Both the position numbers and the translations under genes were made by a program. A DNA stretch of 64,000 nt from Blastopirellula marina DSM 3645 (GTDB taxonomy: Bacteria; Planctomycetota; Planctomycetia; Pirellulales; Pirellulaceae), in NCBI RefSeq assembly GCF_000153105.1, contig NZ_CH672376.1, forward strand, positions 673,092 to 737,091, written 5' to 3'. Of this stretch, positions 1 to 64,000 are shown one piece after another (position 1 is the first letter of the stretch; each line of letters starts with the position of its first letter). The notes beneath the pieces are model-generated. The model had not been told where the DNA came from, did no database searches, and saw only the letters and a list, made by a program, of their open reading frames with translations.

Positions 1-279
1 GGCACTTTCAGCCCTTCTCGACGCCACAGACGATAGACGCGTTTGAAGTTCACCTGCCAACCTTCCTGCCGCAAAAGCCGCGTGATCATGCGATAACCGT
101 AGCGAGGAAATTCGCCCGACCAAGCGTCGTTCTTCCGCGTCGTCGCGAGGCTTATAACGGTGCGAACTGCGAGCGACGCCCAGCGTCTGGCAGGCTCGCC
201 GTTCCGATACGTCGCACGATTGGCGAACATGCCGAACCGTCTCGCGCCGCCGAGCCGGGCTCAGAAGTTTCCCTCCGCC
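1..279 (-). pseudogene. IS3-family transposase OrfB, 5' part, frameshifted and cut by window edge
   Basis: After a -1 shift at the orfA end the frame reads LLSPARRRETVRHV, then a typical OrfB N-terminus (QSCDVSERRACQTLG, RSSHRYKP). Around 108-122 the frame breaks. The stretch upstream ends in EERRLVG, while the standard continuation FPRYGYRMITRLL and the motif NFKRVYRLWRREGL appear in another frame. Compared with ordinary OrfB proteins about seven codons (the R-x-HELV segment) are missing at the break, so this is a small deletion that also shifts the frame. The DDE catalytic core lies outside the window. I call it a pseudogene from the frameshift alone. Confidence 0.7.
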
Positions 280-545
280 GCCTCTCGCAGAATCCGCTTG
301 TCGAGCTCCGCTTCGGCGAGCAACTCTTTCAATCGCTGATTCTCCAGCTTCAGTTCTCGCAGTCGCCGCGCTTCATCCGACTTCATCCCGCCAAACTGCT
401 TCTTCCACCGCATCCAGGTCGCTTCGCTGATCGCCAAAGCCTGAAAAACTTCGGCTGAAGACTTGCCCGCCGCCAACATCGCCTCGCCTTCCTGCAAGGC
501 CTTCACAATCTGCTCGGGACTACGTCGTTTTCGCTTCTTCGTCAT
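261..545 (-). CDS. IS3-family transposase OrfA (helix-turn-helix protein)
   Basis: Small DNA-binding subunit of an IS3-type transposase, about 94 residues. The first half is an HTH_Tnp_1-type domain (KKRKRRSPEQIVKAL; the recognition helix lies around SEATWMRWKKQFGG). The second half is a leucine-zipper-like coiled coil (RRLRELKLENQRLKELL) as usual for OrfA dimerisation. I prefer the ATG at 545 to the upstream TTG at 563, because AAGGAG lies a few bases upstream of it and the protein then lines up with the second OrfA at 4450. The gene ends in GGA-AAC-TTC-TGA, where a GGGAAAC heptamer in the right phase could send ribosomes into orfB. Identity is sure at family level. Confidence 0.85.
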   Translation of the reverse strand: MTKKRKRRSPEQIVKALQEGEAMLAAGKSSAEVFQALAISEATWMRWKKQFGGMKSDEARRLRELKLENQRLKELLAEAELDKRILREAAEGNF

Positions 546-613
546 CGGAGTCTCCTTGGCCAAAATCGGCCTCTAGACTCTCATAACACATGGACCAGTT
601 TTTGGGGAGCACG

Positions 614-793
614 CCAAATCCGTCCCGAAGAAATGGAGAAAATTGAACTGCAGCTAAAAGATATACCTCCTCGTGGGAGGACCTTCCTGCCACGACGGAA
701 TCCTGCGGGAAAAAGCAGCTCAGTTCAGGAATTCAGAACACGACGTTTGACAATAGATCCGAACTTCGCAGTGAGTGGTGCAAAATTCTAGGC
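614..793 (+). pseudogene. C-terminal remnant of an unknown gene cut by IS3
   Basis: Starting directly at the IS3 terminus, an open plus-strand frame encodes about 57 residues (IRPEEMEKIELQLKD, then IPPRGRTFLPRRNP) and ends with TAG at 791-793. It has no start codon of its own near the IS end. The composition (charged, with a short amphipathic helix) is protein-like, so I read it as the tail of a gene whose upstream part lies beyond the IS element, outside the window. No family is recognised. It could also be a chance open frame. Confidence 0.35.
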
Positions 794-820
794 TGGTCGT
801 TATGCCTACATCGTCGCTAG

Positions 821-1381
821 TTAAAAGTCAACGCTGGTCCATTCACTCGGCTTCAGCTCATCAATTCCTATTGCGCGGGCCAATGCCTTGCCTATTTCAG
901 ATGGTTCAATTTCAAAACACGCGTCGAAAGAGAACTCGAGAACAACCTCATTTAGAGGCACGTCCCAGCCAGACGTCCGGCCATTTCGCATCATTGTCAC
1001 TCTTTCAGGCTCGATTGGTAGCAGAACTCGAGAAACTGCTTGAATCAAAGCCAAGGTTGTTTGATCTGTGCCATCACTATCCTCTGAAAAAAGAGGCCAG
1101 TAGTCACTTCCTTCATCTCCTTCACTTTCATATTCCTCGATTTTAGCTTGAATGGAATCCGACAAAATCTGCTTTATCTGATGAATTGACTTGGCATGCC
1201 GCACCCTGCCCAATAAACGGCTTTCGCTTGATCCTATCCGGTAGCAGAGCAAAGCAGCATCTCGCTGTACTCCCTGTTGGTGCTCAGGAGTCAGTAGTTC
1301 GAGGAATTCAGAAAACGCCAACAGGTAACCCTTGTGAGACCACGTATCCATTTTGCTGTCCAATGTAATGGTTGCGGGCAA
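821..1381 (-). CDS. hypothetical protein, 186 aa
   Basis: No family recognised. The protein is acidic with two halves: an N-terminal helical part (SHKGYLLAFSEFLELL, CYRIGSSESRLLGRV), and a C-terminal part ending in a conserved-looking segment (EVVLEFSFDACFEIEPSEIGKALARAIGIDEL). There is no signal peptide or membrane segment. The start at 1381 is only 10 bp after the stop of the repeat-protein gene (1392), so the two were probably one transcription unit before the ISAs1 insertion. A second ATG at 1351 (MDTWSHKG) is an alternative start. The two-gene layout suggests a partner or immunity-type protein, but nothing in the sequence proves that. Confidence 0.6.
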   Translation of the reverse strand: MPATITLDSKMDTWSHKGYLLAFSEFLELLTPEHQQGVQRDAALLCYRIGSSESRLLGRVRHAKSIHQIKQILSDSIQAKIEEYESEGDEGSDYWPLFSEDSDGTDQTTLALIQAVSRVLLPIEPERVTMMRNGRTSGWDVPLNEVVLEFSFDACFEIEPSEIGKALARAIGIDELKPSEWTSVDF

Positions 1382-1851
1382 TTAGTTTGTGTTATGAATT
1401 CCGACTTAGAATCTTCGAAATGTTTGGTGAAAGGAGATTCACATCGACTAAAAGTGGCCCACGATGGCGAGAAAGCAGAGTAGCAGATTCTTCATCAATA
1501 TCTTTTAGACCTGTTAGCGAGAGTGTCCCTGAGTGGTTCGACAGCTCATAAGCAGCCCTTGGAGTCAATTCCTGGATGGCATCAAGCGGGAGGTACCAGC
1601 CAGTAGACGCTAAGAGCTTGGCGTCATCAGTTGTTATCTCTCTCACTTCAGATAGATCGAAACTTACGGGTTCCCTTACAAAGCTAATGATTGCCAAGCG
1701 GCGGTCTTCTGCAGTTAGTACAGCTAGATCCGCTTCGTGGGCTTCAATTTCCAACCGCTTAGCCTCGAAGGCCTCGACTACTTCAGGGAGACACGCACTG
1801 GTATCTAGGTAGATATAGTCCCTATGCTGTGCCAAATTACATGCCGCCTCC

Positions 1852-1861
1852 GCGGAAAAAG
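1852..1861. repeat. 10-bp target-site duplication of ISAs1, left copy
   Basis: GCGGAAAAAG directly abuts the outer end of the left terminal inverted repeat. The identical 10-mer lies directly outside the right repeat at 3125-3134. ISAs1 elements are known to make duplications of about 8-10 bp. Confidence 0.9.
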
Positions 1862-3124
1862 CACGGCGATCGCACCATAAATCACGTCCCCAGCAACACT
1901 TCCAACAAGTAGGCGTCGTTCCTTCCAGCTTTTAGCCGCTTGTTCTTCACGCCCACCTTCGCCGTTTTGTTGTTCTTCAACAAGCTCAGGCTTGTTCTTC
2001 TTAGCAGACTGAAGTTGACGTCGGCGTGGCCTTTGCGGATTCGACTTTGGTCTTCGCCGAACGTTACGTCGAGTTGCCAGTGGAGCGAATTCTCAATGCT
2101 CCAGTGCCCTCGGACCGCTTCGGCGAAGCGTTTGCCGGTGAGATATTTGCTCACGATGTAGTAGCGTACTTCACTCGTCTCTTTGCCGTTTTGCTTGACG
2201 ATATTGATCGTCATTCCGATCGCCTTCAGCTTCGTCCAACGCGAGGCGTACGGAAAATCATCGGCGTCGATTGGACAGAGATAGTAGTAACGCGACTCTT
2301 CGCGGCCATGCCCTTTCTCGTGCGTCTCGTGGCGGTGAACTTTCATTTTCGCAAAGTCGATTTCCATCGCAGCGGCGAAGTGATCGCGAATCGCTTGATG
2401 CAGATAACGCTGATTCCCTTTAATCGCCAGACAGTAATCACCGCCTGCGTTAACGATCTTGGCGGCGATCTCTTTCTGACAACCCATCGCGTCGATCGTC
2501 ACCAAACAGCCGGAAACCTCGATGATTTCGAGCAATTTCGGAATCGCCGTGATCTCATTACTCTTCGCGTCAGTCGCGACTTGCCCGAGACTCACATGAT
2601 TGGCGGTCGCCCAGGCGCTGACCATATGAATCGCGGCCTTGCTGCTGGCGGCGTCAAAGCTGCGCCGCAAAGTTTTGCCGTCGATCGCGATAATCTGCCC
2701 ATCGGTAATCTCTTGCAACGAAGTGATCCAGCTAAGCAAACACTTCTCAAATTCAGCCGGCTTCAAAGCGCCGAGAATCGCGTTGAAGCGATCATGCGAA
2801 GGAACGCCGGTGCTCATGTCGAGGAACTGCGAAAGCCACTCTTTCTTGTCTTCGGCCCAGTCAGTGATCGCAACGAAATCATCTGCTCCACCTAGCACCG
2901 CACAGAGCGACATCGTGACGATGTTGACTAGCGGATAAGTTACCTTGCGAGTCCGCGGATCCGTCAGATCGGCGAAGTGTTCTTGAATCGAAGCGCGCGA
3001 TGAAGACGACATGCTGAACAACTCTCGGCAAGACAAACGCTTGGCCGCGATCAAGCAATCACGAAACCGCCAAGACGCACTTGCCGGATTGTCGCAGGTT
3101 GCCCATCATGGCGCAATCGCCGTG
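1862..3124 (-). mobile_element. ISAs1-family insertion sequence, complete, 1,263 bp
   Basis: Both ends are present as imperfect inverted repeats. The left end begins CACGGCGATCGCACCAT and the right end is the complement of CACGGCGATTGCGCCAT. A 10-bp direct repeat (GCGGAAAAAG) flanks it. One uninterrupted transposase gene fills the element. The exact flanking duplication and the clean split of the host gene point to a recent insertion. This is the only IS in the window that appears fully intact. Confidence 0.92.
1882..3012 (-). CDS. ISAs1-family transposase (DDE)
   Basis: Full-length ISAs1-type transposase of about 376 residues. It shows an N-terminal DDE_Tnp_1-associated domain (FADLTDPRTRKVTYPL, SLCAVLGGADDF, WLSQFLDMSTGVPSHDRFN) followed by the RNase-H-like catalytic domain. 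Likely catalytic residues are Asp in IAIDGKTLRRSF, Asp in VTIDAMGCQKEIA, and Glu in HWSIENSLHWQLDVTFGED. I chose the ATG at 3012 (MSSSSRASIQEH), which matches the family's usual N-terminus; an in-frame ATG at 3054 would add 14 residues. No frameshift or missing motif is seen, so it is probably active. Confidence 0.9.
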   Translation of the reverse strand: MSSSSRASIQEHFADLTDPRTRKVTYPLVNIVTMSLCAVLGGADDFVAITDWAEDKKEWLSQFLDMSTGVPSHDRFNAILGALKPAEFEKCLLSWITSLQEITDGQIIAIDGKTLRRSFDAASSKAAIHMVSAWATANHVSLGQVATDAKSNEITAIPKLLEIIEVSGCLVTIDAMGCQKEIAAKIVNAGGDYCLAIKGNQRYLHQAIRDHFAAAMEIDFAKMKVHRHETHEKGHGREESRYYYLCPIDADDFPYASRWTKLKAIGMTINIVKQNGKETSEVRYYIVSKYLTGKRFAEAVRGHWSIENSLHWQLDVTFGEDQSRIRKGHADVNFSLLRRTSLSLLKNNKTAKVGVKNKRLKAGRNDAYLLEVLLGT

Positions 3125-3134
3125 GCGGAAAAAG
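3125..3134. repeat. 10-bp target-site duplication of ISAs1, right copy
   Basis: GCGGAAAAAG, identical to 1852-1861. Removing one copy and the element between them restores the repeat-protein reading frame. Confidence 0.9.
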
Positions 3135-4449
3135 CGAGACCATCGGAAGCATGTATGGCAAGATCACCGGTATGCTGCTTAAGAAGACGAGCCCCTTCGT
3201 CTGACAGTTCCGATATCATAAGGCTAAGCTCACCGACTCGATTTGCTAATGCCTCAATCACTGCATCAGAAAGATTACCACAAGCCAGTGTCAACTCGCC
3301 ATCGAAATGCGATTGTAGGTGCAGAGCGGCTTCGAGCGAAAGTTCAGGAAACGATAAGAATAAGTTTCCCCGGTGTTTTGATAGGCCTGCAGCAACCTCG
3401 GGGTTAAGCTCTGCCTCAGAAGTCACCTCGATGACAAGTTCTCCGCAGTGCTTACCAAGCCACGATGCGCTTGTTGCGGATAGCTTTGTAAGGCCCGCAA
3501 ACCGGAGTTCACCGACATGTCGACTTGCATACTTTGCGGCGGAGTCGGAAATCTCTTTAAGTGCTCCGAAGCTAAGCTCGCCACAATGCCGAGAAAGCGA
3601 TTTTATCGAATTATCCGTTGCAAATGACAATGAACCCAGACATAACCCTCCGATGTGCTTGCTTAAATGACCGGCGGCCTCATCCGAAAGTCTCGTGATC
3701 TCAAGTGAAAGGGAACCGTCTTTCTTTCGAAGTAGCTTCGCTGCATCAGCGTTGATTTCGGAATACTCATCCAGGTCCACTGAGTCGTGATCTGCCAGGA
3801 ATTGTCGGACGATTTCCTTTGTTAAAACGAGCGGGTCAGTCATGCAAAGCCTTGATTTAAGATTGCTGTAGATTGCACCGAAGGACTAACTGGAATTTGC
3901 ATTTCAATTGCTTATACATGATGGGATAGCACACACCCTCCGTACAACTAAAACGAGGCTTTTGCCGAGCGGAAATTTATCGAAACGTGATCGCACGGTC
4001 AACTACACTCCCCACCGATCGGCGTGGGTAACGCGGTTCATCTGAGATATCGAGCGTGCCGTCGCCTGCTTTTTCGGCGTATTTTAGGCAGTCGCAGAGA
4101 TCCCGCAGCCAAGTATTTCTCATGCCGGTCGCCACAGCGAACAGAGCCCGCGGGTATCCAGCTGTCCGTAATCGGTCAAGAGCAGCAAGTGCCTCTGCCT
4201 GCCAGGGGCGTGGCGATAAGGTGACTACGCGAAGGTCGTCCGACTCCGGTTCAAAATGAGCCGCCGGGTACCTGGCTGCGAGTTGCGAGTAGTTATCAAC
4301 AAGCTCTGGAGTCAGCGGCGAAGCGACTTTCCACAGCGATTCAAACTCGGAGACGATTTGCGAGTGGGCCTCTGGCTCTGTGGAATGCTCCCCAAATCCT
4401 GATCCAGATGTTATGAAAGTCTAGAGCCACTTTCGGCGAAGGATTTTTC

Positions 4450-4731
4450 ATGAGCAAGAAGCGACGACGGCATTCTGCCGAACAGATCATCAAGAAGTTG
4501 CGGGACGCGGACGCCATGGTGGCGGCTGGCAAGAGCGTCGGAGAAGTGCTGCAGGCGCTGGAAGTCAGCGAGGCCACTTTGAGCCGCTGGCGATCGCAGT
4601 ATGGCGGGATGAAGAGCGAAGAGGCGAAGCGTCTCAAGTCGCTCGAAGAAGAGAACAATCGACTGAAAAAGATCGTCGCCGATCAGGCCTTGGATATCTC
4701 GATGCTGAAGGAGATCGCCAAGGGAAACTGA
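4450..4731 (+). CDS. IS3-family transposase OrfA
   Basis: A protein of 93 residues with the standard OrfA layout: N-terminal helix-turn-helix (KKRRRHSAEQIIKKL, SEATLSRWRSQYGG) and a C-terminal coiled coil (AKRLKSLEEENNRLKKIVADQ). It is clearly related to the OrfA at 261-545 but not identical, so the two IS3 copies are different elements. An upstream GAAGGA lies close to the ATG. The last codons are AAG-GGA-AAC-TGA, so the slippery heptamer GGGAAAC sits immediately before the stop codon. Confidence 0.88.
   Translation: MSKKRRRHSAEQIIKKLRDADAMVAAGKSVGEVLQALEVSEATLSRWRSQYGGMKSEEAKRLKSLEEENNRLKKIVADQALDISMLKEIAKGN
4722..4728 (+). promoter_or_regulatory. putative -1 ribosomal frameshift site GGGAAAC
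   Basis: In the orfA frame the heptamer reads G-GGA-AAC directly before TGA (4729-4731). It is a canonical X-XXY-YYZ slippery sequence in the correct phase. A -1 slip yields KLTTPQSRRAAVKQL, which continues without a stop into OrfB. The same heptamer in the same phase occurs in the other IS3 copy (minus strand, around 274-280). IS3 elements are known to make the OrfAB fusion by -1 frameshifting, usually on A-rich slippery sites. Confidence 0.6.
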
Positions 4732-5693
4732 CCACCCCTCAGTCGCGACGCGCGGCGGTCAAGCAGCTTCAGGAGAAGTTTTCAGTCTCCGAAAGGCGGG
4801 CCTGTCGCTGGCTCGATCAGCCTCGATCGAGCCAGCGATTTGAGGGGAAGCCGAAGGACGAAGACGTGCGTCTGACCAAGCGGATTTTAGAGCTTGTACG
4901 GCAGCGACCGCGCTGGGGTTATCGTCAGATCTGTCAGTTATTGCGGCGCGAGGGGGAGACCTTGAACATGAAAAAGATGTACCGACTTTGGAAAGCGGCC
5001 GGGCTGAAAGTTCCGCAAAAACGCCGTAAAAAGCGGGCGACAGGCGTCTCGACGAACGCTTGCCACGTGCAGCCGGCCGGGTTCATGCACGACGTGTGGA
5101 CATGGGATTTCATTCAGTCATCGACGATCGATGGCAGGACGATCCGCTTTTTGAACATCGTGGATGAGTACACGCGGCAGTGCCTGGCGATCAAGGTTGG
5201 CCGCAGCATTACCAGCGAAGACGCGATCGATACGCTCGCCGAGCTGTTCGCGATGCATGGCGCGCCGAAGCGGATTCGCTGCGACAACGGCCCAGAGTTT
5301 ATCTCCTGCGCGATCAAGACCTGGCTGGACCTGATCGGCGTCGAAGTACTCTACATCGAACCAGGATCGCCCTGGCAAAACGGCTTGTGCAAAAGCTTCA
5401 ACAGCCGCCTTCGCGACGAATACCTGCACCAGACTGACCTGCTGAGCTTGGAGGACGCAAGGATCAAGGCCCGGGCCTGGCGCGAGGACTTCAACCACAA
5501 CCGCCCGCACAGCTCGCTCGGCTACCTGACCCGGCCGAGTTCGCGCGCCGCTGTGCTGCTTCCACTTCAGTCGCTGCGCTCCTTCCGTTCCAGCAGCACA
5601 GCGACTCCATTGAATCGTTACCTGTTTCCCAAACCAATCTTTCATAACGCTTGGTACAGAAAATTGGGGCAGGCCATCTGCTTCCCGCGTTGA
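4728..5693 (+). pseudogene. IS3-family transposase OrfB, catalytic Glu replaced and C-terminus frameshifted
   Basis: Integrase-core transposase subunit expressed by -1 frameshift from orfA; the first start codon inside the frame is GTG at 4866. The HTH_21 region (RPRWGYRQICQLLRREG) is followed by the rve core with Asp in WTWDFIQ and Asp in RCDNGPEF. The third acidic residue, normally Glu in GYxESFN, is Lys here: NGLCKSFNSRLRDE with AAA at 5391-5393. Near 5530 one base is missing, because the expected tail (LTPAEFARRCAAS) appears in another frame and ends at TAA 5645-5647, while the actual frame runs on to 5693, through the IS terminus. Both lesions argue that the transposase is dead. Confidence 0.85.
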
Positions 5694-6621
5694 AAGCAAG
5701 TTCCACTCAATTCCTGTCTGCAACGCCGGCTTCGACAGATTACTACTGCCGACCGAGAGGAAGCCCTGATGTTCGTCGGCAATACGCCAGGCCTTCGGAT
5801 GAAAGGAGGCTGGCCCAGACGGCAGCTTAGCGATCTCAATCAATTTCACGAGCAGTCGCTCGGCTTGAAACTCTTTCACCGCCGAGTCGCACCACCCCAG
5901 CAGACGCCGCAGGGCCTCGGCATCAGAGATGTAAAGATAGTCGCTGACTAAGATCCGCACTTGGGCCTCGTTCCGAATCGCTTCGAAGAGCCGCTCTTCA
6001 ATGACGTCGAGCCCCGAGAGTTGCACAAACGACGCCAGCACGTCCACGAACCTCGCTCCAGCAATCCGCGATGACAGATGATCCCACAGCGGCGAGCGCG
6101 GATGTCCCGCGCTAAGTTGTTGCAGTCCAACCGGCTTCGTCAGATGCGTAGTCGACTCTGGCGACTTCACCAGATAATTTCCCTTGCCAGGAATCACATG
6201 CCGAACGCCGCCCCGTGGATCGGCCGTGTCGCCCCGGTACCGCGGAATGACATGGATATGAACATGCGGCACCGTCTGACCTGCTGCATCGCCGGCGTTA
6301 AAGCCGACGTTGTACCCATCCGGCTTCTGATCAAGCAATTCGTCCAGCTTAGACTTGACCGCATTTACCAGCTCCATCAAGCCGGCCTGCTCCGCCGCAG
6401 ACGCTTCAAACCAAGTCGGCACCACCCGCCGCGTAATTACCAACGCGCGTCCCGGGCTGACCGGGAAGCCATCAAATATTGCATAGGCTACCGCATTTGA
6501 TGCGATCCAGTCGTTTGGAGATAGATAACGTCCTAATTACTGCGCACATTTGAGAGCCAGCCCTGGCTCTGGTATGGATTTGATTAGCAACATCAACCAC
6601 CACCAGAACCAAGGACTGACC

Positions 6622-7814
6622 ATGACGAATTTACCAGAAGATCGGACCGGCGAAGAGATCCGGGATGCGATTAAAATTGACGGCGAAGCGGTGCGGGGGC
6701 ATCTTGATGAACTGGTCCGCTCGACCGTCGAGGAGACGTTGAACAAGATGCTGGACGCTGAAGCGGATCAGATTTGCAACGCCAAGCGTTACGAGCGGAC
6801 GGCGGACCGCGTCGACTCGCGAGCCGGGTCGTACTCGCGGAAGCTGCAGACCAAGGCGGGCGAGGTCTCGCTAAAGGTTCCTCGGCTGCGAAGCCTGCCG
6901 CTGGAGACGCAGATTATCGAACGTTACAAACGTCGCGAATCGAGCGTCGAAGAGGCGTTGGTCGAGATGTACTTGGCCGGCGTCTCGGTCCGCCGCGTGG
7001 AAGACATCACCGAGGCGTTGTGGGGCACGCGGGTCAGTTCGAGCACCTGGAATGCCCCCATTTTCTGGTCCACTCGTTATGAGAGTTCGGGTTGGGTAAA
7101 AGGTATCGCAGTGGACTGCTGGAGTGCAGGCGCAGCCGGAACGGAAGCAGGCCACTGCGATGCGAAATCTGCGGGGGTTTGGCCGCCCAGACTGCTATGA
7201 GGGCGACGGTGGTTGTAGGTTTGTCGCCAGGCGGCGATGACAGCGAGAGCTGGCGAACGTTCCTACGCCATCTCAAAGAGCGTGGCCTGCAAGGCGTGCG
7301 GCTGATCACCAGCGACAAGTGTCTCGGCCTGGTCGAAGCACTCGGCGAGTTTTTTCCCGAGGCGGCTTGGCAGCGCTGCATCGTGCACTTCTATCGCAAC
7401 GTGCTGAAGGATGTGCCGCGCGGCAAGTCACGCGACGTAGCGGCGATGCTGAAGGCGGTGCACGCCAGAACTGCAGCGAGTGAAAAAGCGGAGCAAGTGG
7501 CCGAGAAACTGGCCGCGTTACGGCTGGGAAACGCAGCAAAATGCTTCCGAGCAGGCGTCCAGGAAACGCTGGCGTACATGAACTTCCCCCGCGAGCACTG
7601 GACAAGACTGCGAAGCAACAACATGCTGGAGCGAATCATGAAAGAGATCCGCCGTCGCACGCGAGTCGTCGGAGCGTTCCCCGACGGCCAAAGCGCCCTG
7701 ATGTTGGTCGCCGCCGGGCTGCGTCACATCGCGGGCACACACTGGGGCACAAGGCGTTACCTGGACATGGACCGCCTGCACGAACCGGAGGAGAGGGAAG
7801 ATCACGCAGAGTAA
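6622..7814 (+). pseudogene. IS256-family (mutator-type) transposase, interrupted
   Basis: N-terminal part from ATG 6622 (MTNLPEDRTGEEIRD) shows classic IS256 features: LDELVRSTVEETLNKML, AKRYERTADRVDSRAGSYSRKLQTKAGEV, VPRLRSLPLET, EMYLAGVSVRRVEDITEALWGTRVS. At about 7050 the IS256 frame is lost and resumes at about 7235 in another frame with WRTFLRHLKERGLQGVRLITSD, FFPEAAWQRCIVHFYRNV and LERIMKEIRRRTRVVGAFPDG. The second catalytic Asp and the Glu survive. The segment with the first Asp (usually YxxLDG) is missing. Roughly 60-70 residues of IS256 were lost or replaced, so it cannot be functional. Confidence 0.88.
7053..7235 (-). mobile_element. IS3-family remnant (orfB 3' end plus terminus) nested in IS256
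   Basis: On the minus strand the frame reads AVIAAWRQTYNHRRPHSSLG, then GQTPADFASQWPA, and ends PFTQPELS with TAA at 7077-7079. This is the C-terminal tail of an IS3 OrfB. It is followed by an IS3 terminus (complement of TGCCCCCATTTTCTGG at 7053) very like the right end of the copy at 5671. The rest of the element is missing and IS256 sequence resumes abruptly between about 7225 and 7245. It is a third IS3 relative, distinct from the copies at 1-613 and 4386-5671. Confidence 0.8.
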
Positions 7815-7815
7815 A

Positions 7816-7851
7816 AAAATGTTTTTGCCGCGCGCGGCAAAAACATTTTTC
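7816..7851 (+). terminator. perfect 18-bp-arm hairpin after IS256 transposase
   Basis: A fully palindromic 36-mer with arms AAAAATGTTTTTGCCGCG and its complement and no loop bases. It lies 2 bp after the transposase stop codon and just inside the right terminal repeat. The GC core followed by a T-rich arm could terminate transcription in either direction. It may also be part of the element's end structure. Confidence 0.6.
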
Positions 7852-7881
7852 CAGAGCCAGGCTGAAAATCAAATGTGCGCA

Positions 7882-8304
7882 ACTTGACGGACACTACCTG
7901 GAGATATCCGAAGAAACGGCGATGACGCCATGCGCGCAACCGGAAAGCTGAAGGAGGATGGCGAGTTGGCTGAAATGTGGTTATTTCACGATCGATTACT
8001 CGCCGTGCGGAAGCAAGTGGTAAGGCATTGGAGAACTCGATGCGAAATAGAATATTGGCAGCCCCAAAAAACAGTTTACTAATGCATCACTGACCAACCT
8101 AAGCATGTCCCATTAGCATGAATTCGTTTTGAGCTAAAGCCTATAGTAGTTGATCCGACAGTACCTGTTGAATTGTGCTAGAAATACGGTTTGTTCGGAG
8201 AAATCAGCAGCTAAACTTTGCAGCGACGCTGGATGATCGGCTCGACTGTGATTTTTATCCAGCGAATGCAACTTCCCTGAGTGAATTGCTGTCGATTCGA
8301 TGCA
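7882..8304. other. intergenic, no gene recognised
   Basis: About 420 bp between the IS256 right end and the 3' end of the SNF2 helicase. No open frame of convincing composition and no continuation of the HIT-PLD gene is seen. AT content is higher than in the core half of the window. Probably degraded sequence. Confidence 0.5.
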
Positions 8305-11061
8305 TCATTGTTTCTCGACTATTCCGACAAAGATTGACGCGACGGCATGCCGCTTTCGCTCCTGAATGTCTTCCGTACTTGGACGTCTAAGTTGTTCAGC
8401 AATTTCTTGTTCAAGCCTGCAGAGCTCTTCGCATGACGGTGCCTCACCAGGCACCTTACTGCGGACTGTTGCATGGTAGAGACCCGAAAAGAAGACTCGG
8501 GATTCCTCACTGCTCAATCCGCGACTCTCACCGCTGGAGTTGACAGCGAACAGCCTTAGGGCCGTAGCATATTCTTGCCAGCCTCGATTTTCGTCGGCCC
8601 GCAGCGTGAGTCTTAAAAATGCCAGGACAGTGACATGAACATTCTTGTCAAAAAATTCGCGATCGCGGCTCCATCTTATGAACGCTGGTCCAACCTTCTC
8701 CTTTTCAAACGCCGCCTTTACGAGCGCGCTCATAGCAAGCGGATGATTAATTCCGAACTGCCACGCGATTTGTCCGTTCGGTCCGTATGCAGGCAATCCT
8801 CCGAGATCTTGACATGCAACAAGCGAATCATCACTCAATTTAAGAACAGGCGACGCGGTCTGCACCGCCTTTGTGCAATCTCCGTCCAGTTCAAATCGTT
8901 CAGCAAAAAATCCCTCTTCGACGATTGTCTTACTATAGCCAAGCATAAAATGTCTCAAATCGTCCCACGCCGCGATTCCCGGATTTTGCGCGCGAATTTG
9001 CCTTTGCTGTTCAGCGTACTTTGAATCGAAAGCCTGCCATCTCTCGTAGCCCTCACGGACCATTTGCGCAAGTTGCTGTTCATTTTGATGTGAAAGCGGC
9101 CCAAGGTCATCCGCAATTAGGAGATGTTGCAACTCCTCAGATGGCAACAAACAAATCACCCGGGAGAAAAGAGCTTCGAAACGTTCAGGCGTTACTAAGG
9201 TAGAGGCTATTAGCCGCAACTTCTCGCGGGCTGCACGATAAGCGTGTTCTTCGCGACTGTCCTTAACAACAATTGTGTCGACAACTATATTTCGCCTGGA
9301 TCCGAATCGATGAACTCGCCCAACACGCTGCTCCATATCCATTGGATTCCACGGAACGTCGATATGGACTAGACGGCGAGCTACTTGAAGATTTATACCT
9401 TCGCCACCTGCTTTCGAGGAAACAAGGAATCGCGCGCCGTCTGGCTTGAGAAATTTTTCGACTTCCGCAGAACGTTCCGCGTCACTTTGGCCTCCGATGA
9501 TTACAGAGACATCCTCACCGTATTCCCGCTTCAGGAAATTCACGAAGGTAGTTACCGTTTCGATGGGTTGAGCGAAGAAGACAATCTTCTCTTCACCCGC
9601 AAGATCGACAACCTTTTCTTTGATGAATTCCCACTTCAGATCAGGGCACTCTCGCACGATCAAAAGCCCCTCGCCAAGCAAGGCATACAAATCCTCAAGT
9701 GTTTGTTGTTCATCCGCACCGTAAGCTTCATCCTCAATATCGTCGACGTCACTATCAGCACTTTGCCGGTGAATCTCCTTTTCCATTCGTTGAAACAGCG
9801 AATTTATATTCTCATCCGCGGGCCCATTGCGATATGGCCGTAGAATTGCGATGGTCTCCGCAAAGGAAGCATCCTCTGGAGTTGCTCCCAAACGAATAGC
9901 CTGCCGTACTAAATAGCCTAGCCCTGCCTGAGGACTGGACGCTGCCCACTGCATGGCTTGCGCACAGCGCCACCCCGCGGCACGTTGTTTCGCCGTCGGT
10001 TCTCCGTTTTCATCAATCCGAGGAGGACAAAAGTGATCATGAATCGCAGATATCCATCGTCGGTAACGATCTCCCAGGTCAATCACCAAGGGAGAATTAA
10101 CGGTCCGACGTGGAAACAGTAGATTTCCATTCCAATCAACGACGTCATCTTTGATTCGAAATATCACACGTCCTTCAATTGCGTTGGAAGGTTCGTCTGG
10201 CCCGCGCAGTAATCCGACGAGATTTTCGAAACGACTGGAGTGGCCTTGGTGTGGTGTCCCGCTCAGAAAGATTACACGACCATTGGGTGCTTGCTTTCGA
10301 ATCAGATCGCGAACCAATCGAAATTTTTCGCGAGGATCCCCTCCACCTTCCGCCCAGTCAGAGAGATGATGGCACTCGTCGACGACAACAACATCCCATG
10401 CTGCCCCACCAAGAATCGAAGCTCGATGTGCTGGATGAACTGCCCGATGTATGCTCGCGACTATACATGGATCATCCAAGCGAGCATCAGCTTGCTGCGA
10501 CGACCATTGGCGAAAGCTAAGACCAAGTCGATCGAATTCCTTCCGCACATTCGAAACAAGCCGCGCCGGCGCGAAATAAATAATTCTTGTTGAAGGACGC
10601 TGTTCAAGCAACTCTTTGATAATCAGACCAGCCTCTACGGTCTTACCGAGTCCTACTTCATCAGCGATTAGCACTCTTCGTAGACTATCGTTGTCGAGTA
10701 CGTGCCGGACTAAACTGACTTGGTGAGCGAGTGTAGATACCTCACGAACATCGAATCTTCTCTGCGGATCTTCGCAAATAAGAAAATAACTGAGTAATCG
10801 CGCAATGCTTCGCTTGCCTAGTGACGAGACATTCGAATCCGCGCTGATTTTAGCGAGCACTTCAACGGGCGATTCATCAGGGGTTAAGCGATTGCTATCC
10901 ATCCCGTTCTCAACAGGAGCATGGCGGTACTGATCCGTTGACAATAGGCGCTGTGGAGGGCGACAGAGGTCAGCGGTGACGATCCCCCACTCTTCAGTGA
11001 CCTTTAGAATTAACCTTGGAAAATCCCATTCCGGATTTCGATAAAAGCAATGAGTTTTCAT
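8305..11061 (-). CDS. SNF2/HepA-type helicase (SF2 ATPase), candidate defence protein
   Basis: A 918-residue SWI2/SNF2-class ATPase. Visible motifs: Walker A ADEVGLGKT at residues 133-141, DECH box at 228-231 (VVVDECHHLSDW), motif III LSGTPHQG. In the second RecA lobe are FLVSSKAGGEGINLQ and HIDVPWNPMDMEQRVGRVHRFG (motifs V and VI). About 60 residues precede the helicase core and a long C-terminal region after about residue 640 has no domain I recognise. Such proteins translocate on double-stranded DNA; relatives include HepA/RapA and the DISARM protein DrmD. The ATG overlaps the stop codon of the upstream dynamin-like gene by 4 bp (ATGA), so the pair is translationally coupled. No nuclease or methylase domain is visible in either protein. 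Function in defence is inferred from the island setting. Confidence 0.88.
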   Translation of the reverse strand: MKTHCFYRNPEWDFPRLILKVTEEWGIVTADLCRPPQRLLSTDQYRHAPVENGMDSNRLTPDESPVEVLAKISADSNVSSLGKRSIARLLSYFLICEDPQRRFDVREVSTLAHQVSLVRHVLDNDSLRRVLIADEVGLGKTVEAGLIIKELLEQRPSTRIIYFAPARLVSNVRKEFDRLGLSFRQWSSQQADARLDDPCIVASIHRAVHPAHRASILGGAAWDVVVVDECHHLSDWAEGGGDPREKFRLVRDLIRKQAPNGRVIFLSGTPHQGHSSRFENLVGLLRGPDEPSNAIEGRVIFRIKDDVVDWNGNLLFPRRTVNSPLVIDLGDRYRRWISAIHDHFCPPRIDENGEPTAKQRAAGWRCAQAMQWAASSPQAGLGYLVRQAIRLGATPEDASFAETIAILRPYRNGPADENINSLFQRMEKEIHRQSADSDVDDIEDEAYGADEQQTLEDLYALLGEGLLIVRECPDLKWEFIKEKVVDLAGEEKIVFFAQPIETVTTFVNFLKREYGEDVSVIIGGQSDAERSAEVEKFLKPDGARFLVSSKAGGEGINLQVARRLVHIDVPWNPMDMEQRVGRVHRFGSRRNIVVDTIVVKDSREEHAYRAAREKLRLIASTLVTPERFEALFSRVICLLPSEELQHLLIADDLGPLSHQNEQQLAQMVREGYERWQAFDSKYAEQQRQIRAQNPGIAAWDDLRHFMLGYSKTIVEEGFFAERFELDGDCTKAVQTASPVLKLSDDSLVACQDLGGLPAYGPNGQIAWQFGINHPLAMSALVKAAFEKEKVGPAFIRWSRDREFFDKNVHVTVLAFLRLTLRADENRGWQEYATALRLFAVNSSGESRGLSSEESRVFFSGLYHATVRSKVPGEAPSCEELCRLEQEIAEQLRRPSTEDIQERKRHAVASIFVGIVEKQ

Positions 11062-13451
11062 TGGATGCAGCCCTTGATTGCCGGAGCAGAGTCAAAAATA
11101 TCTTGCACAAGCTCAAGCACCTTCTTTCGCTTCTGTGCGTCGCTCCGCTTCAGGCTATCTTCGTGACTTGAAACAATGGCGTCGGCGGCAGCCTTGAGCG
11201 GATCAGTGTGGATGCGCCAGGCTTCAACGATTTCCTGCTCTACGGTTCCATAGTTCTCCAGCAGGACTTTTTTTGCCGGCTTCTTAGCCGCATCGATTGA
11301 AACATCTGCCAACTCATCAAATAACTCGAGAATTCGGTTGCGCACGCCTGTACCAAAGTGTTCATCATTGCGAACAAACGCTTGGCATTTGCGTCTGATT
11401 GGGCCCTCGATCGCCTTACAGAGCTCCGCTCTCACATTTTCACGAAGCCCGTCCACTGCGTTTTTTCCGACAGTCGCTAAGTGCTTTGTGTCGGCAGCGA
11501 TCGCCTCCCGCTGTGCCTCAATTAGGCGTGGTTGAACTCGTCCACCTTGCTGCTTGGACCATTCAACAATTTGATCAACGAAACCCAGGCAGTCATCGGA
11601 AAACTCTTTGGTTCTCTTTCGGAGCTCACTCAGGATCAGTTTCCCCCAAGACTCTGCAACCGGATCCTCGAATGCCATGGCGAAATCCGTCGGCAAGTTA
11701 ATATGCCTAGCGCCATAGAACGTCCCATCTCTCTTTACCGCTGCTTGCAGCGTACGCCAATTTGCATCACGAAGCCTCCGTAGGTAACCCCGAATTGATT
11801 TGGTCGCAGACAAACTGGCGTCGACCACGACGGTCTCAATATTTGCAGGAATCGTCTCCTTTAAGAAAGCTCTAAAGCCGCCTTGCCTTGCTCGAAATTC
11901 TTCGCGCAGCGGCTTGATAAAAACATCAAGCTCAGCCTTGAGTGCTTCAGCCTCTTCCTTCGCCCGAGTTTTCTCTTCCCACTTGGCCTTTATTAGTTCC
12001 AGTTGACTCAATAATCGTTGATGCAGCGAAGCTAATCCTTCGGCGAATCGATCGTGTGTCTTGGCCTGAGATGCTTTGGCTAACTCACCAATGCCCTGAA
12101 TGATGTCGGGCACCCCGCTGTCTATTTCGTCGCGTATGAATGGTTGTTCATCCTCGTCGTCAAGGAGCAACTTTCGATATTCGACGGTGGACAATGGAAA
12201 AACGCGTAGCATGCGCGCAATCCGCTCTATCGTCGCATGCTTTCCTCCTCCCAACTCCTCCCCATCGTGTGTCCAGGCTTTGCTGATGCAGGAATGCAAC
12301 TGGCTTCTCACAAGATCAGAGCACTCGATCATTACATCCTTTAAGTGCTCTAATTTCTTCTTTGACTTGTCATTCTGTCTTCGGGAGCTTGCAATTTCGT
12401 CTGCACGTACCACGGCAATAACTAAACTGACTGGATCGGCATTTGGATCGTCGGCAGAATGCAATAAACGTGTCAGGTAACCGCTTGTTCGAAGCAAGTC
12501 GGCATCTGGATCGGTGATTCCTCGATGGCCAACAACTAATACCACAGCCTTCGCGATATTGCGAACCCACTTATCAGCGACTTCTCGGAATACGTCTCCG
12601 GCAATACCAAGCCCAGGTAAGTCGACTAATTGGACTCCATCCCTTAGTAGCGGCGAATTCCATCTGACTTCCAGTTCTCTAATAATCGGGGAGAGGTAGC
12701 CAGCGGCATGATCGTGGAGTTCTTTTGTAAAGTGCTCCGAGCTATGGTCGCGTTCGAACACCGATTCACTTGTCTTGTGTTCGGTATTAAAAATAGTCTT
12801 CAAGCGATTCAGTCTCTCCTCGTCCTCTAACAACAAGGAAGTGTTCCATTTTCGAGGTTTGCCGATTGCTTCGCGTACACCGTCCGCCAAGTACTTCAGA
12901 TCGGATGTCTTATCCTGATTACCAGTCAGTAAAAGCTGTGCTTGCTTTTTAAAGACCTCCGTTTTGTTTTGATCGCCACCTCCTTTTCCCGCGAGTTCAA
13001 TTTCTTCCACCGCTTCCGCATCTAGCAATCCTTTCAGATCAGCATCATCACCGATCACAGCGGCGTGGTCTTCTTCACGACGGATTGCCCCCTCTATTGC
13101 AAAGCCTATCTTCCACAAATTTGCGGGAGAATGATAAATGGCCTCGAATGATGGCGAATCGGCGTAAGAGATTTGGATCGCTTGAGCCGTTAAGGGGCCG
13201 ACTCCACCGCTAGGAACAACAGTCTCACTGCCCGCGACTATCGCATTGATAAGCGTACTCTTCCCAACGCCAGCCCCACCTACGAAACAAATGCCAATTG
13301 GTTCATGGAGCTCTTTTTCCCATTCTTCGAGCTTGCATAGCTCTTGTTCGAGCTCTACAACTCGATCTGGTGCCTCACTTAGCAGAAAGGGCTTCACTTT
13401 CTTTCGAAACCAGACTGATAGAGTCTCAGTGCAGTTCATCTTGACCAGCAT
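11058..13451 (-). CDS. dynamin-like large GTPase
   Basis: A 797-residue GTP-binding protein. G1 is GGAGVGKST at residues 58-66, a Thr for G2 lies in GVGPLTAQ near 88, and G3 is DLPGLG near 276. G4 would be VVRADE near 346, which departs from the usual (N/T)KxD. Residues 100-250 form a charged insertion. The region after about 430 is mainly helical with long stretches rich in Lys, Glu and Arg (KAKWEEKTRAKEEAEALKAE), as in dynamin stalks. No transmembrane helix is evident. Bacterial dynamin-like proteins remodel membranes, and some act in phage defence. It is the first gene of a two-gene unit with the SNF2 helicase. MLVK at 13451 or the Met four codons later (13439) are both possible starts. 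Confidence 0.85.
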   Translation of the reverse strand: MLVKMNCTETLSVWFRKKVKPFLLSEAPDRVVELEQELCKLEEWEKELHEPIGICFVGGAGVGKSTLINAIVAGSETVVPSGGVGPLTAQAIQISYADSPSFEAIYHSPANLWKIGFAIEGAIRREEDHAAVIGDDADLKGLLDAEAVEEIELAGKGGGDQNKTEVFKKQAQLLLTGNQDKTSDLKYLADGVREAIGKPRKWNTSLLLEDEERLNRLKTIFNTEHKTSESVFERDHSSEHFTKELHDHAAGYLSPIIRELEVRWNSPLLRDGVQLVDLPGLGIAGDVFREVADKWVRNIAKAVVLVVGHRGITDPDADLLRTSGYLTRLLHSADDPNADPVSLVIAVVRADEIASSRRQNDKSKKKLEHLKDVMIECSDLVRSQLHSCISKAWTHDGEELGGGKHATIERIARMLRVFPLSTVEYRKLLLDDEDEQPFIRDEIDSGVPDIIQGIGELAKASQAKTHDRFAEGLASLHQRLLSQLELIKAKWEEKTRAKEEAEALKAELDVFIKPLREEFRARQGGFRAFLKETIPANIETVVVDASLSATKSIRGYLRRLRDANWRTLQAAVKRDGTFYGARHINLPTDFAMAFEDPVAESWGKLILSELRKRTKEFSDDCLGFVDQIVEWSKQQGGRVQPRLIEAQREAIAADTKHLATVGKNAVDGLRENVRAELCKAIEGPIRRKCQAFVRNDEHFGTGVRNRILELFDELADVSIDAAKKPAKKVLLENYGTVEQEIVEAWRIHTDPLKAAADAIVSSHEDSLKRSDAQKRKKVLELVQDIFDSAPAIKGCIQ

Positions 13452-14018
13452 CAGCTACGGTCTCCCGAATAGTTTACCGCTGTTATAAAAAGGCCGCCGT
13501 TTAGATTTGCTCCACCAAGCGTCCGCACTTTAAAAATGCATCGGCTGTAGCCGATCGTATTGAAAGTGATTAAGGAATGCTAACCTTTGCGGCCCCCGGG
13601 CTGTGTAGTACCGTTGCCCCCCAGGCTGGCAAGCTTAACAGGTCTTGAGAAGGTTTGCCAATCTAAGGGAAATAGAATGTGGCCAGCCCACTTTACCCGC
13701 TCCAATTCAATGGACCAGGACTTGTGGACTGGAAGCCATTTTGGAGCTACGAAAAGCAAATCACAGTCGCGGAGACAAACAGGCGAATCCAATCGGGAGT
13801 TTGCGTTGAACAGGATTTTCTAGTCTCGGGGTCGGATTAGTACAATAGTTGTTAAGAGCCAAGCATTTAGGTTGAAAGGCGAAACGAAATAGGGCGATTC
13901 CCTGTGCAAGTGAGCTGTCTGGAATTCTCCATCAGCTACTTGAGCCAGCCTCTCGAGTGCGGAAAATTGCAGGTCGCATTGTCACCCGTCACTTCTTGTC
14001 TCATCACCGAGAAACCTC
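13452..14018. other. divergent promoter region between the two defence-like operons
   Basis: About 570 bp separating the GTPase/helicase operon (leftwards) from the peptidase/helicase operon (rightwards). It must contain promoters for both. I see no clear gene; short open frames around 13580-13820 lack protein-like features. No strong inverted repeat was noticed. Confidence 0.5.
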
Positions 14019-15251
14019 GTGAGCGCAACGTCCGTCGAATCCCTTCCTCCCTTGGAGCCGCTGCCGTATCACCGGCAGATTCGGGACTATTTGAAGGAGG
14101 AAGAAGCGGAAATCTGGAATTGGTATCGCTCGAATCGCGTGCAAGAGGACCAGGCGGAAACGGTTCGTTTTGAGTTGCTCAAGTCGACTTATCGAATTGA
14201 TCGGGATTCGCAGCCCGATTGGTATGAGATTGCCGATCAGGCGAGGGAGCGGCTGAATCTGGATGTGCCTGTGACGATCTACCAGGCACAGAACGCGAAG
14301 GAGATGAACGCCGGCTTGGCTTATTTGCCGAGTGAGGCTCATATCATCCTCTCGGGCCCGGTCGCGTCGACGCTGAGTCGAGAGGAATTGCTTTCGGTCT
14401 TTGCCCATGAACTTGCGCACTTGCTGCTGTGGCGGCAATGGGACGGCGAGTTTCTGATTGTTGACCAAATCTTGGCCGCTTTAGCGAATGACCGGAAGGC
14501 GCATCCGGCCCATCTGGAGAGCATGCGGCTATTCTATCTTTACAACGAAATCTTTTGCGATCGCGGCTCGCTCTTCGTCGCCAACGATCCGAACGTGGTC
14601 GTCTCGTCCCTGGTGAAGATTTCTTCGGGGCTCGATTCGGTGAACGCTGAAAGCTATCTCAAGCAGGCGGCTGAGATTGTCGAGCGGGCATCGGGGCCAT
14701 CACAAAGTATTTCGCATCCGGAAAGCTACATCCGAGCCCGGGCTGTTCAATTTTGGCACCAGCAGGATGTGGACGCCGAGGCGAAGATTACAGAGATGAT
14801 TCAAGGCCCTCTCGCTTTAAACGAACTTGACCTGCTCGCTCAAAGCATCATCACCGCCAAGACGCGGCGGATGATTGATCTGCTGCTCGCTCCTAGTTGG
14901 ATGCAGACCGATACGATGCTGGGACATGCCCGACGCTTCTTTGATACATACACGCCGCCAGCGGCCAATTATGCCGACGAATCTTTGGCCGCTGATCTGC
15001 TGACCAAGGATCAACCGCTGATCAACTACTATTGCTATGTGCTGCTCGACTTTGTGACGGTCGATCGCGATCTGGAAGAAGCACCGTTGGCGGTCGCCCT
15101 GATTTTGGCGGAGCAATTGAAGCTTCAGTCACGTTTTGTGGAGATCGTCCGTAAGGAACTCAAGCTGCGGAAGAACCAACTGGAACGGATCGATCGCGAG
15201 AAGACCAAAGTGGTGGAAAACGCCGCGAAGGAGTTCGCGCCGAAGCCATGA
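14019..15251 (+). CDS. M48-like metallopeptidase, candidate defence operon component
   Basis: A 410-residue soluble protein with an M48-type zinc protease core. HELAH occupies residues 130-134 (FAHELAHLLLW), and a probable third ligand is Glu177 in YNEIFCDRGSLFVA. The segment before the motif (AGLAYLPSEAHIILSGPV, LSREELLSVF) fits M48 family proteins in which a strand precedes the catalytic helix. No signal peptide or membrane helix is seen, unlike the housekeeping HtpX, so a cytoplasmic role is likely. The C-terminal 180 residues are helical and of unknown function. GTG at 14019 gives the longest frame. The stop overlaps the ATG of the giant helicase by 4 bp, implying coupled translation and probably a shared task. 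The substrate is unknown. Confidence 0.82.
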   Translation: MSATSVESLPPLEPLPYHRQIRDYLKEEEAEIWNWYRSNRVQEDQAETVRFELLKSTYRIDRDSQPDWYEIADQARERLNLDVPVTIYQAQNAKEMNAGLAYLPSEAHIILSGPVASTLSREELLSVFAHELAHLLLWRQWDGEFLIVDQILAALANDRKAHPAHLESMRLFYLYNEIFCDRGSLFVANDPNVVVSSLVKISSGLDSVNAESYLKQAAEIVERASGPSQSISHPESYIRARAVQFWHQQDVDAEAKITEMIQGPLALNELDLLAQSIITAKTRRMIDLLLAPSWMQTDTMLGHARRFFDTYTPPAANYADESLAADLLTKDQPLINYYCYVLLDFVTVDRDLEEAPLAVALILAEQLKLQSRFVEIVRKELKLRKNQLERIDREKTKVVENAAKEFAPKP

Positions 15252-18200
15252 AATTTCAAACCTACCTAACGCAGCGACTAGAGACCGATGGCTTCTCGAC
15301 CGAGGATGCACTTGCGGCGTTCTTGCCGCTGGTACGCGAAACAATCGAAGCGCACGCCGTAGAGCTTGTCGCTCCATTAGTCGGCCTTGACGATTTGAAT
15401 GTAGAAGGCAATCGCATTTGGTTTGAAGAGGCGAAGCGGCTTCCCTTTCGTCGCAACCAAAGCGAACTGCAACAGATTCAGGCGTTGAATCCTGCCGGCG
15501 TCGAAATCGTCAACGAGATCAAACGAACCTCGTCGATCGATGAAGGAGAGGAAAAGACGACCTATCTTTCGCTCGGGGAACGGGGAGAGAAAGTTACTCG
15601 GCCCGTATTTCTGCCGGGCTACGTCGCCTGGGAGCATGAGTGCGAGCATCACGATCCGCTGACCGACATCTTTAGCCTAGGGATGATTCTCGCAAGTCTG
15701 GGGTGCGGGCTCGATTTTACCGAGCAGGACGATCTGGAACGCTTCGCCAGCTCACGCGACAATCTCTTCCGCATTCAGCCGGCCTTGCATCCGGTCTTGG
15801 CCCGGGCAATTGTCAAAATGACGGAGGTCGATCGGCATCGTCGCGCTCAAGACCTCCCGGCGCTGCTTTCTACGCTAGAAAATTACCGCGACCAAGGGAT
15901 CGACTTTGAAATCGACCTTGCACGAATTGAAGGCTTGAAGGAGAAGGATTCCAAAACGAAGCAAGCCGTTGTGCTGACGCGATTGCGAGAGCGACTATTC
16001 GATTTAACGCGACGGAATCGTTTGCTGCACTTCAAAGCGACGATGCAAAGCGTCAATCTGACCCAGGCATCGGTTCCTCTCTCCTTTGACGTCAAGAATG
16101 TTCGTCCCGACCAGATTTTGATCTGGAACGATGCGACGCAGCGGGAATTTGTCAGCGGCAAACCTGTTTCGCTAAACAAATATCTGAACTTTGCGGAGGC
16201 GATTTACCTGCCTAGCCTGCTCGATCGCACCATCGCTGAAGCCAGCCGCGATCAGGCCGAGTATGGCTTTGCTCAGTTGCGACTGGTCGTTTGCTTTTTG
16301 CACTGGGCGAACCTGAAAGAGAAACCGATCGAGCAATACGATTCGCCGTTTGTGCTGCTACCAGTCAAGCTGAGCAAAAAGAAGGGAATCCGCGATACGT
16401 TCCAACTGGAGGTGCTCGAATCGGACGCGGAAATCAATCCGGTCGTCCGGCATCAATTCAAGCAACTCTACAACATCGAACTGCCTATTAGCATTGACCT
16501 GACGAAGACTAGCCTAGATGAGTTCTTCACGCTGCTGGCCAAACGAATTGAGTCGAGCGATGTTTCGGTAACGCTAAAGAAGGTCGATCGCCCGCGTATC
16601 TCACTCATCCACGAGCGTGCCAAACGCCGGCTGGATCAATATCGCCGGCGAGCCCGCCTGGCGGGACGCGGCGTCCGCAAGTTTCTCGAACTCGACTACA
16701 GCTACGATCCGGCCAACTACCATCCGCTGGGGATCAAGCTGTTCGCCGATCGTGTTCGCGTTCCCGAGACGCACTTGCGTTCGATCGTGGAAGAGAAGCC
16801 GCGGCCGCGAACCTTCATGGTCGAGCCGGAATCGCCCGCCGAAGCGGTCAAAGAAAAATCGTTCTACAGTTTGCATGAAGGCGGAGAGGAGAATCCGTAT
16901 ACATGGACGTTTGATCTGTGCAGTGTGACGCTGGCGAACTTCAAGTATCGCAAGATGTCGCTGGTTCGCGACTACGATAGCCTGGTGGGGGAACAGCCGG
17001 CCAGTGTTCCGTTCGAGTCGATCTTCTCTTTGACGCCGAGAGCGGCCCAGCGAACTCTGCCGCAGACGCCGGCCTTAGACGATCGCTTTGACGTTGTGCC
17101 GTGCGATCCGACTCAAGCAACCGCCGTCGAGGAAGCCCGGACCGGCAAGAGCTACATCATTCAGGGGCCGCCGGGAACTGGCAAGTCGCAAACGATTACC
17201 AATCTGATCGCCGACTACGTCGCTCGGGGAAAGCGGGTCCTCTTCGTCTGCGAAAAGCGGGCGGCGATCGATGTGGTGTTCGCCCGGCTCCGTCACTGCG
17301 GTTTGAAGCCTCTCTGCTGCCTGATCCACGATTCACAAACGGATAAAAAAGAGTTTGTGATGGACCTGAAGGAAACCTACGAGCGTTTTCTTCAGGAAGA
17401 GCATTCCAAAACAAAGCTTGTCCGTCGCGATACCGTACTGCGGCGCATGGCGGCCGAGTTGTCGCCGTTGGAAAACTACGACGAAGAGATGACCTGCCAC
17501 CGCGAACAAGCTGGCATGTCGCTGCGAGAGCTGCTGGATCACGGCATTTCGCTGCATCCGCAACTTACAGAAGTTACCCCAGCAGAAAAGGAGCGTTTGC
17601 CGGACTACTCGCTTTGGCCCGGCTCACGTGCGGCGATCGATCGATATTCGACGGCCCTTATTCGCGTTCAGCCAGACGCGATTGCCTCTCGGCATCCGCT
17701 ATTTCTCGTTTCGCCTCAGATGGCCCGGCAAGAAAGTCCGATCGAACTGATTACTTCGGCGATCGAGAACGCCCGTGCTCACTTGGACGCGTTGCAGCAG
17801 CAACTGGGCAAGTCGGGCATTCCCGCCAATCAATGGGAGAACTTGACCAAGGCTCGCGCATTGGTCGACTATGCCCGAAAATTGCAGCCTGTCAGCTCGC
17901 TGGGCCTCACGCCGCTGCTAGACGAGCAGTCTGATATCGCGAAACGCTGGGCCGCACGCACGCACGAGTTTTCGCAGAAGCAGCAGGAAGTCGCCGACGC
18001 CGCCAATAAGACGAAAGCCTGGCGCAGTCGGCTACCGGAAGAGGAAGTCGAAACAGCGATCGACCAGGCACGCGGGTTCGAGGGGAAATGGCTCGCCTGG
18101 CTGAGCCCGCAGTGGTGGCGACTGCGTGGGATCTTGAACCGATCCTATGACTTTTCGTCGCACGTCGTTCGGCCAAGCTGGCGTCAGGTGCTGGAGGGGC

Positions 18201-20794
18201 TTCGCGATGAGTATGCACGGCAAAAGGGAGTTCAGGCATGTGCGGCGTTGATGTCCCAGGAGTTCGGCGCACCGGCCGAAGTTGAATCGTTCCTGACGAG
18301 CCTCGACCGGCTCAAAGCTGACCTACGGACGTTGCCCGCCGAATTGACGCGAGTGCACCAAGCGATGCTAAAATCTCCGCAGGCACAACCGATCGTCGAT
18401 CGATTGATGGCAGCCGATAAGTCGCTTGCCCGCCTGGAGGAAGAGCTAGGGCGATTTGCCGAAGACGTAGACGCGTTACCGCTTAGCCAGCTGGACGGGG
18501 CGCTGTCCAGTGCCGACGATTCGCTCGAAGACTTGCCTGACTTCCTGGAGGCCTTGGAAGAACTTGCAGAGCTTCCGCCAACGATTCGCCGTGCCCTGCG
18601 CACGCTCCCTCTTTCGCCCGCTCAGTTGGAAGCGGCGTCGGCCGCCCACACGGTGGATCTCTGCTATCGACAAGCCAGTTTGCTAGAGACGTTCGACGGC
18701 GGTGAGCGTGCCAAGCATGCCTTGGGACTACAACGACAATACGATCGCTGGTTGGGAGCGAACGCCCGGGAGATTCTGCGAGGCGTCGAAAAGCGATTCT
18801 ATGACCATGTTCGTCTCTGCGAGCTGCCTGCCGCCAAACTATCGGCGGACGAAAAGGAGCACAAAAAATCGTACAGCCGCGGGCGACGTGAATTGGAGCA
18901 TGAGTTTGGCAAGTCAATGCGGTACAAGCCGATCCGCGAGCTTGTTTCCGGCGAGTCGGGCGATGTGATCAAAGACCTGAAGCCGGTCTGGCTGATGAGC
19001 CCGCTGAGCGTTTCCGACACGCTGCCGCTGGATACGAAACACTTCGATGTCGTGATCTTCGACGAAGCGAGCCAACTAACGCTCGAAGAATCGATCCCCT
19101 CCATCTTTCGGGCGACGCAGTGCATTGTGGTGGGAGACGAAATGCAACTCCCTCCGACTGACTTCTTCTCGACCAAGCGGAGTGAAGACGAAGATGACGA
19201 ACTTCTGATCGAAGAAGAAGGGGAACTCGTCCAGTACGACCTGGAGAGCGACAGCTTCCTGAATCACGCGGCCAAAAATCTTCCTTCCACCATGCTGGGT
19301 TGGCATTACCGCAGCCGCAGCGAATCGCTGATCAGCTTCTCCAATTGGAAGTTCTACGACGGTCGCTTGTTGACCGTTCCCGAAGATCGAATTTCGGACA
19401 AGTTGCGTCCGGCGATCTCCGTCAAACAAGATTTCTCGCCATCGCAGGGTGCCCAGACGTTACTGGAGCGAGCCGTCAGCTTTCACTACCTGCCCACGGC
19501 CAACTATGAAAATCGCCGCAACACCGCCGAGGCCGAATATATCGCCGGCATGGTTCGCGAGTTGATCCGCGAGCCAGGAGGGAAAACAGTTGGCGTGGTC
19601 GCCTTCTCCGAAGCTCAACAAGGCGAAATCCAAGACGCCCTTTTACGCCTGGCCGGCGAAGACGCCGAGTTCGCCAGCCGGCTGGACGCCGAATACGAAC
19701 GAGAAGACGACGGCCAGTTTGTCGGCCTGCTGGTGAAGAACCTGGAAAACATCCAAGGAGACGAACGCGACATCATCATCCTGAGCGTTTGCTACGGCAG
19801 AGATCGCCAAGGCAAGATGCGAATGAACTTCGGCCCGATCAACAAGAGCGGAGGCGAAAAGCGGCTAAACGTCGCGTTCTCCCGAGCCAAAGAGCATATG
19901 GCCCTGGTCAGTTCCATCAAACATGCCGAGATCACCAACGACTACAACGACGGGGCCAACTGCCTGAAACAATATCTCCGCTACGCCGAAGCAGCTTCCG
20001 CGAGCGACAACACCACCATCCATAGCGTTCTACGCGGGCTGTCCCGCTGGATGGACCAGGCAGAAGCGAAGCCCAAACAATCGGCCCTGGCCGAGATCCT
20101 CTGCACAGCGCTGCGAGAGCGAGGCTACATCGTCGACGCCAACGTAGGGCATTCGTATTTCCGCTGCGACTTGGCTATTCGCCGCCCGGAAGACGAAGCG
20201 TATCGCTTGGGAATATTTCTCGATACACCGGAGCACTACGAACAGGCTGACCTGCTGGAGCGAGATATGATGCGGCCGAGACTGCTTCGTAACTTCGGCT
20301 GGCGCGTGACCCAGGTCCTGGCGAAGGATTGGTTTGGCGATCCTGCGAAGGAGCTGGATCGCCTTCTGAATATCCTTGCGGGGGAGGAAGATCCCTGGCT
20401 TGCCTTACGTGAGGATGAATCAGAGGAGCTGTCTGAAACCGAATCCACCGCTGAGGAGCCTACTTCCGTTGCAACATTGCCTGAAGCCGCAAGCGAGAAC
20501 GATCTCGACGCTCCACCTTTGGATTTATCGCGATCCTCGATTGAACCTTTAACGATCCATGCGGAAGAGCCGGCAGCGATTGAAAAGACCTACTTGGAAC
20601 TGAAGGACGATCGCTCCCAGAAGTTTTGGGAGATCACTTTGAGCGGGAATTCCCATACTGTTCGTTTTGGGAGGATTGGGACTTCTGGTCAGTCGCGTAC
20701 GAAGTCGTTTGTCGATTATTCGTCGGCTGCTAAAGATTACCAGCGGTTAATTCGGGAGAAGACCGCGAAAGGATATTGTGCAGCTCGCACGTAG
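15248..20794 (+). CDS. multidomain pseudokinase-DUF4011-SF1 helicase-Vsr nuclease-WGR protein
   Basis: A 1,848-residue protein. Residues about 20-225 resemble a protein kinase lacking its N-lobe: IEAHAVELVAPLVGL at the catalytic loop without HRD, then GYVAWEHE, DPLTDIFSLGMILASL and a helical C-lobe, so a pseudokinase. DUF4011-type region at about 240-430 (LRERLFDLTRRNRLLHFK). SF1 helicase: Walker A GPPGTGKS 640-647, DEAS 1272-1275 (VVIFDEASQLTLEE), GDEMQLPPTDFF, and a C-terminal lobe with NIQGDERDIIILSV and RLNVAFSRAKEHM. Vsr/MTES_1575-like nuclease at about 1610-1710 (RGYIVDANVGHSYFRCDLAI). WGR domain at about 1778-1848 (VRFGRIGTSGQ). DUF4011-helicase-Vsr proteins are known from the Hhe phage-defence system. 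The kinase-like start, the WGR end and the coupled M48 gene are additions I do not know from that system. Confidence 0.88.
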   Translation: MKFQTYLTQRLETDGFSTEDALAAFLPLVRETIEAHAVELVAPLVGLDDLNVEGNRIWFEEAKRLPFRRNQSELQQIQALNPAGVEIVNEIKRTSSIDEGEEKTTYLSLGERGEKVTRPVFLPGYVAWEHECEHHDPLTDIFSLGMILASLGCGLDFTEQDDLERFASSRDNLFRIQPALHPVLARAIVKMTEVDRHRRAQDLPALLSTLENYRDQGIDFEIDLARIEGLKEKDSKTKQAVVLTRLRERLFDLTRRNRLLHFKATMQSVNLTQASVPLSFDVKNVRPDQILIWNDATQREFVSGKPVSLNKYLNFAEAIYLPSLLDRTIAEASRDQAEYGFAQLRLVVCFLHWANLKEKPIEQYDSPFVLLPVKLSKKKGIRDTFQLEVLESDAEINPVVRHQFKQLYNIELPISIDLTKTSLDEFFTLLAKRIESSDVSVTLKKVDRPRISLIHERAKRRLDQYRRRARLAGRGVRKFLELDYSYDPANYHPLGIKLFADRVRVPETHLRSIVEEKPRPRTFMVEPESPAEAVKEKSFYSLHEGGEENPYTWTFDLCSVTLANFKYRKMSLVRDYDSLVGEQPASVPFESIFSLTPRAAQRTLPQTPALDDRFDVVPCDPTQATAVEEARTGKSYIIQGPPGTGKSQTITNLIADYVARGKRVLFVCEKRAAIDVVFARLRHCGLKPLCCLIHDSQTDKKEFVMDLKETYERFLQEEHSKTKLVRRDTVLRRMAAELSPLENYDEEMTCHREQAGMSLRELLDHGISLHPQLTEVTPAEKERLPDYSLWPGSRAAIDRYSTALIRVQPDAIASRHPLFLVSPQMARQESPIELITSAIENARAHLDALQQQLGKSGIPANQWENLTKARALVDYARKLQPVSSLGLTPLLDEQSDIAKRWAARTHEFSQKQQEVADAANKTKAWRSRLPEEEVETAIDQARGFEGKWLAWLSPQWWRLRGILNRSYDFSSHVVRPSWRQVLEGLRDEYARQKGVQACAALMSQEFGAPAEVESFLTSLDRLKADLRTLPAELTRVHQAMLKSPQAQPIVDRLMAADKSLARLEEELGRFAEDVDALPLSQLDGALSSADDSLEDLPDFLEALEELAELPPTIRRALRTLPLSPAQLEAASAAHTVDLCYRQASLLETFDGGERAKHALGLQRQYDRWLGANAREILRGVEKRFYDHVRLCELPAAKLSADEKEHKKSYSRGRRELEHEFGKSMRYKPIRELVSGESGDVIKDLKPVWLMSPLSVSDTLPLDTKHFDVVIFDEASQLTLEESIPSIFRATQCIVVGDEMQLPPTDFFSTKRSEDEDDELLIEEEGELVQYDLESDSFLNHAAKNLPSTMLGWHYRSRSESLISFSNWKFYDGRLLTVPEDRISDKLRPAISVKQDFSPSQGAQTLLERAVSFHYLPTANYENRRNTAEAEYIAGMVRELIREPGGKTVGVVAFSEAQQGEIQDALLRLAGEDAEFASRLDAEYEREDDGQFVGLLVKNLENIQGDERDIIILSVCYGRDRQGKMRMNFGPINKSGGEKRLNVAFSRAKEHMALVSSIKHAEITNDYNDGANCLKQYLRYAEAASASDNTTIHSVLRGLSRWMDQAEAKPKQSALAEILCTALRERGYIVDANVGHSYFRCDLAIRRPEDEAYRLGIFLDTPEHYEQADLLERDMMRPRLLRNFGWRVTQVLAKDWFGDPAKELDRLLNILAGEEDPWLALREDESEELSETESTAEEPTSVATLPEAASENDLDAPPLDLSRSSIEPLTIHAEEPAAIEKTYLELKDDRSQKFWEITLSGNSHTVRFGRIGTSGQSRTKSFVDYSSAAKDYQRLIREKTAKGYCAART

Positions 20795-21104
20795 ATGTTC
20801 CTGTGACAAATCGGATCGTCGAGATTCCGTTTACTAAGCGGCAAACAAAACCGAGTGAAGGGGGTCACAAACGCCTAAATGAGGCCGATTGCCTGAGTCA
20901 TTTCCGTCCTGCCGCTGGCGTGTCTTGCCACGACAAGCTTCCACGAAATCCGTCGGCATTTGTTATTAATGGAGGTAGTGACCCAGGACGGTTCGTCTTG
21001 GGTGAACAAAGATTGTGCTCGAAGAGTATTGAATCCACACCATAGGAGGGTTCTAATGCTCATCGAGAAGCCTTGGAACCGACGCGATCGGACTGATGCG
21101 TTGG
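20795..21104. other. intergenic, degraded integron integrase upstream region
   Basis: About 310 bp after the giant helicase. No intact gene. The integron-integrase-like reading becomes recognisable only from about 21105. The preceding bases may be eroded remains of the same gene but I could not extend the frame convincingly. Confidence 0.45.
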
Positions 21105-21304
21105 CTTGTCGAGCGCATATCACGAAACGAGTGACGGCTCATACATTCCGTCACTCGTTCGCAACCCATCTGATCGAGGTGGCCTATGACATCCGCACGG
21201 TACAGGAACTCCTTGTTCACAGAGACTTTAGGACGACGATGATTTATACTCCTGTTTTGAACCAGGGAAGCCGTGGCGTCCGCATCCCGGCTGATTCCGA
21301 TTAA
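21105..21304 (+). pseudogene. intI: integron integrase (IntI) C-terminal remnant
   Basis: The last 66 or so residues of an integron-type tyrosine recombinase: [20 protein letters not shown] (box II, HxxR), [21 protein letters not shown] (normally ELLGH), then [14 protein letters not shown], the usual IntI ending. The tyrosine nucleophile survives in MIYT. The N-terminal two thirds, including the first catalytic Arg and the IntI-specific patch, are missing, and the Gly of ELLGH and the His of YTHVLN are replaced by Val and Pro. It ends at TAA 21302-21304, directly before a cassette array, and points in the same direction as the cassettes. The recombinase cannot be active, so the cassettes are now frozen unless an integrase acts in trans. 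Confidence 0.8.
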
Positions 21305-21343
21305 CGTGCGCACGTTATTCGGAAAGGTTCTGAATAAACACTA

Positions 21344-21350
21344 GTTAGGC
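21344..21350 (+). other. attI-like crossover core GTTAGGC
   Basis: GTTAGGC matches the GTTRRRY recombination core and sits between the intI remnant and the first cassette gene, 17 bp before its GTG. A 14-bp palindrome AACGTGCGCACGTT (21303-21316) lies just upstream. The position fits an attI site or the 3' end of a lost attC. Confidence 0.5.
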
Positions 21351-21366
21351 GGCTTTGGAGACTTAA

Positions 21367-21834
21367 GTGAAACGGCTTCCGTATGGCATTACCGGATTTC
21401 ACTACTATCTTGAACCTCCGCCACCAATCACAGACGAAAACACATTCATTGCGCTTGCCCATTCATTTGCGCAGTTGATCGGCGCTCAGCTGACACTTAC
21501 GCACAAAATCGCGTCCGCACCTGATAGAAACTTCACCGCAATCGAATTTAAAACCGACAACGAATCATTTGCGACTTTGATGAACGGACACTATCCGCTC
21601 ATTGCCTTTTCCCAACCGATTCAATTTGATTCGCTGACGATTGAATTCATTGATCGACCAGAATTCGGAAAACGATGGCAGGAACTTGGCGAGTTCCAAA
21701 TACTCACGATAGATGAACTGGCAATACCACCCCATGATGTCGATGCATCGGACATCTCCGATACCGAATACGACCAAATCCTGATTCACAAACCGTCAAC
21801 AGTTGGCGAAATAATTTTCAACTTCTGGGACTAA
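21367..21834 (+). CDS. integron cassette 1 protein, hypothetical, 155 aa
   Basis: No family recognised. A soluble acidic protein with an alternating helix/strand look: FIALAHSFAQLIGAQLTLTHKI, then AIEFKTDNESFATLM, PLIAFSQPIQFDSLTIEFID, and a C-terminal STVGEIIFNFWD. It starts with GTG 17 bp after the GTTAGGC core and ends 12 bp before attC1. This is the usual size and packing of a single-gene integron cassette. Functions of such cassette proteins range from toxin-antitoxin to defence, and nothing here decides between them. Confidence 0.7.
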   Translation: MKRLPYGITGFHYYLEPPPPITDENTFIALAHSFAQLIGAQLTLTHKIASAPDRNFTAIEFKTDNESFATLMNGHYPLIAFSQPIQFDSLTIEFIDRPEFGKRWQELGEFQILTIDELAIPPHDVDASDISDTEYDQILIHKPSTVGEIIFNFWD

Positions 21835-21845
21835 TCGAGAACGCC

Positions 21846-21937
21846 GCATAACAAACGGATGCATGCGAAGCCCAGCTTGCAGCCGTTTTTTTGAAGCAAC
21901 GATTATCGTCCGGGCTCGGTGATCCTGAACGTTATCC
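21846..21937 (+). repeat. attC recombination site 1
   Basis: A 92-bp element beginning GCATAACAAAC (R'' box) and ending GAACGTTATCC (R' box), with partly complementary inner arms (GGATGCATGCGAAGCCC against GGGCTCGGTGATCC). It follows the cassette 1 stop by 11 bp, exactly where an attC is expected. Confidence 0.8.
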
Positions 21938-21953
21938 GACTGAATGAATCTTG

Positions 21954-22691
21954 ATGGAATTCTTACTCGTTATTCTCGCCTCGACCACATGTGTCACCGC
22001 GATTCTCGCGGCAATTGGATATATCTTTCGTGCTACGCTTGGTGAATGGTTGATCGGTTCAATTCGCCAAATGTATGCGAAGGAGCTGGAATCGCACAAA
22101 TCGGATTTGCGTACCGAGAGTGAAACGACGCTCGCACACCTCAAATCGTCTCTTCAGACGGATGGAGAGATCGCTCTTGAACGCCTAAAGGCCGCGTTAG
22201 GTGCTGATGCCGCTATAGCCCAAATTCGCTTCTCAACGCAGTACGAGAAAGCGGCAGAGGCAATTGTGAAGACCCATCACAGTCTCGACGCGGCATTCAA
22301 TGCCGTCGCAGCATACACAGCAATTTTGGAAACGCCTTCCATGGGATCCAAGGAAGAAAGGCGAAATGCGGTCAATGACACAATCATGGAACTTCGCTCC
22401 GTGTATCGTGAAAGACGCATCTACTTACCCACAGCCCTCGCAAAGAGAGTTAAGAATGTTGAGAAACAGCTTTTCGACACCGCTAACAGCTTCTCAATGA
22501 AGGTCGAGCACGGGAGATCAGAAGTTGAAAGCACAAAGGAGTGGACTGCGACGTACAATCGAATGAAAGACGAGATTCTTCCAATCATGGAATCCTTAGA
22601 AAATCTCTTTCGTGACATGCTTGGCATTAATCAGATGTTCGCGGACGTCACAACTTCGGATAACAATGTCGTGCAACGGAGCACGGCATAA
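21954..22691 (+). CDS. integron cassette 2 protein, membrane-anchored coiled coil, 245 aa
   Basis: Starts at ATG 21954 (a TTG one codon upstream is possible). An N-terminal transmembrane helix (LLVILASTTCVTAILAAIGYIF) is followed by a long helical region with repeated heptad-like segments (ELESHKSDLRTESETTLAHLKSS, EIALERLKAALG), then helices to the end. Such short membrane-anchored coiled-coil proteins occur often in integron cassettes and mobile regions. I recognise no enzymatic motif. It lies between attC1 and attC2, and its stop codon overlaps the start of attC2. Confidence 0.75.
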   Translation: MEFLLVILASTTCVTAILAAIGYIFRATLGEWLIGSIRQMYAKELESHKSDLRTESETTLAHLKSSLQTDGEIALERLKAALGADAAIAQIRFSTQYEKAAEAIVKTHHSLDAAFNAVAAYTAILETPSMGSKEERRNAVNDTIMELRSVYRERRIYLPTALAKRVKNVEKQLFDTANSFSMKVEHGRSEVESTKEWTATYNRMKDEILPIMESLENLFRDMLGINQMFADVTTSDNNVVQRSTA

Positions 22692-22746
22692 GACGTTTAC
22701 AAGTGGAAGCCACACTGGCCGTGCCCGCTGACGACCACCGTTATCC
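22686..22746 (+). repeat. attC recombination site 2 (short, imperfect)
   Basis: Starts with GCATAAG (one base off the usual RYYYAAC form) overlapping the cassette 2 stop codon and ends with GTTATCC, the same R' box as attC1. Only about 61 bp, with weak internal pairing, so it may be a deletion derivative. Confidence 0.55.
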
Positions 22747-22791
22747 GATAGGACGCGTTCCCGTTGACTAAACACCCCAACATGGTACCAA

Positions 22792-23613
22792 GTGATAAAT
22801 GAACCTTCTCCTCTCGACCAGTGGCTCAAAGGCCAAGATGAATATGTTTCCTTTGTGGAACTCGCCGACGAAGTTATCGATCTGACCAAGGGCGTCCTTG
22901 TCGTGATCGAGAAGCGCCGGCCCGTCCACGAGACTTTGGACATCGGAAAATCTGTGTTTCCGACGGCTTGGAGTTGCGTCCGTCAGTACCTCGACCAAGT
23001 CGAAAAAACCCTTGGCAGCATAAAGACCAAGCTTGAGCCATCAGACGTCAAGAAACTGGCCGACGCGAAGCTGGATGTACCGCCCCCGTGGTCCTTTCCC
23101 CTGTACTACATGTCGATTCGCAAAGAGGGCGTCAATGATCCTGGGGTCGAGGAGTTGAGCAAAAAGCTGGTTGCAGCGCACGGGGAGTTTGCCAAGATCA
23201 TTCTCAATCCGGACGAGAAGTTGGTTTACGTCGGTCAAAAGGCAAAAGGAAGCCGCTTCCGCGGTGGACATGCCGCAATTACGAAGCTGACCCACCCAAA
23301 ATATGATGGATGGGAGAAGTGGGTTTACGAGGCCCGAGTGACAGTTCAGACGAAAAACGGAAAGCGTCTGCCCCTCGAGTGGCTACAGGATAGAGCGGAA
23401 GCCAAGTTACTGTTGCGTTGTGTCGAGCACCAGATGATTTATCAGTTTAAGCCGGAGTTGAATGACCAGGGCGTGAAAACGATTCTTGGAAAGTGGCAGG
23501 CGAATGTTGGTATTGCGAATTACTGCGAAGACTCCAGCTTCCTACATGGGAGTTTTCTATTTTGGGGCACGAATGTGCCTGAGGACTTCATTCCGAAGAT
23601 CGATGTCATTTGA
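22792..23613 (+). CDS. integron cassette 3 protein, hypothetical, 273 aa
   Basis: GTG start at 22792, 45 bp after the attC2 core. Residues 1-110 look helical (DEVIDLTKGVLVVIEK, RQYLDQVEKTLGSIKTKLE). A second part holds LVYVGQKAKGSRFRGGHAAITKL, then KWVYEARVTVQTKNGKRLPLEWL and ELNDQGVKTILGKWQA. KLVYVGQKAKGSRFRGGHAA recalls a GIY-YIG-like start (VYVGxA..RFRxHxA), which would imply a small nuclease fold, but I cannot confirm the catalytic residues. It is followed 17 bp later by attC3, as expected for a cassette gene. Confidence 0.7.
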   Translation: MINEPSPLDQWLKGQDEYVSFVELADEVIDLTKGVLVVIEKRRPVHETLDIGKSVFPTAWSCVRQYLDQVEKTLGSIKTKLEPSDVKKLADAKLDVPPPWSFPLYYMSIRKEGVNDPGVEELSKKLVAAHGEFAKIILNPDEKLVYVGQKAKGSRFRGGHAAITKLTHPKYDGWEKWVYEARVTVQTKNGKRLPLEWLQDRAEAKLLLRCVEHQMIYQFKPELNDQGVKTILGKWQANVGIANYCEDSSFLHGSFLFWGTNVPEDFIPKIDVI

Positions 23614-23629
23614 GTAAGCCGAGAGGTTC

Positions 23630-23720
23630 GGCGAACCATCGCATGCACGGAAGCGGCGGTGGCCGGCGTATTTTATAATCAACGTCAACTTCCGCCGCCC
23701 CGTGATGCGGGACGTTCACT
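23630..23720 (+). repeat. attC recombination site 3
   Basis: A 91-bp element from GGCGAAC to GTTCACT. Strong inner pairing (GCATGCACGGAAGCGGCGG against CCGCCGCCCCGTGATGCGG) with an unpaired centre containing TATTTTATAATC. Its box sequences differ from attC1 and attC2, pointing to a cassette of different origin. Confidence 0.7.
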
Positions 23721-23774
23721 GCTTAGCAGGGCGTGTCCTGAGCATCAATAGTAGTTCCCGAACATGGCTCCTCT

Positions 23775-24068
23775 ATGCCGCCGCTACCCAGAACGTTGTC
23801 AATTGATGCCCAGGGGCGACTGGACCGCCTGGCTGAACTTGACGGCTATCGGCAAATTGCTCTTTTCGTAATCCCCTATCTCAGCCCGTTTTGCAACGAC
23901 GAATTCTGGGGCAGAGTCCCGCCAACCGCAAGTGTGAAGACTGACGTAAAACCGGAACAGGATCTCCAAGGTCATCGTGGCGGCGAACCGATCTCGGTTT
24001 ACTTAGGATTCGATGAAGTTGGATCTTGGATTCAACACGACTTACGTAACGAAAAGTCTTCTCGATAG
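23775..24068 (+). CDS. possible truncated fourth cassette gene, 97 aa
   Basis: An open frame starting 54 bp after attC3 (MPPLPRTLSIDAQGRLDRL, then AELDGYRQIALFVIPYLSPF, GGEPISVYLGFDEVGSWI). The composition is protein-like but no family is recognised. It overlaps the 3' end of the opposite-strand gene at 24032 by 37 bp and no attC follows it. It may be a cassette gene whose 3' end was lost when the neighbouring segment was joined, or not a gene at all. Confidence 0.3.
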   Translation: MPPLPRTLSIDAQGRLDRLAELDGYRQIALFVIPYLSPFCNDEFWGRVPPTASVKTDVKPEQDLQGHRGGEPISVYLGFDEVGSWIQHDLRNEKSSR

Positions 24069-25285
24069 TCGCACCAATCCGCAGCGCACTTTTTGCGAAG
24101 TTCACTTAACTCACCCTCCGTTAAAGAAAATTGGGGTAATATGTGTTGTTCGGACAATGGATCTATCTTTTCCAAGTAGTCGTCGGCCCATCCTAGCCAC
24201 AGACCAATTTCGCTCTCCTCGTTAATTGCGCCGTTTCGATGGATCGCCTCACTGCGAACCGCTTCCACAAATTCCCGTGCCCTGACTGCGTGTCTCCACT
24301 TGCGAGCGGTCCGTAGCAAGTTAGTTTCCCGGACACCATCTTTACGCCGTTCCACCTCGGCATCGATCGCCGTGGTTTTGCGGTCCGCTTGTATTTCTGC
24401 TTTTTGTTTGGCGATTTCCGTCGCTACAAAGTGCTGATCTACGCCTTTCAGAATTTGGACCAGCATGTAATTCAGGCGATCCTCCAATCGGTTGATTTTG
24501 GTGTCGCGGAGCCTCATGTAGAAATTTGCTTCTCTGGCTCGAATTGACAATTCCAGACGACCCGAGGGGGAGTACTCATAGCCGAATCGATTGTAAGTAA
24601 CGCCAGCGACGTAATATTTATCCGCCTTCTTTTGATTTACTGGCTCCCAAAGACCGAACTGAAATCGAATTCCGAGAATATCGACCTCTGGCTCCTTTCG
24701 GTCTTCTCCAGGCCCGAAAGAATAGCCGCGTTTGTGCAGCGCCCTCACAATCGAATGCAGCAATAGAAGAGCACGACGAAGACTTTGGCTGGAGACTCGA
24801 ACGCCAAAGATTGGTTGATCTATTTTGTTGGAGGGATAGACGCGACCGAATTCGTCCGCTCGACCTTGGAGCAACGCTACGTTCGTTGCCATGATATACG
24901 GATCTGCTGCTTGAAGGCTGGTCGCAATTGGGATCTTTTTCGACGGATCTGACTCAGCGTTGATGAGTGCAACGATTTTGGTGTCTGCGGCGACCGGAGC
25001 ATCGGCGTCGAGCGACGTTGGAGTCCCGACGTATTTTTGCAGCCGAATCTCTTGCAGTGATTTGTCTGAGATGGAACTCAGCGGGTGCTTATGAACGCTC
25101 TTACCGTATTGAAGCTTCGCCCAGTAACCGCGTGTCGGTCGAGGGATCTTGTGACGCTTGCAGATTTTGGCCAGACCGACGTCGGATATTGCAAACTCAG
25201 CGACGAGCCTTCGCATGGGCGTTGCCCAGACTAGTTCGTAAAGTTCTTCACGACTGAGGACGATCTGCTCGATAGAATCGTGCAT
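24032..25285 (-). CDS. hypothetical protein of a conserved island-associated family, 417 aa
   Basis: The N-terminus has a helix-turn-helix-like segment: LSREELYELVWATPMRRLVAEFAISDVGLAKICKRHKIPRP, then TRGYWAKLQYGK. I know this start from a widespread family of uncharacterised bacterial proteins on mobile DNA. The middle (ILGIRFQFGLWEP, GVTYNRFGYEYSPSGRLELSI) looks like beta-sheet. The C-terminus is a long charged helix bundle (ATEIAKQKAEIQADRKTTAIDAEVERRK) ending around GLWLGWADDYLEKIDPL. It lies just downstream of the integrase with a 242-bp gap. It could be a regulator or DNA-binding accessory of the island; the HTH is the only functional hint. Confidence 0.7.
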   Translation of the reverse strand: MHDSIEQIVLSREELYELVWATPMRRLVAEFAISDVGLAKICKRHKIPRPTRGYWAKLQYGKSVHKHPLSSISDKSLQEIRLQKYVGTPTSLDADAPVAADTKIVALINAESDPSKKIPIATSLQAADPYIMATNVALLQGRADEFGRVYPSNKIDQPIFGVRVSSQSLRRALLLLHSIVRALHKRGYSFGPGEDRKEPEVDILGIRFQFGLWEPVNQKKADKYYVAGVTYNRFGYEYSPSGRLELSIRAREANFYMRLRDTKINRLEDRLNYMLVQILKGVDQHFVATEIAKQKAEIQADRKTTAIDAEVERRKDGVRETNLLRTARKWRHAVRAREFVEAVRSEAIHRNGAINEESEIGLWLGWADDYLEKIDPLSEQHILPQFSLTEGELSELRKKCAADWCDYREDFSLRKSC

Positions 25286-25527
25286 TGGAGGAGACTTCGT
25301 TCACTCCGAATAGTTGAACTTTGGAGAATCGGAATGGAGAATCTCGCCGAGCGGCGATTTCCTAGGGATACCGCCATCGCACCTCCTTGTTGAACGTCGA
25401 GCTTTCGTGCGGAAACGCCAATGTGCGCGCGTTGTCGAATGTGCCACGACATCAGTCTTGTCCCCAAATTGGCTAATTAGCCAAACGCATTGAGGATTTC
25501 CCAAACACTTCTCAGCATGGTTTCGCA

Positions 25528-27312
25528 TCAAACCGCGTTAAGCTCCCCTTCAGCAAACACTGGCGCAAGATATGCCTCGACTTCACGTATCGCCTGAAAC
25601 ACTTTCCCGAACGGTCGATTCGAGTATTGATCGGAAAGCGAATCCGTCTTCACCGGCGAGCCGTGACAATCAAAAACGCCGGCGATCTCACCATTCGAGA
25701 AGCGCTTTACCAGGTCGGTCGCTGTCTTTCTCAGCTTCCCGAACGAGAGCTTGCGGATCTGCTGTTTGTCATCCTGGATGCGTTGGATGAGGCGATCGAA
25801 GTGATTGGGAATTAGCTGGTTGGCATTGTTACTTTTTGTCGGCCTGTCGATGGCGCTGCCGTTCTCGCTGACAACCAATCTTGCCGCCGGCGAAAAATCC
25901 GGAAAGCGTTGACGATGCTCCATCGCCCACTTGATCGCCTCGACGGTCTGCGGAAACAGGATGTGCTCTCCGTATACCCCGCTCTTCCGTCGAATCCGCT
26001 TGATAAACGAATCTTTGTCGGTCGTCGGAAAGTCAAGAATCTCCTGCTCTCGTTCGGTGTGCCCTTTGAATAGGTGAACCTCACCAACTAGGAGAGAGCC
26101 AATTTCTGCACGTCCAAAGCCGCAGTTCAACCCAAGTAGCAGAAGAATCCGATCGAAAGGCTTACCGTATCGCATCAACAGACGCAGCTCATCGAGTGAA
26201 AACGTGTCGACCTGCTCGATGCTCTTCTTCGCGAGATCGCTCGCCAGTCGCCGGATCTTGGTATCCATGTCACTGAAGGCAAACGGCTTGTTCCATTGGT
26301 ACTTACTCGACTTATCCAGCCATTTGAAAAATCGAACGAGCGTCCCCAAGTAATTGGAAGCCGACTTTGCCGTCATCGGCACGGTGGTGCCGGTCTTGAA
26401 CGGGCGACGTCGCCAATAGCCGACGAGCTCCCCCAGAGCGTCCGAATCGAGCCGAGAGAGAAACAGATCGGGATGGTGATTCTTGAGATTTTTGACCTGG
26501 CGAACCTGGGTCTTTCCCCAGGCCGAGATGTGGTCGGAATTGGGGTCGAAGTATTCCTTCTCCAAATATTTTTCGTAGGCGGTCAACGCCTGATAAAGGG
26601 TCGCCCCTAGCGTTCTCAGTGGAGCCGGACTGGGAACATTCCCGACACTTCGCGCCCTTTCCGTCGTCTCGGTCTCACGGACTTTCTGCTCGCGGGCTCG
26701 GCGTAGCACGGGATCACTTGGCTTGAGGACTCCCTCATACGGATCATGCTTCACGATGTCCGGCGTTGCAAGCAAGCCTGTTTCCCCGCGGAGGTCGATG
26801 CCAAGGCCGGCGAGACGCTCTTTCGTTTCCTCTGCGGCTTGAAGAACCTCGATGTCGGGCGTTTTGATAATCATGTCGCGCGGCACCCCAGGAATGGCCT
26901 CGAACATCTCAAGCGCGGCTTGCCCCACGTCGAATGCGTATTGATCCTCGGGAAGGAACAAGACCACCGGATACTTGGCCTGCATCCGCTGGATGCGGCC
27001 CGCGTAGTTATATTGCAACTCGTCGGCCCCACGGCGAACAGGCACATTGGGAATACCTTTCGCGATTCGCTTGGCGATCATCAGCAGATGATCGGTCCAG
27101 AGGGGCCGAGGCTCATCACACGACTCGCAGAACCGGTCCCACAACTCCTTCAGCTTCCGTTCTCGATGCTCGGCTTCCTTGCGATCAGTGCCGAGCAGGA
27201 ACTTGTGTTGTTGCAATTTGCCGGATTGCGTTCGCTCCCAGCCCAGCTGGCGAGAGTAGTACCCGCGGGCATCCGGCTTCCAGGTTCGCCGTGATCGCGT
27301 CGCCATTTGCAC
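25528..27312 (-). CDS. tyrosine-recombinase-like integrase of the ssrA island
   Basis: A 594-residue protein whose C-terminal half looks like a phage-type integrase catalytic domain: DRILLLLGLNCGFGRAEIGSLLVGEVHL (box I Arg-Glu region), LSFGKLRKTATDLVKRF and HGSPVKTDSLSDQYSNRPFGKVFQAI (His and candidate Tyr nucleophile). The catalytic Arg spacing departs from the usual HxxR (here LRKT), so it is a divergent member. The N-terminal part (ARGYYSRQLGWERT, KFLLGTDRKEAEHRERKL) resembles an arm-binding region, and the middle TALTAYEKYLEKEYFD..SAWGKTQVRQVKNLK a core-binding domain. It starts 174 bp from the 3' end of ssrA, the classic position of an integrase that targets tmRNA genes. Confidence 0.78.
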   Translation of the reverse strand: MQMATRSRRTWKPDARGYYSRQLGWERTQSGKLQQHKFLLGTDRKEAEHRERKLKELWDRFCESCDEPRPLWTDHLLMIAKRIAKGIPNVPVRRGADELQYNYAGRIQRMQAKYPVVLFLPEDQYAFDVGQAALEMFEAIPGVPRDMIIKTPDIEVLQAAEETKERLAGLGIDLRGETGLLATPDIVKHDPYEGVLKPSDPVLRRAREQKVRETETTERARSVGNVPSPAPLRTLGATLYQALTAYEKYLEKEYFDPNSDHISAWGKTQVRQVKNLKNHHPDLFLSRLDSDALGELVGYWRRRPFKTGTTVPMTAKSASNYLGTLVRFFKWLDKSSKYQWNKPFAFSDMDTKIRRLASDLAKKSIEQVDTFSLDELRLLMRYGKPFDRILLLLGLNCGFGRAEIGSLLVGEVHLFKGHTEREQEILDFPTTDKDSFIKRIRRKSGVYGEHILFPQTVEAIKWAMEHRQRFPDFSPAARLVVSENGSAIDRPTKSNNANQLIPNHFDRLIQRIQDDKQQIRKLSFGKLRKTATDLVKRFSNGEIAGVFDCHGSPVKTDSLSDQYSNRPFGKVFQAIREVEAYLAPVFAEGELNAV

Positions 27313-27442
27313 ACCAGAAATCGGGGCTCTTATCGGAACATCTGTGCCGAAATCTGGCCGTTATAAGAACATTTATCGGAAATCGGAGAGGTTTCCGGCG
27401 TCCCCGGCGTCATGAACGGGGGCGAAAATCACGTGATTTCCC

Positions 27443-27480
27443 ATAAAAATAGCCGCTTTGCTCGGAAAAGCAAGCGGCTT
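27443..27480 (-). terminator. rho-independent terminator of ssrA
   Basis: On the minus strand, AGCCGCTTGCT, a loop of about six bases and AGCAAAGCGGCT form a stable stem with one bulge, followed by ATTTTTAT. It lies just after the tmRNA 3' end. Confidence 0.8.
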
Positions 27481-27485
27481 CGAAG

Positions 27486-27851
27486 TGGAGGCGGCGGGAT
27501 TTGAACCCGCGTCCCGCGACATTTTCATGCAAGCATCTACGTGTGTAGTCGATTATTTGATTTTTGCAGGCGACGTCTCCAATCGACGAGATACGCCGCC
27601 CACTAGCAAGGAACTTGATTTAGTCTTCAGCGTGCTTTGCGTGACTGAAGACGAGTCGGAATTGGCGACCGGTTTTCAGATCTCTCCGACAAAGACCTTC
27701 AACCGGCAAGCTAACCTATTTAACTAGGCAGCAAGGACGAGAGTATTATTCTCGGCAATTATAGTTGTAGTCAGCTTTTAACGAGGCCCACTGACCAACC
27801 TCGACACGCCACTTACACTTCAGGCTATCCGGTCGATTCCAATTCGCCCCC
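27486..27851 (-). ncRNA. ssrA: transfer-messenger RNA (tmRNA)
   Basis: The 5' end GGGGGCGAATTGGAATCGAC and 3' end GGGTTCAAATCCCGCCGCCTCCA give a tRNA-like domain with acceptor stem GGGGGCG/CGCCTCC (one G-U pair), discriminator A and a T-arm GCGGG-TTCAAAT-CCCGC. The terminal CCA is not encoded. The mRNA-like part (27756-27724) starts with resume codon GCC and reads AENNTLVLAA followed by TAG, a typical hydrophobic tag ending LAA. About 366 nt, normal for bacteria. Its product rescues stalled ribosomes together with SmpB. The 3' end is a frequent attachment site for islands, which fits the integrase next to it. Confidence 0.95.
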
Positions 27852-28061
27852 CAAAGTGCACTGGTCGCCGCCGCACGATCAGCGACAGCTTCCTGATATT
27901 CGACATTCGGCCCGGTTAACTTGAACCGAGCCAGCCTGACGAACCTCCTTATTCTACGTCACTCACGGCAGAAATGTTCCGCCCAAATGCCGTAAAGTGT
28001 TATGATAACTCGCTTTCAACCCCAAAGAAAGCGGCCCCGCCGCCAAGACAGTTCGCTGCTC

Positions 28062-29039
28062 ATGCAAAAAACGTTGTTTGACCTCGACGCGAGGCCTCGC
28101 GAGAGCTTCTATTTCGACCGCGGGCTCTTTCTTTTGCCGGGGCATCTGGGGGTCGATGTCCGCCGCCGGCAGCAGTTTGGCTTCATTTCGCATGCGCATA
28201 TGGATCATGCGGCGCGGCACGAAACGATCCTTTGCACGCCGGAGACCGCCGCGCTGGTCCGGCATCGTATTGGCGAAACCCAGTATCGTGAGATGCCGCT
28301 GGGCGAGCCGATTGAGTTTCGCCAATCCCGGCTCACCACCGTTTCGGCCGGGCACGTCCTCGGCTCGGCGATGCTGCTGGCCGAACAGGACGAAGGGTCG
28401 ATGCTCTACACCGGCGACTATCGACTGGGCGAGTCGTACACCGCCGGCCAGGCCGAGCTCCCCCATGCCGACGTGCTGGTGATGGAGTGCACCTTTGGCG
28501 ACCCCTTTTACAGGCTCCCGCCGCGGGCCGAAACGATCGCCAAGTTTCTCGATCAGGTCGATCAGGCGTTTCGAATCGGAGCGACGCCGATCGTCCACGC
28601 CTATGTGCTGGGGAAGGCGCAGGAAGTGACCAAGATCCTGACGCACCACGGCATTCGCGTACAGCAACAGCAAGACGTCTTCGCGATCAGTCAAATCTAC
28701 GAAGCGTGCGGCTGCGATCTGGGCGCGTACGAACTTTACGATGGCCGGCCAAAACAGCGGCATGTGGTTGTCTCTCCCCCTCGTTCGCAGCGCGGAAGCG
28801 ACGTGCATGGAGTCGTCCTGGCCCAACATTTCGCGATGACCGGCTGGGGATGGAATCCGCAGCTCGCGGCTCGCTACCGCTGCGATCATGTCGTGCCGCT
28901 CTCCGACCACGCCGACTATGGCGAACTGCTAGAAACCATCGAGCAAGTCGCGCCGCAGCGAATCTACTGCACGCATGGCCCCAAACGGTTTGTCGACGAT
29001 CTCCGCGGGCGCGGTCACCAGGCCTACTGGCTCGGCTAA
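28062..29039 (+). CDS. MBL-fold exonuclease / RNA-processing-type metallohydrolase
   Basis: A 325-residue metallo-beta-lactamase-fold protein of the YSH1/CPSF-like exonuclease group. Metal ligands are visible in GFISHAHMDHAARH (HxHxDH), AGHVLGSAML (third His), YTGDYRLGES (Asp) and PLSDHADYGEL (His); a final His is in YCTHGPKRF. The beta-CASP part looks short, with HAYVLGKAQEV in the middle. I chose ATG 28062 (MQKTLFDLDARPRESFYFDRG) because the 20 upstream residues are Arg-rich and unlike the family. It should process nucleic acids in the cytoplasm; in planctomycetes and others these genes often sit near a DNA ligase, but none is seen here. Confidence 0.85.
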   Translation: MQKTLFDLDARPRESFYFDRGLFLLPGHLGVDVRRRQQFGFISHAHMDHAARHETILCTPETAALVRHRIGETQYREMPLGEPIEFRQSRLTTVSAGHVLGSAMLLAEQDEGSMLYTGDYRLGESYTAGQAELPHADVLVMECTFGDPFYRLPPRAETIAKFLDQVDQAFRIGATPIVHAYVLGKAQEVTKILTHHGIRVQQQQDVFAISQIYEACGCDLGAYELYDGRPKQRHVVVSPPRSQRGSDVHGVVLAQHFAMTGWGWNPQLAARYRCDHVVPLSDHADYGELLETIEQVAPQRIYCTHGPKRFVDDLRGRGHQAYWLG

Positions 29040-29177
29040 TCGTCGAGCGGAACCTGGGACCGGACCGCCCCGTTTTTTTTATCGCCCAGGGCGGCCGCGA
29101 TTCCAAAGGACGAATATCCCGTTGGTGATTCGATATTCACCCTGCCTTCGACATTCGGATTTCGAACTTTGTGACTG

Positions 29178-29214
29178 GTTTCACAATGTGGACTGGACTG
29201 CTTCGTTTTTTTTC
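29178..29214 (+). repeat. 37-bp direct repeat, copy 1
   Basis: Begins GTTTCACAATGTGGACTGG and ends in CTGCTTCG, eight T and C. Identical to 29463-29499, 285 bp downstream. The T-run after a short GC stretch could serve in termination, but there is no stem. Confidence 0.9.
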
Positions 29215-29248
29215 GTAGCCCGAATCAGCCAAAAATCGTCACACCAAC

Positions 29249-29333
29249 CAGAGTCGCAGGCCGATGGAATGCGGCTGGCCACTTCAATCCCAGTTAGGTT
29301 CGCCGACCGCATTCCATCGGCTTGCGCCTCTGG
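29249..29333. repeat. extended inverted repeat
   Basis: Perfect 14-bp arms CCGATGGAATGCGG (29261-29274) and CCGCATTCCATCGG (29307-29320), with flanking imperfect pairing (CCAGAGTCGCAGG against CTTGCGCCTCTGG) extending the arms to about 27 bp. Could form a large cruciform or RNA hairpin between the convergent genes. Confidence 0.8.
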
Positions 29334-29462
29334 CTAGTGTTCGAGTGGTTCGAAAAGGAGCAACTTCAAAAAACGCGATCCACGGAAAACGGTCTCTATC
29401 TCGCATGACGAAACCTGGGAACGCCTTAGCGTGCTTCGTGCTTGATGCCATCTTCGTGATTA

Positions 29463-29499
29463 GTTTCACAATGTGGACTGGACTGCTTCGTTTTTTTTC
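29463..29499 (+). repeat. 37-bp direct repeat, copy 2
   Basis: Identical to 29178-29214. Confidence 0.9.
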
Positions 29500-29881
29500 A
29501 GACCAGTGGATCGAACGCGCCTGCATCGTCCTGCATGAGACATTCGTCCTTAGAAATTAGTCATTTATTCTCTCCTGGGAACAGAAGGGAAACAGCTGCC
29601 CAAGAGGCGTCCAGCGGTCGGCTCGAGTTGGGCGCCGAAAATTGCCATCGCGCAGCAACACAACCTCGAATCAGCCTTCTCGGCCGCCGAGAAATCTTGG
29701 TTTGGAATTTCCTGGGCAATGGACCCCGGATTTGTGCGCTTTGTCAAGCGACAAAGTTTGCTGCTGCTTCCGGTTGGCGCATCCTACGGAAATTTGACCA
29801 ACGGATTGGGCCCTATGTGCGCCTGTCACTCACGCACAAGCCTTGCCACGCGAGGCCCCGTGGCAAGGGCGACCATGCTTC

Positions 29882-30370
29882 CTAGTGTTCGTGCCCGTGC
29901 GCTTCCTCTTTAAAGTCCCCGGCGTACGGCGTGCCGTCGACTTCGCCGCTAATGGTGCCGGAGAATTCGCGGACGATTCCTAGATTGTCGTGCTTGCCGA
30001 CGAAGCGTGAGCTGGCGGCGGCGGTTTCGCCAGCGAGCGGAGCGGCTTGCAGATCGACCTGAAAAGAGGGCTCATTGATGTTCAGCAACAGCGTCTCGGC
30101 GGCGATCGGTTCCGGCGTTTTGGCATCCCCACCCAAGATGAATACCGCTGACTCTTTGGCGTCGTGATCGACGGTGAACTCGACGTGGTATTTACCGCCG
30201 CCCCAATCGGTGACGACGCCGCCGTTGGGTCCGTCGCTATGGCTATGACCATGATCCTCGTCGTCGCTGCTGGCGGCGGGACTAGAAGGTGCGGTAGCGG
30301 CGTCGTTTTTGCAGCCGATAACACCGACCCATAAACTTGCCAAGACGAAAAATGTTGCGTAACGAATCAT
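29882..30370 (-). CDS. histidine-rich lipoprotein of a metal efflux operon
   Basis: A 162-residue secreted lipoprotein: signal sequence MIRYATFFVLASLWVGVIGC with a lipobox-like VIGC, then a flexible stretch with DEDHGHSHSD, and a C-terminal HGHEH. The middle looks like a beta-sandwich (GGKYHVEFTVDHDAKESAVFIL). The His clusters at both ends are plausible metal-binding sites. ATG 30370 is chosen over 30397 because it starts the signal peptide. It is the last gene of the RND efflux unit, 52 bp after the pump gene. The likely role is periplasmic metal capture or sensing; the metal cannot be read from sequence. Confidence 0.8.
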   Translation of the reverse strand: MIRYATFFVLASLWVGVIGCKNDAATAPSSPAASSDDEDHGHSHSDGPNGGVVTDWGGGKYHVEFTVDHDAKESAVFILGGDAKTPEPIAAETLLLNINEPSFQVDLQAAPLAGETAAASSRFVGKHDNLGIVREFSGTISGEVDGTPYAGDFKEEAHGHEH

Positions 30371-30421
30371 GTGCAAACTCCCTTTGTAAAAAAACATCTC
30401 TGGGCGACGCCGACCGCGGCG

Positions 30422-33400
30422 TCACTGCAGCAGCTCCTCTTCGTCATGCTCTCCTTGAGCGAGACGAATCGCATCCCGGCCGCTGAACTTCCAGAACAGA
30501 CCGGGATGAATCAAAAATTCGCAGAATGTAGAAGTAATCAACCCGCCCATGATCACCGTGGCGACAGGATACAGGATTTCTAGTCCCGGCTTTTGCCCTC
30601 CCGCAACGATCGGCAATAGTCCCATGCCGGCGGTAAGCGCCGTCATCAGCACCGGGGCCAGGCGTTCTAAACTGCCGCGCATGATCATGGCTGCCGAGAA
30701 CTGCTCTCCCTCTTGCTCCATCAAGTGAAAATAGTGCGTCACCAGCAAGATGCCGTTACGAACCGCAATTCCGCCCAGCGAGACGAAACCGACCAAGCTG
30801 GCCACGGTCAGCGTTTGCTCGGTAATGACCAGCGCCGCGACGCCGCCGATAAAAGCGGTTGGAATCGCATTCAAGATCTGCAGCACGATCCGGACCGACG
30901 AATGCAGCATCAGCAGCACGACAAAGACGCCGACCAACGAGACGATGGCCATCAGACCGATCATCAGCGTCGCTGAGCGCTGACTTTCAAACTGCCCGCC
31001 ATATTCGACATAATACCCTTCTGGGAGACGGATGCGGCTTTGCACGCGATGTTCGATATCCGCGACCACGCTCCCCAGGTCACGTCCTTGCGTATTGCAA
31101 CGGACGACCATCCGGCGACGGACGTTTTCTCGCATCAGCTGATTGGGCCCCGTCTTGCCGGTCGTGAAATCGGCGACCTCGGCCAGCTTGATCTGCCCGT
31201 CGCCGTTGGGAAGATCGATGCGCAGATTCTGTAAGCTGAAATAGTCGGTCCGCTCCTCCTTTCGTAGGCGGACGACCAGATCAAAACGCCGCGAACCTTC
31301 CAGCACTTGGGAAACGGTTTCTCCTTGCAGAGCGGTTTGGACGAAATCGGCCACTTCCTGCCGGTCGAGACCATAGAGCGCCAACGCATCCGGCCGCAGC
31401 ACAATATGCAGTTCGTCGACAAAAACTTGCGATTCGATCACCGGCGTCGTGATGCCGGGCACGTCGCTGATCTCTCCCTTCACTTGTCGAGCTAATCGCT
31501 GCAAAACGTTCAGGTCATCACCGTAAATCTTGATCGCGACATGCGCATAAACGCCGGAGAGCATGTGACTGATCAAGTGTGCGAGCGGCTGATCGATTTC
31601 GACCTCCACGCCTGGCAACTCTTTCTTCAAATCCTCCAGCAACCGCTCGATCGATTCATCGCGAGAATGCTCGACCTCGGGATTCATGCTCAGGATGTAC
31701 TCGCTCATGTTGACCGGTTGGGCGTGCTCGTCCAGTTCGGCGCGGCCCGTACGACGGACGAAGTGCCGCAGTTCGCCATGGGGATTTGCGTCTGACAACA
31801 GCAGCGGCGCCAGCTTTTGATCGACGATCGCCGCGGCGTCGCTCGAAGCTTGTAGGGACGAGCCTGCTGGCAGGGACAAGTTGACCTGCACGCTCCCTTC
31901 GTCAAATTGGGGCAAGAAGTCGGCGCCGATTTGCGTCAGCAGCCAACCGCTTACCGCTACCAATATCCAGGTCGTGATTAGCAGCGGCGTCGCGAGTCGC
32001 AGACTTGCGTGGATCAGAAAACTGGCCCCATGTTTTAAGGATCGCAGCATCCAACCGTCCTCATGCGCGTGGGTCGCCTTCGACTGCGGCAACAGATAGT
32101 AAGAGAGGACCGGCGTCACCGTCAGCGAGACGACCAGCGACGACAAAATCGAGACGATGTAAGCAATCCCTAACGGCGTAAACAAGCGGCCTTCGACGCC
32201 TGACATGGCGAACAGCGGCATGAAGACGAGAATCACGACCGCCGTACCAAAGACGATGGCGCTGCGAATTTCGCGGCTTGCCTGATAAACGACTTGCAGC
32301 GCCGGCCGCGGCGACGTGAGTGCGGCGTTCTCTTTCAATCGGCGATAGATGTTCTCGACGTCGACGATCGCATCATCGACCAGCTCACCCATCGCAACCG
32401 CCAGACCGCCGAGGGTCATGACGTTGATCGAAAGCTCTTGCCCTGTCAGCAAGCTGATGGCGCGAAAGACCAAGATCGTCGTCGCCAGCGACAGCGGAAT
32501 CGCCGTCAACGTGATGAACGTGGTGCGAAAATTCAATAGAAATAACGCCAGCACGATCACGACCAAAACCGCCCCGATGACGAGCGCTTCACCGACATAG
32601 TAAATGCCGCGATCGATAAAGTTCTTCAATTGAAACAGGTCGCGATTGATCAAAATATCTGCGGGGAAGGATGCTTCCACGTCGGCCAGCGCCGCGTGGA
32701 TGTTATCGGTCAAGCCGCGCGTGTCGACGTGCGGCTGCTTGACCAGCGTGATGACGATGCCGCCGTGCCCGTCGATGCTGGCGTCACCCCGTTTGGCGGG
32801 CGCACCTTCTCCCACTTCGGCGACTTGCGCTAGCAATACCGGTCGCTGACCGCTGGCGTCAACCGAGATCTTCCGCAAGTCAGCCAACACTTGCGGCGGC
32901 TCTGGTCCTAACCGGCCGATCACGCGAATCGGACGCTCTTGTTGTCCTTCCAGCGTATAGCCGCCGCTGGCGTTTAAGTTGTTACGACGGACCGCATCTT
33001 CCACTTGCTTCAAGCTGACGCCGAAATCGAGCAGCGCCGTCGGATCGACTGCGACCTGATATTGCTTTTTCTCGCCTCCCAGTACGATTACTTCGGCGAT
33101 GCCTGATATTTGCAATAGCCGCGGCCGCACGACCCAATCGGCGATGGTTCGCAATTGCATCGCTTGTTCAAAGTCGGAAAGGAACGGAACGTTATACGTC
33201 TCTCCCGCGACGACAACCCGAAAGCGGCGCGTCGTTTCTTCGCCCAGGACGTTCGAGGCAATATCGACCTCTCCCCAAGAGTCGATCGGCAACTCTTCCC
33301 AGTTCTGGGGTTGGCGGCGATCGACGGGGCGCCAAGCTTTCAGTCGCCCACTGGGGAGCAATTCGGCGAGTAACTTTGTCTCGCCGAGCGGGGCCAATTT

Positions 33401-33859
33401 ACCGCCGCTGGGTCCCACTTGACGATGCACGCCGACATGCATGATTTGCCCCATGATCGATGTGGGCGGAGCGAGCAACGGTTGAATACCCTGCGGCATG
33501 ACGCCGGCGACCATCGCCAGGCGTTCCTGAACAACCTGGCGAGCCGCACGGATCTCGGTATCCCACGCGAATTCGATGTAGATGACGACCAGTCCCGTAC
33601 TCGACTGGCTGCGCACCGAGACGACGCCGTTAGCGCCGAGCACGGCTTGCTCGATCGGTTGCGTCACGAGCGTTTCCACTTCTTCCGGAGAGAGGCCGGG
33701 ACACTCGGTCAAAATCACCACACGCGGGCGATCCAGATCGGGGAATACGTCGATCGGCATCGTCGTCGCCAAATAGCCGCCATAGATCATGACGGCGATC
33801 GACAGCACCAAGATAAGCGGCCGATGCCGCAGCGAAAATCGAATGACTGCGTCTAACAT
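30422..33859 (-). CDS. heavy-metal efflux RND pump (CusA/CzcA family)
   Basis: A 1,145-residue inner-membrane proton-driven pump of the HME-RND type. N-terminal helix (RHRPLILVLSIAVMIYGGYLA), then VFPDLDRPRVVI and GLSPEEVETLVTQPIE, the classic CzcA start. The TM4 motif is GELVDDAIVDVENIYRR, with two acidic residues for proton relay. The conserved central DLFQLKNFID and late IVSLVGVFVVLLML and GIAVRNGILLVTHY follow. It is about 100 residues longer than CusA because of extra sequence around 145-230 (GETKLLAELLPSGRLKAWRP) in the porter domain. The ATG follows the adaptor's stop by 9 bp, so the two are one operon. No outer-membrane TolC-type partner gene is present in the window. Confidence 0.92.
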   Translation of the reverse strand: MLDAVIRFSLRHRPLILVLSIAVMIYGGYLATTMPIDVFPDLDRPRVVILTECPGLSPEEVETLVTQPIEQAVLGANGVVSVRSQSSTGLVVIYIEFAWDTEIRAARQVVQERLAMVAGVMPQGIQPLLAPPTSIMGQIMHVGVHRQVGPSGGKLAPLGETKLLAELLPSGRLKAWRPVDRRQPQNWEELPIDSWGEVDIASNVLGEETTRRFRVVVAGETYNVPFLSDFEQAMQLRTIADWVVRPRLLQISGIAEVIVLGGEKKQYQVAVDPTALLDFGVSLKQVEDAVRRNNLNASGGYTLEGQQERPIRVIGRLGPEPPQVLADLRKISVDASGQRPVLLAQVAEVGEGAPAKRGDASIDGHGGIVITLVKQPHVDTRGLTDNIHAALADVEASFPADILINRDLFQLKNFIDRGIYYVGEALVIGAVLVVIVLALFLLNFRTTFITLTAIPLSLATTILVFRAISLLTGQELSINVMTLGGLAVAMGELVDDAIVDVENIYRRLKENAALTSPRPALQVVYQASREIRSAIVFGTAVVILVFMPLFAMSGVEGRLFTPLGIAYIVSILSSLVVSLTVTPVLSYYLLPQSKATHAHEDGWMLRSLKHGASFLIHASLRLATPLLITTWILVAVSGWLLTQIGADFLPQFDEGSVQVNLSLPAGSSLQASSDAAAIVDQKLAPLLLSDANPHGELRHFVRRTGRAELDEHAQPVNMSEYILSMNPEVEHSRDESIERLLEDLKKELPGVEVEIDQPLAHLISHMLSGVYAHVAIKIYGDDLNVLQRLARQVKGEISDVPGITTPVIESQVFVDELHIVLRPDALALYGLDRQEVADFVQTALQGETVSQVLEGSRRFDLVVRLRKEERTDYFSLQNLRIDLPNGDGQIKLAEVADFTTGKTGPNQLMRENVRRRMVVRCNTQGRDLGSVVADIEHRVQSRIRLPEGYYVEYGGQFESQRSATLMIGLMAIVSLVGVFVVLLMLHSSVRIVLQILNAIPTAFIGGVAALVITEQTLTVASLVGFVSLGGIAVRNGILLVTHYFHLMEQEGEQFSAAMIMRGSLERLAPVLMTALTAGMGLLPIVAGGQKPGLEILYPVATVIMGGLITSTFCEFLIHPGLFWKFSGRDAIRLAQGEHDEEELLQ

Positions 33860-33868
33860 AGCGGCTCC

Positions 33869-35305
33869 TTAGTGATTGGAATGGACCGAACCGTCGGCGT
33901 GCACATGCACGCCGGCTGGCGCCGAGCCGCTCGCCGATTTTAACGCTCGATTTAACTGCACCGCTCCTGACTGGGCGATGTAGACGCCAGGCGGCACGCT
34001 GCCGTCATTGGCGATCACCATTTCGTCTTGCGTCTGTTGTACGACCCGCACTGGCCGCCGCTCAAACAAGTCGCCGTTGTGTCGAAATACGTAGGACTCG
34101 GCGCCTTCTTGCACAACCGCGTCGGCCGGCAACACAAACACGTTTTCTAATTGCTCGGTATTGATTCGCAGACGCACGCGTTGGCCAGGTCGAAATCGCC
34201 AGATGAACAAATGCTTGCCGTCCCGCTGATAATTTCGATATTGATTTTCGAGCGTTAAATAGAAGGACGCGGTCCGATTTTTCGTGTCGAGCGTGTTGGA
34301 GATGTGATGTATCGTGGTCGTGGGAAGGGGCGAGTCCCAATCGGACTGAGCGTCTTCCGTCAGTTCCAGCGTGATCGGCAGCGCCGCTTCGGCCGCTTTT
34401 TGTAAGAGCGGCAATTCTCGCCGAAACGCGTGTCCTTCGATGAACAGCGACTGATGATGCGATAAGGTGCAGAGCATTTCGCCTGCTTGAACTTGCTGTC
34501 CTAGTTGAGCGCTGACATCCTGCACCTCAAAGAACGGCAATCGCTCGACGACTGCCGGTTCAAGCGTCGCCGTATCTGGCGAGTCGACGGACGATGTGAC
34601 GGCCGGCACGCGTATCACGACATCGGAGATCAACTCACCGCTGGCCACCGCATTGATTTGCGCTTGCGTCAGACCCCGAATTTGCAAGTCTTGACGATAG
34701 GCGTTGATCGTCACGTCCAGACGGCGCATCTCGTTTTTCAAGTCGATAATCCGTATTCCGGCGACTCCTCCGGCTTTGACTAGACTGTCCAATCGATCGA
34801 TATGCTCCTGGGCGATTTCGCGATCTTTGATCGCCTTGAAGAGCTCGGTTTGCGAAGTCTGAAAGGACTCGCCGACCAGTCTGAGCGTGAAGAGCACGTC
34901 CCCCGTCTCTACCGTATCGCCGGCATAGTGATGAATCGCAGTCACGATCGCGGTCACCGGCGCGACGACCCCGCGGTCGCTGATCCCCGGTCGATCAACG
35001 ATCATCCCCGGCACGTCGATCGTCTTCCAATAACTGGTCGGGCGCAGCGGTTTTGACTTTAGACCAAGATTCTGTTGCGCCTGCTTGGACAGCAGCACTT
35101 GTTCATTCGGCGGTGATGCCGAAGCTTCAGACGCGTCCGAAGCAATTTCCGCTTTGTTTTGCGGGGACGAAAGCAGCGGAACCCAGCGCTCGTGCGTCAG
35201 GGCCAACCCAATGATGCCGCCGATGATGACGAGCAGCGAAACGATTTTGAAATACTTGACCACGTGAGAATCTCCAACCGCATGCCATGCTCGAGAGAAG
35301 AGCAA
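33869..35305 (-). CDS. RND efflux periplasmic adaptor (membrane fusion protein)
   Basis: A 478-residue HlyD/CusB-type adaptor. An N-terminal membrane anchor (YFKIVSLLVIIGGIIGLAL) is followed by a barrel-sandwich segment (GVVAPVTAIVTAIHHYAGDTVETGDVLFTL), a coiled-coil hairpin (DREIAQEHIDRLDSLV, LKNEMRRLDVTINAYRQDL), a second lipoyl half (GQQVQAGEMLCTLSHHQSLFIEGHAF), a beta-barrel (RPGQRVRLRINTEQLENVFVLPADAVV) and a membrane-proximal domain. The C-terminus ends in a short His-containing tail (VHVHADGSVHSNH). It links the pump to an outer-membrane channel. A GTG 15 codons downstream is an alternative start. Confidence 0.9.
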   Translation of the reverse strand: MLFSRAWHAVGDSHVVKYFKIVSLLVIIGGIIGLALTHERWVPLLSSPQNKAEIASDASEASASPPNEQVLLSKQAQQNLGLKSKPLRPTSYWKTIDVPGMIVDRPGISDRGVVAPVTAIVTAIHHYAGDTVETGDVLFTLRLVGESFQTSQTELFKAIKDREIAQEHIDRLDSLVKAGGVAGIRIIDLKNEMRRLDVTINAYRQDLQIRGLTQAQINAVASGELISDVVIRVPAVTSSVDSPDTATLEPAVVERLPFFEVQDVSAQLGQQVQAGEMLCTLSHHQSLFIEGHAFRRELPLLQKAAEAALPITLELTEDAQSDWDSPLPTTTIHHISNTLDTKNRTASFYLTLENQYRNYQRDGKHLFIWRFRPGQRVRLRINTEQLENVFVLPADAVVQEGAESYVFRHNGDLFERRPVRVVQQTQDEMVIANDGSVPPGVYIAQSGAVQLNRALKSASGSAPAGVHVHADGSVHSNH

Positions 35306-35368
35306 TCAGCAAAAACGACCGCAGTAAACGTACCGCAGGCGCGAACAGCGAACGTCGCGCAAGGAGAT

Positions 35369-35806
35369 TTAGAGGCGCAGAGAATGCGCAGCAAGCAACG
35401 GAGAAAGGCTCGGCAATCGAGGCGAAAACGACCTGAACGCCGATCCTGTCGCCGGCTGCGAGGGGGGCGTCTCGCTCGTTAGGCAAAGCGAAGAAGATGT
35501 CGCGTCCAGGGAAGGCGAGACTTGAACGCCTGCGTCAGTCGCAAAATCGCCCGAGACGAAAACGACAATTTCTTCGTCTGATTCGCCGGTAAGTTGGCTC
35601 TCGACGCGAGTGGTATTTTCGGTCGCTCGAGCGTGTGAAAGAGCATTCGCCGAATGTTGATGATGATGCCCACCCAGATGTAGATGCGCCTGGGACGACG
35701 AATCACTGTTCGAGCCATGTTCCGCGACCGAATGGCAATGCGACGCCGCAAACCCATTGAGGGTAATGGACATCGAAAGCAAAATTGCCAGGGTATAGCG
35801 GAGCAT
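35369..35806 (-). CDS. small His-rich exported protein at head of efflux operon
   Basis: 145 residues with a signal peptide (LRYTLAILLSMSITLNGFAAS) followed at once by His-rich sequence (HCHSVAEHG, HLHLGGHHHQHS). The remainder is low-complexity Ser/Pro/Thr with no domain I recognise. It lies 63 bp upstream of the adaptor on the same strand and is probably the first gene of the operon. The His clusters suggest periplasmic metal binding, in line with the last gene of the operon. Homologues of this kind are short and poorly conserved, so function is inferred from context only. Confidence 0.6.
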   Translation of the reverse strand: MLRYTLAILLSMSITLNGFAASHCHSVAEHGSNSDSSSQAHLHLGGHHHQHSANALSHARATENTTRVESQLTGESDEEIVVFVSGDFATDAGVQVSPSLDATSSSLCLTSETPPSQPATGSAFRSFSPRLPSLSPLLAAHSLRL

Positions 35807-36021
35807 GGGTAACCATTAAAATCCGATGGACGACGTCTCTAAGCATATTCCGCCGATACCGAACCGGCAAGTTCCCGACAAATTTTTGCTTTCCACCTTG
35901 TCGAGATAACGCCCCCGCAGGAACGCCGCCAAAAAGCAGGTAAGTCGTTCGGCGAACGCAAGTTCCGCCGAGTGAGCCAGCCCGTCGCGTGGTCGATTGC
36001 GGGGTTCGCGTGGGAGCGACG

Positions 36022-37665
<1,644 letters not shown>

Positions 37666-37939
37666 GTCGAATCCCTTTCTTGGAAGGGCGGGGGCTCAGC
37701 GGTCACTTCCCCAGTCTCTTCTCTCCGATTTCAAGAGTCAATTCCTGGGGGCGACGGGGGCGAGAAAATCTGCCTCTGAAATGCGGCGGAAAGCGAAAGC
37801 CGCTTGGCTAACGCCGCCAACGCTGACCGAGAAAGAGCCGCGCCGAGGTCTGCTATTTGGCGGGGCCGATTGTTCTCGATTGGTACGGAGGCTTGGCAGT
37901 CGCTGCTAGTGGGAGCGACTTCAATGATTGCCCGCGTTT

Positions 37940-38350
37940 CTACTTTTTGGATTTCGGGATTTCTAAATTCTGGACCGTCGCTTCCTGTGGAAACTCGATG
38001 TCAAAGGTGTGTTCCGCGAGGGGCCCGACCAGCTCGGCGTCTTCGGCGAGAGACGAGTCGGTCGCAATGACATGCACTTGATGGGGGCCACCCACCGTGC
38101 CGCGTCCTGCCTCGGTGGTGTCGTAGCTGCCGTTGATGATGCGAGCGGTTCCTTGAGGGCCAGCGTTCCCCTTCTGCGTGTCGGGAGTGAAAATAATTGA
38201 ACCGCCTGGAACCGGTTTTCCCTGAAAAGTCACGTGGCCGGAAACTCGGTAGCGGGGCGGTCCTTCGACTTTTCCGCAACCGCTCATGGAGAGCGCCAGA
38301 GCGACGGCGAGCAGCGAAAACAGGGGCGCATGGGGGAGGATGCGAAGCAT
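37940..38350 (-). CDS. small lipoprotein with carboxypeptidase-regulatory-like fold
   Basis: 136 residues from ATG 38350. The signal sequence ends in a lipobox (LALSMSGCGKVEG). The mature part has the transthyretin-like pattern RYRVSGHVTFQGKPVPGGSIIFTPD, then GPQGTARIINGSYDTTEAGRGTVGGPHQVHV, which is the common planctomycete lipoprotein that travels with DUF1559 genes. It lies 65 bp downstream of a DUF1559 gene on the same strand, so the two are probably co-transcribed. Likely located at a membrane facing the periplasm; a role in assembling or anchoring the DUF1559 fibre is speculation. Confidence 0.82.
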   Translation of the reverse strand: MLRILPHAPLFSLLAVALALSMSGCGKVEGPPRYRVSGHVTFQGKPVPGGSIIFTPDTQKGNAGPQGTARIINGSYDTTEAGRGTVGGPHQVHVIATDSSLAEDAELVGPLAEHTFDIEFPQEATVQNLEIPKSKK

Positions 38351-38415
38351 TCGATGATCCTGCAATAACGAGAGAAATGGAGGGAAAATTTTTCCTCGGA
38401 AAACGAAGTGCGCGA

Positions 38416-39396
38416 TTATTCGACCGTTCTGACTTCACCACCATTACGGCTAGCGGTCGCCAGGTACGCGTCCATGTCGACGTTCTCCGAAACGAACCTC
38501 GCGCTGGCGTCGGCCATCAGCACTTGGGCGCCTCCGCTGTGCATGCTGCTGAAACTCATGTTATTGAAGTTGCCGGAAACAAATCCCTGAATGTTGATCC
38601 CGAACTTGACGTTCTTGGCCATGCCGCAAGAGTGGTCAGGACATCCGCGCGACCAAGCGCGGGGCGCGGCTTCTCCGGTTGGATAGTTGTTGGTCGAAAG
38701 TTCACCGACCATGATCGTGTTGGACGTCCCATCGGTGATATCTCGAAATCCAATTTTGCTGTTCGCACCCAGAATCCCCTGATCCGAGACTTCGTTACCA
38801 GAGTTGCAGTTTGGGGCCGATCCGCTGTCGGCTGGCTTTTTGCAAAATAGTTTGTATCCCGATCCAATCGGCCCCATATTGCCCACATAATGGCCGGCGT
38901 ACATCTGACCAATGACGGTGCTGCCGGAGTCAAGCAGCGTTTCGTCGGCATGATCGGAACGCGGCAGTGTGGAGCTAGGGCATTGATACGACTGGGGGAC
39001 GGCGATCACGACGCGTCGATTCGGCTGTCCGCGCCATCCCTGAATGTCGTTGAACTGGTCGGCCATCGCCGAGAATTCGACATATGGCAAGATCGCAACC
39101 AAATAGCTGTGCGACGTCGCGCCGAACGCGGTGTTTTCGTTGGTGCTGGACGGCGTGTCGCTTATGTAGCGAAATCCGCCGGGAGGCATCGTGTTGTAGA
39201 CGTCGTGGTAATTGTGCAAAGCAAGGCCGATTTGCTTCAGATTATTCCCGCAACTCATCCGCCGCGCCGCTTCGCGCGCTTGTTGAACCGCCGGCAATAA
39301 GAGTGCGATTAAGACGCCGATGATGGCGATCACGACAAGGAGTTCGACGAGCGTGAATCCGCCGCGCCGTTTGCTCTCCGCGATATGACTTGTCAT
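38416..39396 (-). CDS. DUF1559 prepilin-like protein
   Basis: 326 residues. A type IV prepilin-like N-terminus ([22 protein letters not shown], cleavage after Gly) is followed by the DUF1559 hallmark [33 protein letters not shown]. The C-terminal part has a typical cluster ([14 protein letters not shown] and [25 protein letters not shown]). The family is strongly expanded in planctomycetes and is thought to be surface or pseudopilin-like, with no proven function. ATG 39396 is supported by the short basic leader before the cleavage site. It forms a pair with the lipoprotein at 37940. Confidence 0.93.
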
Positions 39397-39474
39397 TGGT
39401 ATTTACCCTCGAAAAGACAAAATGATAAGGAGCAGGCAGAACGCCTGGAAAGGAATCAAAACGAAGTCCGAAAA

Positions 39475-40884
39475 TCATCCGGACTTCAGCGCTTCATGAA
39501 TCACTTCACCGCCGAGGACGGTGGGGATTTCTTGACGGTTGTTGTGCAGATAGATCAATTGATGTTGGTCGATCCCCAGCGTATGCAGAATTGTCGCGTG
39601 CAGATCGTGCGGAGAGAGCGGGCGCTCGACTGGTACGAAGCCAAGTTCATCGGTCGCACCGATCACTTGTCCGCCTTGGATGCCTCCGCCGGCCAGCCAC
39701 ATGGTGTAACCGGCTGGCGAATGATCGCGTCCGCGGGAATCTCCCTTGCGGCTCCCTTCGGTGGTGGGCGTACGACCGAATTCACCTCCCCAGACGACCA
39801 GCGTTTCATCCAAGAGTCCCCGTTGCTTCAGGTCGGCTAATAACGCCGCCACCGGCTGATCGGTGGCCTTGCAGCGGCTGATGTGATTCGATTTCAAAGC
39901 GCCATGCGCGTCCCAGCCTCCATTGCGCAATTGGATGAAGCGAACCCCTTGTTCCACGAGCCGTCGCGCCAGCAGGCATTGTCGTCCAAAGGCCGCGGTC
40001 GCTTTTTCGTGGATCCCATAGGCCTTTTGCAGGTGGGCCGATTCGGTCGAAAGATCGAGCACTTCCGGGGCTTCCATCTGCATGCGGAAACCAAGTTCGT
40101 ACGACTCGATACGCGCTAGCAGTTCGGAGTTTTGCGTTTGCTCTTCCAGATGCCGCTCATTCATCCAGTTGATAAAATCAAGCTGCTTCCGACGATCGCG
40201 CTCGGAATAGAGCGGCGGCATTTCGGAGTAGGGAATTCCCTGCTGATTATCGAGCACCGTTCCCTGGTATCGCGCCGGCAGAAATCCAGACGCCCAGCCG
40301 GGGCGCTGGGCGGCCGGACCGGTCTCTTGCGAGGAGAGCATCACAAATCCAGGCAGATTTTGCGCCGGACTTCCCAGTCCATAGGTGACCCAAGATCCCA
40401 TGCTAGGGCGGTCGCCCAAGCCCGAACCGGTTAGCGTTAAGCATTCTCCTGGACCATGCACGGGAATGCGATGATTGAGCGAGCGAAATACGCAGATATC
40501 ATCGACGTGCTGCGCTGTGTGCGGCAACAGTTCCGAAACTTCGATGCCGCTCTGGCCGTACTTCTGAAAGCCAAACGGCGAGGCCATGAGTTTCGAATTT
40601 ACGCCGGATCGGGGAATGTTAGGAACGTTGGCGACAATACTGTCCGGCACCGGCTCTCCATCCATTTTCGAGAGCTGCGGCTTGGGGTCCCAAGTATCGA
40701 CATGGCCCGGCCCGCCTGACATGAACAGGAAGATCACCGACTTGGCGGTCGGCGGAAAGTGCGGCTTGAGCGTGGCGCTAGAAGAGGAAGGGGATCCCCA
40801 TGCGTGATCTTGTTGCAGTAGTAAATTCAGAGCCATGGCTGCGAATCCGAGACCGGCGTCCTGAAACAGAACTCGACGATTCAT
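39475..40884 (-). CDS. DUF1501 protein (secreted, sulfatase-like fold)
   Basis: 469 residues. The twin-arginine-like start [22 protein letters not shown] argues for ATG 40884 rather than 40914. DUF1501 hallmarks: [21 protein letters not shown], then [58 protein letters not shown] and [29 protein letters not shown]. Such proteins are almost always encoded next to a DUF1549/DUF1553 cytochrome-like protein, as here (40924), and may process polysaccharides. They belong to the alkaline-phosphatase-like fold. The gene starts 40 bp after the stop of the PSD1 gene. Confidence 0.92.
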
Positions 40885-40923
40885 GGAAATGTCAAACACA
40901 GGCGGCGCTTTCAATCGGAAGAA

Positions 40924-43900
40924 CTAAGGCAAGTAAACAAATTCGTTCAGGTTCATCAGAGAGTGCAGGAACTGCGTGAGCGTTCGTCGCTCGCTTTCTG
41001 CGTCCGCTGCGTGCGAATCAAGCATCGCCAGAGAACGTTTGACTTCGGACGGCGTTGGCGCTCGTCCCAGAACTCGTGAGAAGGCAAGTTGGATCTGCCG
41101 GCGGTGATCTGAGCCTGCTTTGTCGCCGATCTGATCGGCCAGCAATGTCGCTCGTTTCACGACAAAGGGGTTGTTGAGCAAATAGAGCGGCTGCAACGCG
41201 ACGGTCGAAGTTTCTCGGCGAGAACAACTGCGAAGCGCTTCCGGCCCGTCAAACATCCGCATCACGTCCGGCAGTTCGCTCCGCCGCTGCGAAAGATAGA
41301 TGGTTCGGCGGAGCTCTTGTTCGTCATGATGAGGCGCGACGCTGGGTCCGCCAACTTTCCGGTTGAGCTCTCCGGTGACCACCAGCAGAGAATCCCGAAT
41401 CGCTTCGGCCTGGAGGCGATGTTGCGGCCAGCGCCAGAGATGGATGTTCTCGGGATCGAGGGCATAATTTTCGGCGTTGAACGTCGCACTTTGGCGATAG
41501 GCGTTGGAGGTGAGGATTAGCCGTTGAACATGTCGGGTGCTCCACGAATTCTCCATCAATTCCACGGCGAGCCAGTCCAGCAACTCGGGATTGCTGGGGG
41601 GAGAGCCATGGGTTCCGAAATCGCTGGAGGTCGCGACGATTCCATGGCCGAAGTACATTTGCCAAAGTCGATTAACCCAAATCCGGGCGACCAACGGGTT
41701 GTCGCGACTGCCCAGCCATTCGGCCAGCGCCTGGCGCGGAGTGGGGACCAGTTCGGAAGGAATCGTTCCCAAGACCGCGGGCCAACCAGGTTCGACGCGC
41801 AGACCGGGGCTTCTCACGTCGCCGCGAATCAAAATATGGGTTTCGACACGTTTGAGAAATTCGGGCGAGTAGGGTAGGGGAGATCGATTCACTACCGGCA
41901 AGTATTCCAGATCCTGGCTTCCGGTCACCGGTGAGTAATAGCCCCATGTATGCGCAGGATACTCGGCAGGATCAATCTTGAGCTTTCTGGCTTCGCTCAG
42001 ATAGAACTTGTAAGAGCCCTTGGTGAACCACTCTTGGATCTCCTGGGCCGCGGGGTTCTCCGTATTCAACAGACGAATATTTCCCATCTGTCCGCGCGAG
42101 AAGAAAGCGTAGAAGCGGTAGTAATCTCGCTGCGTGATCGGCTCAAATTTGTGGTTATGGCATTGGGCGCATTCCATTGTCAGACCAAGCAAGGCGCTGG
42201 CCGTGTTATCGACGATGTCGAACAACACATCCGAACGTTGCAGACCCTTATCCATCTGGTTGCCGCTGATCCGCGCCGCGGCGAGAAATCCGGTCGCGAT
42301 CACCGCTTCGTCGGTAGTGGGCTGCAGTTCGTCACCGGCTAGTTGCTCATGGAGGAATTGATCGTACGGCTTGTCGCTGTTGAAACTGTTAATGACATAA
42401 TCTCGATACCGCCAAGCGAAGGGACGCGGAATATCGTGTTGATGCCCTTCGCTCTCGCCCCAGCGAACCAGGTCGAGCCACATCCGCGCGGTGCGCTCGC
42501 CGGCATGCGGAGAAGCCAGCACGTTATCGACGAGTCGGGCGTAAGCTTCTGGCGATTGATCCTTGAGAAACTGTTCCGTCTCTGATTCCGTCGGCGGCAA
42601 GCCGATCGCGCTAAGGTAGAGTCGGCGAATCTGGGTTCGGCGATCTGCGGTTTCGGAAGAGGTCAGTCCCAGCTCTTGTTGTCGAGCTGCGACAAAGGCG
42701 TCGATCGGATTTTGATGCGCTATTCCATCCGTTTGCGGCACTTCAGGGCGTTCGACCCGTTGAAAGGCCCAGTGCTGCGATTCGACGCGCGGTTCGGGAA
42801 GCAGCTTGTCGTCCCAGTCTAGCCCCTGATCGATCCAAGCTCGGATCAAAGCGATCTGCTGTTCCGAGAGTGATTCTCGATCGGGCGGCATCCGTTCGGT
42901 ATCAGAGTTCGAGGTGAGGACGTGCAGTAAGGGGTTATTGCGACTGTCGCCGGGGACGGCCAACGCATGCCCTGTGCTGTGGCCGAGCAGTTCGCTACGA
43001 ACGTCCAGTCGATACCCCGAGTCAGGAAAATCGCCCGCATGGCATTCGAAACAATTTTCCTGCAGCAGCGGGTAGATATCACGTTTGAAGCTGACCGTCT
43101 CTGTCCAAGCGAATTTAGGCTTTTGCTGCTTATCGTTCGCGTTGGGCCGAGTAGCGTAGAGAAACTGGTACGCTTCTTCCCAGCTCGAGGAGAGAACCAG
43201 GTCGCCAACGCGAATTCGATCTTCGGCTTCGGTTTTTGCGCCAGTCGCAAAGCCGATCCAGTGAATCTGATGCACGCCGGCCTGACGGTTGATCTTTAGA
43301 TTTGGCTGCTCTCGGGATTCTGGTTCTGGATTGATCCAGAGTTCCATTTGGCTGTAGTCGTTGCGCTCACCCGGGGTTTCTTTGGAGAGACGCGCGATCA
43401 ACCGATAGGTTTTTCCCGGCTCCAATTCATGCTGACTCCAGGCCGTTTGCCCAGAACCGAACCGAAGCATAAAAACGTTTCGGCCTTTGCTGACCCCACG
43501 ATCGGCTTGATGAATGCCGATGTTGGGAACCCCAAAATTGTGGACGGCATGATCGCTGCCTTCCGTACGATCGAGCCAGAGGACGAAAAATTCTGGATCC
43601 TGCTTTGTCGCCAACGGATTGGGCTGGTAAACAAAGCGAAACCCGACAAACAGTTCGTCCTCTGAGTAAACGCGGCTAAGCTGACGACGCAGCGGGTTGT
43701 TGCGTTGGCCGGTGCCGCGAATCACAACCGGCGGCCAATCGGCAGGCTCCGCGGGGTCGTAGGCTGCGGGAGAGAAATTCGACAGTTTCCAGCCGCCGCG
43801 CCAACCATCGACCAATTCTGTGGCGAGGATTTCGACAGCAAGCTCGGTGGAGGGAGCAAAGCGATCGGAGACGACCGGAAAGGGCGCCGCTAACAGTTCC

Positions 43901-43977
43901 GCCAACGGCAACGTTGGACCAACGAGTCCCAGCAGACACGAGAGCAAAATTCGGGGAAGTGAATTCAGCAATTTCAT
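40924..43977 (-). CDS. PSD1-type DUF1549/DUF1553 protein with haem motif and lectin-like N-terminus
   Basis: A 1,017-residue secreted protein with an N-terminal signal sequence ([21 protein letters not shown]). Residues about 30-270 form a concanavalin-like domain ([42 protein letters not shown]). A cytochrome-like PSCyt1 haem site follows ([22 protein letters not shown]), then DUF1549 ([34 protein letters not shown]) with a second CXXCH ([20 protein letters not shown]), then DUF1553 ([49 protein letters not shown]). Paired with DUF1501 as usual in planctomycetes. It lies 71 bp downstream of a FecR-type gene, with which it shares the lectin-like domain. Confidence 0.92.
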
Positions 43978-44048
43978 GGATCCAAGTCTTTCCGCTTGCT
44001 AAGAGAGATCGCAGGTTGTGGGGGAGAAATTTCGGTCGCTGGTCTCGC

Positions 44049-45764
44049 CTACAGAACGTTTTGCAGACTGAAATCGACCAGCAGACGATCAATCCAGAGT
44101 TTGTCTTGCGGTTCGGTATCTTTTCCCATCCGGAAACCCAGCGTCGATAGCGACTCTGCGCCCTGATCGGGAGGAAGGCTTACCTGGAGATCAGGAGGAC
44201 CGATCGATTTAACATCGGGATCGATCCACAACTCCAGGAGATTGAATTTTCCTTGATTGGACTTGCGAACGCGGCCCACGAGAAAGAAGCGAACGTCGTT
44301 CCCCAGCACCGGACGCGTATCTTGATGGTCCAACTTGATTCGCGCAAAGTAATCTCCGAAACGTATTCCCGCATTCGGTTTCGCCGAGTGGCTAACTCCC
44401 ACGTCGAGTGAGTTGTCGAACCAGAGTGCGAAGAAATCGTTCGGATCAAGTCCCTGATATCTGCCGAGAAAACTGAAGTAAAAATCTTGCGAGATTCGTC
44501 CCGGCAGCCGCGTTTCTAAGCGATTGCAGAGCGAGGGAAACGCAGGATCACGACCATCCATTTCAATCACGTAGGGATCGCCAGAGATCGACTGCCAGTG
44601 CAGGGGAGTATCGAGGACCGTGACGCGGGCAAATTTTCCGTCGACAATCCAAGGGTGGAGACCCGCTTGGTCAGAATCGGCGTGTTGAAAGGGGGAAAAG
44701 TCTTCCGCCAACCAGGCTCGCGAAAAATTGGGGCGCCGATCCGCAGTCGCCGACGCGCCTAAGCGTGACAGCGCTTCGGAAAGCGGCATCGATTGGATCG
44801 CCGGAGGATACTGACCGGTACGCACTAGCTGAAGTTGCTCCAGCGATGGCAGAGAAACGACGTCACTAGAGTCAACGCTCGCCAAGTGAATGTCGGTAAA
44901 GTCAGCAGGCGACTGAGAGTAGTGCGATCGGACTTTGGAGCTAAGCAGCAGCGCCTCTTCGGCCGCAGGGGCTTTGCGGGAACGGACGGTGACTTCCCCT
45001 TCGTAAACTTGAACCTTGGCTTGCCCAGTCGAATCGACTTCGGCTCCAAACTTCGTCCCGAGATCGACGATCTTCATGTCGGGCGTCAGCACGGTGAATC
45101 CCCGTGCATCTTCCGGAACGACCGCAGCCAGCTTGCCTCGATGGAGAACCGCTTTCCACGCGGAGCTGAGTTCCAGAATTGCGGGGCCTTTCAGGGTAAC
45201 TCCGGCCCCACATTCAAAAGCGAGCCGCACGAGCCCCGAATCTAAGGCGAGACGCTCTCCCTCTCGAAACGACATGCCATACTTCAGCTCACCAATCGAA
45301 TCAGCCCAGACGGCGTCTTCGCTATCGATCAGCATCGCCACGACTGCCGGCGGCGGAGATCCCGACACTAGGTCAGGAGTCGAAGGATGCTTATTCCCGG
45401 TTGGCCATAGGAATACTGCGCAACAAGCAATCGCCAGCAACGCGGCGATCGAAACGACGGGGCCAAACCAGCGACGGAATTCTTGATTGGCCGAAACAAG
45501 CGTTTGCCGCTGCGCCAACTCGACGGGCTCTTCGAAGACAAAATCGGGAATCAATTCAGCGGCCGCTTCTGAGCAATCGGCGTACGTCCACTGAAGAAGC
45601 GTGTCGGACAAGATTTGATCGACATACAGCTGGCGAAGTTCAGGCGAACTTTCGACGATTTCCATCAAGCGAGCATCTTCGCTGGCCGTCAAGTTCTCGT
45701 TAAATAGTTGAACGATCAGTTGCTCGAATTCGAGCCGCAATTCTGTTGGAACTTGATCACTCAT
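44049..45764 (-). CDS. FecR-type membrane protein with C-terminal lectin-like domain (anti-sigma candidate)
   Basis: 571 residues. The N-terminal cytoplasmic part (LRLEFEQLIVQLFNENLTASEDARLMEIVESSPELRQLYVDQ) is followed by one membrane helix near 98-117 (VVSIAALLAIACCAVFLWP). A FecR domain comes next (RLALDSGLVRLAFECGAGVTLKGPAILEL, AVVPEDARGFTVLTPDMKIVDLGTKFGAEV, VQVYEGEVTVR). The C-terminal domain (FYFSFLGRYQGLDPNDFFALWFDN, LLELWIDPDVKS, KDTEPQDKLWIDRLLVDFS) resembles the N-terminal lectin-like domain of the PSD1 protein downstream. The ATG overlaps the sigma factor stop by 4 bp. FecR proteins paired with ECF factors usually sense an outer signal and control the sigma factor. Confidence 0.88.
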   Translation of the reverse strand: MSDQVPTELRLEFEQLIVQLFNENLTASEDARLMEIVESSPELRQLYVDQILSDTLLQWTYADCSEAAAELIPDFVFEEPVELAQRQTLVSANQEFRRWFGPVVSIAALLAIACCAVFLWPTGNKHPSTPDLVSGSPPPAVVAMLIDSEDAVWADSIGELKYGMSFREGERLALDSGLVRLAFECGAGVTLKGPAILELSSAWKAVLHRGKLAAVVPEDARGFTVLTPDMKIVDLGTKFGAEVDSTGQAKVQVYEGEVTVRSRKAPAAEEALLLSSKVRSHYSQSPADFTDIHLASVDSSDVVSLPSLEQLQLVRTGQYPPAIQSMPLSEALSRLGASATADRRPNFSRAWLAEDFSPFQHADSDQAGLHPWIVDGKFARVTVLDTPLHWQSISGDPYVIEMDGRDPAFPSLCNRLETRLPGRISQDFYFSFLGRYQGLDPNDFFALWFDNSLDVGVSHSAKPNAGIRFGDYFARIKLDHQDTRPVLGNDVRFFLVGRVRKSNQGKFNLLELWIDPDVKSIGPPDLQVSLPPDQGAESLSTLGFRMGKDTEPQDKLWIDRLLVDFSLQNVL

Positions 45765-46330
45765 TGCAGCGCCTCCGCACTCAAAGCGCGCTCTACGCAG
45801 TCTTTTAGCGACTTTCGTAACCGGTAAAGCGTCATCGCAACCGCTTGAGGCTGGCGCCCTAAGCGTTTCGCCAATTCGTTGACCGAGACGTTGTGTTGAT
45901 ATCGGGATTGCAGAATGGACTGCTGCGCCGATGGCAATTTAGCGACGCAATTTCGAAGCTCTTCTGCACGCTGGTCGAGTTGACTCAATTGCAGCGTCGC
46001 CCGTTTGGCCAAGTCTTCGATGACGTTTTCACTTAACGAGATCAGCGATTTCCGACCTTTCGATTTGAGAAACGCCATGGTTTGCAATTGGGCGATCCGG
46101 CAAGCCCAGCTTGCAAAAGGGCGATCCGGATCGTATTCGCACCGCTTGCGCCACAAGACCAGATTGGTCTCTTGCAACACATCATCCACATCCGCCGGCG
46201 ACCGGAGAAACGTCCTTAGAAAAGCGGTCAGGGGGAGCTGATGTCGCGCCATTAACGCGACGAACTCTTCGTCCCGCTCACTGCTGGTCGGTGCGAGTTG
46301 CGGCTGAAGCTCCGTCCCCGCTTCCGTCAA
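45761..46330 (-). CDS. ECF-type RNA polymerase sigma factor
   Basis: 189 residues with sigma-70 region 2 (LMARHQLPLTAFLRTFLRSPADVDDVLQETNLVLWRKR, FASWACRIAQLQTMAFLKSKGR) and region 4 (AEELRNCVAKLPSAQQSILQSRYQHNVSVNELAKRLGRQPQAVAMTLYRLRKSLKDCVE). This is the Rhodopirellula/Verrucomicrobium group of ECF factors that pair with FecR/LamG proteins. The overlapping ATGA with the FecR-type gene, and the PSD1 and DUF1501 genes after it on the same strand, form a four-gene unit. The sigma factor probably drives its own operon, but I could not identify a promoter. Confidence 0.92.
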   Translation of the reverse strand: MTEAGTELQPQLAPTSSERDEEFVALMARHQLPLTAFLRTFLRSPADVDDVLQETNLVLWRKRCEYDPDRPFASWACRIAQLQTMAFLKSKGRKSLISLSENVIEDLAKRATLQLSQLDQRAEELRNCVAKLPSAQQSILQSRYQHNVSVNELAKRLGRQPQAVAMTLYRLRKSLKDCVERALSAEALQ

Positions 46331-47026
46331 TCGTTGGTCGCGATGTTGGGTAATGATGAATACTCCAATTTCTAATGACAGGACGGGCGCAACAGAAGCT
46401 AAGACCGTGTATCGAATGCGATTCCCCGCTCATCATAAAAGTCGCTACTAGGAGTTAGCTAAAATTCTCGATTCATAACGAGAAAATGTTATCAATTTCT
46501 GTTTTTCTCTAGATTGCCGGTCAATCTCCTGGAATCCGTACGCGCAGGGTCGAAACGAAAGTCGTCGCTGCACCGACCAATTCACCGCAAATACGCGGTG
46601 CTTCAAAAGAGTTGCGCTTCGATCAGCAATGTGCTACCAAAGCAGTTGGTGAACTGCGTGTTTCGAGAAATACGGACCGCGATGAAGATTGCAAACATCA
46701 CTAGGCTTCTCCGGCGAGAGTTCGCCGCGGCCGCGTTTTCCCTTCAAGGCCCCGATATGGCCCACGCGGCGACGCATGAAGTGATGATTGAAGCGGTTCG
46801 AAACAAGTACGTGCAGATCGGGCTCAAACGGCAGGGCCGGAGTCAGCTCCGCGGATTTTCGATCTCGCGCTGCAACAACGGATGGATGCTTTAGAAGCCA
46901 GAATGGCCCAGACGCCGTGAAGTCGCCGGCAAGTTAACTTTCCTCGTTCGCGCTTCGGGCTACGAAGAGGGATAGGCGCCGGCGACTTCCAATCGCACAA
47001 CCTCAAAACCTCGCGCTTCAGCCTAT
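46331..47026. other. 696-bp intergenic region
   Basis: Between the start of the ECF sigma operon and the 3' end of the PQQ-like gene. An open frame at 46514-46894 (126 aa) has no family features and I do not accept it. Its left part (46350-46500) is AT-rich and should hold the promoter of the sigma factor operon. The right end holds an inverted repeat near the 3' end of the propeller gene. Confidence 0.55.
46920..46988. repeat. inverted repeat at 3' side of PQQ-like gene
   Basis: Outer arms AAGTCGCCGGC (46920-46930) and GCCGGCGACTT (46978-46988) are perfect. A second imperfect pair (CCTCGTTCG and CGAAGAGG) lies inside. Phrases like GCTTCGGGCTACGAAGAGG recur between genes in planctomycetes, so this may be a dispersed repeat that also ends transcription. 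Confidence 0.65.
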
Positions 47027-48400
47027 CTACTGCGCTTTGACGTCATAGCAAAACAGCACGTCATGATCGCGGATATAAAGCTTGCCGTTGGCGATCACTG
47101 GGTGAGCCCAAGCGGGACTCTCGCTGCGGTCGGGCTGTTGGAAGCGGCCGCGCTCGATGTACTTCTCGCGATTCGGCTCGATCAGGACGACGGCGCCATC
47201 TTCGGTGCGAAGATAGAGTCGCTCACCGGCCATGGTGAGAGATCCCTTTTGCGCATCCCGCTCGCGCCACAGGATATCACCGGTCGCGAAGTCAAGACAA
47301 ACGAGGAATCCGCCGCCGTTGCCGCCGTTACCTCCATACAGACAGCCGTCATAGACGATCATGCCGCCGTGGTGGTTTTGCATGCTGCTTGTGAAGTAAA
47401 CTTCTTCCGGTTCAAACGTGCCGTCTTCTTTTTTGAGCAGTTTCACCGCGCCGCCGCCTGTGCCGTAGGCCGAAGATGCGAACAGCAATCCGTCTTGATA
47501 AATCGGCGTAGAGCAGTTGATTCCCATTCCATTGGCAGGCCGGTCATACCGCCAGAGCGGTTTGCCGTTGTCTGCAGAAACGCCGATCAGCGCCTTCGCG
47601 GTGAATTGCACGTATTGGCGCACGCCTGCTACATCAATCGCGATCGCCGATGCGTAGCCGGCTCCGGCGCTGGGGCCGCCGCGACCTCGACCAAAACCGC
47701 CGCGCCGACCGCGACCGGGACTGCCCGATTCGCCTTCTGTCTTTTCTGGTTCGCGCGGCGCCGGCGCTGCGACCGCTTCCGGCAGCTTGCTTTTCCAGAT
47801 GGTCTCGCCGGTCATTTTGTTCAGCGCGACGATCATCGCTTCGTCGCCGCCAGGAGTGCAGATCAGTTTGTCGCCGTCGATTAGCGGCGACTCGCGATAG
47901 CTCCAAGCCGGGATCGCTCCGCCGAAGTCGGTCTTCAAGTCGCGTTGCCAGACGATCTTTCCATCGTCGACCTGCAGACAAGCGACGTTCCCCGCCATGC
48001 CGATGACATAGAGCAGCTTACCGTCGACAGTGGGAGAAGCGCCGGGGCCTTCTTTGGATTGCGGCATGCGCTGTGCGTAAGCGGGCCCTAGACGCGTCAC
48101 CCACAATTCTTCGCCATCCGCTTCGGACAACGCCCAGACCACTTCGTCCTCGCCGCGAATGCTCATCGCGAAGATCCGTCCAGCGGCGATCGACGGCGTG
48201 CTGTCTCCTCCTCCCAGTCCGGTCACTTTCCAGGCCAACGCCGGACCTGCGGCGGGCCACTGCTGCATCAACCCGGTTTCTTGGGAAATCGCGTCTCGGT
48301 TTGGGCCTTGCCACTGCGGCCAATCAAACGGTTTGGCCGCTTCGGCAAAAACATTCGAGCTGCAAACCGTCAGTGTCAGTAAAAAAGCAAGCGATCTCAT
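47027..48400 (-). CDS. PQQ-binding-like beta-propeller protein
   Basis: 457 residues from ATG 48400 ([20 protein letters not shown], a signal peptide; the frame is open 11 codons further upstream). The mature protein starts [18 protein letters not shown], the standard opening of planctomycete secreted propellers, then blades with PQQ-type repeats ([108 protein letters not shown]). A Gly/Arg-rich linker of about 40 residues ([15 protein letters not shown]) interrupts two blades. Despite the repeat name, PQQ binding and enzyme activity are not shown for this group. It stands alone. Confidence 0.9.
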
Positions 48401-48433
48401 GCAATGATTTCCTTGTCGGAACGCGGAAGGCAA

Positions 48434-48751
48434 TTCTGGTTTCCTCGCCTAGAGCGCGGGGATCCCCGTGCTGGTTGAACACCGCAACTTGGATTAGGTT
48501 TCCAAAATTCTAGTCGAGGCTCGCCGCTGCGACCGAGAACGATTCTAGAAGAGCTTTCCTCAATCCGCTTCCAACAGGCTGGGGCGACGTCTCAAGGTGC
48601 GATGTCTTACCGAAACAGGGGTGGGAAACATGCCGCTTCGCTTGTTTCAGAACACGCTTCTGATCTCTGGTCGATTCAATCGGTCATTCCGCGGTTTGGG
48701 GAAAACTAGCTACGGATAGTTGATTGAGATCGGCTGTCAACGGAACTTCAA
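48434..48751. other. intergenic, nothing recognised
   Basis: About 320 bp between the start of the PQQ-like gene and the 3' end of the PNPOx-like gene (both minus). It should hold the promoter of the propeller gene. No open frame or strong repeat noticed. Confidence 0.5.
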
Positions 48752-49402
48752 CTACGGCTGATCGTGCGCGGAAGGGTTGGCTGTTAGGCGTTGGACCTCG
48801 GATTCCAATTCGGCGATCCGTGCCTGTAATTGCTCTACGACCGGTTTGATTTGACGCTGCGAGAACCGGGGATGAATATGTTGAGGGCAGTTGATGTCCC
48901 AGGCTTCGACGGTAAATAAGATCGCTCGCTCGACATTGCCGGGATAAGCCGGATCGCGCAGCAGCTGCTCTAGTCCTTCGTCTCCTTCAACCACGCGTGC
49001 AGTCCCCCAGACTTTCACGCGGCGACTATTTGCATAGTCCATCAGAAAGAGAAAAGCCTGGGGGTTTTCCGACAGATTTCCCAGCGATATGTATTGACGA
49101 TTCCCCCCAAAGTCGGCGAACCCGAGCGTCTGTTCGTCAAGCACCTTCAAAAAGCCAGGCGAGCCGCCGCGATATTGGATATAGGGTTGTCCTTGGGCGT
49201 TGGCCGTGCCCAGATAAAACATATCTAGATCGGCGATGTATTGGGCCAAGTCCGATGTGACGCTCGTTTTCCAGCCGGCGCCTTGCTCCATCCTCGCGTA
49301 GCTGGCGCGGGATCCTTTTTGCGTTTGTATCGTTTTCACCGCAGACGTAAATGCGATATCGCTGGGGTGTTCTCGTTGCGGTGAATTTGTGGGCGTAGAC
49401 AT
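48752..49402 (-). CDS. pyridoxamine 5'-phosphate oxidase-like flavin protein
   Basis: 216 residues. A split-barrel flavin-binding fold is suggested by YIADLDMFYLGTANAQGQPYIQYRGGSPGFLKVLDE, GFADFGGNRQYISLGNLSENPQAFLFLMDYANSRRVKVWGTARVVEG. The tail CPQHIHPRFSQRQIKPVVEQLQARIAELESEV forms a coiled coil. These members of the PNPOx superfamily are usually small FMN-dependent oxidoreductases rather than the vitamin B6 enzyme. It is the last gene of the minus-strand stress cluster, 79 bp after the hydrolase. The start at 49402 precedes a family-like PSDIAFTSAVKTIQ segment. Confidence 0.85.
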   Translation of the reverse strand: MSTPTNSPQREHPSDIAFTSAVKTIQTQKGSRASYARMEQGAGWKTSVTSDLAQYIADLDMFYLGTANAQGQPYIQYRGGSPGFLKVLDEQTLGFADFGGNRQYISLGNLSENPQAFLFLMDYANSRRVKVWGTARVVEGDEGLEQLLRDPAYPGNVERAILFTVEAWDINCPQHIHPRFSQRQIKPVVEQLQARIAELESEVQRLTANPSAHDQP

Positions 49403-49481
49403 GATGACTCTTCCTGCGCGGGAAACGCGAACTGCTGAACTCCTCTTGGTCGGACCCAGGAGGAGTCGGCAGTTGGATCGG

Positions 49482-50450
49482 CTACTTCGTTGCGTGCTTG
49501 TCCAGGAAGTCTCGCATCAGCGCGGCGATCTCGGGCCAGTTCGATTCCAGAGCGAAATGCCCTGCGTCGAGCAGGTGGAACTCTAACGTTTTCAGATCTC
49601 GCTTGTAAGGCTCCGCTCCTGCGGCGGGGAAAATCAAGTCATTCTTGCCCCACGCGATCAACATCGGCGGCTGGTGCTTGCGGAAGTATTCTTGCCACTT
49701 TGGATAGAGCGGCGGGTTGCTGCCGTAGCTGAGAAACATGTCAAGTTGGATCTCGTTATTGCCGGGACGATCCAACAGAAACTGATCTTCCGCTGGTCCG
49801 TCAGGACTGACGAGTTCCGGGTCTTTCACACCGTGCACGTACTGCCACTTGGTGGCGTCGTACGTAAGCAATTGACGCAACGCGTCTCGCTTCTCTTGGT
49901 TCGTCGGCTGGTTCCAGTACGCTTTGACCGGCTGCCAGAAATCGTTGTCGAGACCTTCCTCGTAGGCGTTGCCGTTTTGTACGACGATGGCCGTGATTCG
50001 CTCTGGGTGTTGCGCCGCCAGGCGAAATCCGATCGGGGCGCCGTAGTCTTGCACGTACAACGCATAGTTCGTCAGACCGACTTGCTCCGTAAATTTGTCA
50101 ATCACTTGCGCCAAGTGATCGAAGGTGTACGAAAACTTGTCATGCGACGGCATCGAACTATGACCATAGCCGGGATAGTCGGGCGCAATCAGATGGTACT
50201 TGTCAGACAGCGCAGGAATTAAGTTACGAAACATCTGCGAACTGGTCGGAAAACCATGCAGCAAAAGGATCGTAGGAGCATCCTGGGGGCCGGCTTCTCG
50301 GTAAAAAATATCGAGACCTTCGACCTTAGCCGTTTTGTATTTGACGACGGACGATTGCTGCGCGAGCGCAGAACCGGGAAGGCCTAAGGCCAGTGATGTT
50401 AAAATCGCGAGAGCGGACGCCAGATTCCATATCGTTGTGCGTGACATCAA
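49482..50450 (-). CDS. exported alpha/beta hydrolase (haloalkane dehalogenase/epoxide hydrolase-like)
   Basis: 322 residues with a signal peptide ([23 protein letters not shown]). An alpha/beta hydrolase core: oxyanion region [13 protein letters not shown], nucleophile elbow [10 protein letters not shown] (Asp in place of Ser, as in dehalogenases and epoxide hydrolases), acid region [12 protein letters not shown], catalytic His in [12 protein letters not shown] Trp-containing cap ([12 protein letters not shown]) lies between. The Asp nucleophile suggests dehalogenase or epoxide hydrolase chemistry on a small organic substrate in the periplasm. It belongs to a minus-strand cluster with SnoaL, RclC-like and AhpD-like genes. 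The exact substrate is unknown. Confidence 0.87.
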
Positions 50451-50560
50451 TCATGACTCCTGGAAAGTTGGTGGAAAGTGTAGTTTGAGCATTCGATTGG
50501 ATTGGAGAAGACTGGAAAGCAGCGGCGGATGCAATTTTGGAAAAGTAAAACCGCGGATTT

Positions 50561-51049
50561 CTATTTGACATCCGGGATGCCAGAGTGATCCGCAGGCCGC
50601 GGACCGGGCGCCGGCCAGAAGAACTTGCGATCCGACGCGTTGATCGGCACGTCATTGATGCTGGCTTCGCGGCGCCGCATCAATCCAAGTTCGTCAAACT
50701 CCCATAACTCGTTGCCGTAGCTACAAAACCATGTGCCTGCGGCGTCATGCCATTCGTATTGAAAGCGGACGGCGATGCGATTGTCGGTGAACGCCCATAG
50801 CGATTTCGTCAAACGGTAATCGAGTTCGCGGTCCCATTTGCCGGTGAGGAACTTGACGATCGCATCCCGTCCGGTGACAAACTCGCTGCGGTTTCGCCAG
50901 ACAGAGTCTTCGGTGTAGGCTAACGCGACGCGCTGGGGATCACGCGAGTTCCAGCCGTCTTCGGCCAGACGGACTTTTTGGACGGCAGTTTCCAAGGTGA
51001 ACGGCGGCGCGATCACGATGGGACGAGTCGAAGCAAGGTTGGTGGTCAT
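50561..51049 (-). CDS. SnoaL-like / DUF1348 protein
   Basis: 162 residues of the nuclear-transport-factor-2 fold. DUF1348 features: [116 protein letters not shown]. Such proteins are often encoded beside oxidoreductases and stress genes; catalytic role unproven. No signal peptide. It lies between the hydrolase (110 bp) and the RclC-like gene (41 bp) on the same strand. Confidence 0.88.
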
Positions 51050-51090
51050 CTGCGAACTCCTGATTGGTAGTAAGGGGCAGCGTCACGCGA

Positions 51091-51717
51091 TCATTGAGGG
51101 ACCGCGTGTTGTCGCGATAGGGAACTTGTTTTCACGGGGATCGAATCCGCTTGTTTTTTTAGATAGGTCTTGGCTGCGTCGGCCATCGTGACGAGCGCGG
51201 CGCCTGCCATGATTGCGTCCTTGACGACCAGGCGGCCTGCGCCGGACAAAAGTGGAAACCCATGCTCTGGACTTCCCAGCGCCGGAACCCAACACTCAGG
51301 CGTCGTGATCAAAAAGGACAACGTCACCAGCGACATTCCAAAGACGAGAAAGCTGCCGATCGCCGAAACCCGCGGCAGCCAAGGGTAAGTTGCGATCAGC
51401 AAGCCCAAAGAAACGATGACAGTGCCGAGGCCGTAAGCGAACAGATAGGTGCCGTTCTGTTGATGCCACTGTTGATTGGTGGGCGAAATTTCTCCTTCAC
51501 GATTTCGATGCTGGCGGTATTCCCCTTCAGGCTGCTGATAGAAGAAACTCATCAGCGGGCTGTTTGCGACAAAGGGGACGATCCCTTCGCCTTCGTAGCG
51601 GAACGCTTTCAGGCCGCCGATCCAAACCAGAACGATCACCAGTCCGATCCGGGTAAGATTCATGCCGACCCGATCGAGCTTTGCGGCCTTAACAAAAAGC
51701 TGATTAACTCGGTTCAT
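51091..51717 (-). CDS. DUF417 / RclC (YkgB)-like inner membrane protein
   Basis: 208 residues with about four hydrophobic helices (LTRIGLVIVLVWIGGLKAF, LFAYGLGTVIVSLGLLIATY, AIGSFLVFGMSLVTLSFLI, LVVKDAIMAGAALVTM). Diagnostic segments are EGIVPFVANSPLMSFFYQQPEGEYRQHRNREGEI, QQNGTYLFAYGLG and the late GAGRLVVKDAIMAGAAL. RclC of E. coli belongs to the reactive chlorine resistance group; the family is otherwise DoxX-like. The hydrophilic tail after residue 185 is unusual for the family. It is in the middle of a minus-strand cluster facing a sigma-54 activator. Confidence 0.85.
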   Translation of the reverse strand: MNRVNQLFVKAAKLDRVGMNLTRIGLVIVLVWIGGLKAFRYEGEGIVPFVANSPLMSFFYQQPEGEYRQHRNREGEISPTNQQWHQQNGTYLFAYGLGTVIVSLGLLIATYPWLPRVSAIGSFLVFGMSLVTLSFLITTPECWVPALGSPEHGFPLLSGAGRLVVKDAIMAGAALVTMADAAKTYLKKQADSIPVKTSSLSRQHAVPQ

Positions 51718-51810
51718 CGGAATTTCCTTGGATAGTGATTTCTAAGCGAAGGTGCATGACGCGTCGGAGTAAGCCGCAAGGGATGCGGCTATAACTCCTT
51801 CGCGAGCAGA

Positions 51811-52356
51811 CTAAACCTGCTGGAGGGACGCCGCGCGGGGAAAATCGACCTCGGTATCCGCGACGATGTTGAAGTAGTTGGTAAAGATGTCGAGCGCGAC
51901 GGCGGCAATGACTTCGGCGATAGCGCCCTCGTCAAAACCGGCGTCGCGGACCGCCTGCACGTCGGCGTCGCTGACTCGCCCGCGAGTCTCGACGATTTGG
52001 CGAGCGAACCGAATCAAACTGTCGGTTCCGGGATCAATCGAACCTCCGTTGCGACTATCGACGATCTGTTCCGAGGTCAGGCCGACCATCTTGCCGACTG
52101 CCGAGTGGGCGGCCAGGCAGTAATCGCATTCGTTCGCCTGAGCGACGGCCAGGGCGATTTGTTCGCGAACTTTGGCCGAGAGTTTTCCATGTCCCAAGGC
52201 GCCGCTCAGCGACAAGTAGCCCTCGAGAACCGCAGGCGAGTTCGCCATCGTACGCATCATGTTGGGAACCATGCCGAGCTTGCGGCCGACGGTCTCCAGT
52301 AGCTCCTTCGATTTCCCCTCAGCGTTCTCAGGCGCGATTGCTGTTAGGCGTGACAT
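51811..52356 (-). CDS. carboxymuconolactone decarboxylase / AhpD-like peroxidase-related protein
   Basis: 181 residues. The AhpD-type active-site helix is seen in ANECDYCLAAHSAVGKMVGL (Cys-x2-Cys with the following His). The rest matches the family: GKSKELLETVGRKLGMVPNMMRTMANSPAVLEGYLSLSGALGHGKLSAKVREQIALAVAQ, and a C-terminal half with GFDEGAIAEVIAAVALDIFTNYFNIVADTEVDFP. Members reduce peroxides or act as thiol-dependent antioxidant helpers. It is the first gene of the minus-strand cluster and starts 224 bp from the divergent activator gene, so it is the likely first target of that regulator. Confidence 0.9.
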   Translation of the reverse strand: MSRLTAIAPENAEGKSKELLETVGRKLGMVPNMMRTMANSPAVLEGYLSLSGALGHGKLSAKVREQIALAVAQANECDYCLAAHSAVGKMVGLTSEQIVDSRNGGSIDPGTDSLIRFARQIVETRGRVSDADVQAVRDAGFDEGAIAEVIAAVALDIFTNYFNIVADTEVDFPRAASLQQV

Positions 52357-52427
52357 GGTTCGTTCTCCCTTGCGTTGTGTGATTCATGGGTGAGGCCACC
52401 TGCTGGCGGCTTCTGGAGGGAGTGCTA

Positions 52428-52444
52428 ATTCATTTCCCGTGCCA
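52428..52444 (-). promoter_or_regulatory. candidate sigma-54 (-24/-12) promoter
   Basis: On the minus strand TGGCACGGGAAATGAA has a perfect -24 block (TGGCACG). The -12 block is weak (ATGA where TTGC is expected). It lies about 72 bp upstream of the AhpD-like start and faces away from the sigma-54 activator gene, the position expected for its target. Confidence 0.35.
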
Positions 52445-52514
52445 TGGGACAGGATTTTTCCGAAGTTGTGGTAATGTAACGACTTAGGGGAATTAGGTTG
52501 CTCGCTAGTTGCTT

Positions 52515-52565
52515 ACGAGATATCGTTAATTAACGAACATTCGTAATTGATCCACGAAACTTCGT
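52515..52565. promoter_or_regulatory. three tandem ACGA-N4-TCGT palindromes, probable activator-binding sites
   Basis: ACGAGATATCGT (52515-52526), ACGAACATTCGT (52533-52544) and ACGAAACTTCGT (52554-52565), with centres 18 and 21 bp apart. They lie between the divergent AhpD-like gene and the sigma-54 activator, ending 15 bp before the activator's ATG. Three spaced dyads are typical of sites where an enhancer-binding protein oligomerises and represses its own gene. Confidence 0.6.
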
Positions 52566-52580
52566 AGAGGCCACCCTGCC

Positions 52581-54191
52581 ATGGAGTCGCTTTTTCCTCT
52601 GCTGGACGATCCCAAGCGGCTTCTGCTCGACTTGGCGCTACAGCACTCGGTCGCCGAGTTGTTGAAGCTAATCGTCGAGCGGCTGAGCAGCTCAGAGCAG
52701 GTTGCTTTGGCGCGGATCTGGCTGGCGCAGCCCACAGCTCACTGCACGGATTGTCGAACAGTCGAGCTGTGTCAGTCACAGACGCAGTGTCTGGAGCTTG
52801 TCGCCAGCGGCGGGCGTTCCGTCGTTTCGCCGAGCACCGATTGGACAAGCGTCAGCGGCGACTTTCGCCGAATGCCGTTTGGCGCACGCAAAGTAGGGCG
52901 GATCGCTTCGAGCGGGATTGCGCTGGAAGAACCGCAGCTCTCGGATCCGCCGCCTGATTGGATTGCTCGCCCTGACTGGGTTCGAGCCGAAGGGATTCAG
53001 GGCTTTGCTGGGCAACCATTAATCCATCGCGGTAAGGTCCTCGGCGTGTTGGCTGTTTTTGCGCGTCAGTCGATCGCGAGCGAGTGCATGGGGTGGTTGC
53101 GGATGATCGCGGATCACGCCGCCGCCGCGATTGCCACCGCGCGGGCATTTGCCGAGATCGAATCATTGCGTAATAAGCTGGAGTTGGAGAATGAGTACCT
53201 GCGTGAAGAACTGAAAGGCTCCGGCGCATTCGGCGAACTGATCGGGCAAAGTCCAGCCCTCGAAGCGGTGTCGCGACAGATTGATTTAGTCGCGCCGACC
53301 GATGCGACGGTTTTGATTTTGGGAGAGAGTGGAACGGGCAAAGAGTTGGTTGCTCGAGAGATTCATCGTCGCAGCAAACGGGCCGATCGTCCGTTGATCA
53401 AAGTCAATTGCGCGGCGATTCCACGAGAACTGTACGAGAGCGAGTTCTTTGGGCATGCCAAGGGATCGTTTACCGGTGCGCTGCGCGATCGCGTCGGTCG
53501 GTTTGAGTTGGCCGAAGGAGGAACGCTGTTTCTCGACGAAGTGGGCGAGATCCCGCTAGAACTGCAAGCGAAGCTGCTGCGAGTATTGCAGGAAGGAGAT
53601 CTAGAGCGCGTCGGCGAAGAGCAGACGCGACATGTCAACGTGCGTTTGATCGCGGCGACCAATCGCGACTTGCGAGCAGAGTCGGAAGCGGCGAGATTTC
53701 GCCAAGATCTTTACTACCGACTGAGCGTGTTTCCTGTGGAGGTTCCGGCGCTGCGTCGACGGAAAGAAGATATTCCGCTATTGGCCGATCACTTTTTGGA
53801 ATTGGCTGCACGCCGAGTCGGCCGCTTGAAATCCTCGTTGACGTTGGCGGCGGCGCAGCGACTGCAACAATACGACTGGCCCGGCAACGTGCGGGAACTT
53901 CAACACGTTATCGAGCGAGCCGTCATCACATCAACCGGCGTCCGCTTGAATATCGAGTTGCCCGACAAATCTGTCACGGCCTCGACTGTTGCGCCGGTCG
54001 TCAAAGATGTTGCGGTAAGAACCGATGCGCAGATCCGCCAGATCGAAGTCGACAACATCGTCGCCGCGCTGCAAGCCGCCCAAGGCAAAGTTTCAGGCGC
54101 CGGCGGAGCGGCGGAGATATTGGGACTAAAGCCGACGACATTAGCGTCGCGGATCAAAAAACTGGGGATTCAATTTCCAAGCTGGCCCTGA
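52581..54191 (+). CDS. sigma-54-dependent activator with GAF-like sensor and Cys cluster (NorR-like)
   Basis: 536 residues. The N-terminal sensor part (about 20-205) has four Cys at 55, 58, 64 and 70 (HCTDC, ELC, QCLELVASGG), then a GAF-like domain (VRAEGIQGFAGQPLIHRGKVLGVLAVFAR, ADHAAAAIATARAF). A short coiled linker leads to an AAA+ domain (LIGQSPALEAVSRQIDLVAPTDATVLILGESGTGKE; GSFTGA loop for sigma-54 contact; GGTLFLDEVGEIPL; DLYYRLSVFPVEVPALRRRKEDIPLL). A Fis-type HTH closes (GGAAEILGLKPTTLASRIKKLGI). It should drive sigma-54 promoters in response to a redox-type signal, if the Cys residues bind metal or a cluster. It is divergent from the oxidative-stress-like cluster it probably controls. 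Confidence 0.92.
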   Translation: MESLFPLLDDPKRLLLDLALQHSVAELLKLIVERLSSSEQVALARIWLAQPTAHCTDCRTVELCQSQTQCLELVASGGRSVVSPSTDWTSVSGDFRRMPFGARKVGRIASSGIALEEPQLSDPPPDWIARPDWVRAEGIQGFAGQPLIHRGKVLGVLAVFARQSIASECMGWLRMIADHAAAAIATARAFAEIESLRNKLELENEYLREELKGSGAFGELIGQSPALEAVSRQIDLVAPTDATVLILGESGTGKELVAREIHRRSKRADRPLIKVNCAAIPRELYESEFFGHAKGSFTGALRDRVGRFELAEGGTLFLDEVGEIPLELQAKLLRVLQEGDLERVGEEQTRHVNVRLIAATNRDLRAESEAARFRQDLYYRLSVFPVEVPALRRRKEDIPLLADHFLELAARRVGRLKSSLTLAAAQRLQQYDWPGNVRELQHVIERAVITSTGVRLNIELPDKSVTASTVAPVVKDVAVRTDAQIRQIEVDNIVAALQAAQGKVSGAGGAAEILGLKPTTLASRIKKLGIQFPSWP

Positions 54192-54231
54192 GAAACCAGG
54201 GGGAATGGGAAGTGATCAGAAACTCCACACG

Positions 54232-55164
54232 TTATTTAGAATCGCCGGAGCGATTTCGATCGCGGTATTCGCCTGGCGGGCAACCTTCTTTGGCGATCAT
54301 CAGCCGCCGGAATCTCTCTTGTCCGCCGAAGCCGGCCAGGTAGGCGACTGATTTGACCGAGAGATTGGTCTCGGTCAGCAAGCGCTTCGCGCGGAGCAAG
54401 CGGCAGTGATTGATTTCATCCAGCACCGTGTGTCCAAGTGCGCTGATGAACTTGCGTTCCATGGTGCGTCGCGTGGTCGGGAGCGCATCGACCAGCTGAT
54501 TGACCGAAAGCGGGCGGTCGCTCTTCGTCCAGATGATGTCGAGCGCTTTGTTCACGATCGGATCCACGACAGGGCCAACGCGCCCGTTGCGGGGGAACGC
54601 GACGTTCTCCGCTTGCTGCGGCAACAGTTCGAGCGCCAGCGTGAGCAGCTCCAACGCGTTTGCGCAGACGGCCGGCGCGTGTCGCGTTGGATCTTGATGG
54701 ATTCGATCGAGCAGGCGATCAAACGTCTGCATCAGCGGAGCGCGTTGTCCGATCTCTAACCGCACCAAGGCGCTTTGTGGAGAGATGGTGCTGTTTTCGA
54801 GCAAGCGATGCATGAACTCGCCGTGCAGCGAAATCCAACGTTCGGTCCAGCCGACCGTTCGAACGGGTTGATACCGATGCCATACGCCGGGAAACAAGAG
54901 GAAGAGCGTGTCGGGTTCGATGCTGACGCGACCGGTAGGCGTCGATTCAAACGCGCCGCGCCCCTCACTGATGAATTGAATCTGGAATTCCGGCAATTGA
55001 CGCCCAGCCGTCCATGAGAACTGGTAGACGCCGGGGTGCTGTTCCGGCGGATAGTTCGAGTTGGGTGGGACGACGCCGCGACCGCCGCCGGTGACATAGA
55101 AGCCAAACTCCATGTCGCGATCGGTGATAGGCAGATAGTGAAAAAAGTTCTCCGCCCGATTCAT
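54232..55164 (-). CDS. AraC-family transcriptional regulator
   Basis: 310 residues. The N-terminal cupin-like sensor (GFYVTGGGRGVVPPNSNYPPEQHPGVYQFSWTAGRQLPEFQIQFISEGRGAFES, DTLFLLFPGVWHRYQP) is followed by a helical linker and two AraC helix-turn-helix units (LSVNQLVDALPTTRRTMERKFISALGHTVLDEINHCRLLRAKRLLTET, SVKSVAYLAGFGGQERFRRLMIAKEGCPPGEYR). Such regulators sense sugars or other small ligands. It is convergent with the sigma-54 activator gene and shares a gap of 40 bp with it. Nothing adjacent is an obvious sugar operon, so the target is unknown. Confidence 0.9.
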   Translation of the reverse strand: MNRAENFFHYLPITDRDMEFGFYVTGGGRGVVPPNSNYPPEQHPGVYQFSWTAGRQLPEFQIQFISEGRGAFESTPTGRVSIEPDTLFLLFPGVWHRYQPVRTVGWTERWISLHGEFMHRLLENSTISPQSALVRLEIGQRAPLMQTFDRLLDRIHQDPTRHAPAVCANALELLTLALELLPQQAENVAFPRNGRVGPVVDPIVNKALDIIWTKSDRPLSVNQLVDALPTTRRTMERKFISALGHTVLDEINHCRLLRAKRLLTETNLSVKSVAYLAGFGGQERFRRLMIAKEGCPPGEYRDRNRSGDSK

Positions 55165-55528
55165 GGAAGTCTCTCCAGCTAGGTCCCAGACCGAACATCT
55201 CCACGCGGTTAGGCGGCAAGATGCGTAGTACCCGCATGTCGTAAATGTAGGATCTTGCTACGGGAGTCCGTATTCGTGAAATGCCGGACGACTATGTTTG
55301 GAACCGGTTTCATGTCGGAATTGTGCAGTACAAGGCCAAATTGCGAGGAGAAAATGCTCCTAAGAGAAAACAGTCATCACTTATGGATCAGGGGAAATTG
55401 TCGCAAAACGAGGATTGAAATGCCACTAGATTTTTTCTAGGAATGCTAAAATAAACCTCGCAACAAACGGGTTGCTTCATCCTTCTACTCATCTTGATCC
55501 GCTTCGGATCGTATTGGAGTCATCCATC
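55165..55528. other. divergent promoter region
   Basis: About 360 bp between the AraC-type regulator (leftwards) and a DUF1559 gene (rightwards). The right part is AT-rich (around 55425-55460). The frame at 55255-55440 has no protein-like features. GGAG at 55516-55519 is a ribosome-binding site for the ATG at 55529. Confidence 0.5.
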
Positions 55529-56491
55529 ATGTACGGCGTCTCTATTCGTCGACGATCGTCATCCAACCGGCTTGGATTTACCCTGGTCGAACTTTTGGTG
55601 GTGATCGCCATCATCGGTGTCTTGATCGCATTGCTCTTGCCGGCGGTGCAGCAGGCGCGAGAAGCGGCTCGTCGCATGCAGTGCGCAAACAATTTGAAGC
55701 AGGTCGGTCTTGGTCTGCACAATTTCCACGACACGTACAACCATATGCCTCCCGGCGGAAGCCGAGACGGGCATGGGGGATACACGTGGGGAACCTTCAT
55801 CCTGCCGTTTTCGGAGCAGGGGAACCTTTGGGATGCAATCGTAGAAGAGTCGGGCAACTATCCTCCTGATCCGACTGGTAAAAAGGGATCGATCTACTGC
55901 GGCTGCCATGAGTACAACGTTTGGACGACTCCCGGCCCGGAGCACAACGTCGTCGAAATCTACATGTGTCCTTCCGATGTCTTGCCGGAAGTGCGTGATT
56001 CGACCGACATGGGGTTTCAGTGCGGTAAGTCGAACTACGCCGGCAGCATGGGTTGGGGGCACAACTACGGCAACGGGTTCTTCAACCGATTCATCGCTTC
56101 GGTCACCAAATTTGCCGACGTCACCGACGGGCTTTCCAACACGATCGCGATCGGCGAAGTCGGAGCAGGGCGAAACGGTTCGGCTCCCTCGGCAGAGAAC
56201 CCGACCAATCCAGCTTGGGCAGGCAGCCCCAAGGGCGGATCGGGCACTTCCTTAACGCACTGGGGCCCGCTGCGAGAAGCGTGGCACGGAACGCCGATTA
56301 ACCTATCCAACGGCGGCGGTCCGCTGGGCGATCCGGATGCGTGGGATAAGGGCTTTGGAAGCTTGCATCCCGGCGGGGCGCAGTTCCTGTTTGCGGATGG
56401 TTCGGTTCATTTCCTCCCCGAAACGATTTCTCTGGGGACGTATGACAACCTGGGACAAATCAACGATGGCAATGTCGTCGGCGATTTATAG
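55529..56491 (+). CDS. DUF1559 prepilin-like protein
   Basis: 320 residues from ATG 55529, chosen for the GGAG 10 bp upstream and a short basic leader ([19 protein letters not shown]). The frame is open upstream to 55472 but that part lacks family features. Hallmarks: [35 protein letters not shown], then [32 protein letters not shown], and a C-terminal [25 protein letters not shown]. Insertions around [13 protein letters not shown] make it differ clearly from the copies at 38416 and 60134. It pairs with the lipoprotein gene 136 bp downstream on the same strand. Confidence 0.93.
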
Positions 56492-56627
56492 CAGTCGACG
56501 TCATTAGGCGGCCGCAGGGGGATTGGATGCGAATCCCCTAGGTCCGGATCGAGAGCGGTTTCGGCAGTCAGCGACTATCGCCGCTGGAAAATAGTTCAAG
56601 CCACACGTTAAAAGCAGATGAATTGAT

Positions 56628-57017
56628 ATGAGAATTTCAAGTGCTGGATTATGGGGGATCATCGCTCTGACAACCTTGGTCGGTTGCGGCGTGAGTGGAA
56701 GCGTCACCGGGATCATCACCGCCAACGGAGAAACGGTTGACGGGGGCAATATTATCTTTCAGCCGATCGAGGCCGGCGCTAAGCCTGCGATTAGCGCCAT
56801 CGGCAGCGATGGAAATTATGATTTGAAGACAGCCGGGGATGAAGGCCTATCGCCGGGCGAATACCGCGTGATCTACACGCCGCCGAATCAGCGCGAAGAC
56901 GAAAGCGGACGGCCTGTCGGCAAGCTGGTCAAATGGCGGAAATTTAAAGCTCCGAGCGAAACGGTCAATGTCGAAGCGAAGGAGAATAACATTCCGATCG
57001 AATTGGTAAAGCAATAG
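56628..57017 (+). CDS. small lipoprotein, carboxypeptidase-regulatory-like
   Basis: 129 residues. The signal sequence with lipobox (IIALTTLVGCGVSGS) is followed by the repeat-like fold seen in DUF1559-associated lipoproteins (SVTGIITANGETVDGGNIIFQPIEAGAKPAISAIGSDGNYDLKT, LSPGEYRVIYTPP). It is the second gene of a DUF1559/lipoprotein pair, and a strong hairpin (57060-57093) ends the unit. Probably faces the periplasm. It is more distant from the lipoprotein at 37940 than a recent duplicate would be. Confidence 0.85.
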   Translation: MRISSAGLWGIIALTTLVGCGVSGSVTGIITANGETVDGGNIIFQPIEAGAKPAISAIGSDGNYDLKTAGDEGLSPGEYRVIYTPPNQREDESGRPVGKLVKWRKFKAPSETVNVEAKENNIPIELVKQ

Positions 57018-57059
57018 GCGAATTCGCTTCCGCGATTCGCGCCCCATCAAAAATTAACG

Positions 57060-57093
57060 CCGCCCGCTGTGCGATCCCATCGCAAGCGGGCGG
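57060..57093 (+). terminator. hairpin terminator between convergent genes
   Basis: CCGCCCGCT-G-TGCGAT, loop CCC, ATCGCA-AGCGGGCGG: 15 base pairs with one bulge, followed by TTGCGTTCTT. It lies 43 bp after the lipoprotein stop and before the 3' end of the opposite FecR/LamG gene, so it may stop transcripts from both sides. Confidence 0.7.
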
Positions 57094-57151
57094 TTGCGTT
57101 CTTGCCGCGAGTTACGAAGGATGCGGCTTCAATATTTTGCTTGAGGAGAAC

Positions 57152-58825
57152 TCACTTAACGGCCATCGCCGATTGCGGCACGTTCTCATAAAGTCGCGTT
57201 AGTTCTGCTAGGGACAGCGCCCGATCGAAGATCGCCAACTCGTCGATTCTGCCATGCCAATAGCCGGGGTTTTGCGGATCGGGTTGCGTGCAATCGGGGG
57301 AAAGTTTGGCGCCGATTCCGAGCGATTGGGGGCCATCGGTCGCCAGGCCGACGCATTCGGTCGCGGCGATCTCTTGGCCGTTGCGATAGAGTCGCAATTG
57401 CTGGCCATCGGCGACAAATGCGACGTGTTGCCATTGTCCTAGCGGCAATGGTTCCTGCTCGCGAAGTTTGACGACGTTTTTGTCGCGGTCGCGTACTTGG
57501 ACTTCCAGTCCGCCGGCGAACTCATGTAGGCCAAAGTGGAATTGTCCACCCAGACCTGATGGACGATCTTGCTCGTCAAATTCGATGGCCCATTGTTTGG
57601 CGATCGCCGCCCAGTGGGGCCGACTTTCGGCTTTGACCCACGCGCAGACCGTGATCGCTCCGTTCGTCACCGGCTGATAGTTGGGGACTTTGGCGTAGGC
57701 GCCGGTCCCTGGTCCGCCGAGATAGAGCGAGCTTCCGATGCGCCCCGGTTTGAAGGGAGCTTGCTCCATCCGGTCCTTCAACAAGATTCCCGCAGCGTTA
57801 CGGCTCCCTTGATCGGTGAGAGAAACGCCATCTAAGGTTGGCGCCATTTGGAAAAACATCGCCGGCTTCAGCTCACTCATCAGTTTCTCATAGCCGATAT
57901 CCTGACGAGGCGTTTCATTCAAGCGTCGCAAAAAACGATCAAGATCGATATCGATCCCTTCGGGAATCCCGCTGGTTTGGCGGACGCGGGTCGCCTGATT
58001 GGAGATCAGTTGAAGTCGCTCCATGCCTTCGTAAGCGAGCTTCGGCGTGACTTTCACTTCTCCGCTAAAGACGTGCACTTCGCTCGCTCGATCGGGAGTG
58101 ACCTCGACAGCGAATTCCGTTCCGAAATCGGTCAGTTCGATCGAAGGAGTCTCGACCGAAAAACCTTCTCCTGCTGGAGAGACGATGGCCGATAGGCGGC
58201 CGCGATGCATGACCATTTTCATGTCGCTGATGATCTCAAAATCCGCCGGCGATTCGACCACGACTTCGACGTCGTTCGCGAACGTGATTTCAGCGAATCC
58301 TGCGGAGAGCTGATATCGACCGCTTCGCAGCGGATCTCCTTGATGGAGATTCAACAGCAAGTCCGGGACCGATAGTTGCGCTCCACGACCTTTGGAGAGC
58401 GAACCAAAGACTATTCTTTCACTCCAGGGAATGCTGGTTGAAAGCGGGGCTGTCGTCGTGAGTTGCGGCTGGGGGGGAGATTTTCTGGAGACGGAAGCCT
58501 GATAGACGCTCCAGACAAAAGTTGCGAGAAACAGCACGGTCGCGGCCAAGGCGCAAAGCTGCCAGCGTTGGACCGACGATTTGGATTTCCCCGGATTGCT
58601 GGTGGGGGTGGCCGCCGAAGTCGCCGACTCGAAGGGAGTCTCCGACAAGACTCCATGCTCCCAGGCGAGCATCGAATGAACTTGGCAATGCTCGACGTAG
58701 TAGCGCTGCGCCACGCGATCGCCTCGTAAGAGATCGGCGAGACGACGCCGATCATCGTCGGAGAGGCTGTCGTCAAGCTGCGAATTGATTAACTCGCCCA
58801 GCTCTTTTCTCGTTTCTGGAGTCAT
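57152..58825 (-). CDS. FecR/LamG membrane protein (anti-sigma candidate)
   Basis: 557 residues. Short cytoplasmic part (LGELINSQLDDSLSDDDRRRLADLLRGDRVAQRYYVEHCQVHSML), one membrane helix near 88-108 (LCALAATVLFLATFVWSVYQA), FecR domain (YQLSAGFAEITFANDVEVVVESPADFEII, MVMHRGRLSAIVSPAGEGFSVETPSIELTDFGTEFAVEV, VHVFSGEVKV), then a laminin-G-like domain (GAITVCAWVKAESRPHWAAIAKQWA, LPLGQWQHVAFVADGQQLRLYRNGQEI, WHGRIDELAIFDRALSLAELTRLYE). The ATG overlaps the sigma factor stop by 4 bp. It probably senses an extracellular glycan or wall signal and controls the sigma factor. Its domain order matches the protein at 44049, but the C-terminal lectin type differs. Confidence 0.9.
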   Translation of the reverse strand: MTPETRKELGELINSQLDDSLSDDDRRRLADLLRGDRVAQRYYVEHCQVHSMLAWEHGVLSETPFESATSAATPTSNPGKSKSSVQRWQLCALAATVLFLATFVWSVYQASVSRKSPPQPQLTTTAPLSTSIPWSERIVFGSLSKGRGAQLSVPDLLLNLHQGDPLRSGRYQLSAGFAEITFANDVEVVVESPADFEIISDMKMVMHRGRLSAIVSPAGEGFSVETPSIELTDFGTEFAVEVTPDRASEVHVFSGEVKVTPKLAYEGMERLQLISNQATRVRQTSGIPEGIDIDLDRFLRRLNETPRQDIGYEKLMSELKPAMFFQMAPTLDGVSLTDQGSRNAAGILLKDRMEQAPFKPGRIGSSLYLGGPGTGAYAKVPNYQPVTNGAITVCAWVKAESRPHWAAIAKQWAIEFDEQDRPSGLGGQFHFGLHEFAGGLEVQVRDRDKNVVKLREQEPLPLGQWQHVAFVADGQQLRLYRNGQEIAATECVGLATDGPQSLGIGAKLSPDCTQPDPQNPGYWHGRIDELAIFDRALSLAELTRLYENVPQSAMAVK

Positions 58826-59340
58826 GAATGCGTCATCTCGGTTTGGCCTTTGTTAACGCAGCGGAGCAGGTTCTCCCGGGCGCGAAACAAGGTTTGTTTT
58901 ACGGCGTTGACAGTTCTCTCGGTTTCGTGAGCGATCGATTCCAAGGTCGCGCCGCGACGGTACCGGCGTTCGATGGCGCTGCGCTGCCGCTCATTGAGTT
59001 TTTGAATGCATTCGCGCAATAGTCGCTGCCGCGCGACGAACGTCTGGTCATTATCGTGAGCGACTTGAGCCAGATCGCTCAGCATGTCATCGTCAAAGAT
59101 CAGTTTTTCACGATGCTTTCGTTTACGGTGCGCCAACACCTGAAAGTAGGCGATTCGAAACGACCAGGCGACAAAATTGGTCCCGATTTCAAAATCGGCG
59201 GCACTGCGCCACAAGACGATGTTCGTTTGCTGCAAGACGTCATCCGCTTCGTTGCGGTCGAAGACCAGCGACAATACGTAGGCGTAAAGCCGGCTCTGAT
59301 GGGAAGTCAGAAGCTGGATGAATTCCCCGGCGTCATTCAT
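58822..59340 (-). CDS. ECF-type RNA polymerase sigma factor
   Basis: 172 residues from ATG 59340 (MNDAGEFIQLLTSHQSRLYAYVLSLVFDRNEADDVLQQTNIVLWRS), with region 2 complete (FVAWSFRIAYFQVLAHRKRKHREKL) and region 4 (LRECIQKLNERQRSAIERRYRRGATLESIAHETERTVNAVKQTLFRARENLLRCV). The longer frame to 59388 adds residues unlike the family. Same Rhodopirellula-type ECF group as the one at 45761, about 30% alike by eye. It overlaps the FecR/LamG gene by 4 bp. Confidence 0.92.
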   Translation of the reverse strand: MNDAGEFIQLLTSHQSRLYAYVLSLVFDRNEADDVLQQTNIVLWRSAADFEIGTNFVAWSFRIAYFQVLAHRKRKHREKLIFDDDMLSDLAQVAHDNDQTFVARQRLLRECIQKLNERQRSAIERRYRRGATLESIAHETERTVNAVKQTLFRARENLLRCVNKGQTEMTHS

Positions 59341-59467
59341 TAGGAATTCCTTCGGAAAAATAACGTGTCGCTTCCACGAGAAATCCAAATGGTCCAGAAG
59401 CGTATCGTCTATTTGAGCATGCGCCGACAGCTTTTCGAGCCGCGGATCGGCACTGGACTTAGCAACG

Positions 59468-59902
59468 TCAGTTGCTGGTCAAGTCAAAGTTGACGGTCGT
59501 GCTTCCCGGCTCGGCGGTCAAGCGCAGCTCGGAGTTTTTGCCGTGATACTTTTTGGGGAAACTTAAATCACCAGGTTTGATTTCTGACATCAAGCCATCG
59601 GCCTTTAGGTGGTCGGCCCGGCCTTGGATTTCGACCCGATAATTGCCTGGTGCGAGCCAATCGTTATTGAGCGACATTTGGGCCTCGTAGCGACCATTTT
59701 CGTCGGTAATCGCGGTGCCGCCGGGACCTCGATCCAGGGAGACGAAGGTTAGTACGCTCTTTGGCGCGGGGTTTCCGTCAAAAGTCACGACGCCAGATAC
59801 ATGCGAGTTGTCGCCGCTACTGCAGCCTGCGAGCGTCACGCAGGCGATTGACGCCAGCAAGAGCACGGCGGCCCGACTACCTATCACTCGATTACATTCC
59901 AT
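59468..59902 (-). CDS. small lipoprotein, carboxypeptidase-regulatory-like
   Basis: 144 residues. Signal and lipobox (AVLLLASIACVTLAGCSSGDN), then HVSGVVTFDGNPAPKSVLTFVSLDRGPGGTAITDENGRYEAQMSLNNDWLAPGNYRVEIQG, the usual beta-sandwich of DUF1559-linked lipoproteins. It follows the DUF1559 gene at 60134-61177 on the same strand with a 231-bp gap, so co-transcription is possible but a hairpin at 60098-60119 lies between. Confidence 0.82.
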   Translation of the reverse strand: MECNRVIGSRAAVLLLASIACVTLAGCSSGDNSHVSGVVTFDGNPAPKSVLTFVSLDRGPGGTAITDENGRYEAQMSLNNDWLAPGNYRVEIQGRADHLKADGLMSEIKPGDLSFPKKYHGKNSELRLTAEPGSTTVNFDLTSN

Positions 59903-60097
59903 TTTGAATCATCCAATTGCTGCGAAAAGAGCAGATATGTTCTCAAAGACAAATCGACCAACCGTAGAATACGAAAGAGGGCCGTGCGACTTGCAATTTG
60001 TCATCCACTCGGCGTGCGTCTAATCGTACATTGCGACAGCTCATCCCAGAAGCTCTCCCCGCGATGCTGACAGCGGAGAGAGCCTTGGCAAGATCAA

Positions 60098-60119
60098 CCC
60101 AGCCGTATTTGCGGCTGGG
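60098..60119 (-). terminator. hairpin after DUF1559 gene
   Basis: CCCAGCCG, a six-base loop, CGGCTGGG, 15 bp after the stop codon of the DUF1559 gene. Only a weak T-run follows on the minus strand, so termination may be partial. Confidence 0.5.
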
Positions 60120-60133
60120 CTTGAACGAACAGC

Positions 60134-61177
60134 TTATTCTTCATTGATGACAAAGCCATCATTTCGCACGCACAATCGCTGATAGGTCCCGGAATTGTTA
60201 TCCACGGGATTGCCATTGCCGCTGCTCCAAATCGTATCGGAGATCAAGCGAACCGAACCGTCGCACATCGCGAAGTTGACGCCGCCGGGATGATAGCTGG
60301 AGGTTCCGCACATCGCGGCCCAGTAACCGTTCGGAACTCGGTTCGGCGCGTATTCGGGTTGAAAACTGCACTGTCGTCCTTGCGTGTTCCCCTGGATTTT
60401 CTGAATGACCATGATCGACCCGCCGGCAGTCTTCGCTTTCTCGTCGTAGCGGCGCTCGCCGAAGAGAATCGTGTTGGAAGTGCCGTCGGTGATTTTGCTC
60501 ATGTTCAGTTTCTTAAAGCCGACAATCGCTCCGGTGGGTTCGAAGGTATTGGTTTCAAGCGGATGGTTGATGTCATCGTCCAGATAGCCAGGTCCGTAGT
60601 TCGCCACGTAATTCGCTTTGGCGGCGATCACGTCTTCATGTTCCCAAAGGCAATACCATTCCTTGTAGGTTCCATAGGTGTCTTGCCAGCCGCCGGTCGC
60701 ACAAACTTCGGGAGTCAGCGTCGGGCCGACGTCGCTCGGGCAGGTGTAGCCGTCGATCGAAGTCGCAAGCAGCTTTTTGTAGGCGGCCTGATCGGCTGCG
60801 TCGTTATAGCTGTCTCTGGCGCTCTTTTTCGACACGCCGAGCAAATCGTGCAACGGTTGCTGCTCGATGAACGGCAAGAGCAACGCTCCCCAGCACCAAG
60901 GGCTATCGACGTTGTAGTCCCCCTTGATGTATTGAACCAATTCAGGAAACCCGCCGAACGTGTCGTGATGGTTGTGTGACGCCAGCGCGATCTGCTTCAA
61001 ATTGCTCGTGCATTCCATCCGCCGCGCCGCTTCTCGCGCTTGCTGGACCGCAGGCAACAGCAGTGCGATCAAGACGCCGATGATCGCAATCACGACCAAC
61101 AGTTCGACGAGGGTGAAACCGGGGCGCCGCTTCAGCGCGGCGCGATTCGAAATTGGATTTTGTTCTGATAGTTGCAT
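60134..61177 (-). CDS. DUF1559 prepilin-like protein
   Basis: 347 residues from ATG 61177 ([29 protein letters not shown]); the frame is open to 61501 but the extra 108 residues have no family likeness. Prepilin cleavage site before FTLVELL, then [37 protein letters not shown]. Middle segments (LLLPFIEQQPLHDLLGVSKKSARDSYNDAADQ, GYTCPSDVGPTL) and the end ([42 protein letters not shown]) are standard. Longest of the three DUF1559 proteins in the window. Confidence 0.93.
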   Translation of the reverse strand: MQLSEQNPISNRAALKRRPGFTLVELLVVIAIIGVLIALLLPAVQQAREAARRMECTSNLKQIALASHNHHDTFGGFPELVQYIKGDYNVDSPWCWGALLLPFIEQQPLHDLLGVSKKSARDSYNDAADQAAYKKLLATSIDGYTCPSDVGPTLTPEVCATGGWQDTYGTYKEWYCLWEHEDVIAAKANYVANYGPGYLDDDINHPLETNTFEPTGAIVGFKKLNMSKITDGTSNTILFGERRYDEKAKTAGGSIMVIQKIQGNTQGRQCSFQPEYAPNRVPNGYWAAMCGTSSYHPGGVNFAMCDGSVRLISDTIWSSGNGNPVDNNSGTYQRLCVRNDGFVINEE

Positions 61178-61587
61178 GGTTGGGGCTTTCACTGAATGGG
61201 GGCTACCGCGACGGTTGAACCAGCGTGGAAAAGGAAAAAATGAAGTATGTGGATATAGCCGGCGTTCAGTTAGGGTTACGGGGTTGACCCAGAAAAACTC
61301 GAAAAAGAAAAGTTCATCGCCGAAAAGGCGATCCGCTGCAGGAGGGCAGGGAAACTCGCAGAATGTGATGAGAGAGAAGGCAACGCCGTGCAGACAGACA
61401 TTACGAACTCCTAGACGTGGTTTACGGGGTTCGCAAGGGAAAATTTTCGCCGTGAGATTGCGATTCTTTGGCAGATCGGTCGATCGATAGAGACTCCCCA
61501 AGGTCAGGGAGAAGACCCTTCAACGTGGAAGCGGGAGCCCGCGAGAAGCGCTGCCGGAAAGCGATTCGCGATAGTTGGACGACTCGT
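61178..61587. other. intergenic, nothing recognised
   Basis: About 410 bp upstream of the DUF1559 gene and downstream of the 3' end of the gene at 61588. It must hold the DUF1559 promoter. The open frame over 61178-61501 is an N-terminal extension I reject. Confidence 0.5.
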
Positions 61588-62676
61588 TCAGAGCGAATCT
61601 TCCTCGCTGCTGGCGGCGACATAGAGATTTTTGGACATCTCAAACAACTGGTGATAGGCGTCTTCATCGCCGGGCTTGGGGGGAGCGAACTCGACGCCGT
61701 GTCGAACCATATAGGCCAAGAGCGTCGCCAAGTTTTTGCCGTCGACATTGGGATTGTAGGTCCCCATATTTAACGCTCCGTCCGCTTCGCCCACGTTCTT
61801 CAGTCGCTGGATGGCCAGCATCATGCTTTGCAGATGCATCTCTGAGGCGCGATACAGCCGAAATTTGTCGATTCCGGCTTTGGCCATCGCCGTGCGGTCG
61901 TAGGTTTTGAGGAACTGGCCAGCCAGATTCAACGAGGCTTTTTCGAGCGCTTCGATCGAGCGGTTGTCGATTTCTGTGCGCGTCGAAGCGTTCTGCTGAA
62001 TATCGATGAGCAACGCTTGGATCTCTTCGCGTGAACTCTGGAACTTGTCATCACGCAAAAGGTAGGGCCACCAATCAAACGAATTCAATCGCCCCGTATC
62101 GGCGGCGAAGACGCCGGTCTCTCCGCGGACGTTGGTAAACCGCAAGCGTATCTTGGATTTCATTTCTAAAGGCAAATCGAATTGCGCGATGAGATTCTCA
62201 ATTTCCGGATCATCCCCTTGAAGGTATTGAAACGAGAGGACCGTCGATCGCAGCGCCTCTTTCAGCGTGTTGAGTGAGCGCCCGTTCGACATGCCTTCGC
62301 CGGTGAGTTCGGGGTGATCCACAATACGCCGCAGCGCTTTCTCTTTTCGTTTGTCTGCTTCGTCCAGGTGATTTTTCAACACGTGAGCATCACGTTCGGC
62401 GCGACGTTGGAAGTAGATCTCCACCGTTTTCAGCGCGTTGTCGAGTTCTTTGGAGTACGCTTCGGCGGCGATCGAACGGGCAATCTGATAATCGACCGAA
62501 GCGGCCGCTTGTGCTCGAATCATGTCGGACTGGGCGTAGATCAAAGCGGCCGACGCGTACGGAGCGCGCTCATAGATATAGAAATCTTGCCCACGGCAAA
62601 GGGTGGGAATCGCGACAAGACTTATCGCGCAGAGAATGGTCAGGCCGATTGAGCGAACGGAATCAGGCGTGATCAT
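61588..62676 (-). CDS. exported hypothetical protein, 362 aa
   Basis: Signal peptide (SIGLTILCAISLVAIPTLCRGQ) then an Ala-rich helical region (ASAALIYAQSDMIRAQAAASVDYQIARSIAAEAYSKELDNALKTVEIYFQRRAERDAHVLKNHLDEADKRKEKALRRI). The second half looks like a mixed domain (LPLEMKSKIRLRFTNVRGETGVFAADTGRLNSFDWWPYLL) followed by helices to the end. No family recognised. The ATG overlaps the stop of the FHA/trypsin-like gene by 4 bp, so the two are co-expressed. Probably a periplasmic partner of that membrane protein. Confidence 0.7.
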   Translation of the reverse strand: MITPDSVRSIGLTILCAISLVAIPTLCRGQDFYIYERAPYASAALIYAQSDMIRAQAAASVDYQIARSIAAEAYSKELDNALKTVEIYFQRRAERDAHVLKNHLDEADKRKEKALRRIVDHPELTGEGMSNGRSLNTLKEALRSTVLSFQYLQGDDPEIENLIAQFDLPLEMKSKIRLRFTNVRGETGVFAADTGRLNSFDWWPYLLRDDKFQSSREEIQALLIDIQQNASTRTEIDNRSIEALEKASLNLAGQFLKTYDRTAMAKAGIDKFRLYRASEMHLQSMMLAIQRLKNVGEADGALNMGTYNPNVDGKNLATLLAYMVRHGVEFAPPKPGDEDAYHQLFEMSKNLYVAASSEEDSL

Positions 62677-64000
62677 TGGGCGTTCCCTGTCAAAGGTGCG
62701 GTGGAGGCGCGAAAATAGGGTTGAAAGAAATCGGAGAGATCCGCAACCACCGTCGCGTCAAATTGCTTCCCGGTTGGCGGCGAATTTAGCTCGCGCTCTG
62801 GCGTAACCCGCGAATAAATCGCAATCAGACGTTGCTCGGCGTCAAGAATAGCAGCGCCCGTAAAGCTTAGGCCCAAGTGATCCGCCGGCTCGATCTGCGA
62901 GAACTGAGCGACCAGCAGACGCGGGTTTTTGGGGTCGCCGATCATTCCGGTCGATTGGCGGACGCGCCCTTTGTCGGCTCGATACTTGGCAGGCGATTGC
63001 AACTCGCAGTAGGGAGCAACGCGATCAAAGGCGAAGCTCCATACGGAGACGCCGGTTTGCGGCGGCAGTTTGGCGGCCGGTGCGATCGGCAACCACGCGG
63101 GCAAATCGGCGTCGACCTCGATGACGGCGACATCAAAATGATGCGGCAGCTCGGCGATGGTCATGTAGTGCTGATAAGCGTCGCGAAGTTGCGACTGGAC
63201 GTCTTGCTCGGCGCCGGTTTGTTTGACTTTCTCGATCAGCTCTTTGAATTTTCGCTCGGCTTCGTCCCCCTCACTAATCCGTTTCAGATAGGTGGGATGC
63301 GCGACAAACTTTTTGATGTTCGGCGTTGTCGCTCCCTGCAGAACGACGTTCGGAAAACGCTGTTGGGCAAGGTTGGCGATCGCTTTGCATGTCGCTGAAG
63401 TCAGCAAATGCCGGGGACCGATCGCAATCGCCGAGCCAATTCGGTAATGTTCTTTCCGCTCGGGATCGGCGAGGATTAACGCATACAGCGCGTCGGTCGC
63501 CGCCGCTTTTTTCTCGGGAATCGAAACCAGGGTCGGTTCCACAGGATTTTGAAGCATCGCTGAGTGCGTCGCGTCGGCAGCGGGGAGCGAACCGAGCTCG
63601 TCTGCCGAATTCTTGTTCCAGATCAACAGCATCACGACCAATAGCAGAGCGACCGATCCTCCCGCCGCCAGACCAAGCAGTAAGTTGCGGCGGCCGGCAT
63701 CTGCAGTCGTAGGCGTCGCCGTTTCCAGCGGCGGCAAATTCAAGGAGACGCCGGCGATGGTCTTGTCGGAAGAGAGCAGCAGGTTGGCTATGGTCGTTTC
63801 ATAGTCGCCTAAAACGACCGAATCGCTCGCGGCGACGACCGCCTGCTGGATCCGATTTCGCTCTGAACCAAGAAACGTGCCGTTGCTCGATTGGAGGTCC
63901 CGCAGGGTGAGTTGTCCCTCGTCAATCAGTAGGATCGCATGCCTGGACGACACGCTGGGATGGTGGATGACAACATCGTTAGCGGCGGCTCGGCCGATCG
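62673..64000 (-). CDS. FHA-domain membrane protein with trypsin-like domain (5' end outside window)
   Basis: About 442 residues are visible. The N-terminal FHA domain lacks its start but shows IGRAAANDVVIHHPSVSSRHAILLIDEGQLTLRDLQSSNGTFLG, the phosphothreonine-binding signature. One membrane helix follows (LLLGLAAGGSVALLLVVMLLIW). The rest is a trypsin-like serine-protease fold: YRIGSAIAIGPRHLLTSATCKAIANLAQ (His expected in TxxHC is absent, TSATCKA), HHFDVAVIEVDADLPAW (Asp region), and DHLGLSFTGAAILDAEQRLIAIYSRV, where Ser is not in the usual GDSGGP. A degenerate protease is thus likely. The frame stays open to the window edge at 64000. Confidence 0.8.
   Translation of the reverse strand, partial: IGRAAANDVVIHHPSVSSRHAILLIDEGQLTLRDLQSSNGTFLGSERNRIQQAVVAASDSVVLGDYETTIANLLLSSDKTIAGVSLNLPPLETATPTTADAGRRNLLLGLAAGGSVALLLVVMLLIWNKNSADELGSLPAADATHSAMLQNPVEPTLVSIPEKKAAATDALYALILADPERKEHYRIGSAIAIGPRHLLTSATCKAIANLAQQRFPNVVLQGATTPNIKKFVAHPTYLKRISEGDEAERKFKELIEKVKQTGAEQDVQSQLRDAYQHYMTIAELPHHFDVAVIEVDADLPAWLPIAPAAKLPPQTGVSVWSFAFDRVAPYCELQSPAKYRADKGRVRQSTGMIGDPKNPRLLVAQFSQIEPADHLGLSFTGAAILDAEQRLIAIYSRVTPERELNSPPTGKQFDATVVADLSDFFQPYFRASTAPLTGNAQ

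Follow-up and report, generated by a model that had tools for sequence, protein, structure and literature searches.

A dynamin-family GTPase paired with an SNF2-type helicase in two bacterial phyla looks like an undescribed two-part defence system

A long dynamin-family GTPase and an SNF2-type helicase are encoded by two overlapping genes of Blastopirellula marina DSM 3645, and together they appear to be a so far undescribed defence system of two parts. Both genes lie in a stretch of 64,000 nucleotides (contig NZ_CH672376.1, positions 673,092 to 737,091), here called the window (Table 1). They form a genuine two-gene module that was found only as a pair and is patchily spread. A role of this pair in defence is likely, and the explanation we favour, with moderate confidence, is a mobile two-gene counter-invader module whose proteins act as one machine. 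It is favoured because of the co-occurrence and adjacency of the genes, their overlaps, a control with other dynamin loci, a mirror-tree comparison, the conserved motifs, the patchiness and the neighbouring genes. Counted against it were broken GTPase genes in two genomes (G352 and G401), the lack of a nuclease match, the hand-picked choice of neighbours and the narrowness of the control.

Research on dynamins has concentrated on their work at membranes, and that on SNF2 proteins on their work at DNA. With the two coupled in one pair, seen only together and in two phyla, the joint action of a dynamin and a DNA translocase in immunity becomes directly testable. If protective, the pair would be a system that none of the defence profiles scanned names, and it would offer a simple setting for asking what bacterial dynamins do against phages. 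An earlier note, made from the sequence of the window alone, had taken the pair to be undescribed, and our literature search, which covered few subscription papers, likewise found no account of it. The nearest report is on an integrative element of Cronobacter that encodes both an SNF2 helicase and a GTPase of the LeoA family; the accessible part of the paper does not say whether the two genes are adjacent (PMC12757443). The available text of PMC12246121 holds nothing on a dynamin-SNF2 combination, that of PMC10855318 has dynamins only as a table entry and a reference, and the words dynamin and GTPase are absent from the excerpts at hand of PMC12839542 and PMC10853773. As far as the accessible sections of PMC12595487 tell, island dynamins were inactive against the phages tested.

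Table 1. Features of the window that are discussed in the text.
Feature	Position	Strand	Description
SNF2-family helicase, second gene of the pair	8305..11061	-	918 aa; Helicase_C 2.3e-19, SNF2-rel_dom 4.2e-6
Stop/start overlap ATGA, GTPase-SNF2	11058..11061	-	4 nt
Dynamin-family GTPase, first gene of the pair	11058..13451	-	797 aa; Dynamin_N 5.5e-9
GTPase motifs, window copy	G1 aa 58-66, G2 around T88, G3 aa 277-280, G4 D351		G4 motif loose
SprT/M48-like protein	14019-15251	+	first gene of divergent neighbour pair; context
DUF4011-SF1 helicase-MTES_1575-WGR protein	15248-20794	+	1848 aa; second gene, overlaps first; context
tmRNA gene	27485..27851	-	its 3' end is where two of the three genomes from the genus cease to be similar; context

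Properties of the two proteins

The earlier note had described a GTPase of 797 residues with G1 and G3 motifs, an SNF2 protein of 918 residues with the motifs ADEVGLGKT and DECH, and an ATGA overlap of four nucleotides between their genes; the open reading frames confirmed all of this. G1 (GGAGVGKST) and G3 (DLPGLG) are both intact in the GTPase of the window. Dynamin_N was matched in all six GTPases scanned. The motif alignment comprises eight of the nine loci found; in the ninth, L025, the GTPase is reduced to its C-terminal part. G1 to G3 are recognisable in all eight aligned GTPases, and the G4 aspartate is retained in each of the seven that cover the site, the remainder of G4 being loose. 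By its G domain with G1 to G4, the long GTPase is thus assigned, on sequence grounds, to the dynamin superfamily.

Against solved structures the GTPase profile matched EngA best, along the P-loop stretch (2e-9), followed by the membrane dynamins C. jejuni DLP (5owv, 2.9e-7) and BDLP (2j68, 8e-7). The presence of membrane dynamins among these matches, although after EngA, speaks for a membrane sensor coupled to a DNA effector, along the lines of the earlier note: the GTPase would sense phage entry at the membrane and pass the DNA to the SNF2 protein, similar to the way in which Zorya links its membrane motor to DNA-damaging partners. The same can be said of B. subtilis DynA, which clusters at membranes and delays lysis during phage infection according to the portion of PMC8844932 available. 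However, no 19-residue window of eight GTPase sequences (those of L021 and L026 partial) exceeded a Kyte-Doolittle score of 1.5, and with maxima at or below this value no transmembrane segment is evident. In addition, the fold model of the window GTPase, built on a two-row alignment, predicts long helices but is too poor (pTM 0.34) for placing a lipid tip. We consider such a membrane sensor rather unlikely.

The SNF2 protein of the window has intact ADEVGLGKT and DECH motifs. Motifs I-VI can be made out in its core (about aa 107-623), while about 100 aa at the N-terminus and about 295 aa at the C-terminus are without a Pfam match. Motifs I-III can be recognised in all eight aligned SNF2 proteins, two of which carry DEAH instead of DECH, and motif VI is present in all seven sequences that cover it. 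Judged by these core motifs, the second gene is predicted to encode an SNF2-type SF2 helicase. Its closest solved relative by sequence is RapA (3.8e-41); the fold model, again from a two-row alignment, was too poor for a fold search (pTM 0.30). A domain scan gave no nuclease domain match in either protein.

Recurrence of the gene pair

The two genes stand side by side in further, unrelated genomes, as a check called for by the earlier note showed. In all nine loci from two phyla, the window included, the SNF2 gene lies directly downstream of the GTPase gene on the same strand, and gene order is therefore constant in every carrier found. A 4-nt overlap joins the genes in seven of these loci (window, L021, L022, L024, L025, L027 and L069), reading ATGA in six and GTGA in L027; intergenic gaps of 3 nt (L023) and 19 nt (L026) take its place in the other two. 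The SNF2 frames of L022 and L027 are open further upstream, and there the 4-nt overlap depends on the start chosen inside the longer frame. An ATGA overlap of stop and start is a sign of coupled translation, and both genes are probably read from a shared transcript.

Among 392 genomes from the phylum of the window (Planctomycetota), seven carry the GTPase family (G000, which is the window's own, G352, G252, G225, G358, G162 and G401); two of 282 Myxococcota carry it as well, namely G481 (Polyangium fumosum, locus L027) and G649 (locus L069). The first search matched 23 genomes, of which 16 were not kept, their matches near the P-loop scoring no more than 25.7 bits. In Myxococcota, G481 and G649 were kept out of 120 matching genomes and G527 was noted (143.6 bits), the rest reaching at most 44.5 bits. 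A GTPase scan of genome contigs gave at least one relative. The SNF2 search (E <=1e-40) matched 12 of 392 genomes in the window's phylum, and the seven that scored above 300 bits are the same seven GTPase carriers; the remaining five match the SNF2 protein in its helicase core only, with 140-171 bits (maximum 171.3). Three of 282 Myxococcota matched at this threshold, both GTPase carriers with more than 800 bits and a third genome with a core-only match of 140 bits. These core-only genomes, five and one, were set aside. Neither gene was seen without its partner in the 674 genomes, where scoring was limited to the top two or three candidates of each genome. The earlier note would have given up its proposal had the genes stood apart in most relatives; within this scope they do not.

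The two proteins also diverge in a correlated manner. Over eight loci, the pairwise identities of the GTPases and of the SNF2 proteins correlate with r = 0.81, a value reached in 73 of 20000 label permutations, with four of the 16 input proteins partial (GTPases of L021 and L026; SNF2 proteins of L023 and L026). As the pair stands in nine loci of two phyla, with motifs kept in the eight aligned, its association is more than chance. For a control, 20 other Dynamin_N loci comprising 251 kb were searched with tblastn (1e-3) and by profile, and none held an SNF2 match. All control proteins score above the Dynamin_N cut-off; in 18 of the 20 loci the sequence continues downstream of the dynamin gene for 2.5 kb or more, and in 13 it reaches as far on both sides. 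Ten of the 20 control dynamins are of one TPR-bearing type, and the control is consequently less diverse than its number. This type (L105-L108, L110-L115) is a recurrent myxobacterial protein that combines long TPR repeats with a dynamin G domain.

Two carriers of one family, G352 and G401, have damaged GTPase genes. An in-frame stop interrupts the gene in G352 (L021, 9556-9558), and the N-terminal part of the gene is missing in G401 (L025, 10972-11571); both genomes retain an open SNF2 gene. Between these loci, L021 and L025, the SNF2 gene shows a dN of 0.054 and a dS of 0.471. Either the module is decaying in these genomes, or else the SNF2 protein has a role alone.

Distribution and mobility

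None of 97 other relatives from the same genus, family or order has the GTPase. To compare the locus within the genus, 40 kb of each of three genomes (G001, G002 and G003) were aligned with the window. Similarity to G003 (92%) and G001 ends at 27483 and 27486, respectively, whereas G002 is collinear with the window further, from 25580. Short matches to G001 follow at 360-759, 1861-2449 and 4377-5684, the last two within transposase genes. No counterpart of the window's pair stands beside the tmRNA gene in these three genomes; the GTPase was found in none of them, and the SNF2 protein was not found at 1e-40 in G002 and G003. From anchor to anchor the window measures 62.3 kb and G002 11.0 kb, which corresponds to about 51 kb of extra DNA; this figure is rough, because the far anchor shared with G002 resembles an AAA ATPase gene by eye and may itself be mobile. 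A scan of 72 kb for an integration repeat found the tmRNA end in a single copy, and no attachment repeat came to light.

Searches of 72,556 plasmid and 50,697 phage records gave no match to the GTPase, and pattern-based scans of viral contigs gave no relative of either protein. The SNF2 protein was considered as a plasmid-borne gene and rejected: 679 plasmid records match, none covering 80% of the protein, and the 25 matches listed cover 56-68%.

This patchy distribution bears on another reading, by which the pair serves DNA maintenance and not defence, handling stalled polymerases or sister chromosomes much as RapA and E. coli CrfC do. The rank of RapA as closest solved relative fits such a role, as does CrfC, a DNA-linked E. 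coli dynamin that is cited as coupling nascent DNA strands (PMC6104087, accessible part). However, a pair found in only nine of 674 genomes, whose GTPase is missing from the 97 relatives and which has no counterpart at the tmRNA gene of three genomes of its own genus, argues for something else than maintenance, and so does the low score of the helicase against the RapA family model (see below). We regard a maintenance function as distinctly improbable.

Genes beside the pair

A restriction, nuclease, Abi-type or candidate-defence gene adjoins the pair in five of nine loci (window, L024, L025, L026 and L069), the neighbours having been hand-picked by eye for scanning and their counts coming without a computed null. 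In L024 the neighbours are HNH and DUF5655/NucS-like genes. HNH and AIPR_N genes adjoin the pair in L025, with Vsr one gene further, and a T5orf172 gene adjoins it in L026, with PDDEXK_4 and HsdS further up. L069 has HsdR as a neighbour and L023 a WYL regulator. In L021 and L027, one scanned neighbour each and further neighbours inspected by eye included no defence gene, and the contig of L022 is 6 kb long. In L025 the gene with the N-terminal domain of AIPR (abortive infection) lies at 7630-8088 on the minus strand, directly downstream of the SNF2 gene.

In the window, the two overlapping genes at 14019-20794 are, as far as their sequences tell, a candidate for a separate defence pair. The second of them resembles PADLOC PDC-S37 (1.7e-214) and scores 694 of the 1500 bits required by NCBIfam antiphage_ProA, under the cut-off.

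Comparison with known systems

The earlier note had asked whether the helicase is simply DrmD or HepA with its usual partners. The identities DrmD, DpdE and RapA/HepA were all rejected, since the SNF2 protein of the window scores far under the curated NCBIfam equivalog cut-offs, with 184.9 of 500 bits for DpdE, 176.1 of 610 for DrmD and 144 of 576 for RapA. The proposed comparison with defence profiles could be made in part: PADLOC was used on single proteins, without system rules, and in these scans 60 profiles match the SNF2 protein, led by DrmD, BrxH and HmaA, while the window GTPase matches LeoBC only. The likeness to DrmD of DISARM and DpdE of Dpd is that of one broad helicase group, the DrmD profile being the best match (2.2e-47). 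However, no DISARM partner (DrmA, DrmB, DrmC or methylase) and no Dpd partner gene was present among the nine window proteins scanned. Two cross-matches between helicases were seen, of the DrmA profile to the SNF2 protein itself (2e-31) and of the DpdJ profile to the protein at 15248-20794 (4.6e-7).

The profiles BrxHI (2.4e-46) and HmaA (5.7e-43) match the SNF2 protein as well, but their best stretches lie within aa 98-622, which is the helicase core, and the nine proteins gave no match to other BREX or Hma proteins. With regard to RapA and the BREX-related RapA-like helicases, RapA is the best solved match of our protein, but the partner here is a dynamin. In the accessible text of PMC12839542, BREX-related helicases are said to join the SNF2 core to accessory domains.

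Zorya also combines a powered device with an SNF2-type helicase, ZorD, whose profiles match the SNF2 protein at 5.5e-17. The device in that system is the ZorAB membrane motor (PMC11890865, seen in part), whereas here it is a GTPase with no evident transmembrane segment. B. subtilis DynA, which is anti-phage, and the C. jejuni DLP pair are bacterial dynamins like ours. They differ in that the accessible literature reports no helicase partner for them and in that the window GTPase is without a clear membrane segment.

On the GTPase side there is a likeness to Eleos. That system consists of dynamin-type GTPases and is not known to include an SNF2 helicase. LeoBC is the best PADLOC match for all five long GTPases scanned, at 6e-12 over the G domain in L069 and at 2.1e-7 to 1.4e-5 in the others; the match of the window GTPase, 1e-4, lies around the P-loop. 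L069 also departs from the earlier note's picture of just two genes. Here, a third gene (10506-12398), for a second dynamin of 630 aa, lies upstream and shares 4 nt with the long GTPase gene. A gene of the same type, encoding 674 aa, lies at a contig end in G527 (L070, 8241-10265), and the LeoA profile gives 3.3e-8 with the L070 protein and 5.4e-5 with the second dynamin of L069. In this second dynamin type of L069 and L070, more than 200 aa at the N-terminus match no Pfam family. Bacterial dynamins mostly occur in pairs (PMC6104087, in the part available), and the gene trio of L069 suggests a link to such paired dynamins, either form possibly being the older one.

One might go further and see in the pair an Eleos-type dynamin system that recruited an SNF2 protein, with a three-gene, two-dynamin operon as the ancestral form and the two-gene form having lost one dynamin. 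The trio of L069, the related gene of L070, the LeoBC and LeoA matches and the composition of the Cronobacter element are all consistent with this idea. However, the matches to Eleos profiles extend no further than the G domain and, except in L069, are weak, and a second dynamin was seen by eye beside none of the other eight pairs, L022 and L024 offering little upstream sequence. The shorter, different dynamin of G527 is without an SNF2 match at 1e-40, though its contig ends 60 bases past the gene. An Eleos ancestry appears very doubtful to us. Eleos itself calls for both LeoA and LeoBC, whereas the window copy has a single dynamin and no LeoA among the nine proteins scanned; L069, with two dynamins, comes closer.

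Proposed mode of action

For the favoured counter-invader module, the following course can be envisioned. One transcript with coupled translation would yield both proteins together. The SNF2 protein, with RapA as nearest solved relative, probably detects or moves along invading DNA: it would bind double-stranded DNA, travel along it and recognise DNA that is abnormal or comes from an invader. As the other component, the GTPase probably assembles either around the SNF2-DNA complex or at the adjacent membrane, and in this role it may act as the effector of a physical partnership. Its use of GTP would then block further entry or use of the DNA, or stop the cell. DNA block, membrane effect and cell arrest are thus the candidate outcomes.

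A more specific idea is that the GTPase itself acts on DNA, assembling on DNA that is held by a dedicated SNF2 translocase and corralling invading genomes; we think this improbable as well. In terms of sequence, the long GTPase is possibly related to the SLIP-GC-type dynamin-like GTPases of the nucleus. Pfam DUF7605, which we take to belong to SLIP-GC-like proteins, matched the same C-terminal part below the cut-off in L027 (9.1e-5), L026 (0.0012) and L023 (0.66), with no match in the GTPase of the window. Weak DUF7605 matches occur elsewhere in the same genomes too, and in 12 of 14 control genomes at E <=1, which speaks against the link.

Further observations in the window

Three features of the window are of minor interest. 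A frame at 5118-6443 on the minus strand has a HIT and a weak PLD-like domain match; it was apparently cut by an insertion, as its end runs antisense into an IS3-type transposase gene (4450-5693). A Mutator-family transposase at 6550-7814 on the plus strand is split across two overlapping frames. Finally, the space between longer frames at about 29218-29760 holds a repeat that resembles numerous sites in G000 and G003. Matches to both strands are frequent, as would be expected of a dispersed repeat family of palindromic type.
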